From Pseudophaeobacter sp. EL27 (GTDB lineage Bacteria; Pseudomonadota; Alphaproteobacteria; Rhodobacterales; Rhodobacteraceae): 64,000 bases of DNA. Location: NCBI RefSeq assembly GCF_900313025.1, contig NZ_OMPQ01000015.1:9775-73774 (forward strand). Direction: 5' to 3'. The position numbers and the translations under genes were made by a program. The notes beneath the pieces were generated by a model. The model had not been told where the DNA came from. It made no database searches and saw only the letters and a program-made list of their open reading frames with translations. Within the stretch, counting starts at the first letter, position 1. Each line of letters begins with the position of its first letter. Below, one piece after another: positions 1-64,000 of the stretch.

Positions 1-369
1 GAGATCGAAGTACAGGTCACCGTCACCGATAGTGCGGGCACATCGCATACGGAAGACTTCTCAATTGAGGTGACAGATCAGAATGACGCCGTGACCGGCG
101 TCGAGCTGACCGGCAGCGCTATTGCCGAGAACGCAGAAGGCGCAATCGTCGGCACCCTCTCCGCTGAGGACCAGGATGCGGGCGACAGCCACAGCTATTC
201 CGTCTCCGATGACCGCTTCGAGGTTGTGGAGGGCCAGCTCAAGCTGAAGGACGGCGTATCGCTCGACCATGAGGCCGAAGCTGAGATCGATGTACAGGTC
301 ACCGTAACCGATAGTGCGGGTACATCGCATACGGAAGACTTCTCAATTGAGGTGACAGATCAGAATGAG
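1..369 (+). repeat. Near-identical 87-bp direct repeat, period 282 bp, inside the adhesin gene
   Basis: Bases 1-87 and 283-369 are almost identical; both encode the end of a cadherin-like unit and the DQN linker. The 282-bp period equals one 94-residue repeat, so the array probably extends upstream of the window. Such homogenised repeats can change number by recombination. Confidence 0.85.
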
Positions 370-2874
370 GCTCCTGGCGGGTTAACACTTCAAGGGGAAA
401 GTGAAAACCTTGTTGAAAATGGCAGCTTTGAAAACTTTAGTCTGGAAACCGGTCGTTGGCGCGCCTTCAAAGAGGACGATTCCGGCAGTTGGGATACTGA
501 TACCAGTATGGAAGTCTGGGACAATTTAGGCCGGACTGATGCTTCTGAGGGCGAGCAGCACCTAGAAATGGACTCTGGCCGCGGTGTCGATAGCATCAGT
601 CAGACCATTCAGACCAACGAAGGGCAAGTTTATGATCTAGGCATCGATCTACGCGAACGTCTTACAAATGGCACCGACACTGTCGAAGTCTATTGGAACG
701 ATAATCTCGTTGGTGAATTGGATCCTGATAGTAAGGAGTGGACGACCTTTGAGATGCAGGTGATCGGTACCGGCGAAGATAAGCTGGAACTGCGTGAAGC
801 AGCCGATCAAAATGACAGCTATGGTGCACTGGTCGATAACATCACGGTTACATCCGCGCAGAATGTTGTTGCCGAAAACGTCCGTGGCGCCATTGTTAAT
901 CGGGTGAATTTCGAAGATCCAGATGGCGATGACAGTCATATGTTCGAGGTTTCGGACGACCGTTTTGAAGTTTCCAATGGCTTCTTGCGCTTGAAAGAAA
1001 CTGAAGCGCTCGACTTTGAAGAAGCCAGCGAAATCGACGTATCTGTCACGGTGACGGACTCTGGCGGACTCAGCACCTCTGAAACCTTTACTGTTGAGGT
1101 GGCTGATACCGCCGACCTGACGGTTTCGACTGGATTTCATGCGCGGTACTTCGATGTGGACCAGCGGCTCAGTTCTCTGGAGGATATCGATTGGGACGCG
1201 GAGCCAACGCATCAGGAACTGGTCACAGAGATTAATTACGAGAACGGCAGGGACTCCTTCTGGGAGGGCGGCTCGGAAGACACCTTCGGAGTAGAAATCA
1301 GCGGAGCCGTGCAGGTGGACAAAGGGGGGACATACCGGTTCGACCTCGGCGGTGACGATGGCGCTCAGTTATTCGTGAACGGGCAGCCGGTCGTCGAAAA
1401 CGATGGGCTCCATGCCTATCAGACCAAATCAGGCGAAGTGCAACTGGATCCTGGCAGCCACCATATTGAAGTGCGGTACTTCGAGAATTACGGACATGCG
1501 GGTCTGAAGCTTGAATGGGAAGGGCCGGGCATGGATGGGCCTCAGCTGGTGACGGCACCAGATATGTCCGAAGCGCAAACTGTATCCGGTATGCCGATTG
1601 CGATGAACGTCGCCCATCCAGAGATTGAGCTAAGCGAGACTACAAACCTGGCGCTGAAGGGCCTGCCCGCAGGCACGGTTGTGGAGGCGGACGGCAAAAC
1701 ACTGGTGGTGGAAGACGGCGGCACTGCGGACATCACCGGGTTTGACACAGAAATGCTGACAGTCACGCCGCCGTATGATTTTGCAGGCCAAGTGGATGCC
1801 ACGCTCACCATGACCGATAGCAGCGCTGCAGCAGGCAGCACAGACATCAGTCAGCCGATTACAATCAATGTGAATGAGGCCCAAATAACTGAGCCAACTG
1901 CAGAGTTTGTGACAGGATTTCGAGCTGACTACCTAGATGTGGACCAGCGGATCGGAAAGCTGGATGACGTGAACTGGGACGCTGACCCCACCCACCAGGA
2001 CCATCAGGCAGAAATCGATTACAAAAACAGCGGTGAATCCTTTTGGGAAAGTGGTTCCAAAGATACGTTTGCTACCCGGATCCAAGGGCAGGTTACGGTT
2101 GAGGAAGGAGGTTCCTATACCTTTTTCACCTCCGCTGACGATGGTGTGGTAGTTTTTGCCAACGGGCAGGAGGTCGTCAAAGACGATGGTAATCACAGGT
2201 ATCGCGAAGATTCCGGTCGGATCGAATTGGAACCCGGCACACACGACATTGAGATTCGATATTTCGAGAATTACGGGCATGCAGGTCTGAAACTTGAATG
2301 GGAAGGCCCGGATTCGAACGGCCGTGAGACGGTACAAGCCGATCAGGACATCGCCGTTGATGTGAACGGCACATTGGATGTGGGCATCGGGCTAGAAGGT
2401 GCGAGTGACAGTGCGACCGTAGGAATTGAAGGCCTGCCCCGTGATACGATCTTGACTAGTGGCGACAATGCTCTTGTAACAGACGGCGGGCCAGTGGATC
2501 TTTCGGGTTGGAACATAAGCGCGCTCGAGGTTTCTCCACCACCCGGTTACGAAGGGGAAATAAAGGGGGAGATAGTTGTTAGCGACACTGCCTTCAATGG
2601 CGCACCTATCACCTTCAGCTCTGATTTCACAATACCGGTTGGAGACACAACAATTACGCTCGAACCTGTTTCTCAGGGTGAAGAGGGATTCGGTCCCGAA
2701 AGCAGCATGAGCTCTGGAGACGCTGCGTGGGATGCGTTTACAGAACTAAGCGAGGAAGGCGGCCAAGATTACGATACCTCACAGGAAGATGTTCTGGCCG
2801 AGCCAGTTATTGTTCAAGAGTCGCAAGAGGTTTCACAGATCAGCACTGAAACCTATGAGCGAACAGATTGGTAA
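1..2874 (+). CDS. Large surface protein with cadherin-like repeats and two PA14 domains (5' end outside window)
   Basis: The reading frame is open from the first base, so the N terminus is missing; the visible part is about 957 residues. It begins with cadherin-like repeats of about 94 residues (DQDAGDSHSYSV, SDDRFEV and VTVTDSAG motifs), with a more diverged copy near nt 870-1110. Two PA14-like domains follow, about nt 1135-1540 and 1918-2325, each ending in the same block (RYFENYGHAGLKLEWEGP or a close variant). PA14 domains usually bind carbohydrate, and cadherin-like repeats form calcium-stabilised rods, so an exported adhesin is the likely role (inference). The acidic, Ser/Glu-rich C terminus has no clear RTX nonapeptides, so the export route is not evident. 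A hairpin terminator follows at 2996. Confidence 0.85.
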   Translation, partial: EIEVQVTVTDSAGTSHTEDFSIEVTDQNDAVTGVELTGSAIAENAEGAIVGTLSAEDQDAGDSHSYSVSDDRFEVVEGQLKLKDGVSLDHEAEAEIDVQVTVTDSAGTSHTEDFSIEVTDQNEAPGGLTLQGESENLVENGSFENFSLETGRWRAFKEDDSGSWDTDTSMEVWDNLGRTDASEGEQHLEMDSGRGVDSISQTIQTNEGQVYDLGIDLRERLTNGTDTVEVYWNDNLVGELDPDSKEWTTFEMQVIGTGEDKLELREAADQNDSYGALVDNITVTSAQNVVAENVRGAIVNRVNFEDPDGDDSHMFEVSDDRFEVSNGFLRLKETEALDFEEASEIDVSVTVTDSGGLSTSETFTVEVADTADLTVSTGFHARYFDVDQRLSSLEDIDWDAEPTHQELVTEINYENGRDSFWEGGSEDTFGVEISGAVQVDKGGTYRFDLGGDDGAQLFVNGQPVVENDGLHAYQTKSGEVQLDPGSHHIEVRYFENYGHAGLKLEWEGPGMDGPQLVTAPDMSEAQTVSGMPIAMNVAHPEIELSETTNLALKGLPAGTVVEADGKTLVVEDGGTADITGFDTEMLTVTPPYDFAGQVDATLTMTDSSAAAGSTDISQPITINVNEAQITEPTAEFVTGFRADYLDVDQRIGKLDDVNWDADPTHQDHQAEIDYKNSGESFWESGSKDTFATRIQGQVTVEEGGSYTFFTSADDGVVVFANGQEVVKDDGNHRYREDSGRIELEPGTHDIEIRYFENYGHAGLKLEWEGPDSNGRETVQADQDIAVDVNGTLDVGIGLEGASDSATVGIEGLPRDTILTSGDNALVTDGGPVDLSGWNISALEVSPPPGYEGEIKGEIVVSDTAFNGAPITFSSDFTIPVGDTTITLEPVSQGEEGFGPESSMSSGDAAWDAFTELSEEGGQDYDTSQEDVLAEPVIVQESQEVSQISTETYERTDW

Positions 2875-2948
2875 CATTCTGCTCATTCAAAAGCTGGCAG
2901 CAGCCAAAAAGAACAACGCTGGTTGATTGTCGTGTCATGCGCACCCGA

Positions 2949-2981
2949 TAAGGCCCGTAATGTTGAGCAAGGGGAAGGCCG
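2949..2981 (+). repeat. 33-bp direct repeat, left copy
   Basis: This stretch matches 5772-5804 in 32 of 33 bases, same orientation; the single difference is A2959 versus T5782. The two copies bracket the GGDEF-EAL gene. The origin is unknown; see findings. Confidence 0.8.
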
Positions 2982-2995
2982 CTAAAAGTGCACAG

Positions 2996-3027
2996 AAAGC
3001 CCAACCCCTCTTGAGTTGGGTTTTATT
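2996..3027 (+). terminator. Rho-independent terminator of the adhesin gene
   Basis: Arms CCCAAC (3000-3005) and GTTGGG (3015-3020) with a nine-base loop are followed by TTTTATT. It lies 125 bases after the adhesin stop codon. Confidence 0.65.
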
Positions 3028-3220
3028 GGGCCAAAGAGATTAAGTTAGGCTCTCGAGAGGCAACACTCTCCCGAACTACGTGGCGCAACAATAGAGCTCG
3101 ATTTACTGTGGGGTACCGAGCTGAGCGCGCTGTTCCCGTACCCTGAGAAGCAGCGGTAGCAGTAGAAGCGACTTTCAACTCACCTACCAGCCACACACCT
3201 CAACTAATGGCTATGCGCCT

Positions 3221-5542
3221 TCAGCCTAAACGAATACTTTTTTTGGAGGCATTAAGGTCGCTCATCCAAATCAACAGGTCATCAAATCTCATTGGTTTTG
3301 CGAACTGATAGCCTTGTTGCCGGATGCATCCGAGCGTTGCCAGGTGATCGCTGGTCGTCTTGTCCTCGATCCCCTCGGCTAGAACATCAATCTCTAGTTT
3401 TGTTGCGATGTCCTGAATAGCACGTATGATTTCAACATGGAGTTCAGATGTTGCCGCGAAATCAGTCAGAACTTTTGAAATTTTGAGTTGATCAGGGCGT
3501 ACTTCATAGATGCTTTGAAAGGAAGAATAACCCGCGCCGAAATCACCGATTTCCACCCCGACTCCCAACTCATCCAGTTGATCCAAGAAATAGGCTAGTT
3601 TGTCTCTGCATAGGGCACTGCAAAAATCTTCAACGACTTCAATTGACAAGCTGCATGGAAACGGCCGGAGTTCACCAAGTCTGGTTAGAAAGCTTCTTTC
3701 TTTTAGCGTTTGGATACTTAGGTTCACGGATATCTTGGGTACAATAAACCCATGATGTGCCCAGTTTTGAGCGTCGGAAACGGCTCGCTCCAAAATAAGT
3801 GTATCAATCTTGGAAATGACGCCAAGACGCTCTGCTATCGGTAGAAATGTAGCCGGTGACAATGTTCCTCTTGAAGGATGAAGCCATCGGGCAAACACTT
3901 CCAGCCCGATGACTTCATTAGTACTTACATCGACTTGAGGCTGATAGTACGGTACGATCAACCCTTCTCGTATCGCACAAGAGAGTTCGTCAGAAAGTGC
4001 CTTGGTTTTGAAGACTTCATCGCGAAGTTCACCTGAAAACTGGGCGCATCTACCACGTCCAAGCTCTTTGGCACGGTAAAGGGCAATGTCAGCATCACTC
4101 ATGAGCCTTTCGATATCTAGGTGGCCATCACATATCTTCGCCTTGGCGACACCGATGCTAGCCCCGAATTGGCACGTCTCTTCTTGGAAAAGTAATGGTT
4201 TCGAAAGCTGTAGGATAATATTGTCGGCGAGCTTTTCTGCATCCGCTGCCAAGCGTTCACCGGTACGAATTATAAGAAATTCGTCCCCTCCGACTCGAGC
4301 CACCAGGTCGTCGTCGGCGGCGAGCTCAGCTAGGGTTCGGGCGACCTGTTGTAAGACGTGATCTCCCGCAGCATGGCCCAATGTATCATTGATCTCTTTG
4401 AAGAGGTCCAAGTCGATGTGCATTACAGTGATGGCCGATGAATTTGTATTCAGCTCGTGCAATCTCCGTTCGAGTTTCTTTTGTAGAGATCTACGGTTTG
4501 CTAGTCCCGTTAAGGGATCATGGTCGGCTCTGTACTCAGCATCTTGATTGTGTCTCTCAAGCGCTTCGTTTTGTTTGTCGAGCTCCAACAATGCGTTGCG
4601 CAAACTGTCGGCCTGCTCCAAAATTGACCTTCTTAGAAAGGTCGCGATAGTCAGAGACGCTAGGATCGCGATCAGAAATATGGTCACGACAAGCCAATAG
4701 GATCTTCGCCAGTCGGCCACTGTTTCTTCCAACCTGAGGCTCAGCGCCGAGAAAACTTTGTGCCAGTATCCATCAATTCTGTGGTCAAAATCAGTCTTGG
4801 CTTCGAGCAATTGTGTGATTTCAATTTCACGACCTTTCCGGAACTTCTCGATTGATTTTATCGTTCTCACAGCTGCGCTTTGAAACATACTGCTGCTTCG
4901 ACGAAATGAGGTTCCTGCTTCCGTAACCGCCTGTTCAATCGGAGTATCAGCCATGCCAATGGGATGTTTTGAGGCCCTAGAGATGGCATCTGCCACGGCC
5001 TTGAATTGACCGGCGTTCACAACAAATGCCATCTGATCGTTAAAGTTGACCCGTTGTTTCTGGCTTAGTCTTTGAACAAGGCTTTCTAGCACCGCGAGCC
5101 GGTAGGCAACCTCTGGAAGGCGGTCAAACAAAACTGAAGAATACTCCGCTGCGAACCCATCAGGCGGGACCGTAAGTCCCATTTCACGTGCAATTTCTTG
5201 GATTATTTTGTTGGCCGCAGAGAGCCGAACTTCGCGTGATACGTCATCGGCGTTGAATTTCTGGAGATTTGAAAAAATGGTGTCGACCGAATTTTGTGAG
5301 AGCGCCTCGGGTTCATCACCGATATCCCAGAGCTGCAATGGTGGGGTATCAGATCCGTTTTCAAAAATCAGTTCAGCATTCGCCAACCAAACCTTTTCAA
5401 TCAAGTTCAGGCCGGTTTCCGAAGCCTGTATTTGTGTCAGTCGTTGATTGATTACATTTAGACCGACGAGACTTAGCCCGAGGACTGGCAGAATGAGTAC
5501 GAATAGTAGAATGCGAAGCTTGTCGCCGATCGAATTTTTCAT
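3221..5542 (-). CDS. Membrane-bound GGDEF-EAL protein with degenerate EAL domain
   Basis: The product is predicted to turn over or sense cyclic-di-GMP at the inner membrane. From M at 5542 it is 773 residues. An N-terminal membrane segment (ILLFVLILPVLGLSLV), a periplasmic region of about 250 residues and a second membrane segment (LVVTIFLIAILASLTIA) precede a GGDEF domain with intact GGDEF (VARVGGDEF) and no RxxD inhibitory site at the usual position. The EAL domain reads EVF where EAL is expected, has GDFGAGYSS in place of DDFGTGYSS, and LKIS in place of LKID, but keeps AEGIE and QGYQFAKP. Family knowledge suggests an active cyclase with a weak or non-catalytic EAL domain. An upstream in-frame TTG at 5596 would add 18 residues; the ATG is preferred because of the AGGATTGAGG stretch ahead of it. 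The gene converges on the adhesin gene. Confidence 0.85.
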   Translation of the reverse strand: MKNSIGDKLRILLFVLILPVLGLSLVGLNVINQRLTQIQASETGLNLIEKVWLANAELIFENGSDTPPLQLWDIGDEPEALSQNSVDTIFSNLQKFNADDVSREVRLSAANKIIQEIAREMGLTVPPDGFAAEYSSVLFDRLPEVAYRLAVLESLVQRLSQKQRVNFNDQMAFVVNAGQFKAVADAISRASKHPIGMADTPIEQAVTEAGTSFRRSSSMFQSAAVRTIKSIEKFRKGREIEITQLLEAKTDFDHRIDGYWHKVFSALSLRLEETVADWRRSYWLVVTIFLIAILASLTIATFLRRSILEQADSLRNALLELDKQNEALERHNQDAEYRADHDPLTGLANRRSLQKKLERRLHELNTNSSAITVMHIDLDLFKEINDTLGHAAGDHVLQQVARTLAELAADDDLVARVGGDEFLIIRTGERLAADAEKLADNIILQLSKPLLFQEETCQFGASIGVAKAKICDGHLDIERLMSDADIALYRAKELGRGRCAQFSGELRDEVFKTKALSDELSCAIREGLIVPYYQPQVDVSTNEVIGLEVFARWLHPSRGTLSPATFLPIAERLGVISKIDTLILERAVSDAQNWAHHGFIVPKISVNLSIQTLKERSFLTRLGELRPFPCSLSIEVVEDFCSALCRDKLAYFLDQLDELGVGVEIGDFGAGYSSFQSIYEVRPDQLKISKVLTDFAATSELHVEIIRAIQDIATKLEIDVLAEGIEDKTTSDHLATLGCIRQQGYQFAKPMRFDDLLIWMSDLNASKKSIRLG

Positions 5543-5771
5543 CCGGGTAGACCTCAATCCTAACTCTTCCACTCCTTGGATATCATCCAAGGGCAAAAGT
5601 TCGGTTAAAGGTGGTTTCCGCTCAGAGAGCAGTAGTCCGCTTTTGCAATGACTACTATCTGCGCATCGAAGCCTCTCGGGCTATACTAGACTGAGAGTAC
5701 CGCTAACAGTCGATTGATCGGCACAGCCGCATTTGAACTCATGGCGACAGTCCTCGCGGCAACCAGGTCCG

Positions 5772-5804
5772 TAAGGCCCGTTATGTTGAGCAAGGGGAAG
5801 GCCG
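5772..5804 (+). repeat. 33-bp direct repeat, right copy
   Basis: Second copy of the element at 2949-2981 with one mismatch. It lies just outside the 3' end of the prophage repressor gene, close to where the left boundary of the Mu-like element should fall. Confidence 0.8.
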
Positions 5805-5836
5805 ACAATAAACACGAGCTTGGAGAACAGATGCGA

Positions 5837-6388
5837 CTAACCTGCCTTGATGGCAAGGTGCTGACGCAGCTCCTGAAGGGTTTTTCCCAAGGCAATTTCC
5901 ATTGCAACTCCATCTGTGGGATCCGGCAACTGGGACATCATCTTATTGTATACCCACAATGTTTCTAGCAAGTGCGCCTCTTTAGACATCTCAATTCCGT
6001 TGTTCGCATATTCCTCGGTCACAACCCCACTACAGAACATCAAACGCATAGAGTCAGCAGGGATAACGTGACCTGGCGATCCAAGACTTGTGTCCGTTCG
6101 TCCACTTGGACCGCTTCCTTGCTCCGGCTCAATAGGCTGTGCGGGCTGTTCGCTACTAGGCAGCGGAATCGACATAGACCCCTCACCTGTCAAAACCCAA
6201 GATGCCGAAATGCCCAAATGGGTACTTATAGCAGTTAGAAATTCACTTCCAACAGCTCGATCACCGCCAATATAGTTCTGAATCGTACGGTAGCTGACGC
6301 CCGTTCTTTTAGATAAATCTTTAATAGTCAAAGATTTAAACTCACACACCTCGCGAATTCTCTCCGGTACACCCAATTGTTCACCCAC
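5837..6388 (-). CDS. Mu-like phage repressor, HTH (Cro/C1 type)
   Basis: This 183-residue protein is divergent from the early genes, as the c repressor is in Mu. An N-terminal helix-turn-helix is visible (LTIKDLSKRTGVSYRTIQNYIGG), followed by HLGISASWVLTGEG, which is typical of alphaproteobacterial phage regulators. A Pro/Gln-rich linker and a C-terminal helical region follow; no S24 peptidase motif is evident, so it should not be LexA-type self-cleaving. I chose the GTG at 6388, which begins VGEQLGVPERIRE; the frame is open to 6604, but that longer form would run through the operators. It is expected to repress the rightward early promoter by binding the palindromes at 6368-6417 (inference). 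Confidence 0.75.
   Translation of the reverse strand: MGEQLGVPERIREVCEFKSLTIKDLSKRTGVSYRTIQNYIGGDRAVGSEFLTAISTHLGISASWVLTGEGSMSIPLPSSEQPAQPIEPEQGSGPSGRTDTSLGSPGHVIPADSMRLMFCSGVVTEEYANNGIEMSKEAHLLETLWVYNKMMSQLPDPTDGVAMEIALGKTLQELRQHLAIKAG
6212..6223. promoter_or_regulatory. Internal operator-like palindrome
   Basis: GCCCAAATGGGT lies inside the repressor gene. It matches the reverse complement of the intergenic palindrome ACCCATTTGGGT (6403-6414) except at one base, so it may be an auxiliary repressor site. Confidence 0.4.
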
Positions 6389-6417
6389 CTTATTGACACT
6401 ATACCCATTTGGGTGTA
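6368..6417. promoter_or_regulatory. Repressor operator region between divergent early genes
   Basis: Two related sites are present: TACACCCAATTG from 6368 and TACCCATTTGGGTGTA (6402-6417), the second containing the inverted repeat ACCCA-TT-TGGGT. They share TACACCCAA (the second site on the opposite strand) and lie between the repressor start and the first early gene, the expected place for early-promoter control. Confidence 0.6.
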
Positions 6418-6464
6418 ATGTGAGTATGCAACGACACGATACAAGGCCGCAATGCGAGGGCAGT

Positions 6465-6749
6465 ATGACAAAACAAGATAAAATATTCCAGCCCGGGACC
6501 ATCCTGCATGAGGTGATTGTGGGTGCATTTCGATCTTCAGGGTCAAGTTTCGAGGCTTGGTGCCGCACAAACGACGTCAAGCCAAGTACCGCCCGCACAG
6601 CCACCTATGGGCAGGCTGGAGGAGAAGTAGGCAGCGCAATGCTGGAACGCATCATTGATGCCGCTGGGCGGGAGATGATCGAAATGGCCTATTCCCAGCG
6701 AGTGATCCGTGAGGCTGCAAAGCTCGAGAATGCACAGGGTGGAGCATGA
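6465..6749 (+). CDS. Mu-like phage early protein, putative DNA-binding
   Basis: This is a 94-residue protein starting at the ATG at 6465 (MTKQDKIFQPG), after a GCGAGGGCAG stretch. The segment FRSSGSSFEAWCRTNDVKPSTARTATYG has helix-turn-helix spacing and resembles the short protein found right after the repressor in Rhodobacteraceae Mu-like prophages (from memory, not searched). Its position corresponds to ner of Mu, a negative regulator of early transcription, but the sequence is not recognisably Ner. It overlaps the next gene by four bases (ATGA). Confidence 0.7.
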   Translation: MTKQDKIFQPGTILHEVIVGAFRSSGSSFEAWCRTNDVKPSTARTATYGQAGGEVGSAMLERIIDAAGREMIEMAYSQRVIREAAKLENAQGGA

Positions 6750-7027
6750 ACCACCTCCCGTTCCCCACTCCCCTCAACCAAGATGGCTGCGCCTGCGGCC
6801 GGTTGAGCCACTACCCCAGCGACACCGTGGATGGGTCGCTGGGGGCTTTTGGAACACGGTCGCCACTCGCGAAGCCGGGTCCCAGTTCCACCCTATTTTG
6901 GGCGGGCTGGGGCCAATGGATCCGCGATTGGTCCCTGACAGGGTCGGAAGTTTTGGACGACATCATCGGGGCGATCTGCGTCTTCGCCCTGCCCCTTCCG
7001 CTCCTGTTTCTGGAGTTCCTGCTATGA
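6746..7027 (+). CDS. Small phage protein of unknown function with C-terminal hydrophobic segment
   Basis: This 93-residue product overlaps the preceding stop by ATGA and the following start by four bases, implying translational coupling. The C-terminal third (IIGAICVFALPLPLLFLEFLL) could span a membrane. The N-terminal part is rich in Gly, Ser and Pro and I recognise no family. The tight packing supports it as a real gene. Confidence 0.55.
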   Translation: MNHLPFPTPLNQDGCACGRLSHYPSDTVDGSLGAFGTRSPLAKPGPSSTLFWAGWGQWIRDWSLTGSEVLDDIIGAICVFALPLPLLFLEFLL

Positions 7028-7326
7028 CAGATGACTTCGTAAGTCGGCGAACCTCCCTCGCCCCCGTAGCTACCGCACTGGCAAGCGCCACGTCGAACTA
7101 TGCAGAACGCCGAACGGCAGCGGAGAAAGCCCATCTCGCTTTGTGCGAAGCACGCCTAGCGGGCGCTCAGAATGTGAGCGCACTCGCGGATCAATCTGAC
7201 GCCGCCGTGGAAGCCATGAGCACCGCCCAGGAACAGATCGCCAACCTGATGGCGGATCTCAAAGAACAGGGCGTTCTCGACGATTTCTACGCCTTTGCCG
7301 CCACTCAAAACCGGCAGCCTACCTAA
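7024..7326 (+). CDS. Small phage early protein, helical
   Basis: This is a 100-residue protein from the ATG at 7024. It is Ala/Glu-rich and predicted mostly helical (ATALASATSNYAERRTAAEK, then AVEAMSTAQEQIANLMADLK), suggesting a coiled coil. It is packed between neighbours with short overlaps. No function is assigned. Confidence 0.6.
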   Translation: MTDDFVSRRTSLAPVATALASATSNYAERRTAAEKAHLALCEARLAGAQNVSALADQSDAAVEAMSTAQEQIANLMADLKEQGVLDDFYAFAATQNRQPT

Positions 7327-7448
7327 TGCCAGGCGCGCAGATCATACGAGGCCCCTTCCGGTCAGATCCGCGCATCAAAAATCACAGCCATGTCGCACAG
7401 AACGGCAGGCCGCAAGCAACTGACCCCCATTTCACTGGAGCATCCACC

Positions 7449-8342
7449 ATGACCCCTCCAAATTGGCAGAACACCCACACATTGCCGGTGGCAGACATCC
7501 AGGTGGAAGAACGCCTGCGGATCGCCTCCCAGCCAGCGGTGGCCAGCATTGTGTCTTCCATTCATGAGGTTGGCAGCATTCTGCAGCCCCTCCTGGTGCG
7601 CCGGGTCAAAGGTGGCTATCGCCTGATGGATGGTTTGCACCGCCTAACGGCAGCCAAAGAAGTTGGCCTAGCGGAAGTGCCGGTCAAGGTGAGCGACTGC
7701 ACCAATGACCAGGCCATTCGCATTGAAGTGGATGCCAATGTGGCTGGCGCACCGCTGACGGCACTTGATATGGCGGTGTTTCTGGCTGCTCATAAGGAGC
7801 TGTATGAACGGGAGAATCCTGAGGCGAAAAGGGCATTTAGAGCCAACCAAGCACGCCGTGGCGATTGTACGGACATTATGTCCGTACAATCATTCGCAAC
7901 CAATGCCGCCGAAGTGTTCGGCAAGGGTGACCGGCACATTCGCCGCCTCATTAGCGTTGGCGAGAAGCTCTCCAGAGAAGAAATCACCCTCCTGCGTGAA
8001 GCTCCAAAGAAAGTACAGTTCAAGGACCTGGAACACATCGCCAAGTGCGGAGAGCCTGAAGATCGCAGCGCGATCTGCATGGCCCTGGGTGATGGTTCAG
8101 CAAGGACAGCCAAGGAAGTCTTAGACCGGAAGAAAGCCGCAGGTTCGCAGGTACAGTCGACCACGGGGCAGCAGGTCTCAAAGCTCAAGGACGCCTACTC
8201 CCGTGCCAAGAAGGCAGCCCGGAAAGAGTTTGTCCGGCTGCATTGTGATGAGTTGATTGAGCTGATCCACGAGATTGCCCTTGAAGAAGACAAGGCGGCC
8301 GAGGTTGTCCCCTTCACCAGCACGCGTGAGGCGGGGCAATGA
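7449..8342 (+). CDS. ParB-like nuclease-fold protein of Mu-like phage
   Basis: This 297-residue protein (ATG at 7449, after CTGGAGCATCCACC) has a ParB N-terminal fold: PVADIQVEERLRI, SIVSSIHEVGSILQPLLVRR and the YRLMDGLHRLTAAKEVG motif. A central region resembles the ParB DNA-binding domain (MSVQSFATNAAEVFGKGDRHIRRLISVG). In Mu-like phages of alphaproteobacteria a ParB-like gene commonly precedes transposase A; its role there is not established to my knowledge. The reading frame is open back to an ATG at 7326, which overlaps the previous stop, but the longer N terminus lacks family features. The gene contains a perfect palindrome at 7863-7891 and overlaps the transposase start by ATGA. Confidence 0.8.
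   Translation: MTPPNWQNTHTLPVADIQVEERLRIASQPAVASIVSSIHEVGSILQPLLVRRVKGGYRLMDGLHRLTAAKEVGLAEVPVKVSDCTNDQAIRIEVDANVAGAPLTALDMAVFLAAHKELYERENPEAKRAFRANQARRGDCTDIMSVQSFATNAAEVFGKGDRHIRRLISVGEKLSREEITLLREAPKKVQFKDLEHIAKCGEPEDRSAICMALGDGSARTAKEVLDRKKAAGSQVQSTTGQQVSKLKDAYSRAKKAARKEFVRLHCDELIELIHEIALEEDKAAEVVPFTSTREAGQ
7863..7891. repeat. Perfect 14-bp-arm palindrome inside the ParB-like gene
   Basis: The arm GATTGTACGGACAT, one central T (7877) and its exact reverse complement form a 29-base inverted repeat within coding sequence. It could be a protein-binding site (parS-like) or an RNA hairpin; no U-tract follows, so it is not a typical terminator. Confidence 0.85.
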
Positions 8343-10492
8343 GCGTGGATATCACCCCTGATCAGGAATGGTGGTCTGCAGAGCAGATTGCCGAGGCGCG
8401 CTTTCCTGGTCTGCCTGGAACGGCGCGAGGCGTGAACATCTTCGCCATGCGCGAAGGCTGGCGCGGTGCACCAGGCGCGATCATGCGCAAGCCCGGGCGC
8501 GGCGGTGGTTTGTTTTATCACTGGTCCGTGCTGCCCTTTAATGCCCGTTTAAAGCTGATTGAACGGGACGCAGAACGTAAAGCAGAGCACCCAGAGGAGT
8601 GTCTTGACCGTGGTCGGGCCTGGGCGGAATACGAGAGCACCAGCCAGAAGGCAAAAGACGCGGCTGCAGAGCGCCTGGATGCGCTCAACAAAGTAGAGCT
8701 CCTGCACCTGAGCGGTGCGACCCATGTCGTGGCTGTTGAAGTGATCGCAAAGGAAAAAGACGTCAGTGCCCGCACAGTCTACAACTGGCTGGCAATGGTT
8801 GAAGGCGTAGCAGATGCGGACCGCCTGGCCTATCTGGCTCCTCGCCCACCGAAGAAGCGGGTCAAGAAAGAAGACCGTGCACAGTACCTCCCCTTTATGG
8901 ATTGGCTGCAAAGCGCCTTTCTGCGCCTGGAACAGCCTACATTTGCGCAGAGCTATCGGGCAGCTACCCGGGAAGCAAAGCGACAGGGTTGGGACTACCC
9001 CATCCTGAAGACCGCCAAACGTTGGGTGGACGCTGAGGTGCCCCGCACCACGCAGGTGTTCAAGCGCCAGGGCATGAATGGCCTCATGCGCTGCTTCCCG
9101 GCGCAGACCCGCGACCGGTCTTCCCTATCGGCCCTGGAAGCGGTCAATGCCGACTGTCACAAGATCGATGTCTTTGTGAAGTGGCCAGATGGCACCATCA
9201 ACAGACCCCAGATCGTGGTGTTCCAGGACCTCTACTCAAACAAGTTCCTGTCCTGGCGGGTTGATCACGACCCCAACAAGGTCATGGTAATGGCCGCCTT
9301 TGGTGAGATGGTAGACAAATGGGGCATTCCCAAACGCTGCCTGTTTGATAATGGCCATGAGTTTGCCAACAAGTGGATGACCGCTGGCACGCCAACCCGG
9401 TTCCGCTTCAAGGTTCGCGAAACTGATCCAGTTGGTGTGCTGCCGCTCCTGGGCATTAAGATGCATTGGGCCACGCCAGCTCATGGGCAGGCAAAGCCGA
9501 TTGAGCGGGGCTTTCGCGACATTGCCAGCGACGTGGCAAAGGATCCGCGTTTTGCCGGTGCCTACGTTGGCAATCGACCCGAAGCAAAGCCGGAGAACTA
9601 CGGCAGTCGTGCCATCCCGCTGGAAGAGTTTCTTGAGATTCTGGAAGAGGGCTTTGAAGAGCACAATGCCCGTCTTGGGCGGCGGTCTGACACTGCAAAT
9701 GGCCGTTCCTTTGATGAGACCTTTGCGGAGAGCTACGCCAATGCCACGCGCCCAAGGGCAACAGAAGAACAGCGCAATCTATGGCTCATGGGGCAAGACA
9801 CCAAGAAACTGCACAAACAAAACGGCAGCCTCACCTTCCACAAGAACATCTATCACTGTGCCTGGATGAGCCAGGAAGCGAACAAGAATGTAGTTGTCCG
9901 CTTTGACCCTGAAGATCTGCACAGCGGCGTGCATATCTACGCGCCCACAGGCGAATACATGGGCTTTGCTGAATGTCAGCAAAAGATCGGCTTCTTTAGC
10001 CATGAAGACGCAAGAGCCACGGCCAAGAAGAAGCGCGCAATTGTGAAGGCAGAGAAGAAACTGGCAGAGCTGCACGCGCCGGTTTCTCCGGAACAGCTTG
10101 CAGAGGACCTGCGACAGACCCGCGCGCAAACCAAGGTCACGCCCCTGGTAGAGGCCAAAGTCGTGTCGCCGGTCTTTGCCAACCGGGTATCCGCCTCCAA
10201 CTTCCGGGACCACAACTCCCCAGCAGCCGAGGCCGCACAGGATGCCCTCATTTTTGAGATGAGCACGGCCAAACAGAGACGCAAACCAAAACCCGCATCA
10301 ACGGAGAAGTTCGCAGTGGCGAAAGATCCGGATGCGCGCTTCCACCAGGCGCTGGAAATCCAGGAACGGCAACGCGCGGGAGAAGTAGTTGGTGAACGCG
10401 AAGCCAGCTGGCTGGACGGGTATCAGACCCACCCGGAATTTGAGGCTCGCATTGAGCTTCACAAGAGCTTCGGCGGCAACGACGCCGGGTAG
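8339..10492 (+). CDS. Mu-type transposase A (DDE)
   Basis: The 717-residue protein is the strand-transferase of a Mu-like transposable phage. The N-terminal Mu DNA-binding domain is visible (WWSAEQIAEARFPGLPGTARG, then GWRGAPGAIMRKPGRGGGL), followed by an integrase-type catalytic core. The DDE residues fall at D272 (NADCHKID), D337 (FDNGHEFANK) and E389 (AKPIERGF), close to Mu's D269, D336 and E392. A beta-barrel Mu C-terminal region (NIYHCAWM, VVVRFDPEDL) and a charged tail follow. Length is close to MuA (663 aa). It starts inside the preceding stop (ATGA) and is followed by gene B, so the catalytic module looks intact. Confidence 0.93.
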   Translation: MSVDITPDQEWWSAEQIAEARFPGLPGTARGVNIFAMREGWRGAPGAIMRKPGRGGGLFYHWSVLPFNARLKLIERDAERKAEHPEECLDRGRAWAEYESTSQKAKDAAAERLDALNKVELLHLSGATHVVAVEVIAKEKDVSARTVYNWLAMVEGVADADRLAYLAPRPPKKRVKKEDRAQYLPFMDWLQSAFLRLEQPTFAQSYRAATREAKRQGWDYPILKTAKRWVDAEVPRTTQVFKRQGMNGLMRCFPAQTRDRSSLSALEAVNADCHKIDVFVKWPDGTINRPQIVVFQDLYSNKFLSWRVDHDPNKVMVMAAFGEMVDKWGIPKRCLFDNGHEFANKWMTAGTPTRFRFKVRETDPVGVLPLLGIKMHWATPAHGQAKPIERGFRDIASDVAKDPRFAGAYVGNRPEAKPENYGSRAIPLEEFLEILEEGFEEHNARLGRRSDTANGRSFDETFAESYANATRPRATEEQRNLWLMGQDTKKLHKQNGSLTFHKNIYHCAWMSQEANKNVVVRFDPEDLHSGVHIYAPTGEYMGFAECQQKIGFFSHEDARATAKKKRAIVKAEKKLAELHAPVSPEQLAEDLRQTRAQTKVTPLVEAKVVSPVFANRVSASNFRDHNSPAAEAAQDALIFEMSTAKQRRKPKPASTEKFAVAKDPDARFHQALEIQERQRAGEVVGEREASWLDGYQTHPEFEARIELHKSFGGNDAG

Positions 10493-10509
10493 AAAATCAA
10501 AAAGAAGAA

Positions 10510-10542
10510 GCCGTCGCCTGGCTTGGACCCCGTGGCGACGGC
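10510..10542 (+). other. Hairpin between transposase A and ATPase B genes
   Basis: GCCGTCGCC (10510-10518) and GGCGACGGC (10534-10542) form a perfect nine-base stem with a 15-base loop. No U-tract follows, so it may modulate A/B expression rather than terminate. Confidence 0.5.
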
Positions 10543-10564
10543 AACCGATGGAATAGGAGCGAGC

Positions 10565-11308
10565 ATGTCACAGCAGATGGAAATCGGCAACAGCGTCCAA
10601 CCCCTGACCAATGTGGCGGCGATGGCCACTTTGGTGAAGGAGTTGCAGGGCCGGACCTTTGGAATGCCGGGTCTTGGGGTGTTTTATGGCTATCCCGGCT
10701 ATGGCAAGACCTTCGGCGCGATCTACTGCGCCACCACTTTTGACGTCATTCACATCTCCATGCAGGGGGATTGGACCAAGAAGACCTTCCTGGAACGTCT
10801 CTTGATGGAGCTCGGTGTGCCACCAAAGCGCACTATCCCGGATATGGTGTCGCAGGCCTGCGAAGAGCTGGCCATCGACGGACGCACCTTGATTGTCGAC
10901 GAGTCTGATTATGCCTTCCGGCGCGGCATCATTGAGCTGATCCGCGATCTGCACGACGGCTCTGACACCCCCATTGTCATGATCGGCATGGAGGAGTTTC
11001 CACAGAAGCTCCAGAAGTACGAGCTGATCCATAGCCGCGTGATGTCCTGGGCCGCTGCCGAGCCTGCCATCCTGCGCGATGCCAAGTTGTTGGCATCCGT
11101 CTATGCAGAAGGCGTGGAGATCAGCGAGGATCTTTTAGATGCAATCATGGTCCGCAACACCGGCAATGTGCGCCGCATGGTGGTCGACATTGCCCAGGTG
11201 AAAAGCGAAGCCCTGGCGCAGGGCGTGGATGCAATGTCGCTGGAGGATTGGGGCGGGCTTCAGTTCCGCCGCAAGGATGCGCCGTCTCCGCGCCGGGGGC
11301 TGAAGTAA
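10565..11308 (+). CDS. Mu B-like AAA+ target-selection ATPase
   Basis: This 247-residue ATPase (ATG at 10565 after AGGAGCG) has Walker A GYPGYGKT with K48 and Walker B TLIVDESD. In Mu, B binds ATP and DNA, picks target sites away from the element (target immunity) and stimulates transposase A. No N-terminal helix-turn-helix like that of MuB is obvious; the product is shorter than MuB (312 aa) and close to the IstB/TniB-like size common in alphaproteobacterial Mu-like phages. It lies directly after A and its stop overlaps the next ATG. Confidence 0.9.
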   Translation: MSQQMEIGNSVQPLTNVAAMATLVKELQGRTFGMPGLGVFYGYPGYGKTFGAIYCATTFDVIHISMQGDWTKKTFLERLLMELGVPPKRTIPDMVSQACEELAIDGRTLIVDESDYAFRRGIIELIRDLHDGSDTPIVMIGMEEFPQKLQKYELIHSRVMSWAAAEPAILRDAKLLASVYAEGVEISEDLLDAIMVRNTGNVRRMVVDIAQVKSEALAQGVDAMSLEDWGGLQFRRKDAPSPRRGLK

Positions 11309-12117
11309 TGGCCACCATGTCTAACAGGCCTCGCACGCCACGCGATCCCTCCGAGCAGAAGATCCTGGAGTATATCTGCGCCCAAGAGCGCTTCACCTAC
11401 TCAGATGTAGCTGAGCATTGCGACACAAGTAGCTGGGCAAGGAGGATTTTCCTGAAGGAGCTGCAACGTCAGGGCATAATTAAGCCCTGCGCGCGTGAAG
11501 GTAAGGTCCAGTATTTTGCGGTTATCCGAGGAAATGGCCAACCACCTCAGTCGCTCATTGAGCTTCCCCCGATCCAACCCAATGGCGCAGAAGAAAAAGC
11601 CATTTGGGCCTATATCCACGATCACGCCTACTTCACCTTTGAGGACATAGCACGGGTCTGCGTTGTCGGAGCCGTCCGCACCCGGTTTATGGGACGGCTG
11701 CGCAAGCACGGCATCATTCGCGAATGGAGCCGCAGCCAGGGCAAAATCTTCTACACGGCTAAACAGCCTGAAGACCTCAGGGACCAGGCCAAGGCCGAGC
11801 GTACATCGGATGAAGGCGCGATCTGGACCGCCATTCGCCATCAAAAGAAGTTCCGCCCCGTTGATCTCTTTGCAGCTCTCTCCCCTGCCCGCCCTGACAT
11901 CACCCAGGGTGATATTCTGAACTACTGCCGGATCCTTCGCACTTCGGGGTATCTGCGCGCAAGCGCCCGCACCCGAAGCCGCAAGATGGGCCCTGAGACT
12001 TCCCTTATTCTCACCCGAAACACCGGTCCTTTGCCGCCTCAGCAAAGGCGCATGACCGTCGTCATCGACAGCAATGAGGATAAGATCATCTACGCCTCCG
12101 GAGGCCGCCTTCAATGA
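11308..12117 (+). CDS. Phage protein with tandem winged-helix-like domains
   Basis: This 269-residue protein starts at the ATG at 11308, which overlaps the stop of the B gene. Three similar units are visible: EQKILEYICAQERFTYSDVA, EKAIWAYIHDHAYFTFEDIA and EGAIWTAIRHQKKFRPVDLF. Each is followed by LRKHGII-type text typical of winged-helix wings. It probably binds DNA as a regulator of the early region (inference). No named family was recognised. Confidence 0.7.
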   Translation: MATMSNRPRTPRDPSEQKILEYICAQERFTYSDVAEHCDTSSWARRIFLKELQRQGIIKPCAREGKVQYFAVIRGNGQPPQSLIELPPIQPNGAEEKAIWAYIHDHAYFTFEDIARVCVVGAVRTRFMGRLRKHGIIREWSRSQGKIFYTAKQPEDLRDQAKAERTSDEGAIWTAIRHQKKFRPVDLFAALSPARPDITQGDILNYCRILRTSGYLRASARTRSRKMGPETSLILTRNTGPLPPQQRRMTVVIDSNEDKIIYASGGRLQ

Positions 12118-12491
12118 GCAGCGATAGAGAAGTGATTGCGCTGGACGCCTGGGGCGACACCCTGCCCGACTGGATCACCGTGCTGGTACAGGAATGCGAC
12201 CGGTCATCGCAGAACGCCGTAGCCCAAAAGATCGCCTTCAGCCCGGCCGTGGTCAGTCAGGCCATCCGCAACCGCTACAGCGGAAACATGCGCAGCATTG
12301 AAAGCCGGGTGCGGGAGGTCTTCATGAGTGCCCCGGTTCTTTGCCCCGCTCTGAAAACCAAGATCGAGAGTGCTGTCTGCCTGCAATACCGCCGCCGCGC
12401 TGAGACCTGGACCCATGGCAGCCCCTTCCGGGTCAAAATGATCCGTGCCTGCCGGGCCTGCCCCAAGTTCAACAAGAGTGATGAAGAATGA
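12114..12491 (+). CDS. Phage HTH protein with conserved cysteines
   Basis: This 125-residue protein overlaps the previous gene by ATGA. Its N-terminal half has helix-turn-helix character (QNAVAQKIAFSPAVVSQAIRNRYSG), and the C-terminal half carries four cysteines (CPALKTKIESAVC, then CRACP), compatible with a small metal-binding module. Similar short regulators occur in the early region of alphaproteobacterial Mu-like phages (from memory). Confidence 0.65.
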   Translation: MSSDREVIALDAWGDTLPDWITVLVQECDRSSQNAVAQKIAFSPAVVSQAIRNRYSGNMRSIESRVREVFMSAPVLCPALKTKIESAVCLQYRRRAETWTHGSPFRVKMIRACRACPKFNKSDEE

Positions 12492-12565
12492 CCCTGCCCC
12501 CCAAAACCAAGTTTGCCATCTGGCTCCGCAGACTAGCCGACCGGCTGGATCCCACCGGAGCCTGA
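12488..12565 (+). CDS. 25-residue coupled mini-protein
   Basis: An ATG overlapping the upstream stop (ATGA) opens a 25-codon frame reading MTLPPKTKF followed by the amphipathic WLRRLADRLDP, ending in TGA. Tight coupling favours translation, but length and composition give little support. Confidence 0.35.
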   Translation: MTLPPKTKFAIWLRRLADRLDPTGA

Positions 12566-12612
12566 CACCCCCGCGCGACCTGCGCACAACCCACCAGAAG
12601 GAACACAACACC

Positions 12613-12900
12613 ATGTCAAAGAAGATCACCAAACAGGACCTGATCCGCAGCATTGCAGAAGAGCTGGGCCAGACCCAGGAAGCCGTTGGCGCAACAATCG
12701 ACGCCCTCATTGGTCAGATCACCAATGCCGCTGTGGCCAGCCAGGAAGTCACGCTGCATGGCTTTGGCACTTTCAAGCGGTCTGAGCGCGCAGCGCGCGC
12801 AGGGCGCAACCCCGCAACAGGTGTCTCCATCCAGATCGAAGCGTCTTCTTCGCTTGGCTTCAAGCCCGCCAAGGCCGTGAAAGACAAGCTGAACTCCTGA
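12613..12900 (+). CDS. HU family DNA-binding protein
   Basis: This is a 95-residue HU/IHF-like protein. It has the family's N-terminal helices (KQDLIRSIAEELGQ), HGFGTFKRSERAARAGRNP for the core and arm base, and IEASSSLGFKPAKAVKD for the C-terminal helix. HU assists Mu transpososome assembly, so a phage-encoded copy within the early operon fits this role. An AGAAGGAACAC stretch precedes the ATG. Confidence 0.9.
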   Translation: MSKKITKQDLIRSIAEELGQTQEAVGATIDALIGQITNAAVASQEVTLHGFGTFKRSERAARAGRNPATGVSIQIEASSSLGFKPAKAVKDKLNS

Positions 12901-12994
12901 CCCAAGCGAAACCCGTCCGGCCTAGCCGGGCGTGGTCACCAGGGCGTGGCGGCCCTGATCTGATGAGCAGCCAAGCACCGGAAAGGATACAGAC

Positions 12995-13156
12995 ATGGCA
13001 TCATTCATTCTCGGGGTAGTCCTCTTGGTTGTCGGCGCTTTTCTAGCCGCAGTCGAAGCCCGAGCCTGCGCGTATGAGCGCAAAAACATCGGCCCCGTTC
13101 TGGCGCTGGTCGGCGTCGGTTTCCTGGTCGGCGCAGGTATCGACACTCTTTTCTAA
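12995..13156 (+). CDS. 53-residue two-helix membrane protein
   Basis: From the ATG at 12995 (ribosome site GGAAAGGAT) the product has two hydrophobic segments, FILGVVLLVVGAFLAAV and GPVLALVGVGFLVGAGI, joined by a charged loop. It could be a holin-like or small inner-membrane phage protein; nothing distinguishes these. A 19-bp tandem duplication starts at its stop codon. Confidence 0.55.
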   Translation: MASFILGVVLLVVGAFLAAVEARACAYERKNIGPVLALVGVGFLVGAGIDTLF

Positions 13157-13189
13157 AGCTTCCTCCCTCCTCTAAAGCTTCCTCCCTCC
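13152..13189 (+). repeat. Exact 19-bp tandem duplication
   Basis: TCTAAAGCTTCCTCCCTCC occurs twice head to tail (13152-13170 and 13171-13189). It spans the stop of the small membrane gene and the leader of the DUF3164 gene, the kind of short duplication produced by replication slippage. Confidence 0.9.
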
Positions 13190-13212
13190 CCCAAATTTGA
13201 AAGAAACCACTC

Positions 13213-13890
13213 ATGACCAACGCCCAGAATCCGACTCCTGAAACGGCATTCATGCCCGCAAAAATCCCAGATGGGATTGTCGAAGTAGACGGCAAGAATT
13301 ACCGCACCAACGCCAAAGGGTCTCTGGTGCCCGTTGAGCTGGTCAAAGCGCAAGACGCGCTCCAGGACGAAACCGTCCGCAAGATGATTGGACATGGGAA
13401 GGCCTTGAGCGAGCAGATTGCCCGGTTCAAAGCCCACACCTTCAACGATATAGGCGCCTTTGAAGCGCTTCTGGCCCAGCAATACGAGGCCAAAATCGGT
13501 GGCAAAAAAGGCAACAAAACCCTGTTCAGCTATGACGGTCTGTACAAAGTCCAGGTGCAGATCGCTGAGGCCTTTGACTTTGGTCCGGAATTACAGATCG
13601 CCAAAGAGCTGGTTGACGAGTGCCTGAATGAGTGGGCCGCTGACTCTGGACCCGAGCTCCGCGCTATCGTGACCAAAGCCTTCAACACTGACAAGGAAGG
13701 CCAGATCAACCGCTCTGAGATCTTCATGCTCCTGAACCTGGACATCTCTGATGAGCGCTGGAAGCGGGCGATGCAGGCAATCCGCGACGCTATGCGCGTG
13801 GTCGGTTCCAAAACCTATGTCCGGTTTTATGAGCGCCCCTCCCAGACCGCTGCCTGGGAAGCCATCACCATTGATCTCTCAAAGGCATAG
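13213..13890 (+). CDS. DUF3164 family phage protein
   Basis: This 225-residue protein matches the DUF3164 family of Mu-like phages, with the conserved start PDGIVEVDGKNYRTNAKGSLVP, the middle LFSYDGLYKVQVQIAE, and the C-terminal half with INRSEIFMLLNLDI and DERWKRAMQAI. The family is a hallmark of the early region of Mu relatives and its function is unknown. Start at the ATG at 13213. Confidence 0.85.
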   Translation: MTNAQNPTPETAFMPAKIPDGIVEVDGKNYRTNAKGSLVPVELVKAQDALQDETVRKMIGHGKALSEQIARFKAHTFNDIGAFEALLAQQYEAKIGGKKGNKTLFSYDGLYKVQVQIAEAFDFGPELQIAKELVDECLNEWAADSGPELRAIVTKAFNTDKEGQINRSEIFMLLNLDISDERWKRAMQAIRDAMRVVGSKTYVRFYERPSQTAAWEAITIDLSKA

Positions 13891-13902
13891 GAGGCGGTCG
13901 TC

Positions 13903-14160
13903 ATGGCGATGTCAGAAGATCAGATCCGCGAGGCAATGCGGAAGAGCTTCAGCTCTTACACCACCAAGATGCGGCGGGCCTCCTTGGTGCTGGGCAGCAA
14001 CCTGTCGGTTCTCAAAGGGGAAGCAGATCTGGCAAAGCTCGAGGGCGATGCCTTTGGCAAGATTGCCCGCGAGGAAATGAGCGCCGCAGACCAACGCATG
14101 GCGGCGGATGCGGCGACCTTCCACCCGGCCGTCCCCTTTATCAACGAGGTGTCCGGATGA
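13903..14160 (+). CDS. Small helical phage protein
   Basis: This is an 85-residue hydrophilic, mainly helical protein located between DUF3164 and GemA and overlapping the GemA start by ATGA. An AGGAGGCGGTC ribosome site precedes it. I recognise no family. Confidence 0.65.
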   Translation: MAMSEDQIREAMRKSFSSYTTKMRRASLVLGSNLSVLKGEADLAKLEGDAFGKIAREEMSAADQRMAADAATFHPAVPFINEVSG

Positions 14161-14609
14161 GCCGCGCCCTGCAACGCAAGATCCACGTTGGCTGCCGTGA
14201 GCTTGGCCTGAACAGTGACGCACGGCGGGAGTTGCAACTTGTCGTCACCGGCAAGGCCTCCATGACAGATATGACCGAGGCAGACTTAAACGCTGTTTTA
14301 AACCGCCTTAAACAGGATGGCTTCAAAGCCAGCTCCAGCTCCAAGAAACACGCAAAGGCTTCGCGCCCCGATCTGCGCCTGGTCCATGTACTTTGGCGCA
14401 AACTCGGCGAAGCTGGCCAGCTCCGGGATGCAAGCCGCAACGGCTTAAACAAGTTCATCCGCGCCCGGTTTGAAAAGACCTGGCAGAACGTGCCCGCAGA
14501 TGTGGACATGATGCGAGACCACTCCGAGATCGACCAGGTCATTCAGGCTCTCAAAAGCTGGGGCCAGCGCGTCAATATCGACTTTGACTGGTCGGATCAT
14601 CGCAGATGA
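14157..14609 (+). CDS. gemA: GemA-like protein (DUF1018)
   Basis: This 150-residue protein matches the GemA/gp16 family: an N-terminal segment with RALQRKIHVGCRELGLNSDARRE, LVVTGKASMTDMTEADLNAVL, and a C-terminal LRLVHVLWRKLGEAGQLRDASR with LNKFIRARF. In Mu, GemA modulates host gene expression and DNA supercoiling late in the early phase. It overlaps both neighbours by four bases, fitting the canonical gemA-mor order. Confidence 0.85.
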   Translation: MSRALQRKIHVGCRELGLNSDARRELQLVVTGKASMTDMTEADLNAVLNRLKQDGFKASSSSKKHAKASRPDLRLVHVLWRKLGEAGQLRDASRNGLNKFIRARFEKTWQNVPADVDMMRDHSEIDQVIQALKSWGQRVNIDFDWSDHRR

Positions 14610-15001
14610 GCGGTGAGTTCAAACCATATCTCCCAGGTGTTCTGGCCCTGATCGCTGATAACATCAGTGTTGAGCTCGCCGTCCGCCTTGCCAAGCAGCG
14701 TGGCGGGCGTGAAGTCTATATCGCCAAGAACCCTGCCCCCGGCAGCTCAATTTCCAAAATCGTGGGGCAAGCCAATGCACAAAAGCTCTACAAACTGCTG
14801 GGCAGCGGCAAGATGCTGGTGCCTGCCGGAAACATCAGCGGCCAAACCGGACGCCGCCAGCGGATTGCCATGCTCCTGGACCAGGGCCTGAGCCATTCGC
14901 GCATTGCAGCCGAAGTGGACGTCCACGTCCGCACTGTGGAACGCGTATCCGCCGAGCTGCGCTCCCCAAGGGAACAGCGGCAATCAGATCTGTTCCTCTA
15001 G
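14606..15001 (+). CDS. Mor/C-family transcriptional activator (middle regulator)
   Basis: This is a 131-residue protein with the Mor family layout: an N-terminal dimerisation region (LALIADNISVELAVRLAKQRGGREVYI) and a C-terminal helix-turn-helix (RRQRIAMLLDQGLSHSRIAAEVDVHVRTVERV). Mor proteins activate the phage middle promoter. It directly follows GemA and overlaps it by four bases, as in Mu. Confidence 0.8.
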   Translation: MSGEFKPYLPGVLALIADNISVELAVRLAKQRGGREVYIAKNPAPGSSISKIVGQANAQKLYKLLGSGKMLVPAGNISGQTGRRQRIAMLLDQGLSHSRIAAEVDVHVRTVERVSAELRSPREQRQSDLFL

Positions 15002-15344
15002 ATCCTGTTCGACCAACTGGTGGCAGATAGAAAAAGCTCTCCTCACCTGGATCTCCATTGATCATTTTTGGCTGAATTTTGCCCAATCCGCCCTCCTCAC
15101 CCCCGCCAGCTGAAAATCGCAGCGTGGGAGTGTTCTGAGGATCGCCGTTAAATACCACTTAAACGGGGTACAGACGCGCTTGTGGAAATTTCCGACCCGG
15201 AGTAGCGTTCAGCCGAAAACAGCGCTCAGCGGCCCGCAAATCGAGCCACGCAGATCTCCCAAAATTCTCAACTGATGCGTTTTGAGCGACCTCCCGACAC
15301 GTGACAGGGAATTATCTGCCGACCGATGTCGGCATCACAGTCAC
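15002..15344 (+). other. Non-coding gap between the two Mor-like genes, with inverted repeat
   Basis: No convincing gene is visible in these 343 bases. A perfect inverted repeat, GCCGAC-CGAT-GTCGGC (15318-15333), sits 11 bases before the second Mor-like gene and could be an operator. The position, between a Mor-like and a second Mor/C-like gene, matches where Mu has its middle promoter, which Mor activates. Confidence 0.45.
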
Positions 15345-15758
15345 ATGACAGATACAAAACCAAACCTCCTCACCTGTGACGAAATGATCGATCTCGGGAT
15401 GAACGTACCAGAAATGCTGGAAGACCTGGAAGATCACCTAGGTCCGGAGGCCGTCTGGAAACTGACAAGCCTTTTTGGCGGTATTGAGGCCTACATCCCT
15501 CACCCGCATAAGAAGGCGCAATCACTTGCAGCCCAGCAACTTGGTGATCCAATCACAGATTGGATCTACAAAACCTATGGCGCAGGCCGGATCAACATCC
15601 CGCTGGGGCCACAATCAAGCCGGGCAGTGAAAATGGCAGCGTTCCGGGTGGCCCTGCTCAGCGGCAAATCGCAACGGATCATCGCTCAGTCTCTCGGCTG
15701 CAGCATACGCACCGTGGAGCGCGCAAAGCGCGAGCTGGTAGACGCAGGGTTTCTGTAA
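15345..15758 (+). CDS. Second Mor/C-family activator (C-like)
   Basis: This 137-residue protein resembles the preceding Mor-like protein in layout. It has an N-terminal acidic region (MLEDLEDHLGPEAVWKL), a middle segment INIPLGPQSSRAVKMAAFRVALLSG and a C-terminal helix-turn-helix (SQRIIAQSLGCSIRTVERAKREL). In Mu the activators Mor and C are relatives, and Mor drives expression of C, which turns on the late genes. This gene is therefore a candidate C. No phage late genes follow it; the next gene is a DUF2235 hydrolase. The start at 15345 lacks a strong ribosome site; the frame is open from 15282. Confidence 0.7.
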   Translation: MTDTKPNLLTCDEMIDLGMNVPEMLEDLEDHLGPEAVWKLTSLFGGIEAYIPHPHKKAQSLAAQQLGDPITDWIYKTYGAGRINIPLGPQSSRAVKMAAFRVALLSGKSQRIIAQSLGCSIRTVERAKRELVDAGFL

Positions 15759-15998
15759 GGAACTTGGGGTTTGGGGGGCTGCAGTCTAGAAGGTCTCCAA
15801 GACCGCTCCATGACCTTTGCCCGATCTCAATCCGCCAGGGGCAGTATTCGAGGGACCAGCCTACCCCTATTGCAAGGTATTATTTGCCCTTGGCAAAGTG
15901 CACTCTTCGGTGGAACATGTCTGCATTGATTTACGACCTTTTGATGAGCGATAGCGCTCTTCGTTCGCTCAGATGTATTTGCAGGAGGCTCGACTGCC

Positions 15999-17501
15999 AT
16001 GGCCAATTTGATTGTGTGCTGCGATGGAACTTGGAACACCCCCGATCAAGAGGACAACGGTCAACCTGCACCGACCAACGTGTTCAAACTGCATGGCGCA
16101 CTAGCGCCCTCTGACGCAGGCGGCGCACCTCAGCATGCCTATTACCGGGCAGGCGTCGGCACGTCGGGCAACCTCATGGACAAGGCTTTGGGTGGCGCTC
16201 TGGGCGTGGGCCTCGGCCAGGACATCAAAAGCGCCTATAACTGGCTGTGCCAAACCTTTGACCCCGACACATCGCAGATATTTCTGTTTGGCTTTTCGCG
16301 CGGGGCTTATACGGTTCGGTCTTTGGCTGGGATGATCGGACGGTGCGGCCTTTTAGTCCATGACGACGACACACCCGAGGTTAAGCGATGGGCCGACATC
16401 GACGCGGTGTATGAACTCTATCGCGGCCCAAAGCAGCTCGCTAAGCAAAAGATAAAGCACTACACACGGCATGACGACGTGACGATCCATTTCATGGGTG
16501 TCTGGGACACAGTAGGCGCGTTGGGTATTCCCGATGAATTACCAATCGATTTCATCTATCGCCGTAAGGATGCGCGGTTTCACGATACCCAATTGGGTGA
16601 CAACGTACGCTGCGCGCGGCACGCGGTAGCTATCGACGAACGACGCCTGACCTTCGCGCCTACATTGTGGTCCAATCCACGCCCAGACAGGGTAAAGCAA
16701 GTCTGGTTCCCCGGCGTACACGGAGACCTGGGCGGGTCCTATGCCGAAAGAGGTCTTGGAGATATCGCGCTGCAATGGATGATAAATGAGGCACAGGCCG
16801 AAGATCTTGCGTTCAAGGATGGTGCCCTGTCACAGATCAAGCCCGACCACCAAGGCGTTCTACATGACTCTGTCCGCGGTGTGTTTGCAAAGATGCGAAC
16901 GCGGCCCCGCGCAGTGCCGGACATCCGCTCGCCCGCGATCCATCTGACCGCGCGCGCGCGGTCAGATGATCCGCCCCTGATCCAGCCGGAATACTGGCCG
17001 ACAGAGGTCCTCGTGCAAGGGCAGAGCCGCAGCTTCGATGTATTTGCACGGGACCGATGGAACACCACGGATCTTTACCTTGAAGCGGGCGCGACCTATC
17101 GGTTTGAGGCGAAGGGTGAGTGGTTGGATGCGAGCATCCGATGCTCGCCAGACGGGCCGGTCACGTCATTCAGCCTCGGCCAGCTTTTTCAAGCGCCCAC
17201 CTGGATCAGCCGAAAACTGCAAGAGCGTAGGCGTGAAAAGCGCAGCAACGCAAGCGCGATCGTTCCGGGTGCCCCCCGCGAGAGCAAAGCTCCTTACTTT
17301 TGTCTGATTGGTGTGGTGGCGAGTGGGATCGGTGCTGACGACAAAACCAAAGAACTGATGCCCCACGACACCTTTCAAATCGGCAGCTCGAACACCCATA
17401 CACCTGATGAGAGCGGATATCTGTACTGCTTTGCCAATGACCTCTGGTCCCTTTATGGCAACAATAAAGGCTGCGTCCATCTCACTGTATCACGACAGTA
17501 G
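15999..17501 (+). CDS. DUF2235 alpha/beta hydrolase with C-terminal PA-IL-lectin-like domain
   Basis: This 500-residue protein begins with the DUF2235 signature LIVCCDGTWNTP. The nucleophile motif GFSRGAYTVR places the catalytic Ser at about residue 100, and the family's conserved VWDTVGALG and WFPGVHGDLGGSY follow. DUF2235 is related to Tle1-type phospholipases. The last 150 residues resemble the PA-IL galactose-lectin fold (TYRFEAKGEWLD, FANDLWSLYGNNKGCVHLTV), which may target the enzyme to glycans or membranes (inference). A GCAGGAGGC ribosome site precedes the ATG. No type VI secretion genes lie nearby, so a secretion role is not supported by context. It stands at the junction between phage early genes and the putative defence cargo. 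Confidence 0.8.
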   Translation: MANLIVCCDGTWNTPDQEDNGQPAPTNVFKLHGALAPSDAGGAPQHAYYRAGVGTSGNLMDKALGGALGVGLGQDIKSAYNWLCQTFDPDTSQIFLFGFSRGAYTVRSLAGMIGRCGLLVHDDDTPEVKRWADIDAVYELYRGPKQLAKQKIKHYTRHDDVTIHFMGVWDTVGALGIPDELPIDFIYRRKDARFHDTQLGDNVRCARHAVAIDERRLTFAPTLWSNPRPDRVKQVWFPGVHGDLGGSYAERGLGDIALQWMINEAQAEDLAFKDGALSQIKPDHQGVLHDSVRGVFAKMRTRPRAVPDIRSPAIHLTARARSDDPPLIQPEYWPTEVLVQGQSRSFDVFARDRWNTTDLYLEAGATYRFEAKGEWLDASIRCSPDGPVTSFSLGQLFQAPTWISRKLQERRREKRSNASAIVPGAPRESKAPYFCLIGVVASGIGADDKTKELMPHDTFQIGSSNTHTPDESGYLYCFANDLWSLYGNNKGCVHLTVSRQ

Positions 17502-17772
17502 TAGAGTGGCCCAATGGGTGCGAACGGCCCAAACCAGACACTCGCCCGAACATTATGATGCCGCAGTCGCAGCAAGCATTGCTGCCATTCGCTGTACCTA
17601 CAGAATGCAGCATCTAACATCGCCGTAAGCTCTACAAGATTTCACAGTAGAGCACCCATTGCTCGGCCTCTGCGTAAGGTGGCCATTCCGCTGGTTGTAG
17701 GCCAACGCTGGAGCTTCTATTACTGTGAAACAGCTTCTGGTTCAGTACGGTAAGCGCTTTTGAAAGGCGATC

Positions 17773-20700
17773 ATGACTAACAGCATCCTTGCGCGGCGAC
17801 TGAGCGGCGTTGACGCCGATGGCAAATTATTTGAGCTGCCTCAAACTGATCTCCTAGGTCGGAAAAAACCCATTCTCGTCTTGGGCGATGCTGGAATGGG
17901 AAAGACGACACTGTTAGAAGAAATCGGACAAGAGGCAGGCTACAAATTTGTTCACGCAAGACGCCTAATCAGATCGCATGATCCTTCAAAACTCTTAGGT
18001 GACGCGACTACCTTCGTTATAGACGCACTTGATGAACTGGCAGTGCAAGCTGAAGGAGATGCTGTCGACGCCGTCCTCGCTTCGCTTGAAGCGGCAGGGT
18101 TCCCAAACTTCATTCTTTCTTGCCGGGTGGCTGATTGGAGAAGCGCGACGAGCGTGCAAGCTGTGGGAGACACCTATGGGGACGATCCACTCGAGCTGTT
18201 TCTTAAACCGATCTCTCGGGATGACGCTCGTAGTCTTTTGTCGAAGGACATCGGAGATGAGCGTGCCGATACCGTTCTCAGTCATTTCGAAGAAAATGGG
18301 CTTGAAGGACTGTTTGGCAACCCTCAGACGCTGAAGCTGATTAGAGCTGTCGCTAGCAGTGAGGAACTGCCTGTTTCAAAAGCGGCGCTGTTCAGCCTTG
18401 CAGTGACAAAGATGTGGGCCGAGCATAGTCAAAAAAAAGCAGACTCGTCACTGTCTAGGCTACATGAAAGCGCAGCATTAGATGGGGCTGGGGCCGCATT
18501 CTCTTCTCTAATCTTGACTGGCAAGAGAGCTGTATCCAGGTCATCCGCCCTGGCGATGGACCAAGATGATCTTCCTGTGACGGAAGTTGGCATGCTGGCA
18601 TCGCGGAACGCTCTCGATGCAGTCTTAGGCAGTCGGCTGCTCACAAGTAACGTTGAGGGCGACCCAGATAGGTTTAGCTACACGCACAGGAGCGTTGGCG
18701 AGTTCATCGCAGCTCGTTGGCTCGCGCAAAAAGCAGATACTGACAGAAAACGACGACGCCTGCTAAAGCTGTTTCATGGGCATGGGCTTGTTCCCGCGAG
18801 TCTTAGAGGTGTTCATGCATGGCTTGCCCAAGATGCTCACCTGGCTCCGCAAGTTATTGCGGCTGATCCAATGGGCGTGGTGGAGTATGGCGACACTGAC
18901 AACTTTTCGGATCAGCAGGCGCGCGCTTTGTTGGAAGCACTGTTCGAACTAGGCGATCGGGACCCCCGGTACTATAACTTCGACAAAACCCATTCATTGA
19001 GGGGGATTGCAAAGACATCTCTTTGCAATGAAATCAGAAATTTAATTGTATCTCGGTCGACGCCGTTCTTTCTGAGAGCAATGCTCTTGCATTCAGTTTT
19101 TGGATCACCGGTTGCGACTTTGCTGTCAAAAACCCTCGAAGACATGGTGCTTGATCCAACTGTCACGTTCCATGAACGACGAATTGCTGGTGATGTACTG
19201 TCCGACTTGTCAAAAGATCATACTGACTGGGCTCAATTGCTAGCAGAACTTCACGATTTAGCGGATGAAAGTTCGCTACGGCTCGCGGTGGAATTACTTC
19301 CTGGCCTCGGCTTCGCAGGTCCAACTAACACCCAAATCGTCGAGTTGATTGTTGCGTTCAGCGGGCTTAGCCTCTGTCATTTCCCTCAAACAAAACGACA
19401 TAGAATTAGTGGGTTCCTATGGGGCCTAGAGAAAAAGCTTCCTGACGATCGAATTGAACCCGTTCTCAACATCCTAGCGGAGTATTTGATTGCTCTACTT
19501 GGTGATGCTTACGATCGCCTTGAAGACTCAGCTGCTATCAACGTTGTTTACGCCCTCACCGAAAGACGCTTGGCGCTTGGCGGTGTTGATCCGCTAAAGC
19601 TGTGGAAATGGCTATCATCCATTGGAGACTGTCGTGGCTTTCGCGACGACTCTCAAAAGGCAATTTCAAACTGGCTAAGGAACAACAACGATGCGAGGCG
19701 AAGAATTCAGCGTTTTGCGTTGCTGGAAGAAACGGGTTCCAAAACAGTATGGATGCGCGGCTGGAGGCTTAGCGACCATCTTAACGGCCTATCTCCAGAT
19801 GAGGGCGATATCGTCGCGCTTCTGGATTGTCTCGATCCGGTGACCGAAGCTCAAGGAGACCGTTGGAAGGACCTTGTCCGCCTATGCCCCCACAATGAAG
19901 AACGTGGGGAAAGAGTGCGCAAAGCCGCTGATCCATTCGCGATAGAAAAAGATGGTAAGGCATTCCTTGAGCAACTGGCAAAGCCAGAAGTCCCAGAATG
20001 GCAGATAAAGCAAGAACAGCGTGACCGAAAACGAAAAGAGGAAAAGCAGAAGTCGTGGGCAGAGCACAGAGCCAACTTTCTCAAACATATCGATGATCTT
20101 CGCGGTGGGCGATATGGTGAGGTCGTTAACCCAGCAAAGGCATATTTGAACCTATACTCCGACATGGGCAACGACGTGCCTGCCCATGAACGGATCGAAC
20201 AGTGGTTAGGGCCGGAGCTTCAGGACGCGGCGTTTAAGGGTTTTGAAGCCTATCTATCGAACGAAGGATCGACACCTACGGCTAGAGAAATTGCTGAGTC
20301 CTACGCTGAAAGCAAACGTTGGGATGCTGCATACATATTCGTTGCGGCAGCCGCCGAGAGAGTCCGCAACAATAAGCCTCTTGATGATCTTTCTGACGAG
20401 AGGCTACTCGCTGTTCTTCTCGAAATTCGACTAACCCCTATCTTGAATCATGCAAAAATCGACCGAGTGTCCGAAGTGGTGGAGCAAGAAGTCAAGAACA
20501 GGCCAGGGCTTTGGGAGGCGTTCTGGCGCTTGCGGGTTGAGCCACAGCTTGAATCCCAAAAAGAGCACGTTGACGGGCTCTATGAAATCGCTCGTGCAAC
20601 GAATGGCGAAGGCATGGCGATTGATCTCGCATGTGAATGGCTGGAACGCTTTCCAAAGATGACGCATCGCGCAGAAACCGAGCTTATCGACTGTCTTATC

Positions 20701-21786
20701 GCAGCTAACAAATTCGGATTTCTGAAGAAATATGTGGATGAGCGTAGAGCGAGCAATATTAATGATGACGAGCGGCGTTCTGATTGGGACGCGGTTGCAT
20801 TTCTTGTTGACTATGATGTTGTTCAAGAAAACCTCTTCGACACGAGGCATGAGGATCCAGACTTCCTATGGCACCTGCGGTCACGTCTCTGTCGACGCCA
20901 TGATGAAGGTCCACCTGTACCGCTCTCCGCAGGGCAACTTTCTTGGATCATAAATGGATTCCGGAAGATGTGGCGGAACGTGCCTCATCCCAGTGGCGGA
21001 ACAACCGGAGATGCCAACCCTTGGGACGCGGCAGAGTATCTAGGGGTGCTAATCAACCGCCTTGGAGGGTTAACTTCGGTTGAAGCAGTGGGAGAGTTGC
21101 GCGCATTGCGGGACGCGCCCACTGATAGTTACACTGATTATCTCAAGAGAACCTTCGCGGAACAGGCTCAAAAGGTTGTCGAAGAGAAATACGTGTCGCC
21201 CAAACTTGCTGACCTCGAGTCCGTGCTGATCGATGCAGCTCCAAAATCAATGGATCAACTTCAAGCAGTTGTGCTTGAGGAAATAGTCGAAGCTCAACGC
21301 AAAATTCGGTCTCACCCAGTTGATTGGTATAAAGACTTCTTCGTAGAAGGCGTACCTAAAAATGAAGAAGACTGCCGGGACACTCTGTTGAAGATTCTTG
21401 GTGACTATCCGCATGGAATTCTTTGTGAGCCAGAAGGCCATCTTGCCGATGACAAGCGCGCCGATATACGTTGCACAATTGACCAGCTGATGTTGCCCAT
21501 TGAAGTCAAGGGACAATGGCACAAGGACCTTTGGCACGCGGCGGACACCCAACTAGACAGGCTGTACAGCAACGATTGGCGTGCTCAACGCAAAGGCATC
21601 TACGTTGTATTTTGGTTTGGACCATTTGTCCCACAAAATAAGAAGCTTAAATGGCCGAAAAGTGGCGCAAAACCTCCTAATTCTGCAGAAGAGCTTCGAG
21701 CCACTCTCATCGAAAACAGCGACGTGGCCAAGGAAGGCAATGTCGAAATTTTCGTTGTAGACTTAGTTAGGCCATTAGCGTCGTGA
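17773..21786 (+). CDS. 1337-aa NACHT/STAND-type NTPase with C-terminal PD-(D/E)XK nuclease domain
   Basis: Walker A GDAGMGKTT (residues 38-46, K44) and the Walker B/NACHT motif FVIDALDE (81-88) sit at the extreme N terminus, with no domain before them. A long helical region of about 1000 residues follows, including a highly charged segment near residue 740 (KQEQRDRKRKEEKQK). This could be a repeat-type sensor. The C terminus carries a restriction-endonuclease-like core: DCRDTLLKIL, then D1231 (ADIRC) and E1244-x-K1246 (PIEVKGQ), the spacing of PD-(D/E)XK enzymes. STAND NTPases with nuclease domains commonly act in anti-phage defence by nucleotide-dependent activation, but known Avs proteins carry the effector at the N terminus, so this arrangement is reversed. 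The next gene starts inside its stop codon (GTGA), so the two are coupled. Base composition looks more AT-rich than the core genes, consistent with transfer. I cannot name an established system. Confidence 0.8.
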   Translation: MTNSILARRLSGVDADGKLFELPQTDLLGRKKPILVLGDAGMGKTTLLEEIGQEAGYKFVHARRLIRSHDPSKLLGDATTFVIDALDELAVQAEGDAVDAVLASLEAAGFPNFILSCRVADWRSATSVQAVGDTYGDDPLELFLKPISRDDARSLLSKDIGDERADTVLSHFEENGLEGLFGNPQTLKLIRAVASSEELPVSKAALFSLAVTKMWAEHSQKKADSSLSRLHESAALDGAGAAFSSLILTGKRAVSRSSALAMDQDDLPVTEVGMLASRNALDAVLGSRLLTSNVEGDPDRFSYTHRSVGEFIAARWLAQKADTDRKRRRLLKLFHGHGLVPASLRGVHAWLAQDAHLAPQVIAADPMGVVEYGDTDNFSDQQARALLEALFELGDRDPRYYNFDKTHSLRGIAKTSLCNEIRNLIVSRSTPFFLRAMLLHSVFGSPVATLLSKTLEDMVLDPTVTFHERRIAGDVLSDLSKDHTDWAQLLAELHDLADESSLRLAVELLPGLGFAGPTNTQIVELIVAFSGLSLCHFPQTKRHRISGFLWGLEKKLPDDRIEPVLNILAEYLIALLGDAYDRLEDSAAINVVYALTERRLALGGVDPLKLWKWLSSIGDCRGFRDDSQKAISNWLRNNNDARRRIQRFALLEETGSKTVWMRGWRLSDHLNGLSPDEGDIVALLDCLDPVTEAQGDRWKDLVRLCPHNEERGERVRKAADPFAIEKDGKAFLEQLAKPEVPEWQIKQEQRDRKRKEEKQKSWAEHRANFLKHIDDLRGGRYGEVVNPAKAYLNLYSDMGNDVPAHERIEQWLGPELQDAAFKGFEAYLSNEGSTPTAREIAESYAESKRWDAAYIFVAAAAERVRNNKPLDDLSDERLLAVLLEIRLTPILNHAKIDRVSEVVEQEVKNRPGLWEAFWRLRVEPQLESQKEHVDGLYEIARATNGEGMAIDLACEWLERFPKMTHRAETELIDCLIAANKFGFLKKYVDERRASNINDDERRSDWDAVAFLVDYDVVQENLFDTRHEDPDFLWHLRSRLCRRHDEGPPVPLSAGQLSWIINGFRKMWRNVPHPSGGTTGDANPWDAAEYLGVLINRLGGLTSVEAVGELRALRDAPTDSYTDYLKRTFAEQAQKVVEEKYVSPKLADLESVLIDAAPKSMDQLQAVVLEEIVEAQRKIRSHPVDWYKDFFVEGVPKNEEDCRDTLLKILGDYPHGILCEPEGHLADDKRADIRCTIDQLMLPIEVKGQWHKDLWHAADTQLDRLYSNDWRAQRKGIYVVFWFGPFVPQNKKLKWPKSGAKPPNSAEELRATLIENSDVAKEGNVEIFVVDLVRPLAS

Positions 21787-23003
21787 TTGCTCGTGCCACG
21801 CAGGACATGCTCCTATCTAGATTACTTCATAGCAGGGTTGTGATAATCCGAGCTTTGCCTAGGGCTGGACGTACTTCTCTATTGAAAGCGCTGGCCAAAG
21901 AGATGGACGATGGTTCAGTAATAATTGCTGGCGAGGACTTTGCTGGCTCAGTTCCTCAAGAAATCCAAGCTGCATTTGGCGAGAGAGCAGTTTTTGTCGA
22001 CGCAATACAAACAATTCAAGTAGCAAGCGTTGACATGATTATCCGTTCATGCATCGAACACAAGCAGGCCTCACCAAGATTCATTCTTGTTTGCCGAAAT
22101 GCAAAAGCCGAACAAGAGCTAAGTGGCGCTCTCATCGGGATAGCCACGGACCTTGAGCTTCCGCCGATCCAAGTTTTGGAGCATTTGAACGATGAACGAT
22201 CGCTGCAGACTACTCAGGGCCCGTCGAGCGCCGCAGCTCCCCAAGCGCAATCGTCCAACACGCCTGAATGGAACAAAGAAGCCCTTTGGCTGCGCGGTGG
22301 TCTTCCCGAAAGTCTCAATGCAGATAGTGATCGCCAGAGCTATTCCTGGAGATCAGATTACCTTGCTTCTATGCTAAATCAAGACTTGGATTGTTGGGGA
22401 ATCGACGCAAGTGATCGCCTTCCCGCGGTTTTTCAATATGTTGCCAACAACAACGGTGAGCAATTTGACGATGCGAATTGTGCAAAAATCCTTTCAGTCA
22501 AGAGGGAGAGTATCAGAAAATCTCTAAACCTTCTTGAAAGGATGGGTCTCCTACGACGCCTGCTGAATTGGCCCGCCGGAAGTAATCAAAGTCTCAACTC
22601 CATGCCGGTCTTCTACGTCAGAGATTGTGGCTTACTGCACGCAGCTCTCGGTATCGGGTCTGTGGAACACCTTCGCTCGCACGACGCTCTAGGTCACAGT
22701 TGGGAGAGCTTCGTAATTGAAGCTATCGTCAATGCATCAAATGGTAATGCGACGCCCGCGTTCTATCGGGACAAAGAGAAAAACGAGATCGACCTAGTCC
22801 TGCGTTTTCCTAGCGACGCGATCTACGCAATCGAGATAAAGGTGAGTTCTGATGCGAAGGCGAAGAAAGGTTTTGCGATTGGATGCAATACAATTGGAGC
22901 AACACAAAGGTTGGTAGTCCACTCTGGCGAAACGGATTTCACTTCAAAAGAGGGTGTGCCTCGGCTCAATCTCATTTCCGCGCTTAAGCGATTACCACAT
23001 TGA
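21783..23003 (+). CDS. AAA/DUF4143-like protein with degenerate ATPase motifs and nuclease-fold C terminus
   Basis: This 406-residue protein starts at GTG 21783 within the stop of the upstream NTPase gene. It follows the AAA-DUF4143 layout, but the P-loop reads ALPRAGRTS, with the Walker lysine replaced by R30, and Walker B reads VFVDAIQ where VFLDEIQ is usual. ATP hydrolysis is therefore doubtful. A middle winged-helix-like region (CAKILSVKRESIRKSLNLLERMG) leads to the DUF4143 end: FYVRDCGLLHAALGI, GHSWESFVIEAI and a PD-(D/E)XK-like core NEIDLVLRF...AIEIK that keeps its acidic residues and lysine. Coupling to the large NACHT-nuclease implies a two-component complex. Loss of the ATPase motifs suggests it has become a structural or sensing partner (inference). 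Confidence 0.75.
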   Translation: MIARATQDMLLSRLLHSRVVIIRALPRAGRTSLLKALAKEMDDGSVIIAGEDFAGSVPQEIQAAFGERAVFVDAIQTIQVASVDMIIRSCIEHKQASPRFILVCRNAKAEQELSGALIGIATDLELPPIQVLEHLNDERSLQTTQGPSSAAAPQAQSSNTPEWNKEALWLRGGLPESLNADSDRQSYSWRSDYLASMLNQDLDCWGIDASDRLPAVFQYVANNNGEQFDDANCAKILSVKRESIRKSLNLLERMGLLRRLLNWPAGSNQSLNSMPVFYVRDCGLLHAALGIGSVEHLRSHDALGHSWESFVIEAIVNASNGNATPAFYRDKEKNEIDLVLRFPSDAIYAIEIKVSSDAKAKKGFAIGCNTIGATQRLVVHSGETDFTSKEGVPRLNLISALKRLPH

Positions 23004-23656
23004 CGAACAACACCGGGCAGCACTAAATCCAAAGTCTGCTTTTTAGTGCAAATCCATCGATGATGCTCCCGCAGCGAAGGTCCGGGTTCCGCCCTATCTG
23101 CATGTACTGGATGCCCGGCTGCTTACCTGGGATGAGTCCGCCTTGAGCTGAGAGCCGACCTTCCGGCACTTCTAGAGTTGATCACTGACCAGGCGGCCCG
23201 CCTTGGCTCGGCGTTAACGGCAGCTATGCGCAGAAAACGGACTTTGCAATTTCCTGCTAAGCGCACCAGATTATCGCGCCTGATATTGTCTGACGCCGCA
23301 ACGCAGCTTTCGCGTTGCAGACGTTCATTCATCTTGCTGTCAGCCGGAAAGTACTTCCATAAGGGTTAGGTGATCTCGCCCTGTTCGGTAGCGGTCAATC
23401 AACGGGCCTAAGCAGGCGAGCAACTACCGGTCTTCGCGCTCGTTGAAGTCATCTGTTTGATCTCCGGCCTTTGTTGGAATCTGCGGCAAATGGCCCGATT
23501 AGAGAAGTAGAGTGTTGGGTTCCAGCCTGGGATGGTGCACTTACTGATTGAATTGTGTCCGCTAAAGAGTCCATTTAATTGTCCATCAACAACGCCGTTC
23601 CATCGGTGCTTTTGTAGATAAAGCGGCATTAGAGTTCGCTAAAGGAGGATCGATAG
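23004..23656 (+). other. Gene-poor stretch between defence pair and small-gene operon
   Basis: I see no convincing gene in these 650 bases. A hairpin with arms GCAACGC and GCGTTGC (23298-23318) is present. The text around 23080-23340 (AGCGAAGGTCCGGGTTC, CGGACTTTGC, GTTGCAGACGTTC) is the kind of degenerate non-coding sequence often seen around mobile regions in roseobacters (from memory). A strong ribosome site, AAAGGAGG, at the right end serves the next gene. Confidence 0.5.
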
Positions 23657-24040
23657 ATGTGTGACAAATACGAAGAGCAATCCACAATGCTCGGAAAGAT
23701 CATTGCAATCTTTGAGCCTCTCGGAATTGAGCCGACAAGCTTGGACGGCAAAGCTCTCTTTGGACAGGCCGAACTCGGCCTCTTTATTTACTGTATGAAC
23801 TGGTTGATCCACGAAGAGGTGATCCGAGTTGATGCCTGCCGAGGTGAGGGCCGGTGGATCGGGTGTCAGCTCACATCCAAAGGGATATTCTTGCTCGGTC
23901 GCGAAGTTGAGATCGGCGGGAAGTGGCTCCCGATGAGAGAGGCGGTGAAGGAAGCTGAGGCTGGTACCTGGGATCGCTCAAAAGCTGGTGAGTTAATGGG
24001 GGGGTTCTTCGCAGGGGCCTTCAAGGCACTTGCCTCATGA
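23657..24040 (+). CDS. Small protein of unknown function, winged-helix-like
   Basis: This is a 127-residue product with a perfect ribosome site (AAAGGAGG) before its ATG. FIYCMNWLIHEEVIRVD followed by WIGCQLTSKGIFLLGRE resembles the helix-plus-wing ending (LT-KG) of winged-helix proteins. The C terminus (GELMGGFFAGAFKALAS) is Gly/Ala-rich and amphipathic. It is the first gene of a run of six small genes. No family recognised. Confidence 0.65.
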   Translation: MCDKYEEQSTMLGKIIAIFEPLGIEPTSLDGKALFGQAELGLFIYCMNWLIHEEVIRVDACRGEGRWIGCQLTSKGIFLLGREVEIGGKWLPMREAVKEAEAGTWDRSKAGELMGGFFAGAFKALAS

Positions 24041-24116
24041 AGGGGAGATTGGGAGAACAAGGCCACCATTCAGAGTGAAACTTTAGTAAACACGTTGCCC
24101 AAGTTAGGAGTTTGAG

Positions 24117-24425
24117 GTGAGCTTGAGGGATGTTCCATATGAAGAGCAGCTTGAGGCAGAGCGCAGGCTAAAAACGCTTGGGCTTAGTCGGCCGGAAGTC
24201 AGCACGTTTGTTCTTTATGGTGTGGGGGTTCCAGGTCTTGCGGCGGCCGTGTTTGAGGGGTTGGCTGGAGAAGGAATGCTGCAAGAGAACATTATCGTCA
24301 TCCTGCTTCTTTGTGTGGTTGGCGCGCTCATCGGTCGGTCAGTGGGACGAGAAAAAGTCGCCTCATACGAGCAAGCGCTGGAGAAGACAGTGAAAGATCT
24401 ACGCCGTGACAGTCGGTCCATCTAA
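24117..24425 (+). CDS. Small two-helix membrane protein
   Basis: This 102-residue product starts with GTG after TTAGGAG. A charged N-terminal helix (EEQLEAERRLKTLGLSRPEV) precedes two hydrophobic segments (FVLYGVGVPGLAAAVFEGLAG; ENIIVILLLCVVGALIG), with a charged cytoplasmic tail. The stop TAA forms part of the next gene's ribosome site (TAAGGAG). Function unknown. Confidence 0.6.
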   Translation: MSLRDVPYEEQLEAERRLKTLGLSRPEVSTFVLYGVGVPGLAAAVFEGLAGEGMLQENIIVILLLCVVGALIGRSVGREKVASYEQALEKTVKDLRRDSRSI

Positions 24426-24437
24426 GGAGTATTTGAA

Positions 24438-24929
24438 GTGGGTGAATTACTTGACCGCGGGTTTCAACGGGAAATCTTGCACGTAGTTGCGAATGACTAT
24501 CCGAGTGCGTCGGACATCCTGGCGACATTCGGGCCTCAGTCAAACAACTCTCTGAAGGTCAATCTCGCTTACCTGCGAGAACATGGGTTGGTAGAATTCA
24601 ACGTACACTCCAACAAGGATGATCAGTTTCCGATGCCGCTCCAGGCAGTGATAACCGCCAAGGGTTTGGACTTCTTGTCGGACGACGGAGGGCTATCGGC
24701 GATCCTTGGGGTTGTGACCGTACAGTTTAGCGAGGAACAGTTTCGCAAACTCCTTCTTGAGAAAATCTCCGCCGCAGATGGAGCGGCTGAAGACAAATCG
24801 GCCATTATTCAAGCCATCGAGGAGATGCCGACGAATGCGCTCAATGAAGTCTTTTCTAGGGCTGTCGATTGGGGCATCGAGCAAGCGCCTGAGGCTTTGG
24901 GTGCGCTACAGAGCGCCTTGGGGCTTTGA
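24438..24929 (+). CDS. Winged-helix-like protein of unknown function
   Basis: This is a 163-residue product, GTG start, ribosome site TAAGGAG overlapping the previous stop. The first half reads as a winged helix: FQREILHVVANDYPSASDI, NNSLKVNLAYLREHGLVEF and a wing ending in ITAKGLDFLSDDGG. The second half is helical (FSEEQFRKLLLEKISAADG, then IIQAIEEMPTNALNEVFSRA). It could be a regulator of the small-gene operon or a DNA-sensing component. Confidence 0.65.
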   Translation: MGELLDRGFQREILHVVANDYPSASDILATFGPQSNNSLKVNLAYLREHGLVEFNVHSNKDDQFPMPLQAVITAKGLDFLSDDGGLSAILGVVTVQFSEEQFRKLLLEKISAADGAAEDKSAIIQAIEEMPTNALNEVFSRAVDWGIEQAPEALGALQSALGL

Positions 24930-24949
24930 TCCAGAAAAGGAGTGGTGAT

Positions 24950-25159
24950 GTGTTGGTGCAGAAGGAAGTATTGAAATTCTTGATCGAAAAAGGGCCTGGG
25001 CGCACTGAACAAGAACTTGCTGAGGCAATATTTGGAAAGAAGGCCTATCAGCAGCAAGTGAACCAGGATTGCCGGATGCTTGCCGATCGAGGCGAAGTCG
25101 ATAGGCGCCGTGACGGCGGGCAGGCAGATCCATTTCGGTATCACCCGGTAAACAGATAG
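24950..25159 (+). CDS. Short winged-helix-like protein
   Basis: This 69-residue product from GTG 24950, seven bases after AAAAGGAG, reads VQKEVLKFLIEKGPGRTEQE, then AIFGKKAYQQQVNQDCRMLADRGEVDRR, a compact helix-turn-helix with wing. In-frame GTG/TTG codons at 24953 and 24956 are alternative starts. It follows the other winged-helix gene and may act with it. Confidence 0.55.
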   Translation: MLVQKEVLKFLIEKGPGRTEQELAEAIFGKKAYQQQVNQDCRMLADRGEVDRRRDGGQADPFRYHPVNR

Positions 25160-25183
25160 AATCCGATTAAGGAGTTTAAGAAT

Positions 25184-25789
25184 TTGTATTTGAAGAATAT
25201 TGCGGCGCGAAGGTCCGCCCTTTTGATGGGGGTGGTTGTGTCCTCCGTCATTGCGGCATGTGCTCCTCCAGCGGCCTCTGGTTGGGTTGCAACATCGCAA
25301 AACGATCCAGTGTCTGGCGAAAGCAGGTGTGTGGTGACAAAGCCTGATGCCCTTGGAGGCCGCGGTTACACTCGTGCATTCTATTTGTATCCCGTTGTGG
25401 AGAAGCACCCAAAACACGGTCTCCTAGTGGGTGCAAGTACAGGAGGCAGTTACCCGGTGCCTTCGGGGGATATTCTGTGGCGAGTCGATGGGAATAATCC
25501 CGTATTACTTAAGGCAGCCGAGACACCCGCATCCGGGCCAAGTTATTATGGAGTGAACGTCAACGCTATTCTTTCCGGATCAACAATGGCGTCTGGCGCA
25601 AAGGCTCAGAGAATGCTGGATCAGATGAAGCAAGGCAGCACTTTGCTATTCCGCCAAGAATTGCCGAGTGGCAATATCGGGATTCCGCGGGTCACTGCAA
25701 ATATGGTGGGTGAGGTGAGTAATGGGAAATCGCAACCGATTGCTCTGGATCAATCATTTCACACGGCCTTAGCCGCCTGCGGCATCTGA
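25184..25789 (+). CDS. Predicted lipoprotein of unknown function
   Basis: This is a 201-residue product starting with TTG eight bases after AAGGAG. A signal peptide ends in a lipobox, SVIAAC, followed by APP, so the mature protein should be anchored by Cys at about residue 26. The mature part is beta-rich (GWVATSQNDPVSGESRCVV, SGDILWRVDGNNPVLL, TLLFRQELPSGNIGIPRV) with few cysteines. It may be a periplasmic sensor or cap within this operon (inference). Confidence 0.65.
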   Translation: MYLKNIAARRSALLMGVVVSSVIAACAPPAASGWVATSQNDPVSGESRCVVTKPDALGGRGYTRAFYLYPVVEKHPKHGLLVGASTGGSYPVPSGDILWRVDGNNPVLLKAAETPASGPSYYGVNVNAILSGSTMASGAKAQRMLDQMKQGSTLLFRQELPSGNIGIPRVTANMVGEVSNGKSQPIALDQSFHTALAACGI

Positions 25790-25814
25790 CTAGTCCAACT
25801 AAGGAGAGAAGTGC

Positions 25815-26162
25815 TTGACGTTGCGTGACATTTTTCAACGCGCAGAGACGCTCGTTTACCGAGTTGGGCAAGATTTTAGTTCCGCAGCATCTACGTCCAT
25901 ATTGGACTGGCCACTATACCTTGTCGTGCTGTCGGGGCTGGGTCTCATGCTGTTTCTGATTTTGGCAGTTGCCGTGGTCCAGCGCTACCATGACAGCCTT
26001 GTGAGGGCTGGGTTGCTATTAGGAATTTGGTTCATTCTTGCCACCGTTTTTGTCTTGATAGCAGTGGGTTTCGGTGTCTCGCCTGGTTTGTGGGTTGCAT
26101 TGGTTCCAACGGTGATTGTTGTTGTATTGCAGTTGCTCGCCGTGAAAGGGCGGTTCAACTAA
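25815..26162 (+). CDS. Small membrane protein with three predicted helices
   Basis: This is a 115-residue product, TTG start after AAGGAGAGAAGTGC. Three hydrophobic segments are visible: WPLYLVVLSGLGLMLFLILAV, AGLLLGIWFILATVFVLIAV and SPGLWVALVPTVIVVVLQLL. An N-terminal amphipathic helix precedes them. The stop TAA is again followed at once by GGAG, but no gene follows. Confidence 0.6.
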   Translation: MTLRDIFQRAETLVYRVGQDFSSAASTSILDWPLYLVVLSGLGLMLFLILAVAVVQRYHDSLVRAGLLLGIWFILATVFVLIAVGFGVSPGLWVALVPTVIVVVLQLLAVKGRFN

Positions 26163-26974
26163 GGAGCCCTCGAGGGATTATCCTTTCAGGTCTCGGTGGG
26201 CACCATGGTTGCGTATGAAGGCAACCGCGTTGCATGCCGGTCTGTGAACGGCAGCTTTGGCCAAAATGCCTGGCGAACCGAGCGCTCGCAGAAACTTGTT
26301 TACTCATGCCTGAGGGCTACAGGCTTTAGTCCGCTTCGGGCTGCGAGCAGCCGTTAGCGCCATTTGGGACTGAAGTGTCGGTACTCGTCGCGAGCCAGAC
26401 CAAAGAAGTATAGCGATGCCCATTTTGAAAGCTGACCGGGAGCGGGCCGCCCGCGTTCTGTGTAAGTTGGAAGTCCTGGATCTAAACAATGGAGGGGCGG
26501 CCATGTAGCGCTCTTTCCTGCCGGAGGTTGGCGCAGTCCTGAGGGCGATGCTACGGCCCCAAAGCTCGGAAGAATTGAAGGGCGTGCCCCAAGAGCTCGG
26601 CTCCGAGCATTTTAAAGCCTCTTCAAACGACCTTTAAAGAACTCAACAGACGGACATTTTAAACGGTTCGGGATGCGCTATCACCGAGTTTGAAATGGGA
26701 AGTGTACCGTACTGCAATACGAAGTGTCCCAAACTCACACCGAAGCTGGCACAAAAAGTGGATGGCCACGGGTACAGTTCTGGCATAGAAAACACGGAGC
26801 TCGTCAAGAAAAATTTGCTGCAATGGGAAGTGTCCCGCACTGCAAAACGAAGTGTCCCGCTACACCAAGTCATTCCTGCAGGATTGATTTGCAGCCACGC
26901 AGGTTGCTCTGACGCCTTCTGATGGTTAGTAAATTAACAACCGTTCAATTCAGGCACGCCAGGGAGGACAGGAC
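26163..26974 (+). other. Gene-poor stretch holding transposon-end-like repeats
   Basis: No convincing gene lies in these 800 bases. An orphan ribosome site (TAAGGAG at 26160) is followed by the palindrome CCCTCGAGGG. A short frame at 26415-26507 begins MPILKADRERAARVL and has no recognisable family. Two copies of a 37-bp repeat lie at 26694-26730 and 26822-26858 (separate entry), and a weaker relative, GAAGTGTCGGTACT, at 26372. Host core genes begin at 26975. Confidence 0.6.
26694..26858. repeat. Paired 22-bp-phased repeats, probable transposon end
   Basis: Two 37-base copies (26694-26730 and 26822-26858, 34 of 37 identical, 128 bp apart) each contain GAAGTGT(A/C)CC twice at 22-bp spacing, giving four motif copies. 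Multi-site ends of this kind are bound by Mu/Tn7/IS21-class transposases, and the CACTGCAAAACGAAG core resembles part of the 22-bp MuA consensus. The other end was not located in the window. Confidence 0.6.
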
Positions 26975-28120
26975 GTGGATTTTGCTTTGTCCGAGGAACA
27001 AACTGCGATTTTTGATATGGCTCAGGCCTTTGGCCAGGAACACATCGCGCCTTTTGCGCGCCAGTGGGAAGCTGATGGCACCATCCCCAAAGAGCTTTGG
27101 CCCCTGGTGGGCGAACTGGGCTTTGGCGGACTATATGTCAGTGAAGAAACCGGCGGCGCGGCGCTGTCGCGTCTGGATGCCACTTTGGTGTTTGAAGCCC
27201 TGTCGATGTCCTGCCCCTCAGTGGCGGCCTTTTTGTCTATCCACAACATGTGCGCCAAGATGCTGGACAGCTTTGCCAGCGATGAGATGAAGGCGCGTGT
27301 CATGCCGGGCGTTGTCTCACTTAATACCGTGCTGAGCTACTGCCTGACCGAGCCTGGCTCTGGCTCAGACGCGGCCGCGCTGAAAACCCGCGCTGAAAAA
27401 ACCAACGAAGACTATACCTTGAATGGCAACAAGGCCTTCATCTCGGGTGGTGGCTACTCAGACGCCTATGTCTGCATGGTGCGCACCGGCGAGGATGGCC
27501 CCAAGGGTATCTCTACCATCTATGTCGAAGACGGCACCGATGGTCTGACCTTTGGCGGGCTGGAAGACAAAATGGGTTGGAAGAGCCAACCAACGGCACA
27601 GGTGCAGTTTGATGACTGCAAGATCCCGGCCGATAATCTGGTTGGTGAAGAGGGCCAGGGCTTCAAATATGCCATGGTGGGTCTGGACGGTGGACGTCTG
27701 AACATCTCTTCCTGCTCGCTGGGGGCCGCACAGGCCGCTCTGAACCTGACGCTGCAATACATGTCCGAGCGCAAGGCCTTTGGCAAATCCATCGATCAGT
27801 TCCAGGGGCTGCAGTTCCGGCTTGCGGATATGGAGATCGAGCTGCAAGCGGCGCGCGTTTTCCTGCGTCAGGCCGCCTGGAAGCTGGATCAGGGCGCGCC
27901 CGATGCCAGCAAGCATTGCGCCATGGCAAAGAAATTTGTCACCGAAGCGGGCTCAAAAATTGTCGACCAGTGCCTGCAACTGCATGGTGGCTACGGCTAT
28001 CTGGCGGATTACGGCATTGAAAAACTGGTGCGTGACCTGCGGGTTCACCAAATTCTTGAAGGCACAAACGAGATCATGCGCGTGATTGTCGCGCGCCATT
28101 TGCTAGCCGAACACAGCTAA
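26975..28120 (+). CDS. Isobutyryl-CoA dehydrogenase-like acyl-CoA dehydrogenase
   Basis: This 381-residue FAD enzyme oxidises branched short-chain acyl-CoA, most likely isobutyryl-CoA in valine breakdown. The acyl-CoA dehydrogenase signatures are complete: CLTEPGSGSDAA for FAD and substrate contacts, RKAFGKSIDQFQGLQF, QLHGGYGYLADYGIE, and HQILEGTNEIMR containing the catalytic Glu position. The GTG start fits the standard N terminus MDFALSEEQ. Assignment to the isobutyryl branch rests on the next two genes, a hydroxyisobutyryl-CoA hydrolase and mmsB. Confidence 0.88.
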   Translation: MDFALSEEQTAIFDMAQAFGQEHIAPFARQWEADGTIPKELWPLVGELGFGGLYVSEETGGAALSRLDATLVFEALSMSCPSVAAFLSIHNMCAKMLDSFASDEMKARVMPGVVSLNTVLSYCLTEPGSGSDAAALKTRAEKTNEDYTLNGNKAFISGGGYSDAYVCMVRTGEDGPKGISTIYVEDGTDGLTFGGLEDKMGWKSQPTAQVQFDDCKIPADNLVGEEGQGFKYAMVGLDGGRLNISSCSLGAAQAALNLTLQYMSERKAFGKSIDQFQGLQFRLADMEIELQAARVFLRQAAWKLDQGAPDASKHCAMAKKFVTEAGSKIVDQCLQLHGGYGYLADYGIEKLVRDLRVHQILEGTNEIMRVIVARHLLAEHS

Positions 28121-28223
28121 GCGGGGTACAACCCTGCCAAAGCTGGCGACTGGTTTTGCCCCATGACCGCTTGGTCGTGCAGCAGTGAAACTGAATGCCT
28201 GTTTGGCCAACTGCGAGGAAGTT

Positions 28224-29264
28224 ATGAGCGATATCAATATCCGTGTGACCGGACAGGCCGGTCGCATCACCCTCACCCGCGGCAAAGCCCTGAATGCGCT
28301 GTCCTACGAGATGTGCATGGCCATTGATACCGCCATGCGCCAATGGGCCAGTGATGACGCCGTCAAGCTGGTGGTCATTGATGCCGAGGGTGACAAGGCC
28401 TTTTGCGCCGGCGGCGACATCGCCGAACTCTATGACACCGGCACCAAGGGCGACTTCGCCTATGGGCGCAAGTTCTGGAGCGACGAGTACCGCCTGAACG
28501 CCTTCATCTTTGAATATCCCAAACCCGTTGTCAGCTTCCTGCAGGGCTTTACCATGGGCGGCGGCGTGGGCATTGGCTGCCATGGCACCCACCGCGTGGT
28601 TGGCGACAGCAGCCAGATCTCCATGCCCGAAGTTGGCATCGGCCTGATCCCCGACGTGGGCGGCTCTTTGATGCTGACTTTGGCGCCGGGACGTCTGGGG
28701 GAGTATCTCGGGCTGACCGCAACGCGTATGAAGGCCGCCGATGCCATCTACGCGGGCTTTGCCGATTTCTACATCCCTGAGAGCTTTTGGCCCGTGCTGA
28801 TCGCCGGATTGGAGAAAGATGGCGATGCCGCGCTGGTCGAGGTGGCGTCGCAAAATCCCCCTGCCGGCACGTTGGAAGCCCAACAGCCAGAGATCGACCG
28901 CTATTTTGCCGGGGAAACCCTGACGGATATTCAGACCGTCCTACGGGCTGAGCCGAGCGAGTTTGCCGACAAGGCCCTCAAGGTTCTGGGCCGCAATGCG
29001 CCGCTCTCCATGGCCTGCACGGTTGAACTGCTGCATCGGCTGCGGGACAGCTCCCTGAGCATCCGCAAGGCACTGGACCATGAATATCGTTTCACCTATC
29101 GCGCCATGGAAAAGGGTGACTTTCTAGAGGGCATCCGCGCCCAGATCATCGACAAGGACCGCCAGCCCAAATGGCAATATGCACAGCAGGATGTCCCCGC
29201 TACCGCCGTCAGTCAGATGCTGATGCCGCTGGGCGCGGATGCCTTGGTTTTTGAGGAGGAGTAA
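28224..29264 (+). CDS. 3-hydroxyisobutyryl-CoA hydrolase
   Basis: This 346-residue member of the crotonase superfamily releases 3-hydroxyisobutyrate in valine catabolism. GKALNALSYEMC and FCAGGDIAELYDTG form the CoA-binding part, and GFTMGGGVGIG the oxyanion loop. SMPEVGIGLIPDVGGS carries E136 and D144, the acidic pair that distinguishes hydrolases from hydratases. The start at ATG 28224 follows GCGAGGAAG; an upstream ATG at 28185 adds residues atypical of the family. Confidence 0.88.
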   Translation: MSDINIRVTGQAGRITLTRGKALNALSYEMCMAIDTAMRQWASDDAVKLVVIDAEGDKAFCAGGDIAELYDTGTKGDFAYGRKFWSDEYRLNAFIFEYPKPVVSFLQGFTMGGGVGIGCHGTHRVVGDSSQISMPEVGIGLIPDVGGSLMLTLAPGRLGEYLGLTATRMKAADAIYAGFADFYIPESFWPVLIAGLEKDGDAALVEVASQNPPAGTLEAQQPEIDRYFAGETLTDIQTVLRAEPSEFADKALKVLGRNAPLSMACTVELLHRLRDSSLSIRKALDHEYRFTYRAMEKGDFLEGIRAQIIDKDRQPKWQYAQQDVPATAVSQMLMPLGADALVFEEE

Positions 29265-29267
29265 CAC

Positions 29268-30140
29268 ATGAAAATCGGATTTATCGGTCTTGGCAATATG
29301 GGTGGCCCGATGGCTGCCAATCTCGCCAAAGAGGGCCACGAGGTTCTTGGTTTTGACATGGCAGATGTCAGCATCGAGGGGGTCACGATGGCTGGCTCCG
29401 CCGCTGCGGCGGCGACCGGGGCCGATGTGGTCATCACCATGCTGCCCAATGGCCAGATCCTGCGCGCCGTCGCCAATGATGTGCTGCCTGCCATGCAGTC
29501 TGGGGCTACCCTGGTGGATTGCTCCACCGTAGACGTGGACTCGGCCCGTGCTGTTGCAGAACAGGCCGCAGCATCAGATCTGTTGTTTGTCGACGCGCCG
29601 GTATCCGGTGGCATTGGCGGCGCCGCAGGCGGCACCCTGACCTTTATGGCTGGTGGCAGCTCTGAGGCCTTTGCCAAGGCAGAGCCGCTGTTTGACATCA
29701 TGGGCCAGAAGGCCGTGCATTGTGGCGAGGCCGGCGCAGGCCAGGCCGCCAAGATCTGCAACAACATGATCCTGGGCGTCACCATGATCGCCACTTGCGA
29801 GGCCTTTGCGCTGGCTGATAAGCTGGGTCTGGATCGCCAGAAAATGTTCGACGTGGTCTCGACCTCCTCGGGCTATTCCTGGACCATGAACGCCTATTGC
29901 CCCGCCCCGGGTGTCGGCCCACAGTCGCCAGCCGACAATGATTACACCCCGGGCTTCGCCGCCGAACTGATGCTGAAGGACCTGCGTCTCAGCCAGCAGG
30001 CGGCTGTCAGCGCCGATGCGGACACCCCAATGGGTGAGCTGGCGCAGGCGCTCTATACACAGTTTGTCGAAAATGAAGACGGCACCGGCATGGATTTCTC
30101 TGCCATGTTGCCACGCTTTGAAAAACGCACTCGCGGCTAA
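29268..30140 (+). CDS. mmsB: 3-hydroxyisobutyrate dehydrogenase
   Basis: This 290-residue NAD-dependent enzyme oxidises 3-hydroxyisobutyrate to methylmalonate semialdehyde. The N-terminal dinucleotide fold GFIGLGNMGGPMAANLAKEGH, the substrate motif DAPVSGGIGGAAGGTLTFM and the catalytic-lysine segment GAGQAAKICNNMILG are all intact. It starts four bases after the hydrolase stop, with its ribosome site (GAGGAGGAG) inside that gene, so the genes form one operon ending at the terminator at 30179. Confidence 0.92.
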   Translation: MKIGFIGLGNMGGPMAANLAKEGHEVLGFDMADVSIEGVTMAGSAAAAATGADVVITMLPNGQILRAVANDVLPAMQSGATLVDCSTVDVDSARAVAEQAAASDLLFVDAPVSGGIGGAAGGTLTFMAGGSSEAFAKAEPLFDIMGQKAVHCGEAGAGQAAKICNNMILGVTMIATCEAFALADKLGLDRQKMFDVVSTSSGYSWTMNAYCPAPGVGPQSPADNDYTPGFAAELMLKDLRLSQQAAVSADADTPMGELAQALYTQFVENEDGTGMDFSAMLPRFEKRTRG

Positions 30141-30178
30141 GCCACAGCCGAAAATACAGCAGTTTCAAAGCTGCACAG

Positions 30179-30236
30179 GCCCGGCCCGGAGCCGTCTCAT
30201 TTTGACTGAGGCTGCTCTGGGCCGGGCTTTTCTTTT
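30179..30236 (+). terminator. Terminator of the valine-catabolism operon
   Basis: GCCCGGCCC (30179-30187) pairs with GGGCCGGGC (30219-30227), followed by TTTTCTTTT. Confidence 0.85.
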
Positions 30237-30392
30237 GCCACTCTGCGGCTCCAGACTGTGTTAAGAAAATGTTCAATTTGATTAAAATTCAGGAAATTGG
30301 CACCGGGTTTCCATATTTCAGTCCAAGTTCGAGGCGAGATCTAAGGGCAGGTCAGGGTGATTTGTGGCCTGTCACAGGATGCAGGATCTCAC

Positions 30393-31976
30393 ATGCCAAC
30401 GGCTACAGAACTCAATATCAATACCTCCGCCACAGCCAATCAGATGGCGCAGGAGATCTTTGGTGACGGAACCACGGTTGTCAGCGCCAGTTATTCTGGC
30501 GATGGGGCCTCCTCTGGTATCTATTCCGGCGCGGATACCACCGTTGCCGGGGTCGCCCCAGCGGATAGTGGCGTCATTCTGTCGACAGGCCATGTCGCGG
30601 ATTTCACCAACAGCTCTGGCAGCACCAATACCAATACGTCTGGCAGCACCAGCACCAATACCGGCGGCACCAATGGCGACGCCGACTTCAATGCCCTTGC
30701 TGGATCCGCCACCTTTGACGCCGCCTTTATGGAGATCGATTTCATTCCGGACGGCGATGTACTGACGCTGGACTTTGTTCTCTCCTCCGAGGAATACCCG
30801 GAATTCTCCAACTCCCAGTATAATGATGTGGTTGGGGTCTGGGTTAACGGGGTACAGGCCCAGGTCACCATCGGAGATGGCTCTGCCTCGATCGGCAATA
30901 TCAACCAAAACGAGACCCAGAACATCTACGTCGATAATACCGGCGATCAGTACAACACCGAAATGGATGGGTTCACCGTCACCCTGACCTTTACCGCGCC
31001 GGTCACTGCAGGCGCAGTGAACACCATCAAGATCGGTGTCGCCGATGTCTCTGACAGCAGCTATGACACCAATCTTCTGGTTGCCGGCGGGTCAGTACAG
31101 ACCGCCTTTGTTGCCCAGGACGATCAGGTTGATCTAGCCTATAACACTACAAAAACACTGGATGTTCTGGCCAATGACAGTGATTCATCCGGCGGCACAC
31201 TGACCGTCAGCCATATCAATGGTATTGCCGTCACAGCCGGGGATACGGTGACTCTGACCACAGGCCAGCAGATCACCCTGAACCCGGACGGCACCCTCAC
31301 GGTGCTCTCTGATGGTGATGACGAAACCGTCTATTTCAACTACACCACCGAAAACGGCAATGGTGACAGTGACACCGCCCTGGTCGAGATCAATCAGGCC
31401 CAGGCCTGTTTCATGGCGGGCACCCGGATCGAGACCGACCAAGGCCCCATCGCCGTTGAGGCGCTGCGACCCGGCATGATGATCCAGACCTATGATCACG
31501 GGCTGCAGCCGCTGCGCTGGGTCGGACACAGCCAGGTTCCGGTCACCCCCGTTACCGCACCCATTCGCTTTGCCAAGGGGCAGTTTGGCGCCGAGGCGGA
31601 TCTATGGGTCTCTCCCAACCACCGGATGTTGATCACCGGCCAGTTTGCCGAACTGCTGTTTGGCGAAGATGAGGTGCTGGCAAAGGCCAAGGATCTGATC
31701 AACGATGGCGGCATTCGTCCCGATCTGAGCCTGGCGCGGGTCGACTACTACCACCTGCTGTTTGACCAGCACCAGATCCTCACCTCACATGGGGTCCTGA
31801 GCGAGAGCTATCACCCCGGGCCGCAGACCACTGCGGGCTTTGATGCCGAAACCCAGGCCGAGCTGTTTGCACTGTTCCCAGAGCTTTGCCCGCAAAGCGG
31901 TGCGGGCTATGGCTGTGCTGCCCGCCCTGCCCTGCGCCAATATGAGGCACAGCTTCTAAACCATTGTATGAATTGA
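30393..31976 (+). CDS. Choice-of-anchor-L / Hint-domain surface protein
   Basis: This is a 527-residue protein from ATG 30393 (MPTATELNINTS). The N-terminal 250 residues match the choice-of-anchor L domain (EIFGDGTTVVSASYSGD, ADSGVILSTGHVADF, DFVLSSEEYPEFSNSQYNDVVGVW). A cadherin-like linker (LANDSDSSGGTLTVSHINGI) follows, then a C-terminal Hint domain beginning ACFMAGTRIETDQGPIAVE with VSPNHRMLITG and LLFDQHQILTSHGVLSESYHPG. Hint domains cleave or splice themselves at the N-terminal Cys; here it begins AC, so autocleavage is possible. Such proteins are abundant in roseobacters and are thought to be exported. An upstream in-frame start at 30360 is less likely. Confidence 0.85.
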   Translation: MPTATELNINTSATANQMAQEIFGDGTTVVSASYSGDGASSGIYSGADTTVAGVAPADSGVILSTGHVADFTNSSGSTNTNTSGSTSTNTGGTNGDADFNALAGSATFDAAFMEIDFIPDGDVLTLDFVLSSEEYPEFSNSQYNDVVGVWVNGVQAQVTIGDGSASIGNINQNETQNIYVDNTGDQYNTEMDGFTVTLTFTAPVTAGAVNTIKIGVADVSDSSYDTNLLVAGGSVQTAFVAQDDQVDLAYNTTKTLDVLANDSDSSGGTLTVSHINGIAVTAGDTVTLTTGQQITLNPDGTLTVLSDGDDETVYFNYTTENGNGDSDTALVEINQAQACFMAGTRIETDQGPIAVEALRPGMMIQTYDHGLQPLRWVGHSQVPVTPVTAPIRFAKGQFGAEADLWVSPNHRMLITGQFAELLFGEDEVLAKAKDLINDGGIRPDLSLARVDYYHLLFDQHQILTSHGVLSESYHPGPQTTAGFDAETQAELFALFPELCPQSGAGYGCAARPALRQYEAQLLNHCMN

Positions 31977-31987
31977 TATTACCGGCA

Positions 31988-32761
31988 TCACGCGGAGCCA
32001 GAAAATAGGCTCAGCAGAGTCTCTTTGGAGGCCGCGTCTGCCGGGAACATCAGTTCCAACCGCAGCTCCGACATGGCGACATCACCGGTCGAGGTGAATT
32101 GCGACAGGGTGGAAAACAGTTTCAAATCCACCCCGTTGAACCGGTAATGCGTGGGGATCACCGCTGGCATTTCCCCCGGTCCCTGCCATCCCTGCGAACC
32201 CACACGGCGCTGTAGGCGCGCAACCGCGCCGGCAAGGACTGCATCCTTACCAGCAGAGGCCAACTCGCTGCGTAAACGGTGCAGGATCAGCGCCTCGACC
32301 TCATCCAGATTGACCAAGCTGCTGCGCAACTGCTGATTTACGATCAGGGCCTCAATCAGGCTGTCCCCCAACTGCAGACCCGAAGCGGCAAGCAAAGCCG
32401 CCGCAGGCGGGTTCATCCCCTGCAACACCCAATGGTGATCAATGGCCAGCGCCGGAAAGGGCGCGTGGCGTTCCAACATCCAATCCACCGCCTGCTGCAA
32501 AGGCGCGCGATCCTCGGCACTGATGGGTGCACTGCCATAGGCCGGGGCCAGCCCCGCAGACAAAAGCAGCTGATTGCGCATATCCAATGGCATCTGTAAT
32601 TCTTCGCCCAACCGCAGGGCCATATCCCGGCTGGCCTTAGCCCGCCCGGTCTCCAGAAAGGAGATATGGCGCGAGGAAACCTCTGCCGTGAGGGCCAGAT
32701 CTAGTTGGCTCATTCGGCGAATGCCGCGCCATTCCTTCAGAATTCCGCCAAAATCAACCAT
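31988..32761 (-). CDS. XRE-family regulator with MmyB-like ligand domain
   Basis: This is a 257-residue protein. The N-terminal helix-turn-helix (LKEWRGIRRMSQLDLALTAEVSSRHISFLETGRAKAS) is followed by the MmyB-like PAS-type region (AVDWMLERHAPFPALAIDHHWVLQGMNPPAAALL), thought to bind a fatty acyl ligand. It is divergent from the membrane-protein gene at 32905 and probably controls it and itself through the palindrome at 32834. Confidence 0.88.
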   Translation of the reverse strand: MVDFGGILKEWRGIRRMSQLDLALTAEVSSRHISFLETGRAKASRDMALRLGEELQMPLDMRNQLLLSAGLAPAYGSAPISAEDRAPLQQAVDWMLERHAPFPALAIDHHWVLQGMNPPAAALLAASGLQLGDSLIEALIVNQQLRSSLVNLDEVEALILHRLRSELASAGKDAVLAGAVARLQRRVGSQGWQGPGEMPAVIPTHYRFNGVDLKLFSTLSQFTSTGDVAMSELRLELMFPADAASKETLLSLFSGSA

Positions 32762-32833
32762 TCCCTGTGCCCCTGGTCATTGCGCAGCCCCCTTAGCCCA
32801 GACACCCTAGCCCCAGGACATCAGAAATTCACC

Positions 32834-32846
32834 TACCTCAGAGGTA
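32834..32846. promoter_or_regulatory. Candidate operator between divergent genes
   Basis: TACCTC-A-GAGGTA is a perfect inverted repeat in the 143-base gap between the MmyB-type regulator and the membrane protein; a TAACCTC half-site recurs near 32885. Confidence 0.45.
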
Positions 32847-32904
32847 ATTGTTTTGCCCCCGACAGGGGTGAATGCTGTGGCGGTAACCTCATTGGAGACC
32901 CACA

Positions 32905-33342
32905 ATGACCCTAGACACCTCAATCCGCCTGTTGAAACTCGCCGCCCTGGGCTCAGCCCTGTTTGGCCTCGCCATGGTGCTGGCGCTGATTTCCCCGCTA
33001 AAATTGGTTTTTGATACCTTCCTAGACCTGGTCCACTGGCCCCTGGACGGGCAGCAGGCTTTGGCGGGGGACAGCGCCCGCGTTTTGGCCGCCATCACCG
33101 GCGGGCTGATGGTCGGCCTTGGCGCGCTGATCTGGCGGATCACGGAGGATGTCTTTGCCAAGGATCCCAAGACCGGAGGCCGGATCATCCTGATCGGTGT
33201 CATTGCCTGGTATCTGCCGGACAGCTTTGGCTCCTACATGGTTGGCGCGGGGTTCAATGTGGTGCTCAACACCGGGTTTCTGGCGATGTTTGTCCTGCCT
33301 GTCCTGCTTCATCGCCAAACTATAAAAACGGCGCTGGCCTAG
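32905..33342 (+). CDS. Membrane protein, four predicted helices
   Basis: This 145-residue inner-membrane protein has hydrophobic stretches ALGSALFGLAMVLALISPLKL, AAITGGLMVGLGALIW, IILIGVIAWYLPDSF and VLNTGFLAMFVLPVLL. It is the divergent partner of an MmyB-type regulator, which commonly controls an adjacent gene. The function is unknown. Confidence 0.75.
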   Translation: MTLDTSIRLLKLAALGSALFGLAMVLALISPLKLVFDTFLDLVHWPLDGQQALAGDSARVLAAITGGLMVGLGALIWRITEDVFAKDPKTGGRIILIGVIAWYLPDSFGSYMVGAGFNVVLNTGFLAMFVLPVLLHRQTIKTALA

Positions 33343-33381
33343 CCCCAAAAACAATGGCCGGGGCGTCCCCCGGCCATTTGC

Positions 33382-36240
33382 CTATTCAGCAGCGACCTTC
33401 TTGGCGTCGAGCATCTCTTTCAGATAATGCCCTGTGTGGCTGCGTGGCTCCTTGGCGACATCTTCCGGTGTGCCGGTCGCCACGATCTCGCCGCCGCCAT
33501 CGCCGCCTTCGGGGCCGATGTCGATGATCCAATCGGCGGTTTTGATGACATCAAGGTTATGTTCGATCACCACCACCGAGTTGCCCTGATCGACCAGCTC
33601 ATGCAGCACTTCGAGCAGCTTTTTCACATCCTCAAAATGCAGACCTGTTGTCGGCTCATCCAGAATATAGAGCGTGCGCCCGGTGGAGCGTTTGCTGAGC
33701 TCTTTCGACAGTTTCACCCGCTGCGCTTCACCGCCTGACAGGGTGGTGGCCTGCTGGCCGACCTTGATATAGCCCAGCCCCACCCGCATCAGCGCATCCA
33801 TCTTGTCGCGAATGCTGGGCACGGCCTGAAAGAAGGCTTGCGCATCTTCTACAGTCATATCAAGCACATCGGCGATGCTCTTGCCCTTGAATTTCACCTC
33901 CAGGGTCTCGCGGTTATAACGCGCGCCCTTGCAGGTTTCACATTCCACGTAGACATCGGGCAGGAAGTGCATCTCGATCTTGATGACACCGTCACCCTGA
34001 CAGGCTTCGCAGCGGCCGCCTTTGACGTTGAACGAGAACCGCCCCGGTTTATAGCCGCGCGTCTTGGCCTCAGGCAGGCCGGCAAACCAGTCCCGGATCG
34101 GGGTAAAGGCCCCGGTATAGGTGGCCGGGTTTGAACGCGGCGTCCGTCCAATGGCCCGCTGGTCAATATCGATCACCTTGTCCAGATGCTCCAGCCCCTT
34201 GATGCTTTCACAAGGTGCCGGCGTCTGGCGCGCACCGTTCAGCCGCATTGAGGCGGTCTTGAACAGGGTCTCGATGGTCAGGGTGGATTTACCCCCGCCT
34301 GACACACCCGTCACACAGAGGAATTTGCCCAGCGGGAATTCCGCCGTGACATTTTTCAGGTTGTTGCCCGTGGCCTTGACCACCTTGATCTTCTTCTTGT
34401 TGCCCTTGCGTCGTTTTGCCGGAACCGGAATTTCACGCACCCCGGCCAGATACTGACCCGTAATTGACGCCGCATCCGCCGTCACCTGCGCCGCCGTGCC
34501 GTGGCTCACCACTTGACCACCATGCACGCCGGCACCGGGGCCGATGTCAAAAACATAGTCCGCCTGGCGGATCATATCCTCGTCATGTTCCACCACGATG
34601 ACCGTATTGCCCTGATCGCGCAGGTTCTTCAGCGTGGTGATCAGGCGGTCATTGTCGCGCTGGTGCAGGCCAATTGAGGGCTCATCCAGCACATAAAGAA
34701 CCCCGGTGAGGCCAGAGCCGATCTGGCTGGCCAAGCGGATCCGCTGGCTTTCTCCCCCCGACAGGGTGCCACTTGAACGGGACAGGGAGAGATATTCCAA
34801 TCCCACGTTGTTCAGGAAGCCAAGGCGCTCGCGGATCTCCTTGACGATGGCGCGGGCGATCTCCTGCTTTTGCTTCGTCAGGTGATTGGGCACATCCTCG
34901 ATCCAGGCCAGCGCCTCGCGGATGGATTTCTGCACCACCTGCCCCGCGTGCTCGCCAGCGATCTTCACCGCCAGCGCCTCTTCGCGCAGACGATAGCCGC
35001 CGCAGGCGCCACAGGGGCGATTGTTCTGGTAGCGTTCAAACTCTTCGCGGATCCAGTTGCTATCGGTCTCGCGGTAGCGGCGTTCCATATTGGGAATGAC
35101 GCCTTCAAAGACCCGCGTCACCTCATAGACACGGCCTCCTTCGTCATAGCGGAAGGGGATCTCTTCCTCGCCGGACCCCCGCAGGAAGACCTGCTGCACC
35201 TTGGGAGACAGATCCTTCCACTGGGTGTTCTTGTCGAATTCATAGTGTTTGGCGATGGCCTCGATGGTCTGCAGGAAATAGGGCGATTTGCCTTTGCGCC
35301 AGGGTGCCAGAGCGCCGTCATAGATTTTGAGGCTTTGATCCGGCACCACCAGACGTTCGTCAAAGAACAGTTCCACCCCCAGCCCGTCACATTGACTACA
35401 AGCGCCAAAAGGCGCGTTGAAAGAAAACAGTCTTGGCTCAATCTCTGGAATTGTGAAGCCACTGACAGGGCAGGCAAAATTCTCACTGAAGGTTATCCGT
35501 TCGGGATCGCCCTCACGCGGGGCGGTTTCCAGAATGGCGATGCCATCCGCCAGATCCAGCGCGGTGCGCAAACTATCTGCCAGACGGGTCTCCAGCCCTT
35601 CACGCACCACCAGACGATCCACCACCACGTCAATGTCATGGCGGAATTTCTTGTCCAGTGTTGGCGGCTCATCCAGCTCGTAGAACTCGCCGTCCACCTT
35701 GACCCGCTGAAAGCCCTGCTTGCGCAGCTCCAGCATCTCTTTTTTGTACTCACCCTTGCGATCCCGCACGATCGGAGCCAGCAGAAAGCCCCGCGTGCCC
35801 TCCTCCAGGGTCATGATGCGGTCAACCATATCCTGCACCTGTTGTGCCTCAATCGGCTGGCCGGTCGCCGGGCTATAGGGCGTGCCCGCCCGGGCAAAAA
35901 GCAGACGCAGATAGTCGTAGATCTCGGTCACGGTGCCCACGGTAGAGCGCGGGTTCTTTGAGGTGGTTTTTTGCTCGATCGAGATCGCCGGGCTGAGGCC
36001 GGAAATGTGATCCACATCGGGCTTTTCCATCATGTCGAGGAACTGACGCGCATAGGCAGACAGGCTCTCAACATAGCGGCGCTGACCCTCAGCATAGATG
36101 GTGTCAAAGGCCAGCGAGGACTTACCCGAACCGGACAGGCCGGTAATCACCACCAGCTCATCGCGAGGGATATCCACATCGATGTTTTTGAGATTATGTT
36201 CGCGTGCGCCGCGTACTTCGATGGATTTCAACTCAGCCAT
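33382..36240 (-). CDS. uvrA: Excinuclease ABC subunit A
   Basis: This 952-residue protein (E. coli 940) is the damage-recognition ATPase of nucleotide excision repair. Two ABC modules are present. The first has Walker [10 protein letters not shown] near the N terminus, and the second GVSGGGKST. Signature motifs [11 protein letters not shown] and [11 protein letters not shown] and zinc-finger cysteines ([28 protein letters not shown]) are intact. An SOS box lies about 100 bases upstream. Confidence 0.97.
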
Positions 36241-36342
36241 ACTGCCCTCGTGCCCAATATTCTGGCCACTGCGGGATCTCGCCGCTGCCAGTCTTCGCCT
36301 TACAGATAGGCAATGTGGCGCGGAACTCCAACAGAAAAATGA

Positions 36343-36357
36343 GAACGTTAGTGGAAC
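36343..36357 (-). promoter_or_regulatory. LexA (SOS) box upstream of uvrA
   Basis: GAAC-GTTAGTG-GAAC matches the alphaproteobacterial LexA consensus GAAC-N7-GAAC (GTTC-N7-GTTC on the other strand). Its position, 103 bases before uvrA, supports DNA-damage induction. Confidence 0.8.
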
Positions 36358-36423
36358 ATTTTCCCGGATTTTGACGTTGAGCCGCCAAATATGGTGGCTT
36401 TGCCTATTTTTCGGCGCCGCCCC

Positions 36424-37596
36424 TTACGCGGAGATTTGCCGACGCTTGAGCGCCAGCAGCTGATGGACGAGACAGCCGCCCAGAAACAGCAGGAGCAGAG
36501 TGGCCATCAGTCCCGAAAACCCGGCCAGGCCAAGCGCCATCACCATAAGGGGCGTACCAATGGTATTGCCCAGGTTCCCGGCCTGCGCCAGAACACCGCT
36601 CGCCTGGGCGCGCTCCGCATCCTCCAGATTAAGATGCGGTATCGCCGCAAAGGAGCCCCCCTGCACCAGGCCCATGGCCGCAGCCAGCGCAATGCAGGCC
36701 AGCGGATCGCCGGGTTGGATCCAAAGCCATAGCACACCGCCCCCCGAGAGCAGAAATCCCAGCTGCACCACCTTGACGGCTGCGATATGGCGCAACAGGA
36801 AGACCCCCAGGATCATTGAACTGGCAATACTGGCCAGAGGCATGGCGCCAAGTACAAATGCGCGTAGGTCCGCGGCAATATAGGGCGGGATCACCGTAAG
36901 CACGGAGACAAAACAGCAGGTGTAAAACAGCCAGCCCGCCGCAGGGGCAACCTGCCAGGGGCTTTTGTAAACCGGCAGGTGCAGCCCCGGCAGGCTCCGC
37001 AGCGCGGGAAACTCCGCGCGCGCGGGCACGGGCACGTCCCGCAGGGCAAAACCCAGCCAGAGCGCCAGCCCCGCCATGATCAGCGCATGCATTGCAAAAA
37101 GTGACAAGAGGCCGAACCCTGCCACCAGCGGCAGGCCAAACCAAGCCAGCAGGGTAAAGGCGACACCAAAGAAGGTGCTCCACAGGGACATGGCCAGCCC
37201 ACGATCCCGGCGAGAGGCAAGCGCTGCAATCAATGTCGGTCCGGCAACCACAGCGCCCAGATGCGAGATCCCCTCAACTAGGCGGCTGGCGAGAAACAGG
37301 CCAAATGGCAGGTGCAGCGCCTGTAGGGCGGAGATCGCTGCGCCCAACCAAAGCGCCCAGACAAGGCTGCGCCGATAGCCGATTGAGCTGACAAACAGCC
37401 CTGCCACCAGGCCAAAGATGATACCGACGATTCCCACAGCAGAGACAGTGAGACTGACGGAGGCGCCAGCATCCGGGTAGAGCTGATCCATCCGATCGAA
37501 GATCACGCTGATCTTGCCATATTGCGCCGCAACGCCCAGGCCTGCGGCCCAGATCGCTATCACCAGTGGCCAACGTGTTATCGCGCGATCATCCAA
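36424..37596 (-). CDS. MFS transporter
   Basis: This 390-residue protein has about twelve hydrophobic segments. The MFS loop-2/3 motif is weakly kept ([24 protein letters not shown]), and an [37 protein letters not shown] block matches drug/metabolite exporters of the family. Substrate unknown. It is codirectional with uvrA, but the SOS box lies between them, so it is probably a separate unit. Confidence 0.85.
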
Positions 37597-38106
37597 GGCA
37601 TTCTCCCTACTGTATCGACAGCGGGGTGGATCTTTTCCCTGTGCCTACCAGCCTGTTCTAGACCGGGCCACTTCGGAGTGCCAGTTCCGTAGCATTTCCA
37701 TTTTGTCATTGGTCGGTCGGCGGGGCAGCCCATGTGGGGCGAATAGGTTGATCGGGTTCCAGTTTAGCAGGGCCTTCAAACTCATGATACATTTCGTCCA
37801 CCGCTTGCGCGACAGACGCTCCATTTTGTTGAGGTAGCTCACCATCACGCCTTGGCTTACTGCAACAAGACGCCGGTTCCCCAAGGCTGTTTCACAAAGG
37901 CGGTCAGAATAAGGCAAAGAGGCCATAATTGGCCGCTGTCTAATTAAGGGTTAACTCAGACTCTAGACACCTCACCTCGTCTCCGCCCTAGCCACCGCCC
38001 TAAAACAGCCACAACATATTGAAAGAATGGACAAACCTAAAAACACAAACGCGCACCTCCTGGCAGGGAGATGCGCGTAAAACCACAGCAGACGGTAAAG
38101 CTGCTG
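37597..38106 (-). other. Intergenic stretch with one doubtful small frame
   Basis: A 93-codon frame on the minus strand (37645-37926, beginning MASLPYSDRLCETALGN) has no ribosome site and no recognisable family; I do not call it a gene. The right end carries the terminator for lpd at 38036. Confidence 0.5.
38036..38078 (-). terminator. Terminator of lpd
   Basis: On the minus strand CGCGCATCTCC pairs with GGAGGTGCGCG, followed by TTTGTGTTTTT. The stem begins about 30 bases after the lpd stop. Confidence 0.85.
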
Positions 38107-39501
38107 CTACATGTGGATGACCCGATCAAAGGCGTCTAACACACTTTCATGCATCATTTCACTCAAGGTGGGATGCGGGAAGACGGTGTTCATCAGGTCT
38201 TCTTCAGTGGTTTCCAACTGGCGGCCCACCACATAGCCCTGGATCAGTTCGGTGACTTCGGCACCGACCATATGGGCACCCAGCAGCTCCCCGGTTTTGG
38301 CGTCAAACACGGTTTTGACCAGCCCCTCAGCCTCCCCCAGAGCGATGGCCTTGCCATTGCCGATAAAGGGAAAGCGCCCGACCTTGATATCATAGCCCAG
38401 TTCTTTGGCCTTGGCTTCGGTATAGCCAACGCTGGCCACCTGCGGCTGGCAATAGGTGCAGCCCGCGATGCTTTCGGGTTTGACAGGATGGGCGTGTTTA
38501 CCACCGATCAGATCGGCGACCATGACGCCTTCGTGGCTGGCCTTATGAGCCAGCCAGGGCGCGCCGGCGATATCGCCAATGGCATAAAGCCCTTCAACCC
38601 CGGTGCGGCAGTATTCATCTGTTACCACATGGGTCCGGTCGATCTTGACGCCAAGCGCCTCCAGCCCCAGGCCTTCGACATTGCCGACGATGCCTACGGC
38701 CGAAATCACCGTGTCAAATTCCTGCTTTTCAACCTTGCCAGCAACTTCGATATGAGCGGTCACTTTGCCCTTGCCACGATCCAGCTGCTTGACCATGGCT
38801 TTTTCCATGATCTTCATGCCCTGTTTGACAAAAGCCTTCTTGGCAAAGGCCGAAATCTCGGCATCTTCCACCGGCAGCACCCGGTCCATGACCTCAACTA
38901 CGGTCGTCTCAGCGCCCAGAGTGTTGTAGAAACTGGCAAATTCGATACCGATGGCACCGGAGCCAATAACCAGCAGCTTTTTGGGCATCCGCGGCGGCAC
39001 CAGCGCATCGCGGTAGGTCCAGACCAGATCGCCATCGCCTTCCAGCCCGGGCAACTCGCGGGCCCGCGCGCCAGTGGCAAGGATGATGTTCTTGGCAGTC
39101 AGCTCTTCGGTGCCCTTATCAGTTTTGACGCTGACCTTGCCCTTGGCCGGGATTGTGGCCTCGCCCATCACCACGGTAATCTTGTTCTTCTTCATCAGAT
39201 GACCAATGCCCGAGGACAGCTGTTTGGCCACCCCGCGGGAGCGTTTGACAACCGCATCCAGATCATAGCTGATGTTATCGGCGCTCAGACCAAATTCCTT
39301 GGCCCGCTCCATCAGGTGGAACACTTCCGAGGAGCGCAGCAGCGCCTTGGTCGGGATACAGCCCCAGTTGAGGCAGATGCCGCCAAGGTTTTCACGCTCA
39401 ACAATGGCGGTTTTCAGCCCCAGTTGCGCCGCACGGATTGCGGCGACATAGCCGCCCGGCCCTGCGCCAATTACGATCACATCATAGGTCTGTGCGGCCA
39501 T
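38107..39501 (-). CDS. lpdA: Dihydrolipoyl dehydrogenase (E3)
   Basis: This 464-residue FAD enzyme reoxidises dihydrolipoamide in 2-oxoacid dehydrogenase complexes. The FAD fold VIVIGAGPGGYVAAIRAAQLG, the redox pair GGICLNWGCIPTKALL (C43/C48), the NAD fold LLVIGSGAIGIEFASFY and the HPTLSE active-site His/Glu motif are intact. It is solitary, about 15 kb from pdhABC, but shares an upstream palindrome with pdhA, so it probably supplies E3 to that complex. Confidence 0.95.
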   Translation of the reverse strand: MAAQTYDVIVIGAGPGGYVAAIRAAQLGLKTAIVERENLGGICLNWGCIPTKALLRSSEVFHLMERAKEFGLSADNISYDLDAVVKRSRGVAKQLSSGIGHLMKKNKITVVMGEATIPAKGKVSVKTDKGTEELTAKNIILATGARARELPGLEGDGDLVWTYRDALVPPRMPKKLLVIGSGAIGIEFASFYNTLGAETTVVEVMDRVLPVEDAEISAFAKKAFVKQGMKIMEKAMVKQLDRGKGKVTAHIEVAGKVEKQEFDTVISAVGIVGNVEGLGLEALGVKIDRTHVVTDEYCRTGVEGLYAIGDIAGAPWLAHKASHEGVMVADLIGGKHAHPVKPESIAGCTYCQPQVASVGYTEAKAKELGYDIKVGRFPFIGNGKAIALGEAEGLVKTVFDAKTGELLGAHMVGAEVTELIQGYVVGRQLETTEEDLMNTVFPHPTLSEMMHESVLDAFDRVIHM

Positions 39502-39533
39502 GGTCTTCCCTCACCAATAGGAGCAACATAATT

Positions 39534-39551
39534 TAGTTCACCGTTAAACTA
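39534..39551 (-). promoter_or_regulatory. Putative operator upstream of lpd, shared with pdhA
   Basis: On the minus strand it reads TAGTTTAACGGTGAACTA, 33 bases before the lpd start. It is identical at 15 of 18 positions to the palindrome upstream of pdhA (54227-54244). Confidence 0.6.
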
Positions 39552-39753
39552 CTTTTCAAAGAACTGCAAACACTCAGTCATGCACCTCCAAAAAGACCCT
39601 TTCCCAAGGCCACATCAGCGCTTTCTTGTCAGTCTACGGCTTCTGCGGCAGTGCAGAGATGGCAGAGGTCTTTTGTCTTTCCAAAACCATAGCCCTGCAA
39701 CTTCGCCTATACTAGCGCGAAATCTTGCCAGAATCGTAAAGTGATCCCCCGCA

Positions 39754-40185
39754 ATGACAAAGACTGTTTTTGACCTCTTCAAAGCCCTGCTAAATGCCAC
39801 CCTGTTGTTACTGGCGCTTTGTCTGTTTCTGGGCTGGCAGTTTTTCACATCCGCACGCGACGTGACGGATCGCTTGGGTGAGATCGGCACGCGCTTTGCA
39901 CCAATCCACAACCAGCTTCAATCAATGACTGAGGAGCTTTCTGCCCTGAACCAGGCTCTCACAGACACAGCCGCCCCGGATAGTGCCGAGATGCGGTTCA
40001 GACTGACCAGATTGGAGGAACAGTTGTCGGGGTTGAAAGAAGAAACACATGCCCTGAGCCAACTCCCGGCCCAGGTTGTCGGCACGGCCGTGGAGGCAGC
40101 GGTGCAGGAAATCTCAGCAGAAATTACCACGCGCCTGCCACATCTGGAGCCTTGCGCCCCCGGTATCTCGGCGCCCCTGAACTAG
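39754..40185 (+). CDS. Membrane-anchored coiled-coil protein
   Basis: This 143-residue protein has an N-terminal membrane anchor (ALLNATLLLLALCLFLGWQFF) followed by a helical, heptad-like region (LQSMTEELSALNQALTD, FRLTRLEEQLSGLKEETHAL). No catalytic motif is visible. It converges on the DUF924 gene. Confidence 0.7.
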   Translation: MTKTVFDLFKALLNATLLLLALCLFLGWQFFTSARDVTDRLGEIGTRFAPIHNQLQSMTEELSALNQALTDTAAPDSAEMRFRLTRLEEQLSGLKEETHALSQLPAQVVGTAVEAAVQEISAEITTRLPHLEPCAPGISAPLN

Positions 40186-40210
40186 GGCACCGTCTCGCTC
40201 GGCAAAGGAT

Positions 40211-40242
40211 ACGAAAGGGAGCGGGACAAGGCCCCCTTTCGT
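40211..40242. terminator. Possible bidirectional terminator hairpin
   Basis: ACGAAAGGG (40211-40219) pairs with CCCTTTCGT (40234-40242) between two convergent genes; the T-tract is weak on both sides. Confidence 0.45.
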
Positions 40243-40247
40243 GCATT

Positions 40248-40285
40248 AACCTGGCGAACCTTTAGCAACCTGGCGAACCTTTAGC
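40248..40285. repeat. Exact 19-bp tandem duplication at the DUF924 stop
   Basis: AACCTGGCGAACCTTTAGC occurs at 40248-40266 and 40267-40285. The right copy supplies the stop codon of the minus-strand DUF924 gene. Confidence 0.9.
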
Positions 40286-40859
40286 CGGTTGCCTGCAGGC
40301 TGCGGACGGTCTCGCCATAGCCGCCAGCAGAGACATAGTCTCTTTCAGGGGCGGTACTGTTGCGCAACAATGCCTCGTTGCGGTAGGGGAAGCGCCCGAA
40401 CAGGCGGATCACCTCACGGTGGGCTCTGGCGTGCAACATGTTGGAGGCGCCATTTTTGGGCATCCGCTCTTTCATCAGGCGCACACAGCGTTCCTGATCG
40501 CAGAGGTTTTCCGAGTGCATCAAGGGCAAGTAAAAGAACTGCCGCGCCGGCTCATCGATCTTCATATCCCATTTTCGCTGAATGGCGTTTTTGGCTGCGC
40601 AAAGCGCCAGACGATCTGAGCGGAAAGCCTCGCCAGTGCCGCGGAACATATTGCGCGGGAACTGATCCATCAGGATGATGTAGGCCAAAGTCCCCGAAGG
40701 ATAGGTCAGCCACATGGAAAACTTGCCCTCACAGGCCGCTTTCCATGTCTCCTGAAACCGGGTTCTAATGGTTTCATCCAGCGCATCATCGCTTAGATAC
40801 CAACCTTTTTCTCCAACCTCATCCAGCCAGAACTTAAGGATTTCTTCGGGCCCCTGCAT
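40281..40859 (-). CDS. DUF924 family protein
   Basis: This 192-residue protein matches DUF924: ILKFWLDEVGEKGWYLSDDALD at the start, LAYIILMDQFPRNMFRGTGEAF as the signature, and FFYLPLMHSENLCDQERCV. The family has a helical TPR-like fold and unknown function. It stands alone, with a short tandem duplication over its stop. Confidence 0.92.
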   Translation of the reverse strand: MQGPEEILKFWLDEVGEKGWYLSDDALDETIRTRFQETWKAACEGKFSMWLTYPSGTLAYIILMDQFPRNMFRGTGEAFRSDRLALCAAKNAIQRKWDMKIDEPARQFFYLPLMHSENLCDQERCVRLMKERMPKNGASNMLHARAHREVIRLFGRFPYRNEALLRNSTAPERDYVSAGGYGETVRSLQATG

Positions 40860-40997
40860 GGTCCATCTCCACGTATAAATACTGAGGTTCAGTTCAGACC
40901 TTTTTTGGTGCTGTTTACAAGTGACGCTGGGTCACTATTTGCAACATTCAGTGGCATTTGCTGAAATATTCCTCACAAACCCATTGGGTTAGCGCAA

Positions 40998-42281
40998 TCA
41001 GTTGGCCTCACTGGCGGCTTCTTGCTCCTCAATCTCGGTCTCAATGGCATATTCCTGCGCAAATTCCACAACCACGGGCGAGCCGGTCAGGGCCATGGGC
41101 GACATAATGCCCGTCTCGTCGGCGGGAATCGCTGCCCGCTGTGTGGTGCGATAAAGCGCATAGACGGCCAGGGTGATCAGCAGGATCGCCATGAACAGGA
41201 AGTAACCCGATGGGCCAAAGACCGCATCACTCATGATCCACCCGGTGATCAGCGGACCTGCAATGGCGCCCAGACCGTTGATAAAGACCAGCCCGCCAGA
41301 GGCCGCTGCCATATCATCATGGTCGAGATAGTCATTGGTATGGGCAATCAGCAGCGAATAAAGCGGGTTGGACATGCCGCCGATAAAGAAGGCCGCCAGC
41401 AGCAAGTAGCTATAATCGCCCCCCATCATCATCCCCAAGATCGCGGCACCGCCGCCCAGTGCAGAAACGGCAAGAACCAGAATACGACGATCCATCCAGT
41501 CCGACATCCAGCCCAGCGGATACTGCAGAACAATGGCGCCAATATAGAAGGTGGCAATAAAGATCGAGATCTGCGACAGGGTCAGACCCGCTTCAGCTGC
41601 ATAGACCGCGCTCATGCCAAACTGCGCGGAGAAAACACCCCCGAGCAGGAACATCCCCACACAGCCCAGCGGCGAGACATTCATCAGCTCGCGCAGCGAC
41701 ATCGGTTTTGTGGTCTCAAAGGCAGGGGTGGGCGAAATCGACAATAGAATCGGCGCAAAAGAAACCGAGATCACCACAGAGGCAATCACAAAGGTCTCAT
41801 AGCCCGCGGGATCCCCGACCAGCATCAGCGCCTGGGCTGTCACAATGCCCATTGTCTGCACAATCATGTAGAGCGACAGCGCCTTGCCCCGGTTGGCATT
41901 GTCAGAGGCATTGTTGAGCCAGCTTTCTGCCGTCACATACACGCCGGAGAAGCAAAACCCGATCAGCGCCCGGCCCAGCATCCAGGCAATCGGATTGGCC
42001 ACTGCCGGATACAGGATCATCACCGCCGAGATCAGCGAGGCCAGCGCCGCAAAGACCCGCACATGGCCAACACGGCGGATCATTTCAGGCGCCAGACGAG
42101 AGCCACCCAAAAAGCCAATGAAATAGGCCGACATCACAAAGGACATCTGCAGGGTCGAAAACCCCTCCATCGCGCCCCGCACGCCCAGAATGGTGCCCTG
42201 CATGCCATTGCCGATCATCAGCATGCCCATACCCAAAAGCAGCGCCCAAGCGCTCGACAAAACCTGCAGCATTGAGGTCAC
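40998..42281 (-). CDS. MFS transporter, YcaD-like
   Basis: This 427-residue protein has about twelve hydrophobic segments. It shows features of the YcaD-like branch: MSAYFIGFLGGSRLAPEMIRRVGHVRVF, TAESWLNNASDNANRGKALSLYM and LQYPLGWMSDWMDRR. The C-terminal tail is acidic and hydrophilic (EYAIETEIEEQEAASEAN). Substrate unknown. Confidence 0.88.
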   Translation of the reverse strand: MTSMLQVLSSAWALLLGMGMLMIGNGMQGTILGVRGAMEGFSTLQMSFVMSAYFIGFLGGSRLAPEMIRRVGHVRVFAALASLISAVMILYPAVANPIAWMLGRALIGFCFSGVYVTAESWLNNASDNANRGKALSLYMIVQTMGIVTAQALMLVGDPAGYETFVIASVVISVSFAPILLSISPTPAFETTKPMSLRELMNVSPLGCVGMFLLGGVFSAQFGMSAVYAAEAGLTLSQISIFIATFYIGAIVLQYPLGWMSDWMDRRILVLAVSALGGGAAILGMMMGGDYSYLLLAAFFIGGMSNPLYSLLIAHTNDYLDHDDMAAASGGLVFINGLGAIAGPLITGWIMSDAVFGPSGYFLFMAILLITLAVYALYRTTQRAAIPADETGIMSPMALTGSPVVVEFAQEYAIETEIEEQEAASEAN

Positions 42282-42464
42282 TCCTTTGCCGTCGAGCAGA
42301 GCCCCACTGAAACGAGTGTTACAGCAGCCCTGCCCGTCTGTTGTTATTGACGGGGGATGCCCCTGATGTCAGAGGCGAGTGTCGGTTGATAAATTTCGAA
42401 TAAAGCGCGTTATCCTACTCTTATCAGAGCGGATGTTGCCTGTGCTTGTCTACGTTCATTCGCG

Positions 42465-43535
42465 TCACTTCTGCGGCGTATTCGTCTCTTCGGGCAATAA
42501 AAGCGACCCGTCACCGTAAGAAAAGAAGCGATAGCGGCTGTTTACCGCGTGATCATAGATCTCGTGCACCCGCTCTTGCCCCATCAAGGCTGAGATCAGC
42601 ATCAGCAAGGTCGATTTTGGCAGGTGAAAATTGGTCATCAGCGCATCTGCCGCATGAAAGGTAAAACCCGGATAGATAAAGATATCCGTCTCCCCCTCCC
42701 AAGGCTGCACAGTGCCGGACCGCGCAGCACTTTCAATCAGACGCAACGCGGTGGTGCCAACTGGAATCACCCGGCCACCTGCAGATTTGGTCGTGGCGAT
42801 CTCGGCTGCGGCCTGCGCACTGACCCGCCCCCATTCCGCATGCATCTTATGGCTGGTGACGTCTTCGACCTTGACCGGCAAAAAGGTGCCCGCGCCCACA
42901 TGCAGGGTCACATAAGTGAATTCCACCCCTTTCGCCTTGAGAGCCGCCAACAGGTCCTGATCAAAATGCAAAGAGGCCGTAGGCGCCGCAACCGCGCCTG
43001 AATGACGGGCCCAAACGGTTTGGTAGTCTTCCTTATCCTGCGCATCTGCGGCCCGTTTGGCGGCGATATAGGGCGGCAAAGGCATAGCCCCTGCCGCGTT
43101 GAGCGCCGCATCAAAATCATCGCCTGCAAGATTAAACTGCAACTGTCCCTGCCCGTCCGCCACACCAACCAGCTCCGCCGACAAGGCGTCCGAGAACACC
43201 ACGGTCTCACCCAGCTTGACCTTCTTCAGGGGCTTCAACAGGGCCGACCAGCTGCCATCAGCCTTGGGATCCAATAGCGTCACTTCTATCTTAGCGGCCA
43301 TTTTACCCTGAGCAGTGTCGCGATGACGCAACCCAGAAAGCCGCGCCGGGATGACTTTGGTGTCATTGAGCACCAAGCGATCGCCAGGCTGCAAAAGGTC
43401 AACCAGATCGCCAATATGGCCATCCGTCATCTGGTCAGGCGTAGCCACCAGCAAGCGCGCCGCGCTGCGAGGCGAGGCCGGACGGGTGGCAATCAGGTCA
43501 TCGGGCAGGTCAAAATCAAAATCGCTGAGTTTCAT
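42465..43535 (-). CDS. queA: S-adenosylmethionine:tRNA ribosyltransferase-isomerase
   Basis: This 356-residue enzyme converts 7-aminomethyl-7-deazaguanine in tRNA to epoxyqueuosine precursor using the ribosyl part of AdoMet. Family signatures are clear: [52 protein letters not shown] and [19 protein letters not shown]. It stands between an MFS gene and the AsmA-like gene on the same strand. Confidence 0.96.
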
Positions 43536-43612
43536 GCCGCCCCTTTAAGGGGTTTATCCAGGCTTGGCTATGGTTCTTGACGACAACTATAGCGGCACAG
43601 TTTCAGGTGGTC

Positions 43613-46600
43613 CTACTTGTCACCCCCCACAACGCCTGGCGGTTGGTAGGGTTCGGACTGGCCGCGATCGGGCTGGCTTGGTCGGGATTGCCGATCCTCT
43701 GTCGGCGCGCCAGGAACAGTTGGCGCCCTGCCACGGAAAATCTCTCGGAACATTCCCGGCGCCAAGGCTGAAAGCGGATTGACGCTGACCTTTGGGTCAT
43801 CTGCGGTACCTTTGAGCCTGAAGGCAAAGCCAAACAGCCCCTCACCCTTGCGGGAAACCACCCGGCCAATGGCATTGATGATATAGATCGGCGAGATCAC
43901 CCCGCGCATATTCAAAGCCCCGGTGTTCAGGTCATAGATCCCGTCCATCGACAGCCCCATTGAGGGCCCAACAGCGCTGCTTTCATGCAGCACCAGATGG
44001 GTAGAGCCAAGCCGGAACTTTGCTTCCATCCCAGTAAACAGAATGCCGCCACCGGACAATTCATCCAGCAGGCCAATGACGCTGATGGCGTTCAACAGGG
44101 CTGCCATGGAGGGCGCATTTTTGATCCGGGTGTTTTTGATCTTGATCTTACCGTCATATTCGCCCGCCTCTTTGGCCGGCACCAAAGTCATGTCAAAGCT
44201 GCCACCCTCACCATGGCGTAGAATGCCAGCGGCCTTAAAAACCCCCCCCGCATCCTCTGACCGGATGCGCGTGGCAACGCCTCCAGGCTGTGGCACCACG
44301 ACGCCAGAAACCGGCGTGGCCCCGTTCAGATTGCCGGTAAACTGCCCATTCAACCCGCCTTGGGTGGAGAACCGGCCCTGAAACCCGGTCAGGGCGATGC
44401 TTTCGGTGACGCGCAGTCGATCCAGCCGCATCGAAATAGGACCGGACTGGGCGCTGCCGCGAGAACTGCTGCCGCTTTCTCCTGAAAACGGTGCCCTTTG
44501 CAGATCCAGCGCGCCGCTGGTAACCTTAATTTCCGCCAACCCGTTGCGTAGACCAAAGAAGTCCACAGCCCCCTGCATCCAGTTGCCAACACGCACCGTG
44601 CTCAGATGGGCCTGTTTCAACCCGCCATCTGTATTGGTGCTGACCCAGCCCTGAACCTGCAAACCCGGTGCATCAAGCCTTAGCCTGTCAACTTTTACCG
44701 GCGTTGACAGGGTGACATTCATATCCAGCTGACCTTTGGCCGCGGGCCGTTTGCGCCAACTGATCTGCGGAATGCGCAGATCCAACCCCGCAAGATCGGA
44801 TGAGAACTGCAACTGCGGCGGCTGCTCTGGCAGGATATCAAGCTGGTAGCGCCCCTGCCCCTGTCCCGCCAGCGTCCCCTTTGGCAGACCTATCTGCAGA
44901 GTATCAATGGCCGCTGGGCTGATCTCGATCTCGCCAGTCACCTGGCTGGCCGGGCTGGCCTGCGGCCCTACGGACTGGCTCCAATTTGCGGTGATTGGGA
45001 TACCCGACAGGCTGCCTGCGCCGGAAAGGGAGACCTGCCCCTGATCCCCACGCAGGGTCAAAACCGGGGCGGCGACCTCGTGGTTGGGAACCAAAGTGGT
45101 GCTCTGCACCGCGCTGACAGTGCCTTGGTAGTGGTATTCAATCTCTTCTGGATCCACCTGCGGCTTAAGCGGCAGCGCCAGGGTGCCGGTCAAACGCACC
45201 CGCCCTGCGGCCAAATCTACCGGCAGCTGCGCCTTATCCATAACCGACAGCGGTGGACGGTTCAGCAGCGATAACCCGGCAGTGACAGGCCCTTCGGCCA
45301 TCACCCGGGCGATCCCCGGCGTCCCGTCGCGCACCGAGGTATCCGGAATAATGAAGGAGGTTCCGGCGACCTCTACCTCGCCCCCCTGATCCGCAGTTAC
45401 TGTCCCCCCGGAGGCAACCACCACCATCCGCGTGTTATAAAGGCTAAAATGACCAGCCCCGCCCTTCACCCGTGGCATATGTTTTTGGAACTTGACCTCA
45501 GCCCCGGTGAAATTGGCCTCCAGCGCATAAAATGGCTTTGCCCGCCCCTTGCCGCGCAGGGCAAAACTCACATCCTGGGCCTGGGCCTGAAAGATATTCT
45601 CAAGCACCCACTGGCGTGGTTTTTCCGCCGCCCCCGCTGGCCAGAGAGATTTAACCTGGGCCAGATCCAAGTGATCCGAGTGGGCATCCAGCGCATATTC
45701 CCAGCCCTCAGGTCCGGTCTCGATCTGGCCATCCAGCCGGATCTGGCGGCCTTCGTGCTCAACCAGCATCTCGCCCAGCTGAAAGCGGAACGGGGCGGGC
45801 TGCAACCGAAAATCCGCGGTCACCCCGGCAAAGACCTGCGGTGCCTCATAGAGCCCGCGCGGGTTGAGGGTCAGATCGGTGAATTGCAACTGCCCCACCA
45901 GATCGGTCAGGCGACCGTCAGTGATTCCGGCCAATTCAGCACCACCCTGCATAGTGCCCGAGCCCCATCCGCTGTTGATCTTCAACTCATCAAACTGCAG
46001 GCGCTGCTCCAAGGGGAAGAAGGTAAAATAGCTATGGGCGCCGTGAATAGGAATTGGCAGGGTTTCTGGGGAGGGCTGGATCACCCCCTGGCCAATCTGC
46101 AGGCTGGCCGAAAGCGGCAATAGGCTCCCATCACTGGAGATGCCGCCGCGCAGAGATCCCGATATGGAGGCCCGCAGAACCTGCAACCAGCCAAGGGCCG
46201 GCGCCTGCACCGCAATATCTTCGCTGGCGATATCACTGACAAAAAACCCAAATTCGGCTGCGGCATCGCCGATATCTGATTTGTAATTGGCCTCAACCGC
46301 GCCCACATCCTGCCGACCGCTCAGTACCGAAAACCCCGAGGAAATGGTCAAGGACTGGCCCTGACGCGTGAACTGCACATGGCCGCCATCCAGGGTCCAG
46401 ACCCGGCCAAGCCGCGCATCCTCGTAGCGCAGGGTCACCCCATCCGTCGAAATCTCTGTCAGCGAAGAGAGCACCGGCAATTCGAACTGTCGGTCCCATT
46501 GCTCGATCAACTGAGGCAAGCTGGCAGCCTGACGCAGTGGCGAGCCGCCCTCGGATAGGCTGAGCGCGATACTGTCAGATTCGCGGCGCAGATTGGCGTA

Positions 46601-46918
46601 GAGACCGCTCAAAGAAATCCGTTTGGGGTGTATCTGTCCCCGCAGCAAAGGACGCATGGCCAAGGAGATTTCGGCATCCGCCAGATGCACAAGTGGCGCC
46701 CCATCCGAGGTGCGCAGAGTCACATCGCGCATTCCGACGCGAGGTCTCCAACCATGGTTCACCACAAGGCTCAGATCGCCGAATTCCAGTTTCAACCCAT
46801 TCAGGTCCCGCTCAATACGCGTTTCCAGACGCTGACGCAGCCACTGCGGCGCATCCATTTGGGTGCCGATGCCAAAATAGATCGCCCCGGCGCCGAGGAA
46901 ACACAGCAAAGCCAGCAT
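43613..46918 (-). CDS. AsmA/YhdP-like envelope protein (DUF3971)
   Basis: At 1101 residues this belongs to the AsmA-like superfamily, large periplasmic beta-rich proteins proposed to bridge inner and outer membrane for phospholipid transport. An N-terminal membrane anchor (LALLCFLGAGAIYFGIG) is followed by repeated beta strands. The C-terminal AsmA-like block has GLLDELSGGGILFTGMEAKF, LDGIYDLNTGALNMRG-like text and a Pro/Gln-rich tail. The frame stays open for about 37 codons upstream of the ATG at 46918 and encodes a positively charged pre-membrane segment (RRGSRPWRVLRWTIR), so the true start may be further upstream, but no ATG, GTG or TTG lies there. Confidence 0.85.
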   Translation of the reverse strand: MLALLCFLGAGAIYFGIGTQMDAPQWLRQRLETRIERDLNGLKLEFGDLSLVVNHGWRPRVGMRDVTLRTSDGAPLVHLADAEISLAMRPLLRGQIHPKRISLSGLYANLRRESDSIALSLSEGGSPLRQAASLPQLIEQWDRQFELPVLSSLTEISTDGVTLRYEDARLGRVWTLDGGHVQFTRQGQSLTISSGFSVLSGRQDVGAVEANYKSDIGDAAAEFGFFVSDIASEDIAVQAPALGWLQVLRASISGSLRGGISSDGSLLPLSASLQIGQGVIQPSPETLPIPIHGAHSYFTFFPLEQRLQFDELKINSGWGSGTMQGGAELAGITDGRLTDLVGQLQFTDLTLNPRGLYEAPQVFAGVTADFRLQPAPFRFQLGEMLVEHEGRQIRLDGQIETGPEGWEYALDAHSDHLDLAQVKSLWPAGAAEKPRQWVLENIFQAQAQDVSFALRGKGRAKPFYALEANFTGAEVKFQKHMPRVKGGAGHFSLYNTRMVVVASGGTVTADQGGEVEVAGTSFIIPDTSVRDGTPGIARVMAEGPVTAGLSLLNRPPLSVMDKAQLPVDLAAGRVRLTGTLALPLKPQVDPEEIEYHYQGTVSAVQSTTLVPNHEVAAPVLTLRGDQGQVSLSGAGSLSGIPITANWSQSVGPQASPASQVTGEIEISPAAIDTLQIGLPKGTLAGQGQGRYQLDILPEQPPQLQFSSDLAGLDLRIPQISWRKRPAAKGQLDMNVTLSTPVKVDRLRLDAPGLQVQGWVSTNTDGGLKQAHLSTVRVGNWMQGAVDFFGLRNGLAEIKVTSGALDLQRAPFSGESGSSSRGSAQSGPISMRLDRLRVTESIALTGFQGRFSTQGGLNGQFTGNLNGATPVSGVVVPQPGGVATRIRSEDAGGVFKAAGILRHGEGGSFDMTLVPAKEAGEYDGKIKIKNTRIKNAPSMAALLNAISVIGLLDELSGGGILFTGMEAKFRLGSTHLVLHESSAVGPSMGLSMDGIYDLNTGALNMRGVISPIYIINAIGRVVSRKGEGLFGFAFRLKGTADDPKVSVNPLSALAPGMFREIFRGRAPTVPGAPTEDRQSRPSQPDRGQSEPYQPPGVVGGDK

Positions 46919-47155
46919 CCGGATGGTCCACCGCAGGACACGCCACGGCCGAGACCCGCGCCGTGGCGCGGGCTGCCCTACCAGCTCATCGACTTGACGT
47001 GCGACGAGATCCTCTTTTTCCGCAACTGGTTCGATCGGTGTTTATCCTTTGGCCTTGATGGCCTAACTATATCAGACAGCCCTTGCCAAACTGTTTGAGT
47101 TCAGCCTTTTTGGCAGCCAACCACTTGGGACCAAACCTTTCAGGAGACCCTATAA

Positions 47156-47617
47156 ATGCTCGATGCAACTGATCAGGCCCCTCTGTTTTGCCTGCCCCGG
47201 GATGGCGGCGGTGAAATCTCTCTTGCGGAGCTGAAAGGCCAAGCCGTTGTTTTGTTTTTCTATCCCCGCGATGATACCCCGGGCTGCACCAAAGAATCCA
47301 TCGGGTTTTCAGAACATTTGCAAAGCTTTGCCGATGCCGGAACCCTGGTTTTTGGAATATCCAAAGATACGGTGTCAAAGCACGATAAATTCATCGCAAA
47401 ACACGAGCTGACAACGCCTCTCTTGTCGGATTCTGAAGGCAGCACCTGCGAGGACTACGGGGTTTGGAAAGAGAAGAACATGTATGGCAAGAAACACTGG
47501 GGCATTGAGCGGTCGACCTTTTTGATCAACGCCGAGGGGCGCATCGCCCGCATCTGGCGAAAGGTAAAGGTGGCGGGCCATGTGGAAGAGGTGCTGGAGG
47601 CGGCTCAGTCCCTATAA
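47156..47617 (+). CDS. Bcp-type thiol peroxidase (peroxiredoxin)
   Basis: This 153-residue protein reduces peroxides with a thioredoxin-type partner. The peroxidatic Cys lies in FFYPRDDTPGCTKES. The usual second Cys five residues on is replaced by Ser, and another Cys lies in GSTCEDYGVW, so it would be a 1-Cys or alternative 2-Cys form. The C-terminal IERSTFLINAEGRIARIWRKVKV is typical. Single gene, with TCAGGAGACC ahead of the ATG. Confidence 0.92.
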   Translation: MLDATDQAPLFCLPRDGGGEISLAELKGQAVVLFFYPRDDTPGCTKESIGFSEHLQSFADAGTLVFGISKDTVSKHDKFIAKHELTTPLLSDSEGSTCEDYGVWKEKNMYGKKHWGIERSTFLINAEGRIARIWRKVKVAGHVEEVLEAAQSL

Positions 47618-47826
47618 TCCGTGCGACTTAGGGGTGAGGATTTGCTGGATCCGATCTTTCCTGTCCCCTGGGCCAGAAAGGAATTAAGTGAGGCTCTGCC
47701 TCACACTCCGGAATATTTTTGGAAAGATGATAGAGGAACAGCCTCGCAGGTCAGGCGCGAAAGTGCCGCTGGAGATACTGCTCCCTGCAAGGCTGGCCTT
47801 TTGCGCCCCTGATATGAGGATCTACC

Positions 47827-48666
47827 ATGACTGCTCCCCTCACTCTTGCCCAGATGGCGAACGAGGTACTCAACACTGCGGACGGGGCTGCGAAAACCGC
47901 CCTGTCGCGTCACCATGCTGCCAGCTGGTTTGCGGCCCGCGAACAGGACCCTTGTCCAATTGAGATTGGCACTGCCAAGCCACCGCTGCATCCTGCCCGC
48001 CCGGAAAAACCAGAGTTGCTCAGCCCGCGGGATGTGCCGAAACGCAAACCAGGCAGCGAAGACGGGCGTATTGCCATGCTGCACGCGGTGGCGCATATCG
48101 AACTCAATGCGGTGGATCTGCACTGGGACATTATCGCGCGGTTTTCGCATGTCCCTTTGCCGATTGGTTTTTTTGATGATTGGGTCAAGGCGGCCGATGA
48201 GGAGTCAAAACATTTTGGCCTGATCTGCGATTGCCTGGAAAGCCTGGGCAGTCATTACGGTGCCCTGCCTGCCCACCGGGGCATGTGGCAGGCAGCGGAA
48301 GACACCGTGGATGATCTGATGGGCCGACTTGCAGTGGTACCCATGGTTCTGGAGGCCCGTGGTCTGGACGTCACCCCGGGCATGATCAAGCTGTTCCAAC
48401 AGGCCAAGCTGACCCAGGCGGTTGAGGCGCTGGAGGTGATCTATGCGGAGGAAGTCAGCCATGTGGCCTATGGTTCCAAATGGTTTTATTTTCTCTGTGG
48501 TCGCGACAATCTTGACCCCAAGGAGGTTTTTCACAGCCTGGTCAGAAAATACTTTCGCAGTACGCTGAAGCCGCCCTTCAATGAGGAAAAGCGCGCCGAT
48601 GCCGGTATTCCGCCGGATTTCTACTGGCCGCTGGCAGATCAGATCAAACCGATTGCCGGGGTCTGA
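47827..48666 (+). CDS. DUF455 ferritin-like protein
   Basis: This 279-residue protein matches DUF455, with a ferritin-like di-iron four-helix core. Candidate metal ligands fall in HAVAHIELNAVDLHWD, ADEESKHFGLI, VPMVLEARGLD and EEVSHVAYG, the paired E-x-x-H pattern. The biochemical role is not established; it may be an oxygen-activating or iron-binding protein. Confidence 0.9.
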   Translation: MTAPLTLAQMANEVLNTADGAAKTALSRHHAASWFAAREQDPCPIEIGTAKPPLHPARPEKPELLSPRDVPKRKPGSEDGRIAMLHAVAHIELNAVDLHWDIIARFSHVPLPIGFFDDWVKAADEESKHFGLICDCLESLGSHYGALPAHRGMWQAAEDTVDDLMGRLAVVPMVLEARGLDVTPGMIKLFQQAKLTQAVEALEVIYAEEVSHVAYGSKWFYFLCGRDNLDPKEVFHSLVRKYFRSTLKPPFNEEKRADAGIPPDFYWPLADQIKPIAGV

Positions 48667-48936
48667 CATCGGTAAATTCCACCTCTGAAACGCCGGTGCC
48701 GGTGTGGCATGCCATGAGGCCCTCAGGCACGCAGCGACCAGATCATTCGCCAGCGTCAAGCACTGGCGGTATTCCGCCCAAACCCAGCTCTCTCGGCGTC
48801 AAAGCGATGGGACAGCACCAAAAAACCGCCTTCACGCTTGCCCAGAGCCCGCCGCGTGGCTAAAGATTTTGCGCAGTGTTCTGCAGCTGGGGATGGCGGC
48901 AGACCTGCGAATTAGGGATGGGACAAGGATCAGCAC

Positions 48937-50268
48937 GTGCGAACACGTCTGGCTATTAAAATACACTCATTTCTGGAAAGGCACTTTCCAGAACGCCGGG
49001 TCTTTTTGAAATCGGATACCGATACCCGTTTTGTACGGCTCAGACCGGGGACACAGCTGATCGCGATCACCGGGATGGTGGCTTTTGTTGCCTGGGCAAT
49101 TGTCGCCACCGCAATCGTTTTGATGGACAGTATCGGCGCTGGGAATTTCCGCGAGCAGGCCAAGCGAGATCAGATCACCTATCGCGCCCGGCTTAATGAT
49201 ATCTCAAATGAACGCGACAGCCGTGCTGAAGAGGCCTTGGCGGCACAGCAGCGGTTCAACGCCGCGCTGGCACAGATCTCGATGATGCAATCAGAATTGC
49301 TCACCTCTGAGACCCGCCGCCAGGAGCTGGAAACCGGCATCGAAGTGATCCAGACAACCCTGCGCCAGACCATGACCCAGCGGGATGGCTCCCGGGCGGA
49401 ACTGGAGGAGCTGCGCGAGAGTGCCAAGGAAGAGTGGTCCACTCCCCTGGCCGCTGCGGCCGCACCTTTGCAGATGGATTTTCTGTCGACCGTGCTGTCA
49501 GAAACCGCCACGGAACGGGATCAGATCGAAGCCGACGCCAGGGATGCGCTGGAACAGCGGGCCGAAATGGAGCTGGAACTGGAGCTGCTCAATGAGCGCA
49601 ACGACCAGATTTTCCGTCAACTCGAAGAGGCCGTGGCTGTCTCGGTGACGCCCCTGGACAAGATGTTTAGAAATGCCGGCATGCCAACAGATCGAATTCT
49701 GGAACAGGTGCGTCGTGGTTATAGCGGTCAGGGCGGTCCGCTCAGCCCTTTAGCCCTGTCCACCCGCGGTGAGGAGCCCTCCGCGGATGAGCTGCGCGCC
49801 AACCAGATTCTCAATCAGTTGGACCAGTTGAACCTGTACCGGATGGCCGCCCAGCAGGCGCCTTTTGCCTCGCCCGTCAATCTGAACCATGTGCGCCAGT
49901 CTTCGGGCTTTGGCTATCGTCGCGATCCCAAAACGGGTGGACGCCGGTTGCACAAGGGCTCTGATTTTGCCGGGCGAACCGGCACCGATATCTTTGCCAC
50001 CGCCGATGGCACCGTCACCCATGCCGGCTGGCAATCCGGTTATGGCAAACTTGTTACCATTCAGCATGCCTTTGGGATTGAGACGAAATACGCTCATAAC
50101 TCAAATCTGCGCGTTAAGGTGGGCCAAAGGGTCTCGCGTGGCGATCACATTGCTGATATGGGTACCACCGGACGGTCCACCGGCACCCACCTCCACTATG
50201 AGGTAAGGGTCAATGGCAAACCCGTAAACCCGATGATCTATATCAAGGCTGCAAGAAATGTTTTCTAA
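48937..50268 (+). CDS. M23 family peptidase with DUF5930 N terminus
   Basis: This 443-residue envelope protein is probably a murein DD-endopeptidase. A cytoplasmic lead (MRTRLAIKIHSFLERHFPERR) precedes one membrane helix (VAFVAWAIVATAIVLMD) and a long coiled coil (AEEALAAQQRFNAALAQ, QELETGIEVIQTTLRQ). The C-terminal lysostaphin-type domain has zinc-site residues H339 and D343 (HKGSDF) and H418/H420 (HLHYEV). GTG start. The stop overlaps the bactofilin start by 11 bases, so the two are coupled, a common pairing in cell-shape loci. Confidence 0.92.
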   Translation: MRTRLAIKIHSFLERHFPERRVFLKSDTDTRFVRLRPGTQLIAITGMVAFVAWAIVATAIVLMDSIGAGNFREQAKRDQITYRARLNDISNERDSRAEEALAAQQRFNAALAQISMMQSELLTSETRRQELETGIEVIQTTLRQTMTQRDGSRAELEELRESAKEEWSTPLAAAAAPLQMDFLSTVLSETATERDQIEADARDALEQRAEMELELELLNERNDQIFRQLEEAVAVSVTPLDKMFRNAGMPTDRILEQVRRGYSGQGGPLSPLALSTRGEEPSADELRANQILNQLDQLNLYRMAAQQAPFASPVNLNHVRQSSGFGYRRDPKTGGRRLHKGSDFAGRTGTDIFATADGTVTHAGWQSGYGKLVTIQHAFGIETKYAHNSNLRVKVGQRVSRGDHIADMGTTGRSTGTHLHYEVRVNGKPVNPMIYIKAARNVF

Positions 50269-50809
50269 AAGCAAAATCAATGAGCCCGGTCCAAAACAGG
50301 CCGAGGCGACCCCAACAGCGGCCCCAATGGCCTCTTCCGCACCTGCGGCACCTGCAAGCGATTACAAGCCCTCTGCCCCAAAGGCAAAGCCGCCCGCATC
50401 GCTGCTGAGCTCGGATCTGCACATCACAGGCAATCTGAAAACCTCGGGTGATATCCAGGTTGAAGGCACCGTCGAAGGCGATATCCGTGCCCATCTGCTG
50501 ACCGTTGGCGAAACCGCCACCATCAAAGGCGAAGTGATCGCGGATGATGTTGTGGTCAATGGCCGAGTTGTTGGTCGTGTACGTGGCCTCAAGGTGCGTC
50601 TCACCGCAACGGCGCGGGTTGAGGGTGACATCATCCATAAAACCATCGCGATCGAGAGCGGCGCCCATTTTGAGGGCTCTGTCCAGCGCCAGGATGATCC
50701 GCTGACACCCGGCGGCAAAAAGGCCGCCCCGGCCGCTGCGCCCGCCGCTGCACCTGCCCCTTCGGCAGCTGTCAAAGCGGCCACAGCCGCTGCCAAAGCC
50801 GATAGCTAA
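50258..50809 (+). CDS. Bactofilin (polymer-forming cytoskeletal protein)
   Basis: This 183-residue protein has a low-complexity Ala/Pro N terminus, a central bactofilin beta-helix (SSDLHITGNLKTSGDIQVEG, VEGDIRAHLLTVGETATIKG, RVEGDIIHKTIAIESGAHFEG) and an Ala/Pro tail. Bactofilins polymerise without nucleotide and recruit peptidoglycan enzymes; coupling to the M23 gene predicts such a partnership. Confidence 0.95.
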   Translation: MFSKSKINEPGPKQAEATPTAAPMASSAPAAPASDYKPSAPKAKPPASLLSSDLHITGNLKTSGDIQVEGTVEGDIRAHLLTVGETATIKGEVIADDVVVNGRVVGRVRGLKVRLTATARVEGDIIHKTIAIESGAHFEGSVQRQDDPLTPGGKKAAPAAAPAAAPAPSAAVKAATAAAKADS

Positions 50810-51013
50810 GCTGGATTAGATGCCATCCTTTCAATGAGGTCAGGCATCAGGTCTTGTGAACAATTAGAACGCCGTAGACTTTGTCTGCGGTGTTTTTCCT
50901 TGATCTGCATCTTCTGAATTCTCCCTCCGCCCCACTCGGACACAGGGCTCTGGCCGACTAGGCGAAACCTTGGCCACAGCCAACCCCACCGCACGATCCT
51001 CCCCGCTAGGAAC

Positions 51014-51048
51014 GAAAAAGCCGCGCCAGAAACAGGTCTGGCGCGGCT
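51014..51048 (-). terminator. Terminator of the cyclophilin genes
   Basis: On the minus strand AGCCGCGCCAGA pairs with TCTGGCGCGGCT around a short loop and is followed by TTTTTC. It lies 58 bases after the stop of the distal cyclophilin gene. Confidence 0.85.
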
Positions 51049-51105
51049 CAATATTCGATTACCTTTCGCAGCCCCAGAAAATCGCCCAAGGTCGCGCTAG
51101 ATCAC

Positions 51106-51651
51106 TTAGTCAGTGACGGTCACTTTGCTCATCATGTCGGGCTTGCCCACAACAGAGCCATTCCCGCCAGTGCCCAGTTTGATCGCATCGACCACATCCA
51201 TGCCCTCAGTCACCTCACCTACAACGGTGTATTGACCGTTGAGGAAGTGACCGGGCTTGAACATGATGAAGAACTGCGAATTGGCGCTGTTTGGGTTCTG
51301 CGACCGCGCCATACCAACCACACCGCGATCAAAGGGGCGATCGGAGAATTCTGCAGGCAGATCAGAACGCTCAGATCCGCCCATGCCGGCACGGCTCATG
51401 TCGCCGCCCATAAGGCCAAACTGAACATCGCCAGTCTGCGCCATGAAGCCATCGATCACGCGGTGGAAAACCACCCCGTCATATTTGCCTTCAGCGGCCA
51501 GAGCCGTGATCTGTTCCACATGTTTGGGGGCCAGGTCTTCGAACAGGTCGATTGTGACGGTGCCATTGGCCTCGCCCTCGATCTGAATTTCCAGCCCCGC
51601 AGCCAGCGTCGAGCTGGCCAGCAGAGAAAAGACTGCGGCGAGCTTAAACAT
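51106..51651 (-). CDS. Exported cyclophilin-type peptidyl-prolyl isomerase
   Basis: This is a 181-residue protein with a signal peptide (MFKLAAVFSLLASSTLAAGLE) and a full cyclophilin domain: FHRVIDGFMAQTGD with the catalytic Arg, GMARSQNPNSANSQFFIMF and GQYTVVGEVTEGMDVVD. It should assist proline isomerisation in the periplasm. Its ATG lies inside the 3' end of the upstream paralogue. Confidence 0.93.
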   Translation of the reverse strand: MFKLAAVFSLLASSTLAAGLEIQIEGEANGTVTIDLFEDLAPKHVEQITALAAEGKYDGVVFHRVIDGFMAQTGDVQFGLMGGDMSRAGMGGSERSDLPAEFSDRPFDRGVVGMARSQNPNSANSQFFIMFKPGHFLNGQYTVVGEVTEGMDVVDAIKLGTGGNGSVVGKPDMMSKVTVTD

Positions 51652-52150
51652 CTGCGGCCACCTTGACGCTGATCATGCGATCAGGGTTCGCAGGGGGTTC
51701 GCCCTTAACGATGGCGTCAACATGCTCCATGCCCTCAATTACACGGCCGTAAACGGTGTATTGGTTGTTGAGGAAATGGTTGTCCTTGAAGTTGATGAAG
51801 AACTGCGAGTTGGCCGAATCCGGATTGGCAGAGCGCGCAGCACCCAGGGTGCCGCGGTCATGTGGCAGGCTGGAGAATTCAGCAGGCAGGTTGGGCAGCG
51901 ACGAGCCACCTGTGCCGGCCGAGCGCAGGTTGAATCCGTCTTCCATATCGCCATTGGCAACATCACCGGTCTGCGCCATGAAACCATCGATAACCCGGTG
52001 GAAACAGACATTGTCATACTCGCCACCACGGGCCAGTTCCTTCATGCGCTCGGCATGTTTTGGGGCAACATCTGCCAGCAGTTCGATGACCACATTGCCA
52101 TCTTTCAGCTCGATGATGACGGTGTTTTCGGGATCTTTGATATCGGCCAT
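51644..52150 (-). CDS. Cytoplasmic cyclophilin-type peptidyl-prolyl isomerase
   Basis: This 168-residue cyclophilin starts at ATG 52150 (MADIKDPENTVIIELK) after CAGGAGCGCCTC; an upstream in-frame start at 52210 would add an unlikely 20 residues. Motifs FHRVIDGFMAQTGDVANG, GAARSANPDSANSQFFINF and NQYTVYGRVIEGMEHVD are complete, and no signal peptide is present. It overlaps the exported paralogue by eight bases. Confidence 0.93.
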   Translation of the reverse strand: MADIKDPENTVIIELKDGNVVIELLADVAPKHAERMKELARGGEYDNVCFHRVIDGFMAQTGDVANGDMEDGFNLRSAGTGGSSLPNLPAEFSSLPHDRGTLGAARSANPDSANSQFFINFKDNHFLNNQYTVYGRVIEGMEHVDAIVKGEPPANPDRMISVKVAADV

Positions 52151-52287
52151 GAGGCGCTCCTGTCTGCAAAATTTGCAACGATAGTTAAGGGTAGCGCTCG
52201 CAATTGCCAAGGGAGCATTGACTGATGGCTAAAAAGCGCTGAAAGAACTGCGTAAATAACCGCGATTTTTGCACAGAGGAGCCTCTG

Positions 52288-53478
52288 ATGGGCTGGAAAA
52301 CACTCGACGACATGGATCTCAACGGCAAACGCGTCCTGGTGCGTGTGGACATCAACGTACCGCTTGTTGATGGCGTGGTCACCGATTCCACCCGGATCCG
52401 CCGCATTGCCCCCACCGTGCAGGACATTCTGGCCGCCGGTGGCAAACCAATCCTGCTGGCGCATTTTGGCCGCCCCGGGGGCGAGCGCCGCGAGAACCTG
52501 TCGCTCAACCAGCTGATACCAACTCTGGAACGCGCTTTTGAAACCAATGTACATTTTGCTGCGGATTGCATCGGTGAAGGTGCAAAAGAGGCCGCAAGCG
52601 CCCTGCAGCCAGGTGACGTGCTGCTGTTGGAAAACACCCGTTTCCACGCCGCCGAAACCAAAAACGATCCTGATCTGGCTGCAGGCATGGCCGAGCTGGG
52701 CGATATCTATTGCAACGATGCCTTCTCTGCCGCACATCGTGCCCATAGCTCGACCGAGGCCCTGGCGCGACTACTTCCCGCCTGTGCAGGTCGCCTAATG
52801 CAGGCAGAGCTTCAGGCGCTGGAGAGCGCCTTGGGCGCCCCCAATCGTCCGGTGACAGCCGTTGTTGGCGGCGCCAAGGTTTCGACCAAGCTGGAACTGC
52901 TGGGCAACCTGGTGGAGAAGGTCGATTACCTGATCATTGGCGGTGGCATGGCCAATACTTTCCTCTGGGCCAAGGGCCTGTCGGTTGGTGTTTCACTGGC
53001 AGAACGGCTGATGAAAGACACTGCGATCGAAATCATGGCCAAAGCCGAAGGCACTGGCTGCAAGATCGTCCTGCCCAGCGATATCGTGGTCACTGAGAAG
53101 TTTGAATCCCACGCCCCGCATCAGATCCTGCCTGTAGATCAATGTCCTGAAAACGCAATGATCCTCGACGCTGGTCCCAAAAGCGTCATGGTGATCAATG
53201 ATATCTTTGAACAGAGCAAAACCCTGATCTGGAACGGACCACTTGGCGCCTTTGAGTTTGAACCCTTTGATGCCGCAACCAATGCAGCGGCCCTGAAAGC
53301 GGCCGCCCTGGCCCGTGCAGGCCAGCTGACCGCTGTTGCGGGCGGTGGTGACACTGTGGCAGCGCTGAATGCCTCTGGCGCGGCTGGGGATTTCACCTAT
53401 ATCTCCACGGCAGGCGGTGCCTTTCTGGAGTGGATGGAAGGCAAGACCCTGCCCGGCGTTGCCGCGCTGGAAAGCTAA
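52288..53478 (+). CDS. pgk: Phosphoglycerate kinase
   Basis: This 396-residue glycolytic/gluconeogenic enzyme transfers phosphate between 1,3-bisphosphoglycerate and ADP. Signatures [49 protein letters not shown] and [12 protein letters not shown] are all present. An AGAGGAGCC ribosome site precedes the ATG. It is divergent from the cyclophilin pair and followed by its own hairpin. Confidence 0.97.
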
Positions 53479-53506
53479 GCCCCTCTGGTTCACCCCTCAA
53501 CTGTTG

Positions 53507-53539
53507 ACCGCCGATCAGGATCCCTCCTTGGTCGGCGGT
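53507..53539 (+). terminator. Hairpin after pgk
   Basis: ACCGCCGA (53507-53514) pairs with TCGGCGGT (53532-53539), followed by TTGCCTCTT; a moderate terminator. Confidence 0.6.
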
Positions 53540-53698
53540 TTGCCTCTTGCCGCTACCAGTCTGTTCTCACGGCAGAACTTCTTAACAAACCCTTAACAGA
53601 AAAAATTCTATCCCCTTGGAGTCAAAAGGGGATTCACAAAGCGAATCACTTGTGGCATAACAAAGTCAGAGGCCGGAACAACTGGCCCAACAGCAGAC

Positions 53699-54025
53699 TT
53701 GAGCAGTAACATACAGGCACTTCCATTGACCCGAAGCAGTAAGCCTTCCATAGGTTCCTTTACCTTTTTTGTCGTCGCGCTTGCGCTGGGCGCATATTTT
53801 ACCTTTGCGGCGGTACAGGGTGACTTTGGGTTGTTCAGAAGGGTTGAGATCCAGGCAGAAGCCGGTGAGCTTCGTCTGGATCTTGATCGCCTGAACCTGG
53901 AAATTGCCGCGATCGAAAACCTTACCCAACGCCTGTCGGACGACTACCTGGATCTCGATTTGCTCGACGAACAGGCCCGTTCGGTGCTTGGCCTGCTACG
54001 CGCTGACGAAATCGTCATTCAATAA
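53699..54025 (+). CDS. FtsB/DivIC-like septum formation initiator
   Basis: This 108-residue protein has one N-terminal membrane helix (SFTFFVVALALGAYFTFAAVQG) and a short coiled coil (AGELRLDLDRLNLEIAAIENL), then a compact C terminus with DLLDEQARSVLGL. This layout matches FtsB-like cell-division proteins that bridge the divisome. The start is unsure: TTG at 53699 is used here. Lying between pgk and the pdh operon is a usual arrangement in Rhodobacterales (from memory). Confidence 0.8.
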   Translation: MSSNIQALPLTRSSKPSIGSFTFFVVALALGAYFTFAAVQGDFGLFRRVEIQAEAGELRLDLDRLNLEIAAIENLTQRLSDDYLDLDLLDEQARSVLGLLRADEIVIQ

Positions 54026-54226
54026 ACCCTTTTTGCACCCCTCCTGTGGCACTGCTGGCTGATCCGGCTGTTGAACAGGTTCGATCCTCATGCGACCATG
54101 AAAAAAGAGCGCTGCAGTTGCAGGGTGTTTGACGCGGCATTTATGCCCGCGCCACGGCCTTTTCTGCGGTGAAATGACCCGAGGTCACAAAATGTCTCGC
54201 CAGCCGCGTGAAATTCAATTATGAAT

Positions 54227-54244
54227 TAGTTTAACACTAAACTA
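54227..54244 (+). promoter_or_regulatory. Putative operator upstream of pdhA, shared with lpd
   Basis: TAGTTTA-ACAC-TAAACTA is a perfect palindrome ending 27 bases before the pdhA start. It matches the lpd upstream site (39534-39551) at 15 of 18 positions. Confidence 0.65.
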
Positions 54245-54271
54245 TCTAGCCTCAAAGGGGAGCCCGCACCG

Positions 54272-55261
54272 ATGGCAGCTAGGAAAAGCACAAAGAAACC
54301 AAACGTTTCTGCCGAAGAACTGACAAAATACTACCGTGACATGTTGTTGATCCGTCGATTCGAAGAAAAGGCCGGTCAACTCTATGGTATGGGTCTGATT
54401 GGGGGGTTCTGTCACCTTTACATCGGCCAGGAAGCAGTTGTTGTTGGTCTGGAAGCTGCGGCTGAAGAAGGCGACAAGCGTATCACTTCTTATCGTGACC
54501 ACGGCCATATGCTGGCCTGCGGCATGAATGCCGATGGTGTCATGGCTGAGCTGACAGGTCGCGAAGGAGGTCTGTCCAAAGGCAAAGGCGGCTCGATGCA
54601 TATGTTCTCGAAAGAGAAGCATTTCTACGGCGGCCACGGCATCGTTGGCGCTCAGGTGCCGCTCGGGGCCGGTCTGGCCTTTGCCGATAAATACAAGGGC
54701 AACGGTCGTGTGACCTTTACCTATTTTGGGGATGGGGCTGCCAACCAGGGTCAGGTCTATGAGACCTTCAACATGGCAGCGATCTGGGATCTTCCGGTGA
54801 TTTTTGTCATCGAGAACAACCAGTATGCTATGGGCACCGCTCAGGCGCGCTCCACCTCCACCCCGGACATCTACACCCGCGGCGAGGCCTTTGGCATTCC
54901 CGGCGAAGCCGTTGATGGCATGGATGTTCTGGCGGTAAAGGCCGCCAGCGAGCGGGCCACAGCCCACTGTCGCTCGGGCAAAGGTCCATATATCCTCGAA
55001 GTCAAAACCTATCGCTACCGCGGCCATTCGATGTCGGACCCGGCCAAGTATCGCACCCGCGAAGAGGTGCAGAAGATGCGCAGCGAACGCGATCCGATCG
55101 AACAGGTCAGGGATCTGCTGTTGACTGGCAAACATGCCACCGAAGACGATCTGAAGGCGATCGACAAAGAGATCAAGGAAGTGGTCAACCAGTCCGCTGA
55201 GTTTGCCCGCACCAGCCCGGAACCAGCGCTCGAAGAGCTCTGGACCGATATTTACGCCTGA
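54272..55261 (+). CDS. pdhA: Pyruvate dehydrogenase E1 component, alpha subunit
   Basis: This 329-residue protein decarboxylates pyruvate with thiamine diphosphate, together with the beta subunit. The thiamine-diphosphate motif GDGAANQGQVYETFNMAAIWDLPVIFVIENN runs from GDG to NN. The phosphorylation-loop-like YRYRGHSMSDPAKYR and the start RDMLLIRRFEEKAGQLYGMG are typical. It heads the pdhABC operon, with the shared palindrome upstream. The gap to pdhB is 17 bases. Confidence 0.97.
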   Translation: MAARKSTKKPNVSAEELTKYYRDMLLIRRFEEKAGQLYGMGLIGGFCHLYIGQEAVVVGLEAAAEEGDKRITSYRDHGHMLACGMNADGVMAELTGREGGLSKGKGGSMHMFSKEKHFYGGHGIVGAQVPLGAGLAFADKYKGNGRVTFTYFGDGAANQGQVYETFNMAAIWDLPVIFVIENNQYAMGTAQARSTSTPDIYTRGEAFGIPGEAVDGMDVLAVKAASERATAHCRSGKGPYILEVKTYRYRGHSMSDPAKYRTREEVQKMRSERDPIEQVRDLLLTGKHATEDDLKAIDKEIKEVVNQSAEFARTSPEPALEELWTDIYA

Positions 55262-55278
55262 GAGGGAAGAGATAAGAT

Positions 55279-56646
55279 ATGGCAACTGAAATTCTGATGC
55301 CCGCCCTGTCGCCAACCATGGAAGAAGGCACGCTGGCCAAATGGCTGGTCAAGGAAGGCGATACTGTGAATTCCGGCGATATTCTGGCCGAGATCGAAAC
55401 CGATAAGGCCACGATGGAATTTGAGGCTGTTGATGAGGGCGTGATCGGCAAGATCCTCATCGCTGAAGGCTCTGAGGGCGTAAAGGTGAACACGCCTATC
55501 GCTGTTCTCGTCGAAGAGGGAGAAAGCCTGGATGCCGCGCCTGCGGCCCCCAAGGAAGCGCCGGCGGCCGGGGCACCTGCGGCGCCCGCAGCCGCCGTCG
55601 CTGCTGCCGCGACTTCTGACATACCTGTCGTGGATGACAGCCCGGATTGGCCTGAAGGCACTGAGGTGGTGAAGACCACGGTCCGCGAAGCCCTGCGGGA
55701 CGCCATGGCGGAGGAAATGCGCGGCAATGAAAACGTATTCCTGATGGGAGAAGAGGTTGCCGAGTACCAAGGCGCTTACAAGATCTCACAGGGGTTGTTG
55801 GACGAATTTGGCGCCAAGCGAGTCATTGACACGCCCATCACCGAGCACGGTTTTGCCGGCATCGCAACCGGGGCTGCCTTTGGCGGTTTGAACCCGATTG
55901 TCGAGTTCATGACCTTCAACTTTGCAATGCAGGCGATTGACCATATCATCAACTCTGCGGCCAAGACGCTTTATATGTCTGGCGGTCAAATGGGCGCACC
56001 CATGGTGTTCCGTGGTCCCAATGGTGCGGCGGCCCGCGTTGGTGCCCAGCATAGCCAGGACTACGCTGCCTGGTACATGCAGGTGCCCGGTCTGAAGGTT
56101 GTGATGCCCTACTCAGCCTCCGATGCCAAAGGCCTGCTGAAATCCGCAATCCGTGACCCCAACCCAGTGATCTTCCTGGAGAATGAAATTCTCTATGGCC
56201 GTTCCTTTGACGTGCCCAAGATGGACGATTTCACCGTTCCCTTTGGCAAGGCCCGGATCTGGCGGGAAGGCAGTGATGCTACCATCGTCTCCTTTGGGAT
56301 CGGCATGCAATATGCCCTGGAGGCGGCTGACAAGCTCGCCGCTGATGGTATCTCAGCTGAGGTCATCGATCTGCGGACCCTGCGTCCGATGGACCTGCCA
56401 ACAGTGATCAAATCGGTGATGAAGACCAACCGTCTGGTCACCGTTGAAGAAGGCTGGCCGCAGGGTTCCGTTGGCAGCTACATCGCCTCCGAGGTGATGC
56501 AACAGGCCTTTGATTACCTGGATGCTCCGGTCATTACCTGCACCGGCAAGGACGTGCCCATGCCCTATGCCGCCAACCTGGAACGCCACGCGCTGATCAC
56601 CACAGATGAAGTGGTCGCTGCCGTGAAACAAGTCACCTACCGGTAA
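55279..56646 (+). CDS. pdhB: Pyruvate dehydrogenase E1 component, beta subunit with N-terminal lipoyl domain
   Basis: This 455-residue protein has a lipoyl domain at residues 1-80 with lipoylated Lys in [17 protein letters not shown], an Ala/Pro linker, then the E1-beta core ([66 protein letters not shown]). A lipoyl domain fused to E1-beta is characteristic of alphaproteobacterial complexes. The lipoyl domain is nearly identical in sequence to that of the following E2. Confidence 0.97.
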
Positions 56647-56661
56647 GGGAGCACGAGAAGC

Positions 56662-57966
56662 ATGCCTACAGAAATCCTGATGCCCGCCCTCTCCCCCACC
56701 ATGGAGGAAGGCACTCTGGCCAAATGGCTGGTAAAAGAAGGCGATACTATTTCATCCGGCGATCTGATCGCTGAAATCGAAACCGACAAGGCCACGATGG
56801 AGTTCGAAGCCGTGGATGAAGGCGTTGTCGGCAAGATCCTGATCCCTGAGGGCTCTGAGGGGGTGAAGGTCAATACCGCCATCGCCGTGCTGCTCGAAGA
56901 GGGTGAAACGGCAGATGACATCGGCGCCAGCGCGGCACCCGCTGCCCCTGCAGCCGCAGCGAAGGAAGTCGCCGCAGCACCCAGTGCTGGGGCGGGTGAG
57001 GCCGCGGCACCGGCTCCGACGGCCCCGGCAGCTGCCGATGGCAGCCGTATCTTTGCCTCACCTCTGGCGCGACGCATCGCGGCAGACAAAGGTCTTGATC
57101 TGGCAGGCCTTGTTGGATCCGGTCCCCGTGGCCGTATCGTCAAGGCAGATGTCGAGGGCGCGGCAGTCGCGCCCAAAGCCGCTGCGGCCCCTGCTGCAAC
57201 TGCCAGCCCAGCTGCTGCCGCCCCAGCCCCGGCTGGTCCCTCTTCTGATATGGTTGCCCGCATGTATGAGGGGCGCAGCTATGAGGAGGTCACTTTGGAT
57301 GGCATGCGCAAGACCATCGCCGCCCGCCTCACCGAGGCCAAACAGACCGTGCCGCATTTCTACCTGCGCCGCGATATCCAGCTGGATGCGCTGCTGAAGT
57401 TCCGCGCACAGCTGAACAAGCAACTCGAAGGACGTGGTGTCAAACTCTCGGTCAATGATTTCATCATTAAGGCCGTGGCCCTGGCGCTGCAGGCGGTTCC
57501 GGATGCCAATGCTGTCTGGGCTGGCGATCGTGTGCTCAAGATGGAAGCCTCGGATGTGGCCGTTGCCGTCGCCATTGAGGGTGGCTTGTTCACACCCGTC
57601 CTCCAGGACAGCGAGCTGAAATCGCTTTCTGCGCTTTCCGGCGAGATGAAAGATCTGGCCGCGCGCGCACGTGATCGCAAACTTGCCCCGCATGAATACC
57701 AGGGCGGCAGCTTTGCCATTTCCAACCTTGGCATGTTTGGCATCGACAATTTTGACGCCATCGTGAATCCACCCCATGCCGGCATTCTCGCCGTCGGGGC
57801 GGGCGCGAAAAAGCCAGTTGTCGGAGCTGACGGTGAGCTGAAAGTGGCGACAGTGATGTCTGTCACCATGTCGGTGGATCACCGGGTCATTGATGGTGCG
57901 CTTGGTGCGCAGCTGCTGCAGGCAATTGTTGAAAACCTGGAGAACCCGATGGTCATGCTCGCCTGA
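56662..57966 (+). CDS. pdhC: Dihydrolipoyl acetyltransferase (E2) of pyruvate dehydrogenase
   Basis: This is a 434-residue protein: a lipoyl domain ([20 protein letters not shown]), a Pro/Ala linker, the peripheral-subunit-binding domain ([31 protein letters not shown]) and the catalytic domain ending [19 protein letters not shown], with the active His in DHRVIDG. It forms the core of the complex and binds E1 and E3. Last gene of the operon; a strong terminator follows. Confidence 0.97.
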
Positions 57967-58000
57967 GCCTGTCCTGCCCGGCGACACCCCAGATGCTAAT

Positions 58001-58038
58001 ACCTGCCCGCATATCTCCATGCGGGCAGGTATTTTTTT
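58001..58038 (+). terminator. Terminator of the pdhABC operon
   Basis: ACCTGCCCGCAT (58001-58012) pairs perfectly with ATGCGGGCAGGT (58019-58030), followed by ATTTTTTT. Confidence 0.93.
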
Positions 58039-58141
58039 GGAAGCGCATCAAAAAAAAGGAGGCCTGAGCCTCCCTCATTTACACCCGTGAATCCCTCAGT
58101 GAACTGAGCAACTGCATAAGCTCATTCAGCGATCACAGCGA

Positions 58142-58960
58142 TTATTTGGGTGTGCTATGTTCCGAGAGAACCTGGTCCATACTGATCGAAGGCTGGTCAC
58201 AACCGGCTTCACCAACGATCTTGGCAGGAACGCCGGCAACGGTTTTGCAGGCAGGTACTTCTGCCAGCACAACCGAGCCCGCAGCGATGCGGCTGCAGTG
58301 GCCAACCCGGATATTGCCCAAAACCTTGGCCCCAGCCCCGATCAGCACGCCATCCTCGATCTTGGGATGGCGATCTTCTTCTTCCTTACCGGTGCCGCCC
58401 AGGGTCACCGAATGCAGCATCGAGACATTGTCCCCCACCACAGCGGTTTCGCCGATCACGATGGAATGGGCGTGGTCGATCATGATGCCCCGGCCAATTC
58501 TGGCACCGGGGTGAATATCAACGCCAAAGATTTCGGAAATCCGCATCTGGAAAAAGAAGGCCAGATCCAAATCGCCCTGTTTCCACAGCCAATGTGCAAT
58601 GCGGTAAGCCTGAACGGCCTGGTATCCCTTGAAGTAGAGGATCGGCTGCAGCAGTCGGTGGCAGGCCGGGTCACGGTCATAAACCGCCATCAAATCGGCG
58701 CGCGCAGCGGCAATCAGGTCAGGATCCGAGGCAAAAGCCGTGTCTACAATTTCCCGCAGGATCACCATCGACATCTCATTGGAGCAGAGTTTTGCGGCGA
58801 TCCGATACGACAGCGCCTTTTCCAGCGTCGGATGATGCAGGATGCAGGCATGGATCAGCCCGCCCATAAGCGGCTGTTTTGAAACGGCTTCCTGAGCCTC
58901 GGTCGAAATTTGTTCCCAGACCGGGTCCAGGGGCGAAACGGCTGTGCGCGTCTTGATCAT
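58142..58960 (-). CDS. cysE: Serine acetyltransferase
   Basis: This 272-residue protein acetylates serine for cysteine synthesis. The helical N-terminal domain (LDPVWEQISTEAQEAVSKQP) is followed by a left-handed beta-helix (VDIHPGARIGRGIMIDHAHSIVIGET, VSMLHSVTLGGTGKE, VRVGHCSRIAAGSVVLAEVP-like repeats). ATG 58960 gives the standard start MIKTRTAVSPLD; the longer frame from 59020 is atypical. cysE next to the GTA cluster is an arrangement I associate with Rhodobacterales. Confidence 0.95.
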   Translation of the reverse strand: MIKTRTAVSPLDPVWEQISTEAQEAVSKQPLMGGLIHACILHHPTLEKALSYRIAAKLCSNEMSMVILREIVDTAFASDPDLIAAARADLMAVYDRDPACHRLLQPILYFKGYQAVQAYRIAHWLWKQGDLDLAFFFQMRISEIFGVDIHPGARIGRGIMIDHAHSIVIGETAVVGDNVSMLHSVTLGGTGKEEEDRHPKIEDGVLIGAGAKVLGNIRVGHCSRIAAGSVVLAEVPACKTVAGVPAKIVGEAGCDQPSISMDQVLSEHSTPK

Positions 58961-59106
58961 GGCATGGCGTCCTCTTCTTGCCCTTAGGTTTGCATTTAGG
59001 GGAGAAAAACCCAAGCGCAAACCCTTGATGGAAAGAATTTCAAAATGGAATGGATCGCACCGGCCAAACCCGTTCTCGCCAGGAACACCATCTGGCAGAA
59101 GCGAGG

Positions 59107-59466
59107 TTATGGCTCCGCCTGCGAAATTTGCTTGCTATCCGCAGAGCGGACAAGGCGGCTGTGCAGGCCCGTCAGAACCAGTCGTAAACAGGTGATATAA
59201 TCCGGATTGTCCCAAGTGGGCTCGCTGCAAAGCGGGCCGCAACTGTGCCGCGCCGCTGCATCCAGCGAGCCATTGCCCCAGCGCGGATGCAACTGCGCTG
59301 TACGCGCAACATGCGCCGCCGCCAAACCTGCGCGGTCAAACAGCTGTTGACACAAAACGGTGCGCTCGCGTGCAGGGGCTGCAAAGAGCGCCCGTGCCAT
59401 GCTGCTCACATCCTGTGGCAAAACAGGCAGGCGCGCGTCGGTTTGATCTGGATCGTGATCCTTCAC
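59107..59466 (-). CDS. Hypothetical protein downstream of GTA gene 15
   Basis: This 119-residue soluble protein starts MKDHDPDQTDARLPVLPQDV and has a middle segment FAAPARERTVLCQQLFDRAG. It starts 17 bases after the GTA gene-15 stop and is codirectional with it, so probably cotranscribed. A small conserved gene commonly sits between GTA gene 15 and cysE (from memory). No family assigned. Confidence 0.6.
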   Translation of the reverse strand: MKDHDPDQTDARLPVLPQDVSSMARALFAAPARERTVLCQQLFDRAGLAAAHVARTAQLHPRWGNGSLDAAARHSCGPLCSEPTWDNPDYITCLRLVLTGLHSRLVRSADSKQISQAEP

Positions 59467-59482
59467 CGTACCGGACTCTCTG

Positions 59483-62400
59483 CTATTGGATGGGTTTTTC
59501 TGTCACAAATCCTGCCCCATACCGATCTGACAGCTGCGCAACCTCGACGATATCCCCGATGACTGCCGAATCTGCGCTCTGATCACCTACGCTGTAGATC
59601 CAGCTGGCGGAGTTTACCTCCAGTTCCCGCAACAGGCTGGTCCCACGCAGGATACGGATCCGGTAGGCCTCTCGTGACTCACCCAATGGAATTTCAGCAA
59701 GATCCCAACTGTCGCCTTCAATCCGGCTGCGCCGGATCCAGCTGACCGATATATCCTCGCCAAGGCCGCCGTTGAGACGCAGATGCACCGGCGCATAGGG
59801 GCGCAACCCATTGCCATCAAAGGCCTCAACCCGGTGAATATAGCTCGGGTCATCATAGCTGCGCCGCGCCGGGCCAATCCGGTAGTGGCACGCAATGCGC
59901 CGCTGTGCTGGGGTCAGCGCCACCTGGGAAAGACTGCCATCCAGCAAGACCACATAGGATCCTTCGGGCCAAAGCGCTGGCATCAGCCCATCACTGCCCA
60001 ATTGCCCGCGCAGGCGGCCCCGCAGCATATAGGTGTTGTCACCAACCAGATCTGCCTCGCGAAACTGGAAAACTTCCCAGTTGTCGCTGCTGCCATCCCC
60101 GATGGCCACTGCATTGGCCCCATTCAAAACCGCCAAACTGTCGCGGCTTTGCAAGGCACCGGCGATCAGTTTCACCTGCAGATCACTCCCCAGATCCCAA
60201 CGTCCCGGCGCAGCGGCCTGCAGCGGCGTTTCAGTCAGCCCTATCGTGCTGCGCGCTGCAATGATCTGTTCCAGGCTGTAGTCAGAATCGCTCCGCGCGG
60301 CATAAAGCGCCACGGTTCCGGGCCAGGGAGAGGCGCTCACCGCCAGATGCGGTGCATGGGGGACTTCCTCGCCCGTGAGCAATGGCAGGTCCATGAACAG
60401 TGGCAAGACCGGCAGAGGCGGTTCAAAGGCCTGTCCGGAGGGCAACACGTCAGAGATTTCCGCCGGCAGGTAGACCTCAGGGTCGACCCGCACCGCATCT
60501 ACGATCTGCGACGCCCCCAGCTCCATCCGGTCGAGACGATAGTGCTGAACAAGGGAGGGTCCCCCCGCTGGCTCCTGAGAAGGTTCATCTGCGGGTTCAG
60601 ACTCCAGCTCACTTGGCAGCGAAACAACATCCCCCACCCCCAGATGCAACAATGAGGGCGGAAGCACAAAGCCGGCGGTGTCACGCGAGACCCGCGCCTC
60701 CGCCAGCCAACGTTCGACGATCTGGCGGGCCTCGCTTTGAGTCAGGACCAGGGCCAGCTCGCTGGAGCTCACTGAATGGGTTGTCTCATCCGGCAGGCTC
60801 GCCTCGACAGCTCCGATATCATAGGCCGCCCCCCACTCGATAAACCGCAACCGGACCCGCCCCGCCAACTCAGCCTCGGCCTCGCGGGTCACCTCGATGG
60901 CGCCGTCAAGTTCCTCCTCATCCACCAGCCCCTGTGCTGAGAGCACATGCTGACTCTTTCCCAGGCGCAGACGGAATTCCAAAACCCCATTGCGCTCAAT
61001 GGTGTCAAAGCCATAGCGCAGGGCCAGAGGTTGCAGTGCTGCACGCGCCTCAGCCACGTCGCTGACTCCATAGCCGTGCACAATCCCGTACAGCTGAGAG
61101 GTGTCAATCCAGGTCTGCCCGGCAGTCCTGCAGATCTCCTCCACCACAGAGGCCAGGCTGCGCTGCCCAACGCGGCCATTCAGCCAATGGCCACGCGGGT
61201 AGTTTTCCCCATCGCTCCAGACGGCATCAAGACTGGGAAAGGCCGGAAAAGGCCGGGCATCCCAGGTCCAGACATAGGCATTGCTCATATCCAGCATCCG
61301 CCCCGCGTACTCGCTCGACACCGGGTTATTGTCCCCCTCTCCCCAATAGCCCAGAACCGCACGCAGATATTGCAGCTGCATCAGATCATCCCGCTGACCA
61401 TTGGAATAGCGCGGCAATTGCGATTCAGAGCTTTTGGGGTCGAGAAACTTGTTCGGCTGATTGGTGCCTTTGTCTATCGCAGCGCAGCCCAGCTCGGTGA
61501 ACCAGATCGGCTTTTTCTGCGGCTGCCAGGCGGTCGGCAAGGCCTGACGCACCCCACCGATGCGCTCGTGATGCTGGTTGCCCCACCAGCTTTTCAGATC
61601 CTTGTAGCGCCAGATCCAGGGTTCATAATGGGCCTCGTCAGTGATGGGCGTCCGGATCTGCGCCTCCACGGGCTCAGTTGAGTGGTAATACCAGTCATAG
61701 CCCTCACCGCCCTCAACATTGGCACGCAGATAGTCCAGATCATAGATGCTGGGCGCACCCGCGACACGATCCAGATGATGCCTGCCCTCGCACCAGTCCG
61801 AGACCGGCATGTAGTTGTCGATGCCGATAAAATCGATATTGCTATCGGCCCAGAGCGGATCAAGGTGGAAATAGCGCTCGCCCTGCGGGCTTTGGTAACC
61901 CCAGTACTCGGACCAATCCGCCGCGTAGCTGATTTTGGCGTCAGGCAGCAACAGGCGGACCTGGGCCGCCAGATCCCGCAGCGCCGCAACCGCAGGGAAC
62001 CCGGAAGCCCCGCGGATCTGGGTTAACCCCCGCATCTCTGAACTGATGCAAAAGGCCTCGACCCCGCCTGCCGCCGCACAGAGCGCAGCATTGTGTAATA
62101 TGAACCGCCGCAATCCCCAGTCTGCTGCACCGCTATAGATGACCTCGCCCGCCAGAACAGTGAAGTCCGCCGCCATGGCGCCGCCCATGAAGGCCGCGAC
62201 CTCAGCTTCGGCAGCCAGAGATTGGTCCGGGCTTCCCACCAGTCCCGGTGCCTTTGACAGCGTGATGCGCCCCCGCCAGGGCAGGGACGGTTGGCTCTGT
62301 GCATCGCTCCAGGGATCGGGAAGATCATTGCCCGCCACCTTATCCATCAGGATAAAGGGGTAAAACATCACCCGCTTACCAGCGGCTTGCAACGCCTGGA

Positions 62401-62827
62401 TCGCCTCAATGACCGCCGCATCAGCAGGCGTGCCCCCATAAAGCGCCCTCCCCTCATCATCCTCAGGCACCAGATCGGCACTGCTGCGCGTCTCGCCCGA
62501 GACCCGCCAGGGCATCGGAATCCCCTCTGTCTGTTTCTGCTCCACCTTTGGTTTGATCTGACACTGCCCACAGCGCAGATCATTGCCAAACCAGGAGACA
62601 ATCAGCGAGGCGGCGTCGCAGCTGGGCAGCTCGTTCGAAAGCGCCTCCAGAGAGGTTGCAAGATCGCTTTGACCTGAGGCGGTATGGCTGTTACCGCCCT
62701 TTGCCTGCCCCGGCCCGATGCCATAGTGAACCGCAGTGGTTGCCAGCGCATATTCGCCCGTGCCCGGCATCAAGGCCACCCCCTGCACCAGCTGACCGAG
62801 ATCAAAGGGGTAATCCGAGCGATCCAA
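59483..62827 (-). pseudogene. GTA gene 15 host-specificity protein, N-terminally truncated and fused to gene 8
   Basis: The 1114-residue product matches the GTA TIM-barrel tail-tip protein (rcc01698 type): VQGVALMPGTGEYALATT, VSWFGNDLRCGQCQIKPKVEQ, YGGTPADAAVIEAIQALQAAGKRVMFYPF, SYAADWSEYWGYQ, WFTELGCAAIDKGTNQPNKF and a long beta-rich C terminus. Full-length relatives have, from memory, about 200-300 more N-terminal residues. Here the frame begins at TTG 62827 (MDRSDYPFDLG), directly continuous with a gene-8 segment. The remainder is open to its normal stop, suggesting the deletion is recent or that the gene is still translated. Confidence 0.85.
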
Positions 62828-62982
62828 GACCTCCTCAGCCCCAAGAACCGCATAGATCTGCGGCGGCTGCCAGTTGGCATGGCATCAAACAGATTGCTGC
62901 CCAGGGCGGCCGTTACCGCAGTATCACTGGTCAGATGTTGAAAAACCGACTGCTGCGGGGCAGCGGCAAGCGCATAGGTCAT
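62815..62982 (-). pseudogene. GTA gene 8 (DUF3168 tail terminator) remnant, frameshifted
   Basis: The start MTYALAAAPQQSVFQHLTSD overlaps the gene-7 stop (ATGA) and continues to NLFDAMPTG. The expected next part, QPPQIYAVLGAEEVLDRSD, is present but in another frame, indicating a one-base loss near 62870. The remaining two thirds of the gene are missing; the sequence runs straight into gene 15. Confidence 0.75.
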
Positions 62983-63326
62983 GGGGCCAGCTCCTCGAGA
63001 CATTGACATGTAAGATAGCGCCTGCCCGGATCGGCCTCGCCAACCGCTTCGATGCGAAACAGCCGCTGACCTTGACGAAACCGCTGACCAGGGCGTGGAC
63101 GCGAGGCGCTGCCCTGTGGCATCGCCCGCAGGGTGATCCGGTAGCGCTGCAAGGAGAGGCTGGCGCCCTCCTGGCCAGAGGTGCGACCGGTTTGTGATTT
63201 CAGCTCAGCCCAGATCTCTCCCAGTGGCGCCCAGCTCTCGCTGTAGCCGCCGGATCCGTCGCTGACCCGCTGTGGATCTTCCAGCACCAACCGCCGGTTG
63301 GTTAGGGGCACTGCGCCGCCCATCAT
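62979..63326 (-). CDS. GTA gene 7, head-tail closure protein
   Basis: This is a 115-residue protein of the phage head-closure/adaptor family: LTNRRLVLEDPQRVSDGSGGYSESWAPLGEIWAELKS and YRITLRAMPQGSASRPRPGQRF, then YLTCQCLEELAP. In the GTA cluster it follows the gene-6 connector. Its ATG lies inside the 3' end of the gene-6 frame. Confidence 0.85.
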   Translation of the reverse strand: MMGGAVPLTNRRLVLEDPQRVSDGSGGYSESWAPLGEIWAELKSQTGRTSGQEGASLSLQRYRITLRAMPQGSASRPRPGQRFRQGQRLFRIEAVGEADPGRRYLTCQCLEELAP

Positions 63327-63927
63327 GACCCACCCCTGCCGAGAGCCGCAACAGGCGATACCGCTCGATCAGGCTGACAACCCCAAAGGGCATGCAGCCC
63401 CCATGCAGGGCTGTGTCATCGCGGTACTCGTAATAGTGGGCGGCAAGCATCAAAACCGCCTGAGCCAGATCATGGGGCAAGTCCTCCCAGCTAGCGGCAA
63501 AGCCTGCAGCTAAGGTGATTTCCAGCCGGGCTCCTTTTTGCAAAACAGGCAGGCTTGCTCCCCGTGGGTGCAGGCGTGGTTGCTGGCTGTCAGGCTCCAC
63601 CCAAATGGTATCGGGTGCTAAAACCGTTGTATCACCATCTGCATCAATCAGAGTTGCTGAGGTGAACGTAACAACCGGGGCAATCGGCACCGATGCCCGA
63701 TCCGGGTGACGCCATCCCGTGATCACCCAAAGAAAATCCCGCTGTAGCAGGACTTTGCCGGTTCGGCTTTCGATCGCCGCCAGGGCAGCCCGCAGAAAGC
63801 CGGTCAAAACACTGTCCTGCAGGTCATCTTCGCCAAAGCCGGTCCCCAACCGCAGATGTGCCTTAAAGGCCTCCAGCGGCAGGGCCGTGTCCGGCAGGGG
63901 TGTCACTTCGCTCAACATCATCATCAA
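63205..63927 (-). CDS. GTA gene 6, head-tail connector (phiE125 gp8-like)
   Basis: This 240-residue frame matches the GTA head-tail connector: LPLEAFKAHLRLGTGFGEDDLQD, LRAALAAIESRTGKVLL, and DLAQAVLMLAAHYYEYRDDTALHGG with FGVVSLIERYR. Relatives end soon after RYR, at about 200 residues; here the frame runs another 40 residues through the start of gene 7 (121-base overlap). A TGA in the adjacent frame sits exactly at the gene-7 start, so a one-base change in the G-run near 63330 probably extended the frame. Confidence 0.8.
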   Translation of the reverse strand: MMMMLSEVTPLPDTALPLEAFKAHLRLGTGFGEDDLQDSVLTGFLRAALAAIESRTGKVLLQRDFLWVITGWRHPDRASVPIAPVVTFTSATLIDADGDTTVLAPDTIWVEPDSQQPRLHPRGASLPVLQKGARLEITLAAGFAASWEDLPHDLAQAVLMLAAHYYEYRDDTALHGGCMPFGVVSLIERYRLLRLSAGVGHDGRRSAPNQPAVGAGRSTAGQRRIRRLQRELGATGRDLG

Positions 63928-64000
63928 CTCCGCGGGCTCTGATCCCCAAGATGTCCCAATCAGGTTCAGCGGGCACGCAAGGCTCTCTGCCGCTCGGACG
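63928..64000 (-). other. Window edge upstream of GTA gene 6
   Basis: The gene-6 frame stays open to the window edge (ending LNLIGTSWGSEPAEL before the ATG cluster). The capsid, portal and terminase genes of the GTA would lie beyond 64000. Confidence 0.4.

Follow-up and report, generated by a model that had tools for sequence, protein, structure and literature searches.

A minus-strand open reading frame of the marine bacterium Pseudophaeobacter sp. EL27 (59483-62827), in which the gene 8 (g8) text ending in VLDRSD runs straight into the gene 15 (g15) text YPFDLGQLVQGVALMPG, raises the question of whether a gene transfer agent (GTA) cluster has lost its middle part here, and what became of the remainder. 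GTA clusters derive from phages and serve to carry DNA from one cell to another. Positions refer to the window, the whole stretch of 64,000 nucleotides that was analyzed (C14:9775-73774), which lies on a contig of 592 kb (C14) in a genome of 4.55 Mb, assembled into 16 contigs and rated 100% complete. The cluster is oriented from right to left and continues past the right edge of the window. A gene-by-gene check against Roseobacter sp. MED193, which together with Pseudophaeobacter makes up the congeners recovered here, located remnants of g1, g2, g3, g5, g6, g7, g8 and g15 in RcGTA order at a single locus. The locus is an RcGTA-like (Rhodobacter capsulatus type) cluster with an internal deletion whose gene order and host context are those of its relatives, with fabF-mltG upstream and cysE downstream, and the flanking genes are intact. 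It shares with RcGTA-like clusters the g1-g15 order, the Pfam families, the single position between mltG and cysE and purifying selection on the lineage. It differs from them in three internal deletions and two frameshifting 1-base deletions. RcGTA-like clusters, one copy each, are present in 57.5% of surveyed alphaproteobacterial genomes, and purifying selection on them has been reported in Rhodobacterales (PMC6821227). The intact MED193 cluster (L002/L116) has the same neighbors and a g15 protein 82% identical over the remnant, but its g1-g15 are all open.

Table 1. Cluster features, lesions and 3' neighbors located within the window
Feature	Position	Strand	Basis or remark
cysE-type serine acetyltransferase	58142..59020	-	intact, 3' neighbor of the cluster
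Small ORF between g15 and cysE	59107..59466	-	conserved in MED193
g15 (host-specificity/tail protein) remnant, codons ~212-1321	59483..62815	-	tblastn with MED193 g15; Pfam
Deletion junction D3 (~4.68 kb lost)	62810..62819	-	5-8 base direct repeat, GCTCGGAT-like
g8 (tail terminator) remnant, codons 1 to ~57	62815..62982	-	gene-by-gene check and congener alignment
1-base deletion (frameshift) in g8 remnant	62860..62869	-	alignment with six congeners
g7 (head closure, PF05521), complete and open	62979..63326	-	ORF, gene-by-gene check, Pfam
g6 (connector, PF05135), homologous to 63334	63205..63927	-	ORF, gene-by-gene check, alignment, Pfam

BLASTN against the intact cluster of MED193 returned two blocks (L002 4114-5303 and 9975-13553) that adjoin in the window, where g8 after codon ~57 is joined to g15 from codon ~212. 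Missing between them, at ~4.68 kb, are the 3' portion of g8, the complete genes g9-g14 and g15 up to codon ~211. The fusion and the missing genes had been proposed in a preliminary description of this DNA; both were borne out by this comparison with an intact relative, and the breakpoint falls inside the interval 62800-62840 named there. That description had also suggested a search for g9-g14 elsewhere in the genome. When the corresponding MED193 segment (L002:5200-10100) was compared with the whole genome, the only matches were the two flanks of D3, overlapping by 8 bases. The hub family PF09931, which is present in 22 of the 23 other genomes of the family, had no match anywhere in the genome, and the g9 and g12 proteins had no match there either; the lost block, the hub, g9 and g12 are present in all ten intact congeners. 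The g15 remnant keeps its GTA_TIM, Phage-tail_3 and Rcc01698_C domains and, as the preliminary description had stated, stays open, for more than 1100 codons. It has no native start: owing to a 1-base deletion ahead of D3 the g8 ATG is not in frame with the g15 segment, which leaves just an internal TTG. Alignment with the congeners located a further 1-base deletion at ~63333-63340 that removes the stop of g6, the frame of which overruns into g7. Because the g8 frame is lost before the junction and the g6 stop is lost as well, the g8-g15 fusion is not a working one.

Two further deletions lie just beyond the window. A 201-bp in-frame deletion in the large terminase gene g2 takes out ~67 codons at the start of the RNaseH-like nuclease domain, and a deletion of ~1.66 kb joins codon 325 of the portal gene g3 to codon 199 of the capsid gene g5 out of frame, so that g3.5, the protease gene g4 and the capsid gene up to its midpoint are lost. 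The junctions of the three large deletions are located at C14:72587, 74447 and ~75910. All five lesions are deletions, and together they remove about 6.5 kb of the ~14.3 kb cluster (about 45%). The earlier reading of the locus as a real RcGTA-like cluster with a g8-g15 deletion thus stands, although not as the result of a single deletion. Its view that the head-tail joining genes remain and only the tail is missing had to be abandoned, as g2, g3, g4 and g5 are damaged, g8 is frameshifted and g6 lacks its stop. From capsid to tail tip the structural gene set is incomplete, with g3.5, g4 and g9-g14 absent and g2, g3, g5, g8 and g15 truncated. The GTA-Hunter rule (PMC6821227) sets a minimum of six RcGTA-like genes that overlap by 60% or more and lie within 8 kb. 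In the gene-by-gene check, coverage of at least 60% was found for g1, g2, g3, g6, g7 and g15 and lower coverage for g5 (50%) and g8 (<45%), and the GTA-Hunter tally itself depends on the genes that its classifier counts. The expectation that functional particles do not form gains stronger grounds than were first given for it, as the head genes are broken too: particles would not be expected, the lesions having removed or broken the terminase nuclease, portal, protease, capsid, tail tube, tape measure, distal tail, hub and peptidase. A long g15 reading frame, or the presence of several GTA genes, does not imply a working GTA. The GTA holin (PF11351) was considered as a marker for the rest of the GTA system and proved uninformative, as MED193 with its intact cluster also has no match.

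Complete clusters were found in ten of the 11 congeners, the remaining one being Pseudophaeobacter leonis. Strain 306 (L019 9930-10060; L114) resembles EL27 in having an internal deletion that ends in g15 between intact flanks, but it is one large deletion with other endpoints (g3 codon ~230 to g15 codon ~330) on a separate branch. Two more broken loci were detected among 73 assessable Rhodobacterales loci, a set restricted to loci with enough upstream sequence and picked by g15 similarity, in which total losses and losses of g15 go uncounted; apparent gaps in L012, L060, L067, L070, L075 and L027 were set aside because of nearby contig ends or short flanks. In Ruegeria atlantica CECT 4292 (L053 8356-9420), g2 is interrupted with a change of frame and its codon ~229 is joined to codon ~19 of g15, while a relative, A3M17, has g3-g15 complete (94% identity on the g15 side). 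In the isolate Alg231_04 (L026 5930-6060), codon ~154 of g2 is joined to codon ~71 of g9, the left-hand junction not being placeable on a relative. Both have, like EL27, an internal deletion and close relatives with intact clusters, and both differ from it in the endpoints. As all deletion endpoints differ, the broken clusters are independent, and the decay of the EL27 cluster, the history of which is well resolved, is a familiar kind of loss that has occurred several times independently. The LDRIVVAVDP-coding stretch that is hit by the 201-bp deletion of EL27 is also where g2 of R. atlantica is broken.

That five lesions should all lie in one cluster, and be known from assembled contigs and not from reads, could suggest that the chromosome carries a full cluster of which the assembler skipped pieces. 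We consider this very improbable. The short sequences common to both flanks of the large junctions are ~10-13 bases (g2), 3-6 bases (g3-g5) and 5-8 bases (g8-g15) long, as estimated from the sequences of relatives and not from ancestral bases. Repeats of this size are shorter than any assembly overlap and cannot collapse the graph; the genome is rated complete, the contig is long, and the lost 4.7 kb is on no other contig. From the syntenic 60 kb of MED193, 52 ORFs were compared with the window and 26 of them located there; an internal stop was seen in only one, a doubtful ORF of 113 codons. None of the clear syntenic genes is frameshifted; it is in the GTA cluster, then, that the lesions concentrate. 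The same short direct repeats point to replication slippage or microhomology joining as the probable origin of the deletions. A single ancestral loss shared with P. leonis might also be considered, as the P. leonis deletion encloses two of the three large deletions of EL27. This is rejected by the tree and very improbable: in trees of control and of GTA genes (P. leonis cysE was left out) EL27 is placed within a group of otherwise intact species, together with MED193, G004, G006, G008 and G011. P. leonis falls outside this group, at a node that has a bootstrap of 100 when all genes are used, and under a shared loss intact clusters would have to be regained in at least five species. The deletions would accordingly postdate the split of the EL27 lineage from its intact sister species. 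In P. leonis 306, cysE (L114, G001:C113:8000-24000) has an in-frame stop at about codon 16, where relatives have Trp, which is either a mutation or a sequencing error.

How recent the loss is can be judged from the surviving codons. Nucleotide branch lengths of 0.145 for the GTA genes versus 0.067 for the controls hinted at relaxed selection on the remnants, but a codon model custom-written for this analysis assigned the excess mostly to synonymous changes. Omega on the EL27 branch was 0.096 versus a background of 0.114 (LRT 2.92, p 0.09); values of 0.12 and above were increasingly disfavored and omega=1 was rejected (LRT 432). No nonsense codon was present in 2417 surviving codons, which sets a 95% bound of ~87 neutral substitutions since the loss, or 1.2% of sites. 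With no relaxed selection and no nonsense codons, the loss appears recent and nearly the whole branch was under purifying selection. The EL27 locus is thus very probably a case of recent, deletion-driven pseudogenization of an RcGTA-like head-tail cluster in a Roseobacter of the Pseudophaeobacter group. The low omega (0.10) and the open frame of the g15 remnant would also be compatible with a retained role, the trimmed cluster still functioning, for instance, through the TIM-barrel and tail domains of g15 or through g6/g7 serving another purpose. We give this reading very little weight: omega is averaged over a branch that is mostly older than the loss, the remnant lacks a native start, and the joint between portal and capsid pieces does not keep the frame. 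Because the loss came late on the branch, no residual function can be read from the open g15 frame, and the remnant is probably a passive leftover that has had too little time to gain stops.

Why the cluster was lost is a separate matter. GTA release kills the producing cell, and inactivated clusters might therefore have been favored by selection, swept and then eroded further. Four independent, recent losses at the tips of the tree, with the surviving parts elsewhere under purifying selection, would fit; neutral loss with a deletion bias gives the same pattern, and a single hit would already bring the benefit, whereas the cluster has five. Selection is a possible but doubtful cause. The broader proposal that selection acts repeatedly and actively against Rhodobacterales GTA clusters at the tips of the tree, with adaptive, recent losses by several deletions in short succession and older cluster-less lineages leaving few descendants, appears unlikely. 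A recent loss after purifying selection would fit a trait that is mostly kept and occasionally lost at the tips. For the question of why bacteria keep GTAs despite the death of the producer, EL27 with its intact sister species and the three independently broken relatives provide natural pairs with and without the cluster.

In the part of the literature covered, neither the EL27 cluster nor the decay of a GTA in Pseudophaeobacter was found to be described. The exact g8-g15 junction was absent from the viral contigs, and the plasmid collection returned only distant Paracoccus and rhizobial matches. Many GTA clusters (L130-L209) are included among the viral contigs of IMG/VR as though they were viral. 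Some Ruegeria and related loci (L062, L033, L023, first 1300 bases) have unrelated ORFs instead of g2 before g3, as if g1-g2 were separated from the other cluster genes. A second GTA_TIM copy, perhaps from a GTA-like prophage or a second cluster, is present in some relatives (G007:C38:16518-20076, G018:C10 and G014:C1:1275219), with a hub gene alongside in G007 and G018 and an internal stop in G014. A record titled Nocardioides marinus (L020, JAHVJD010000001.1) carries a Leisingera-like GTA g15; its title is seemingly wrong or the assembly contaminated.
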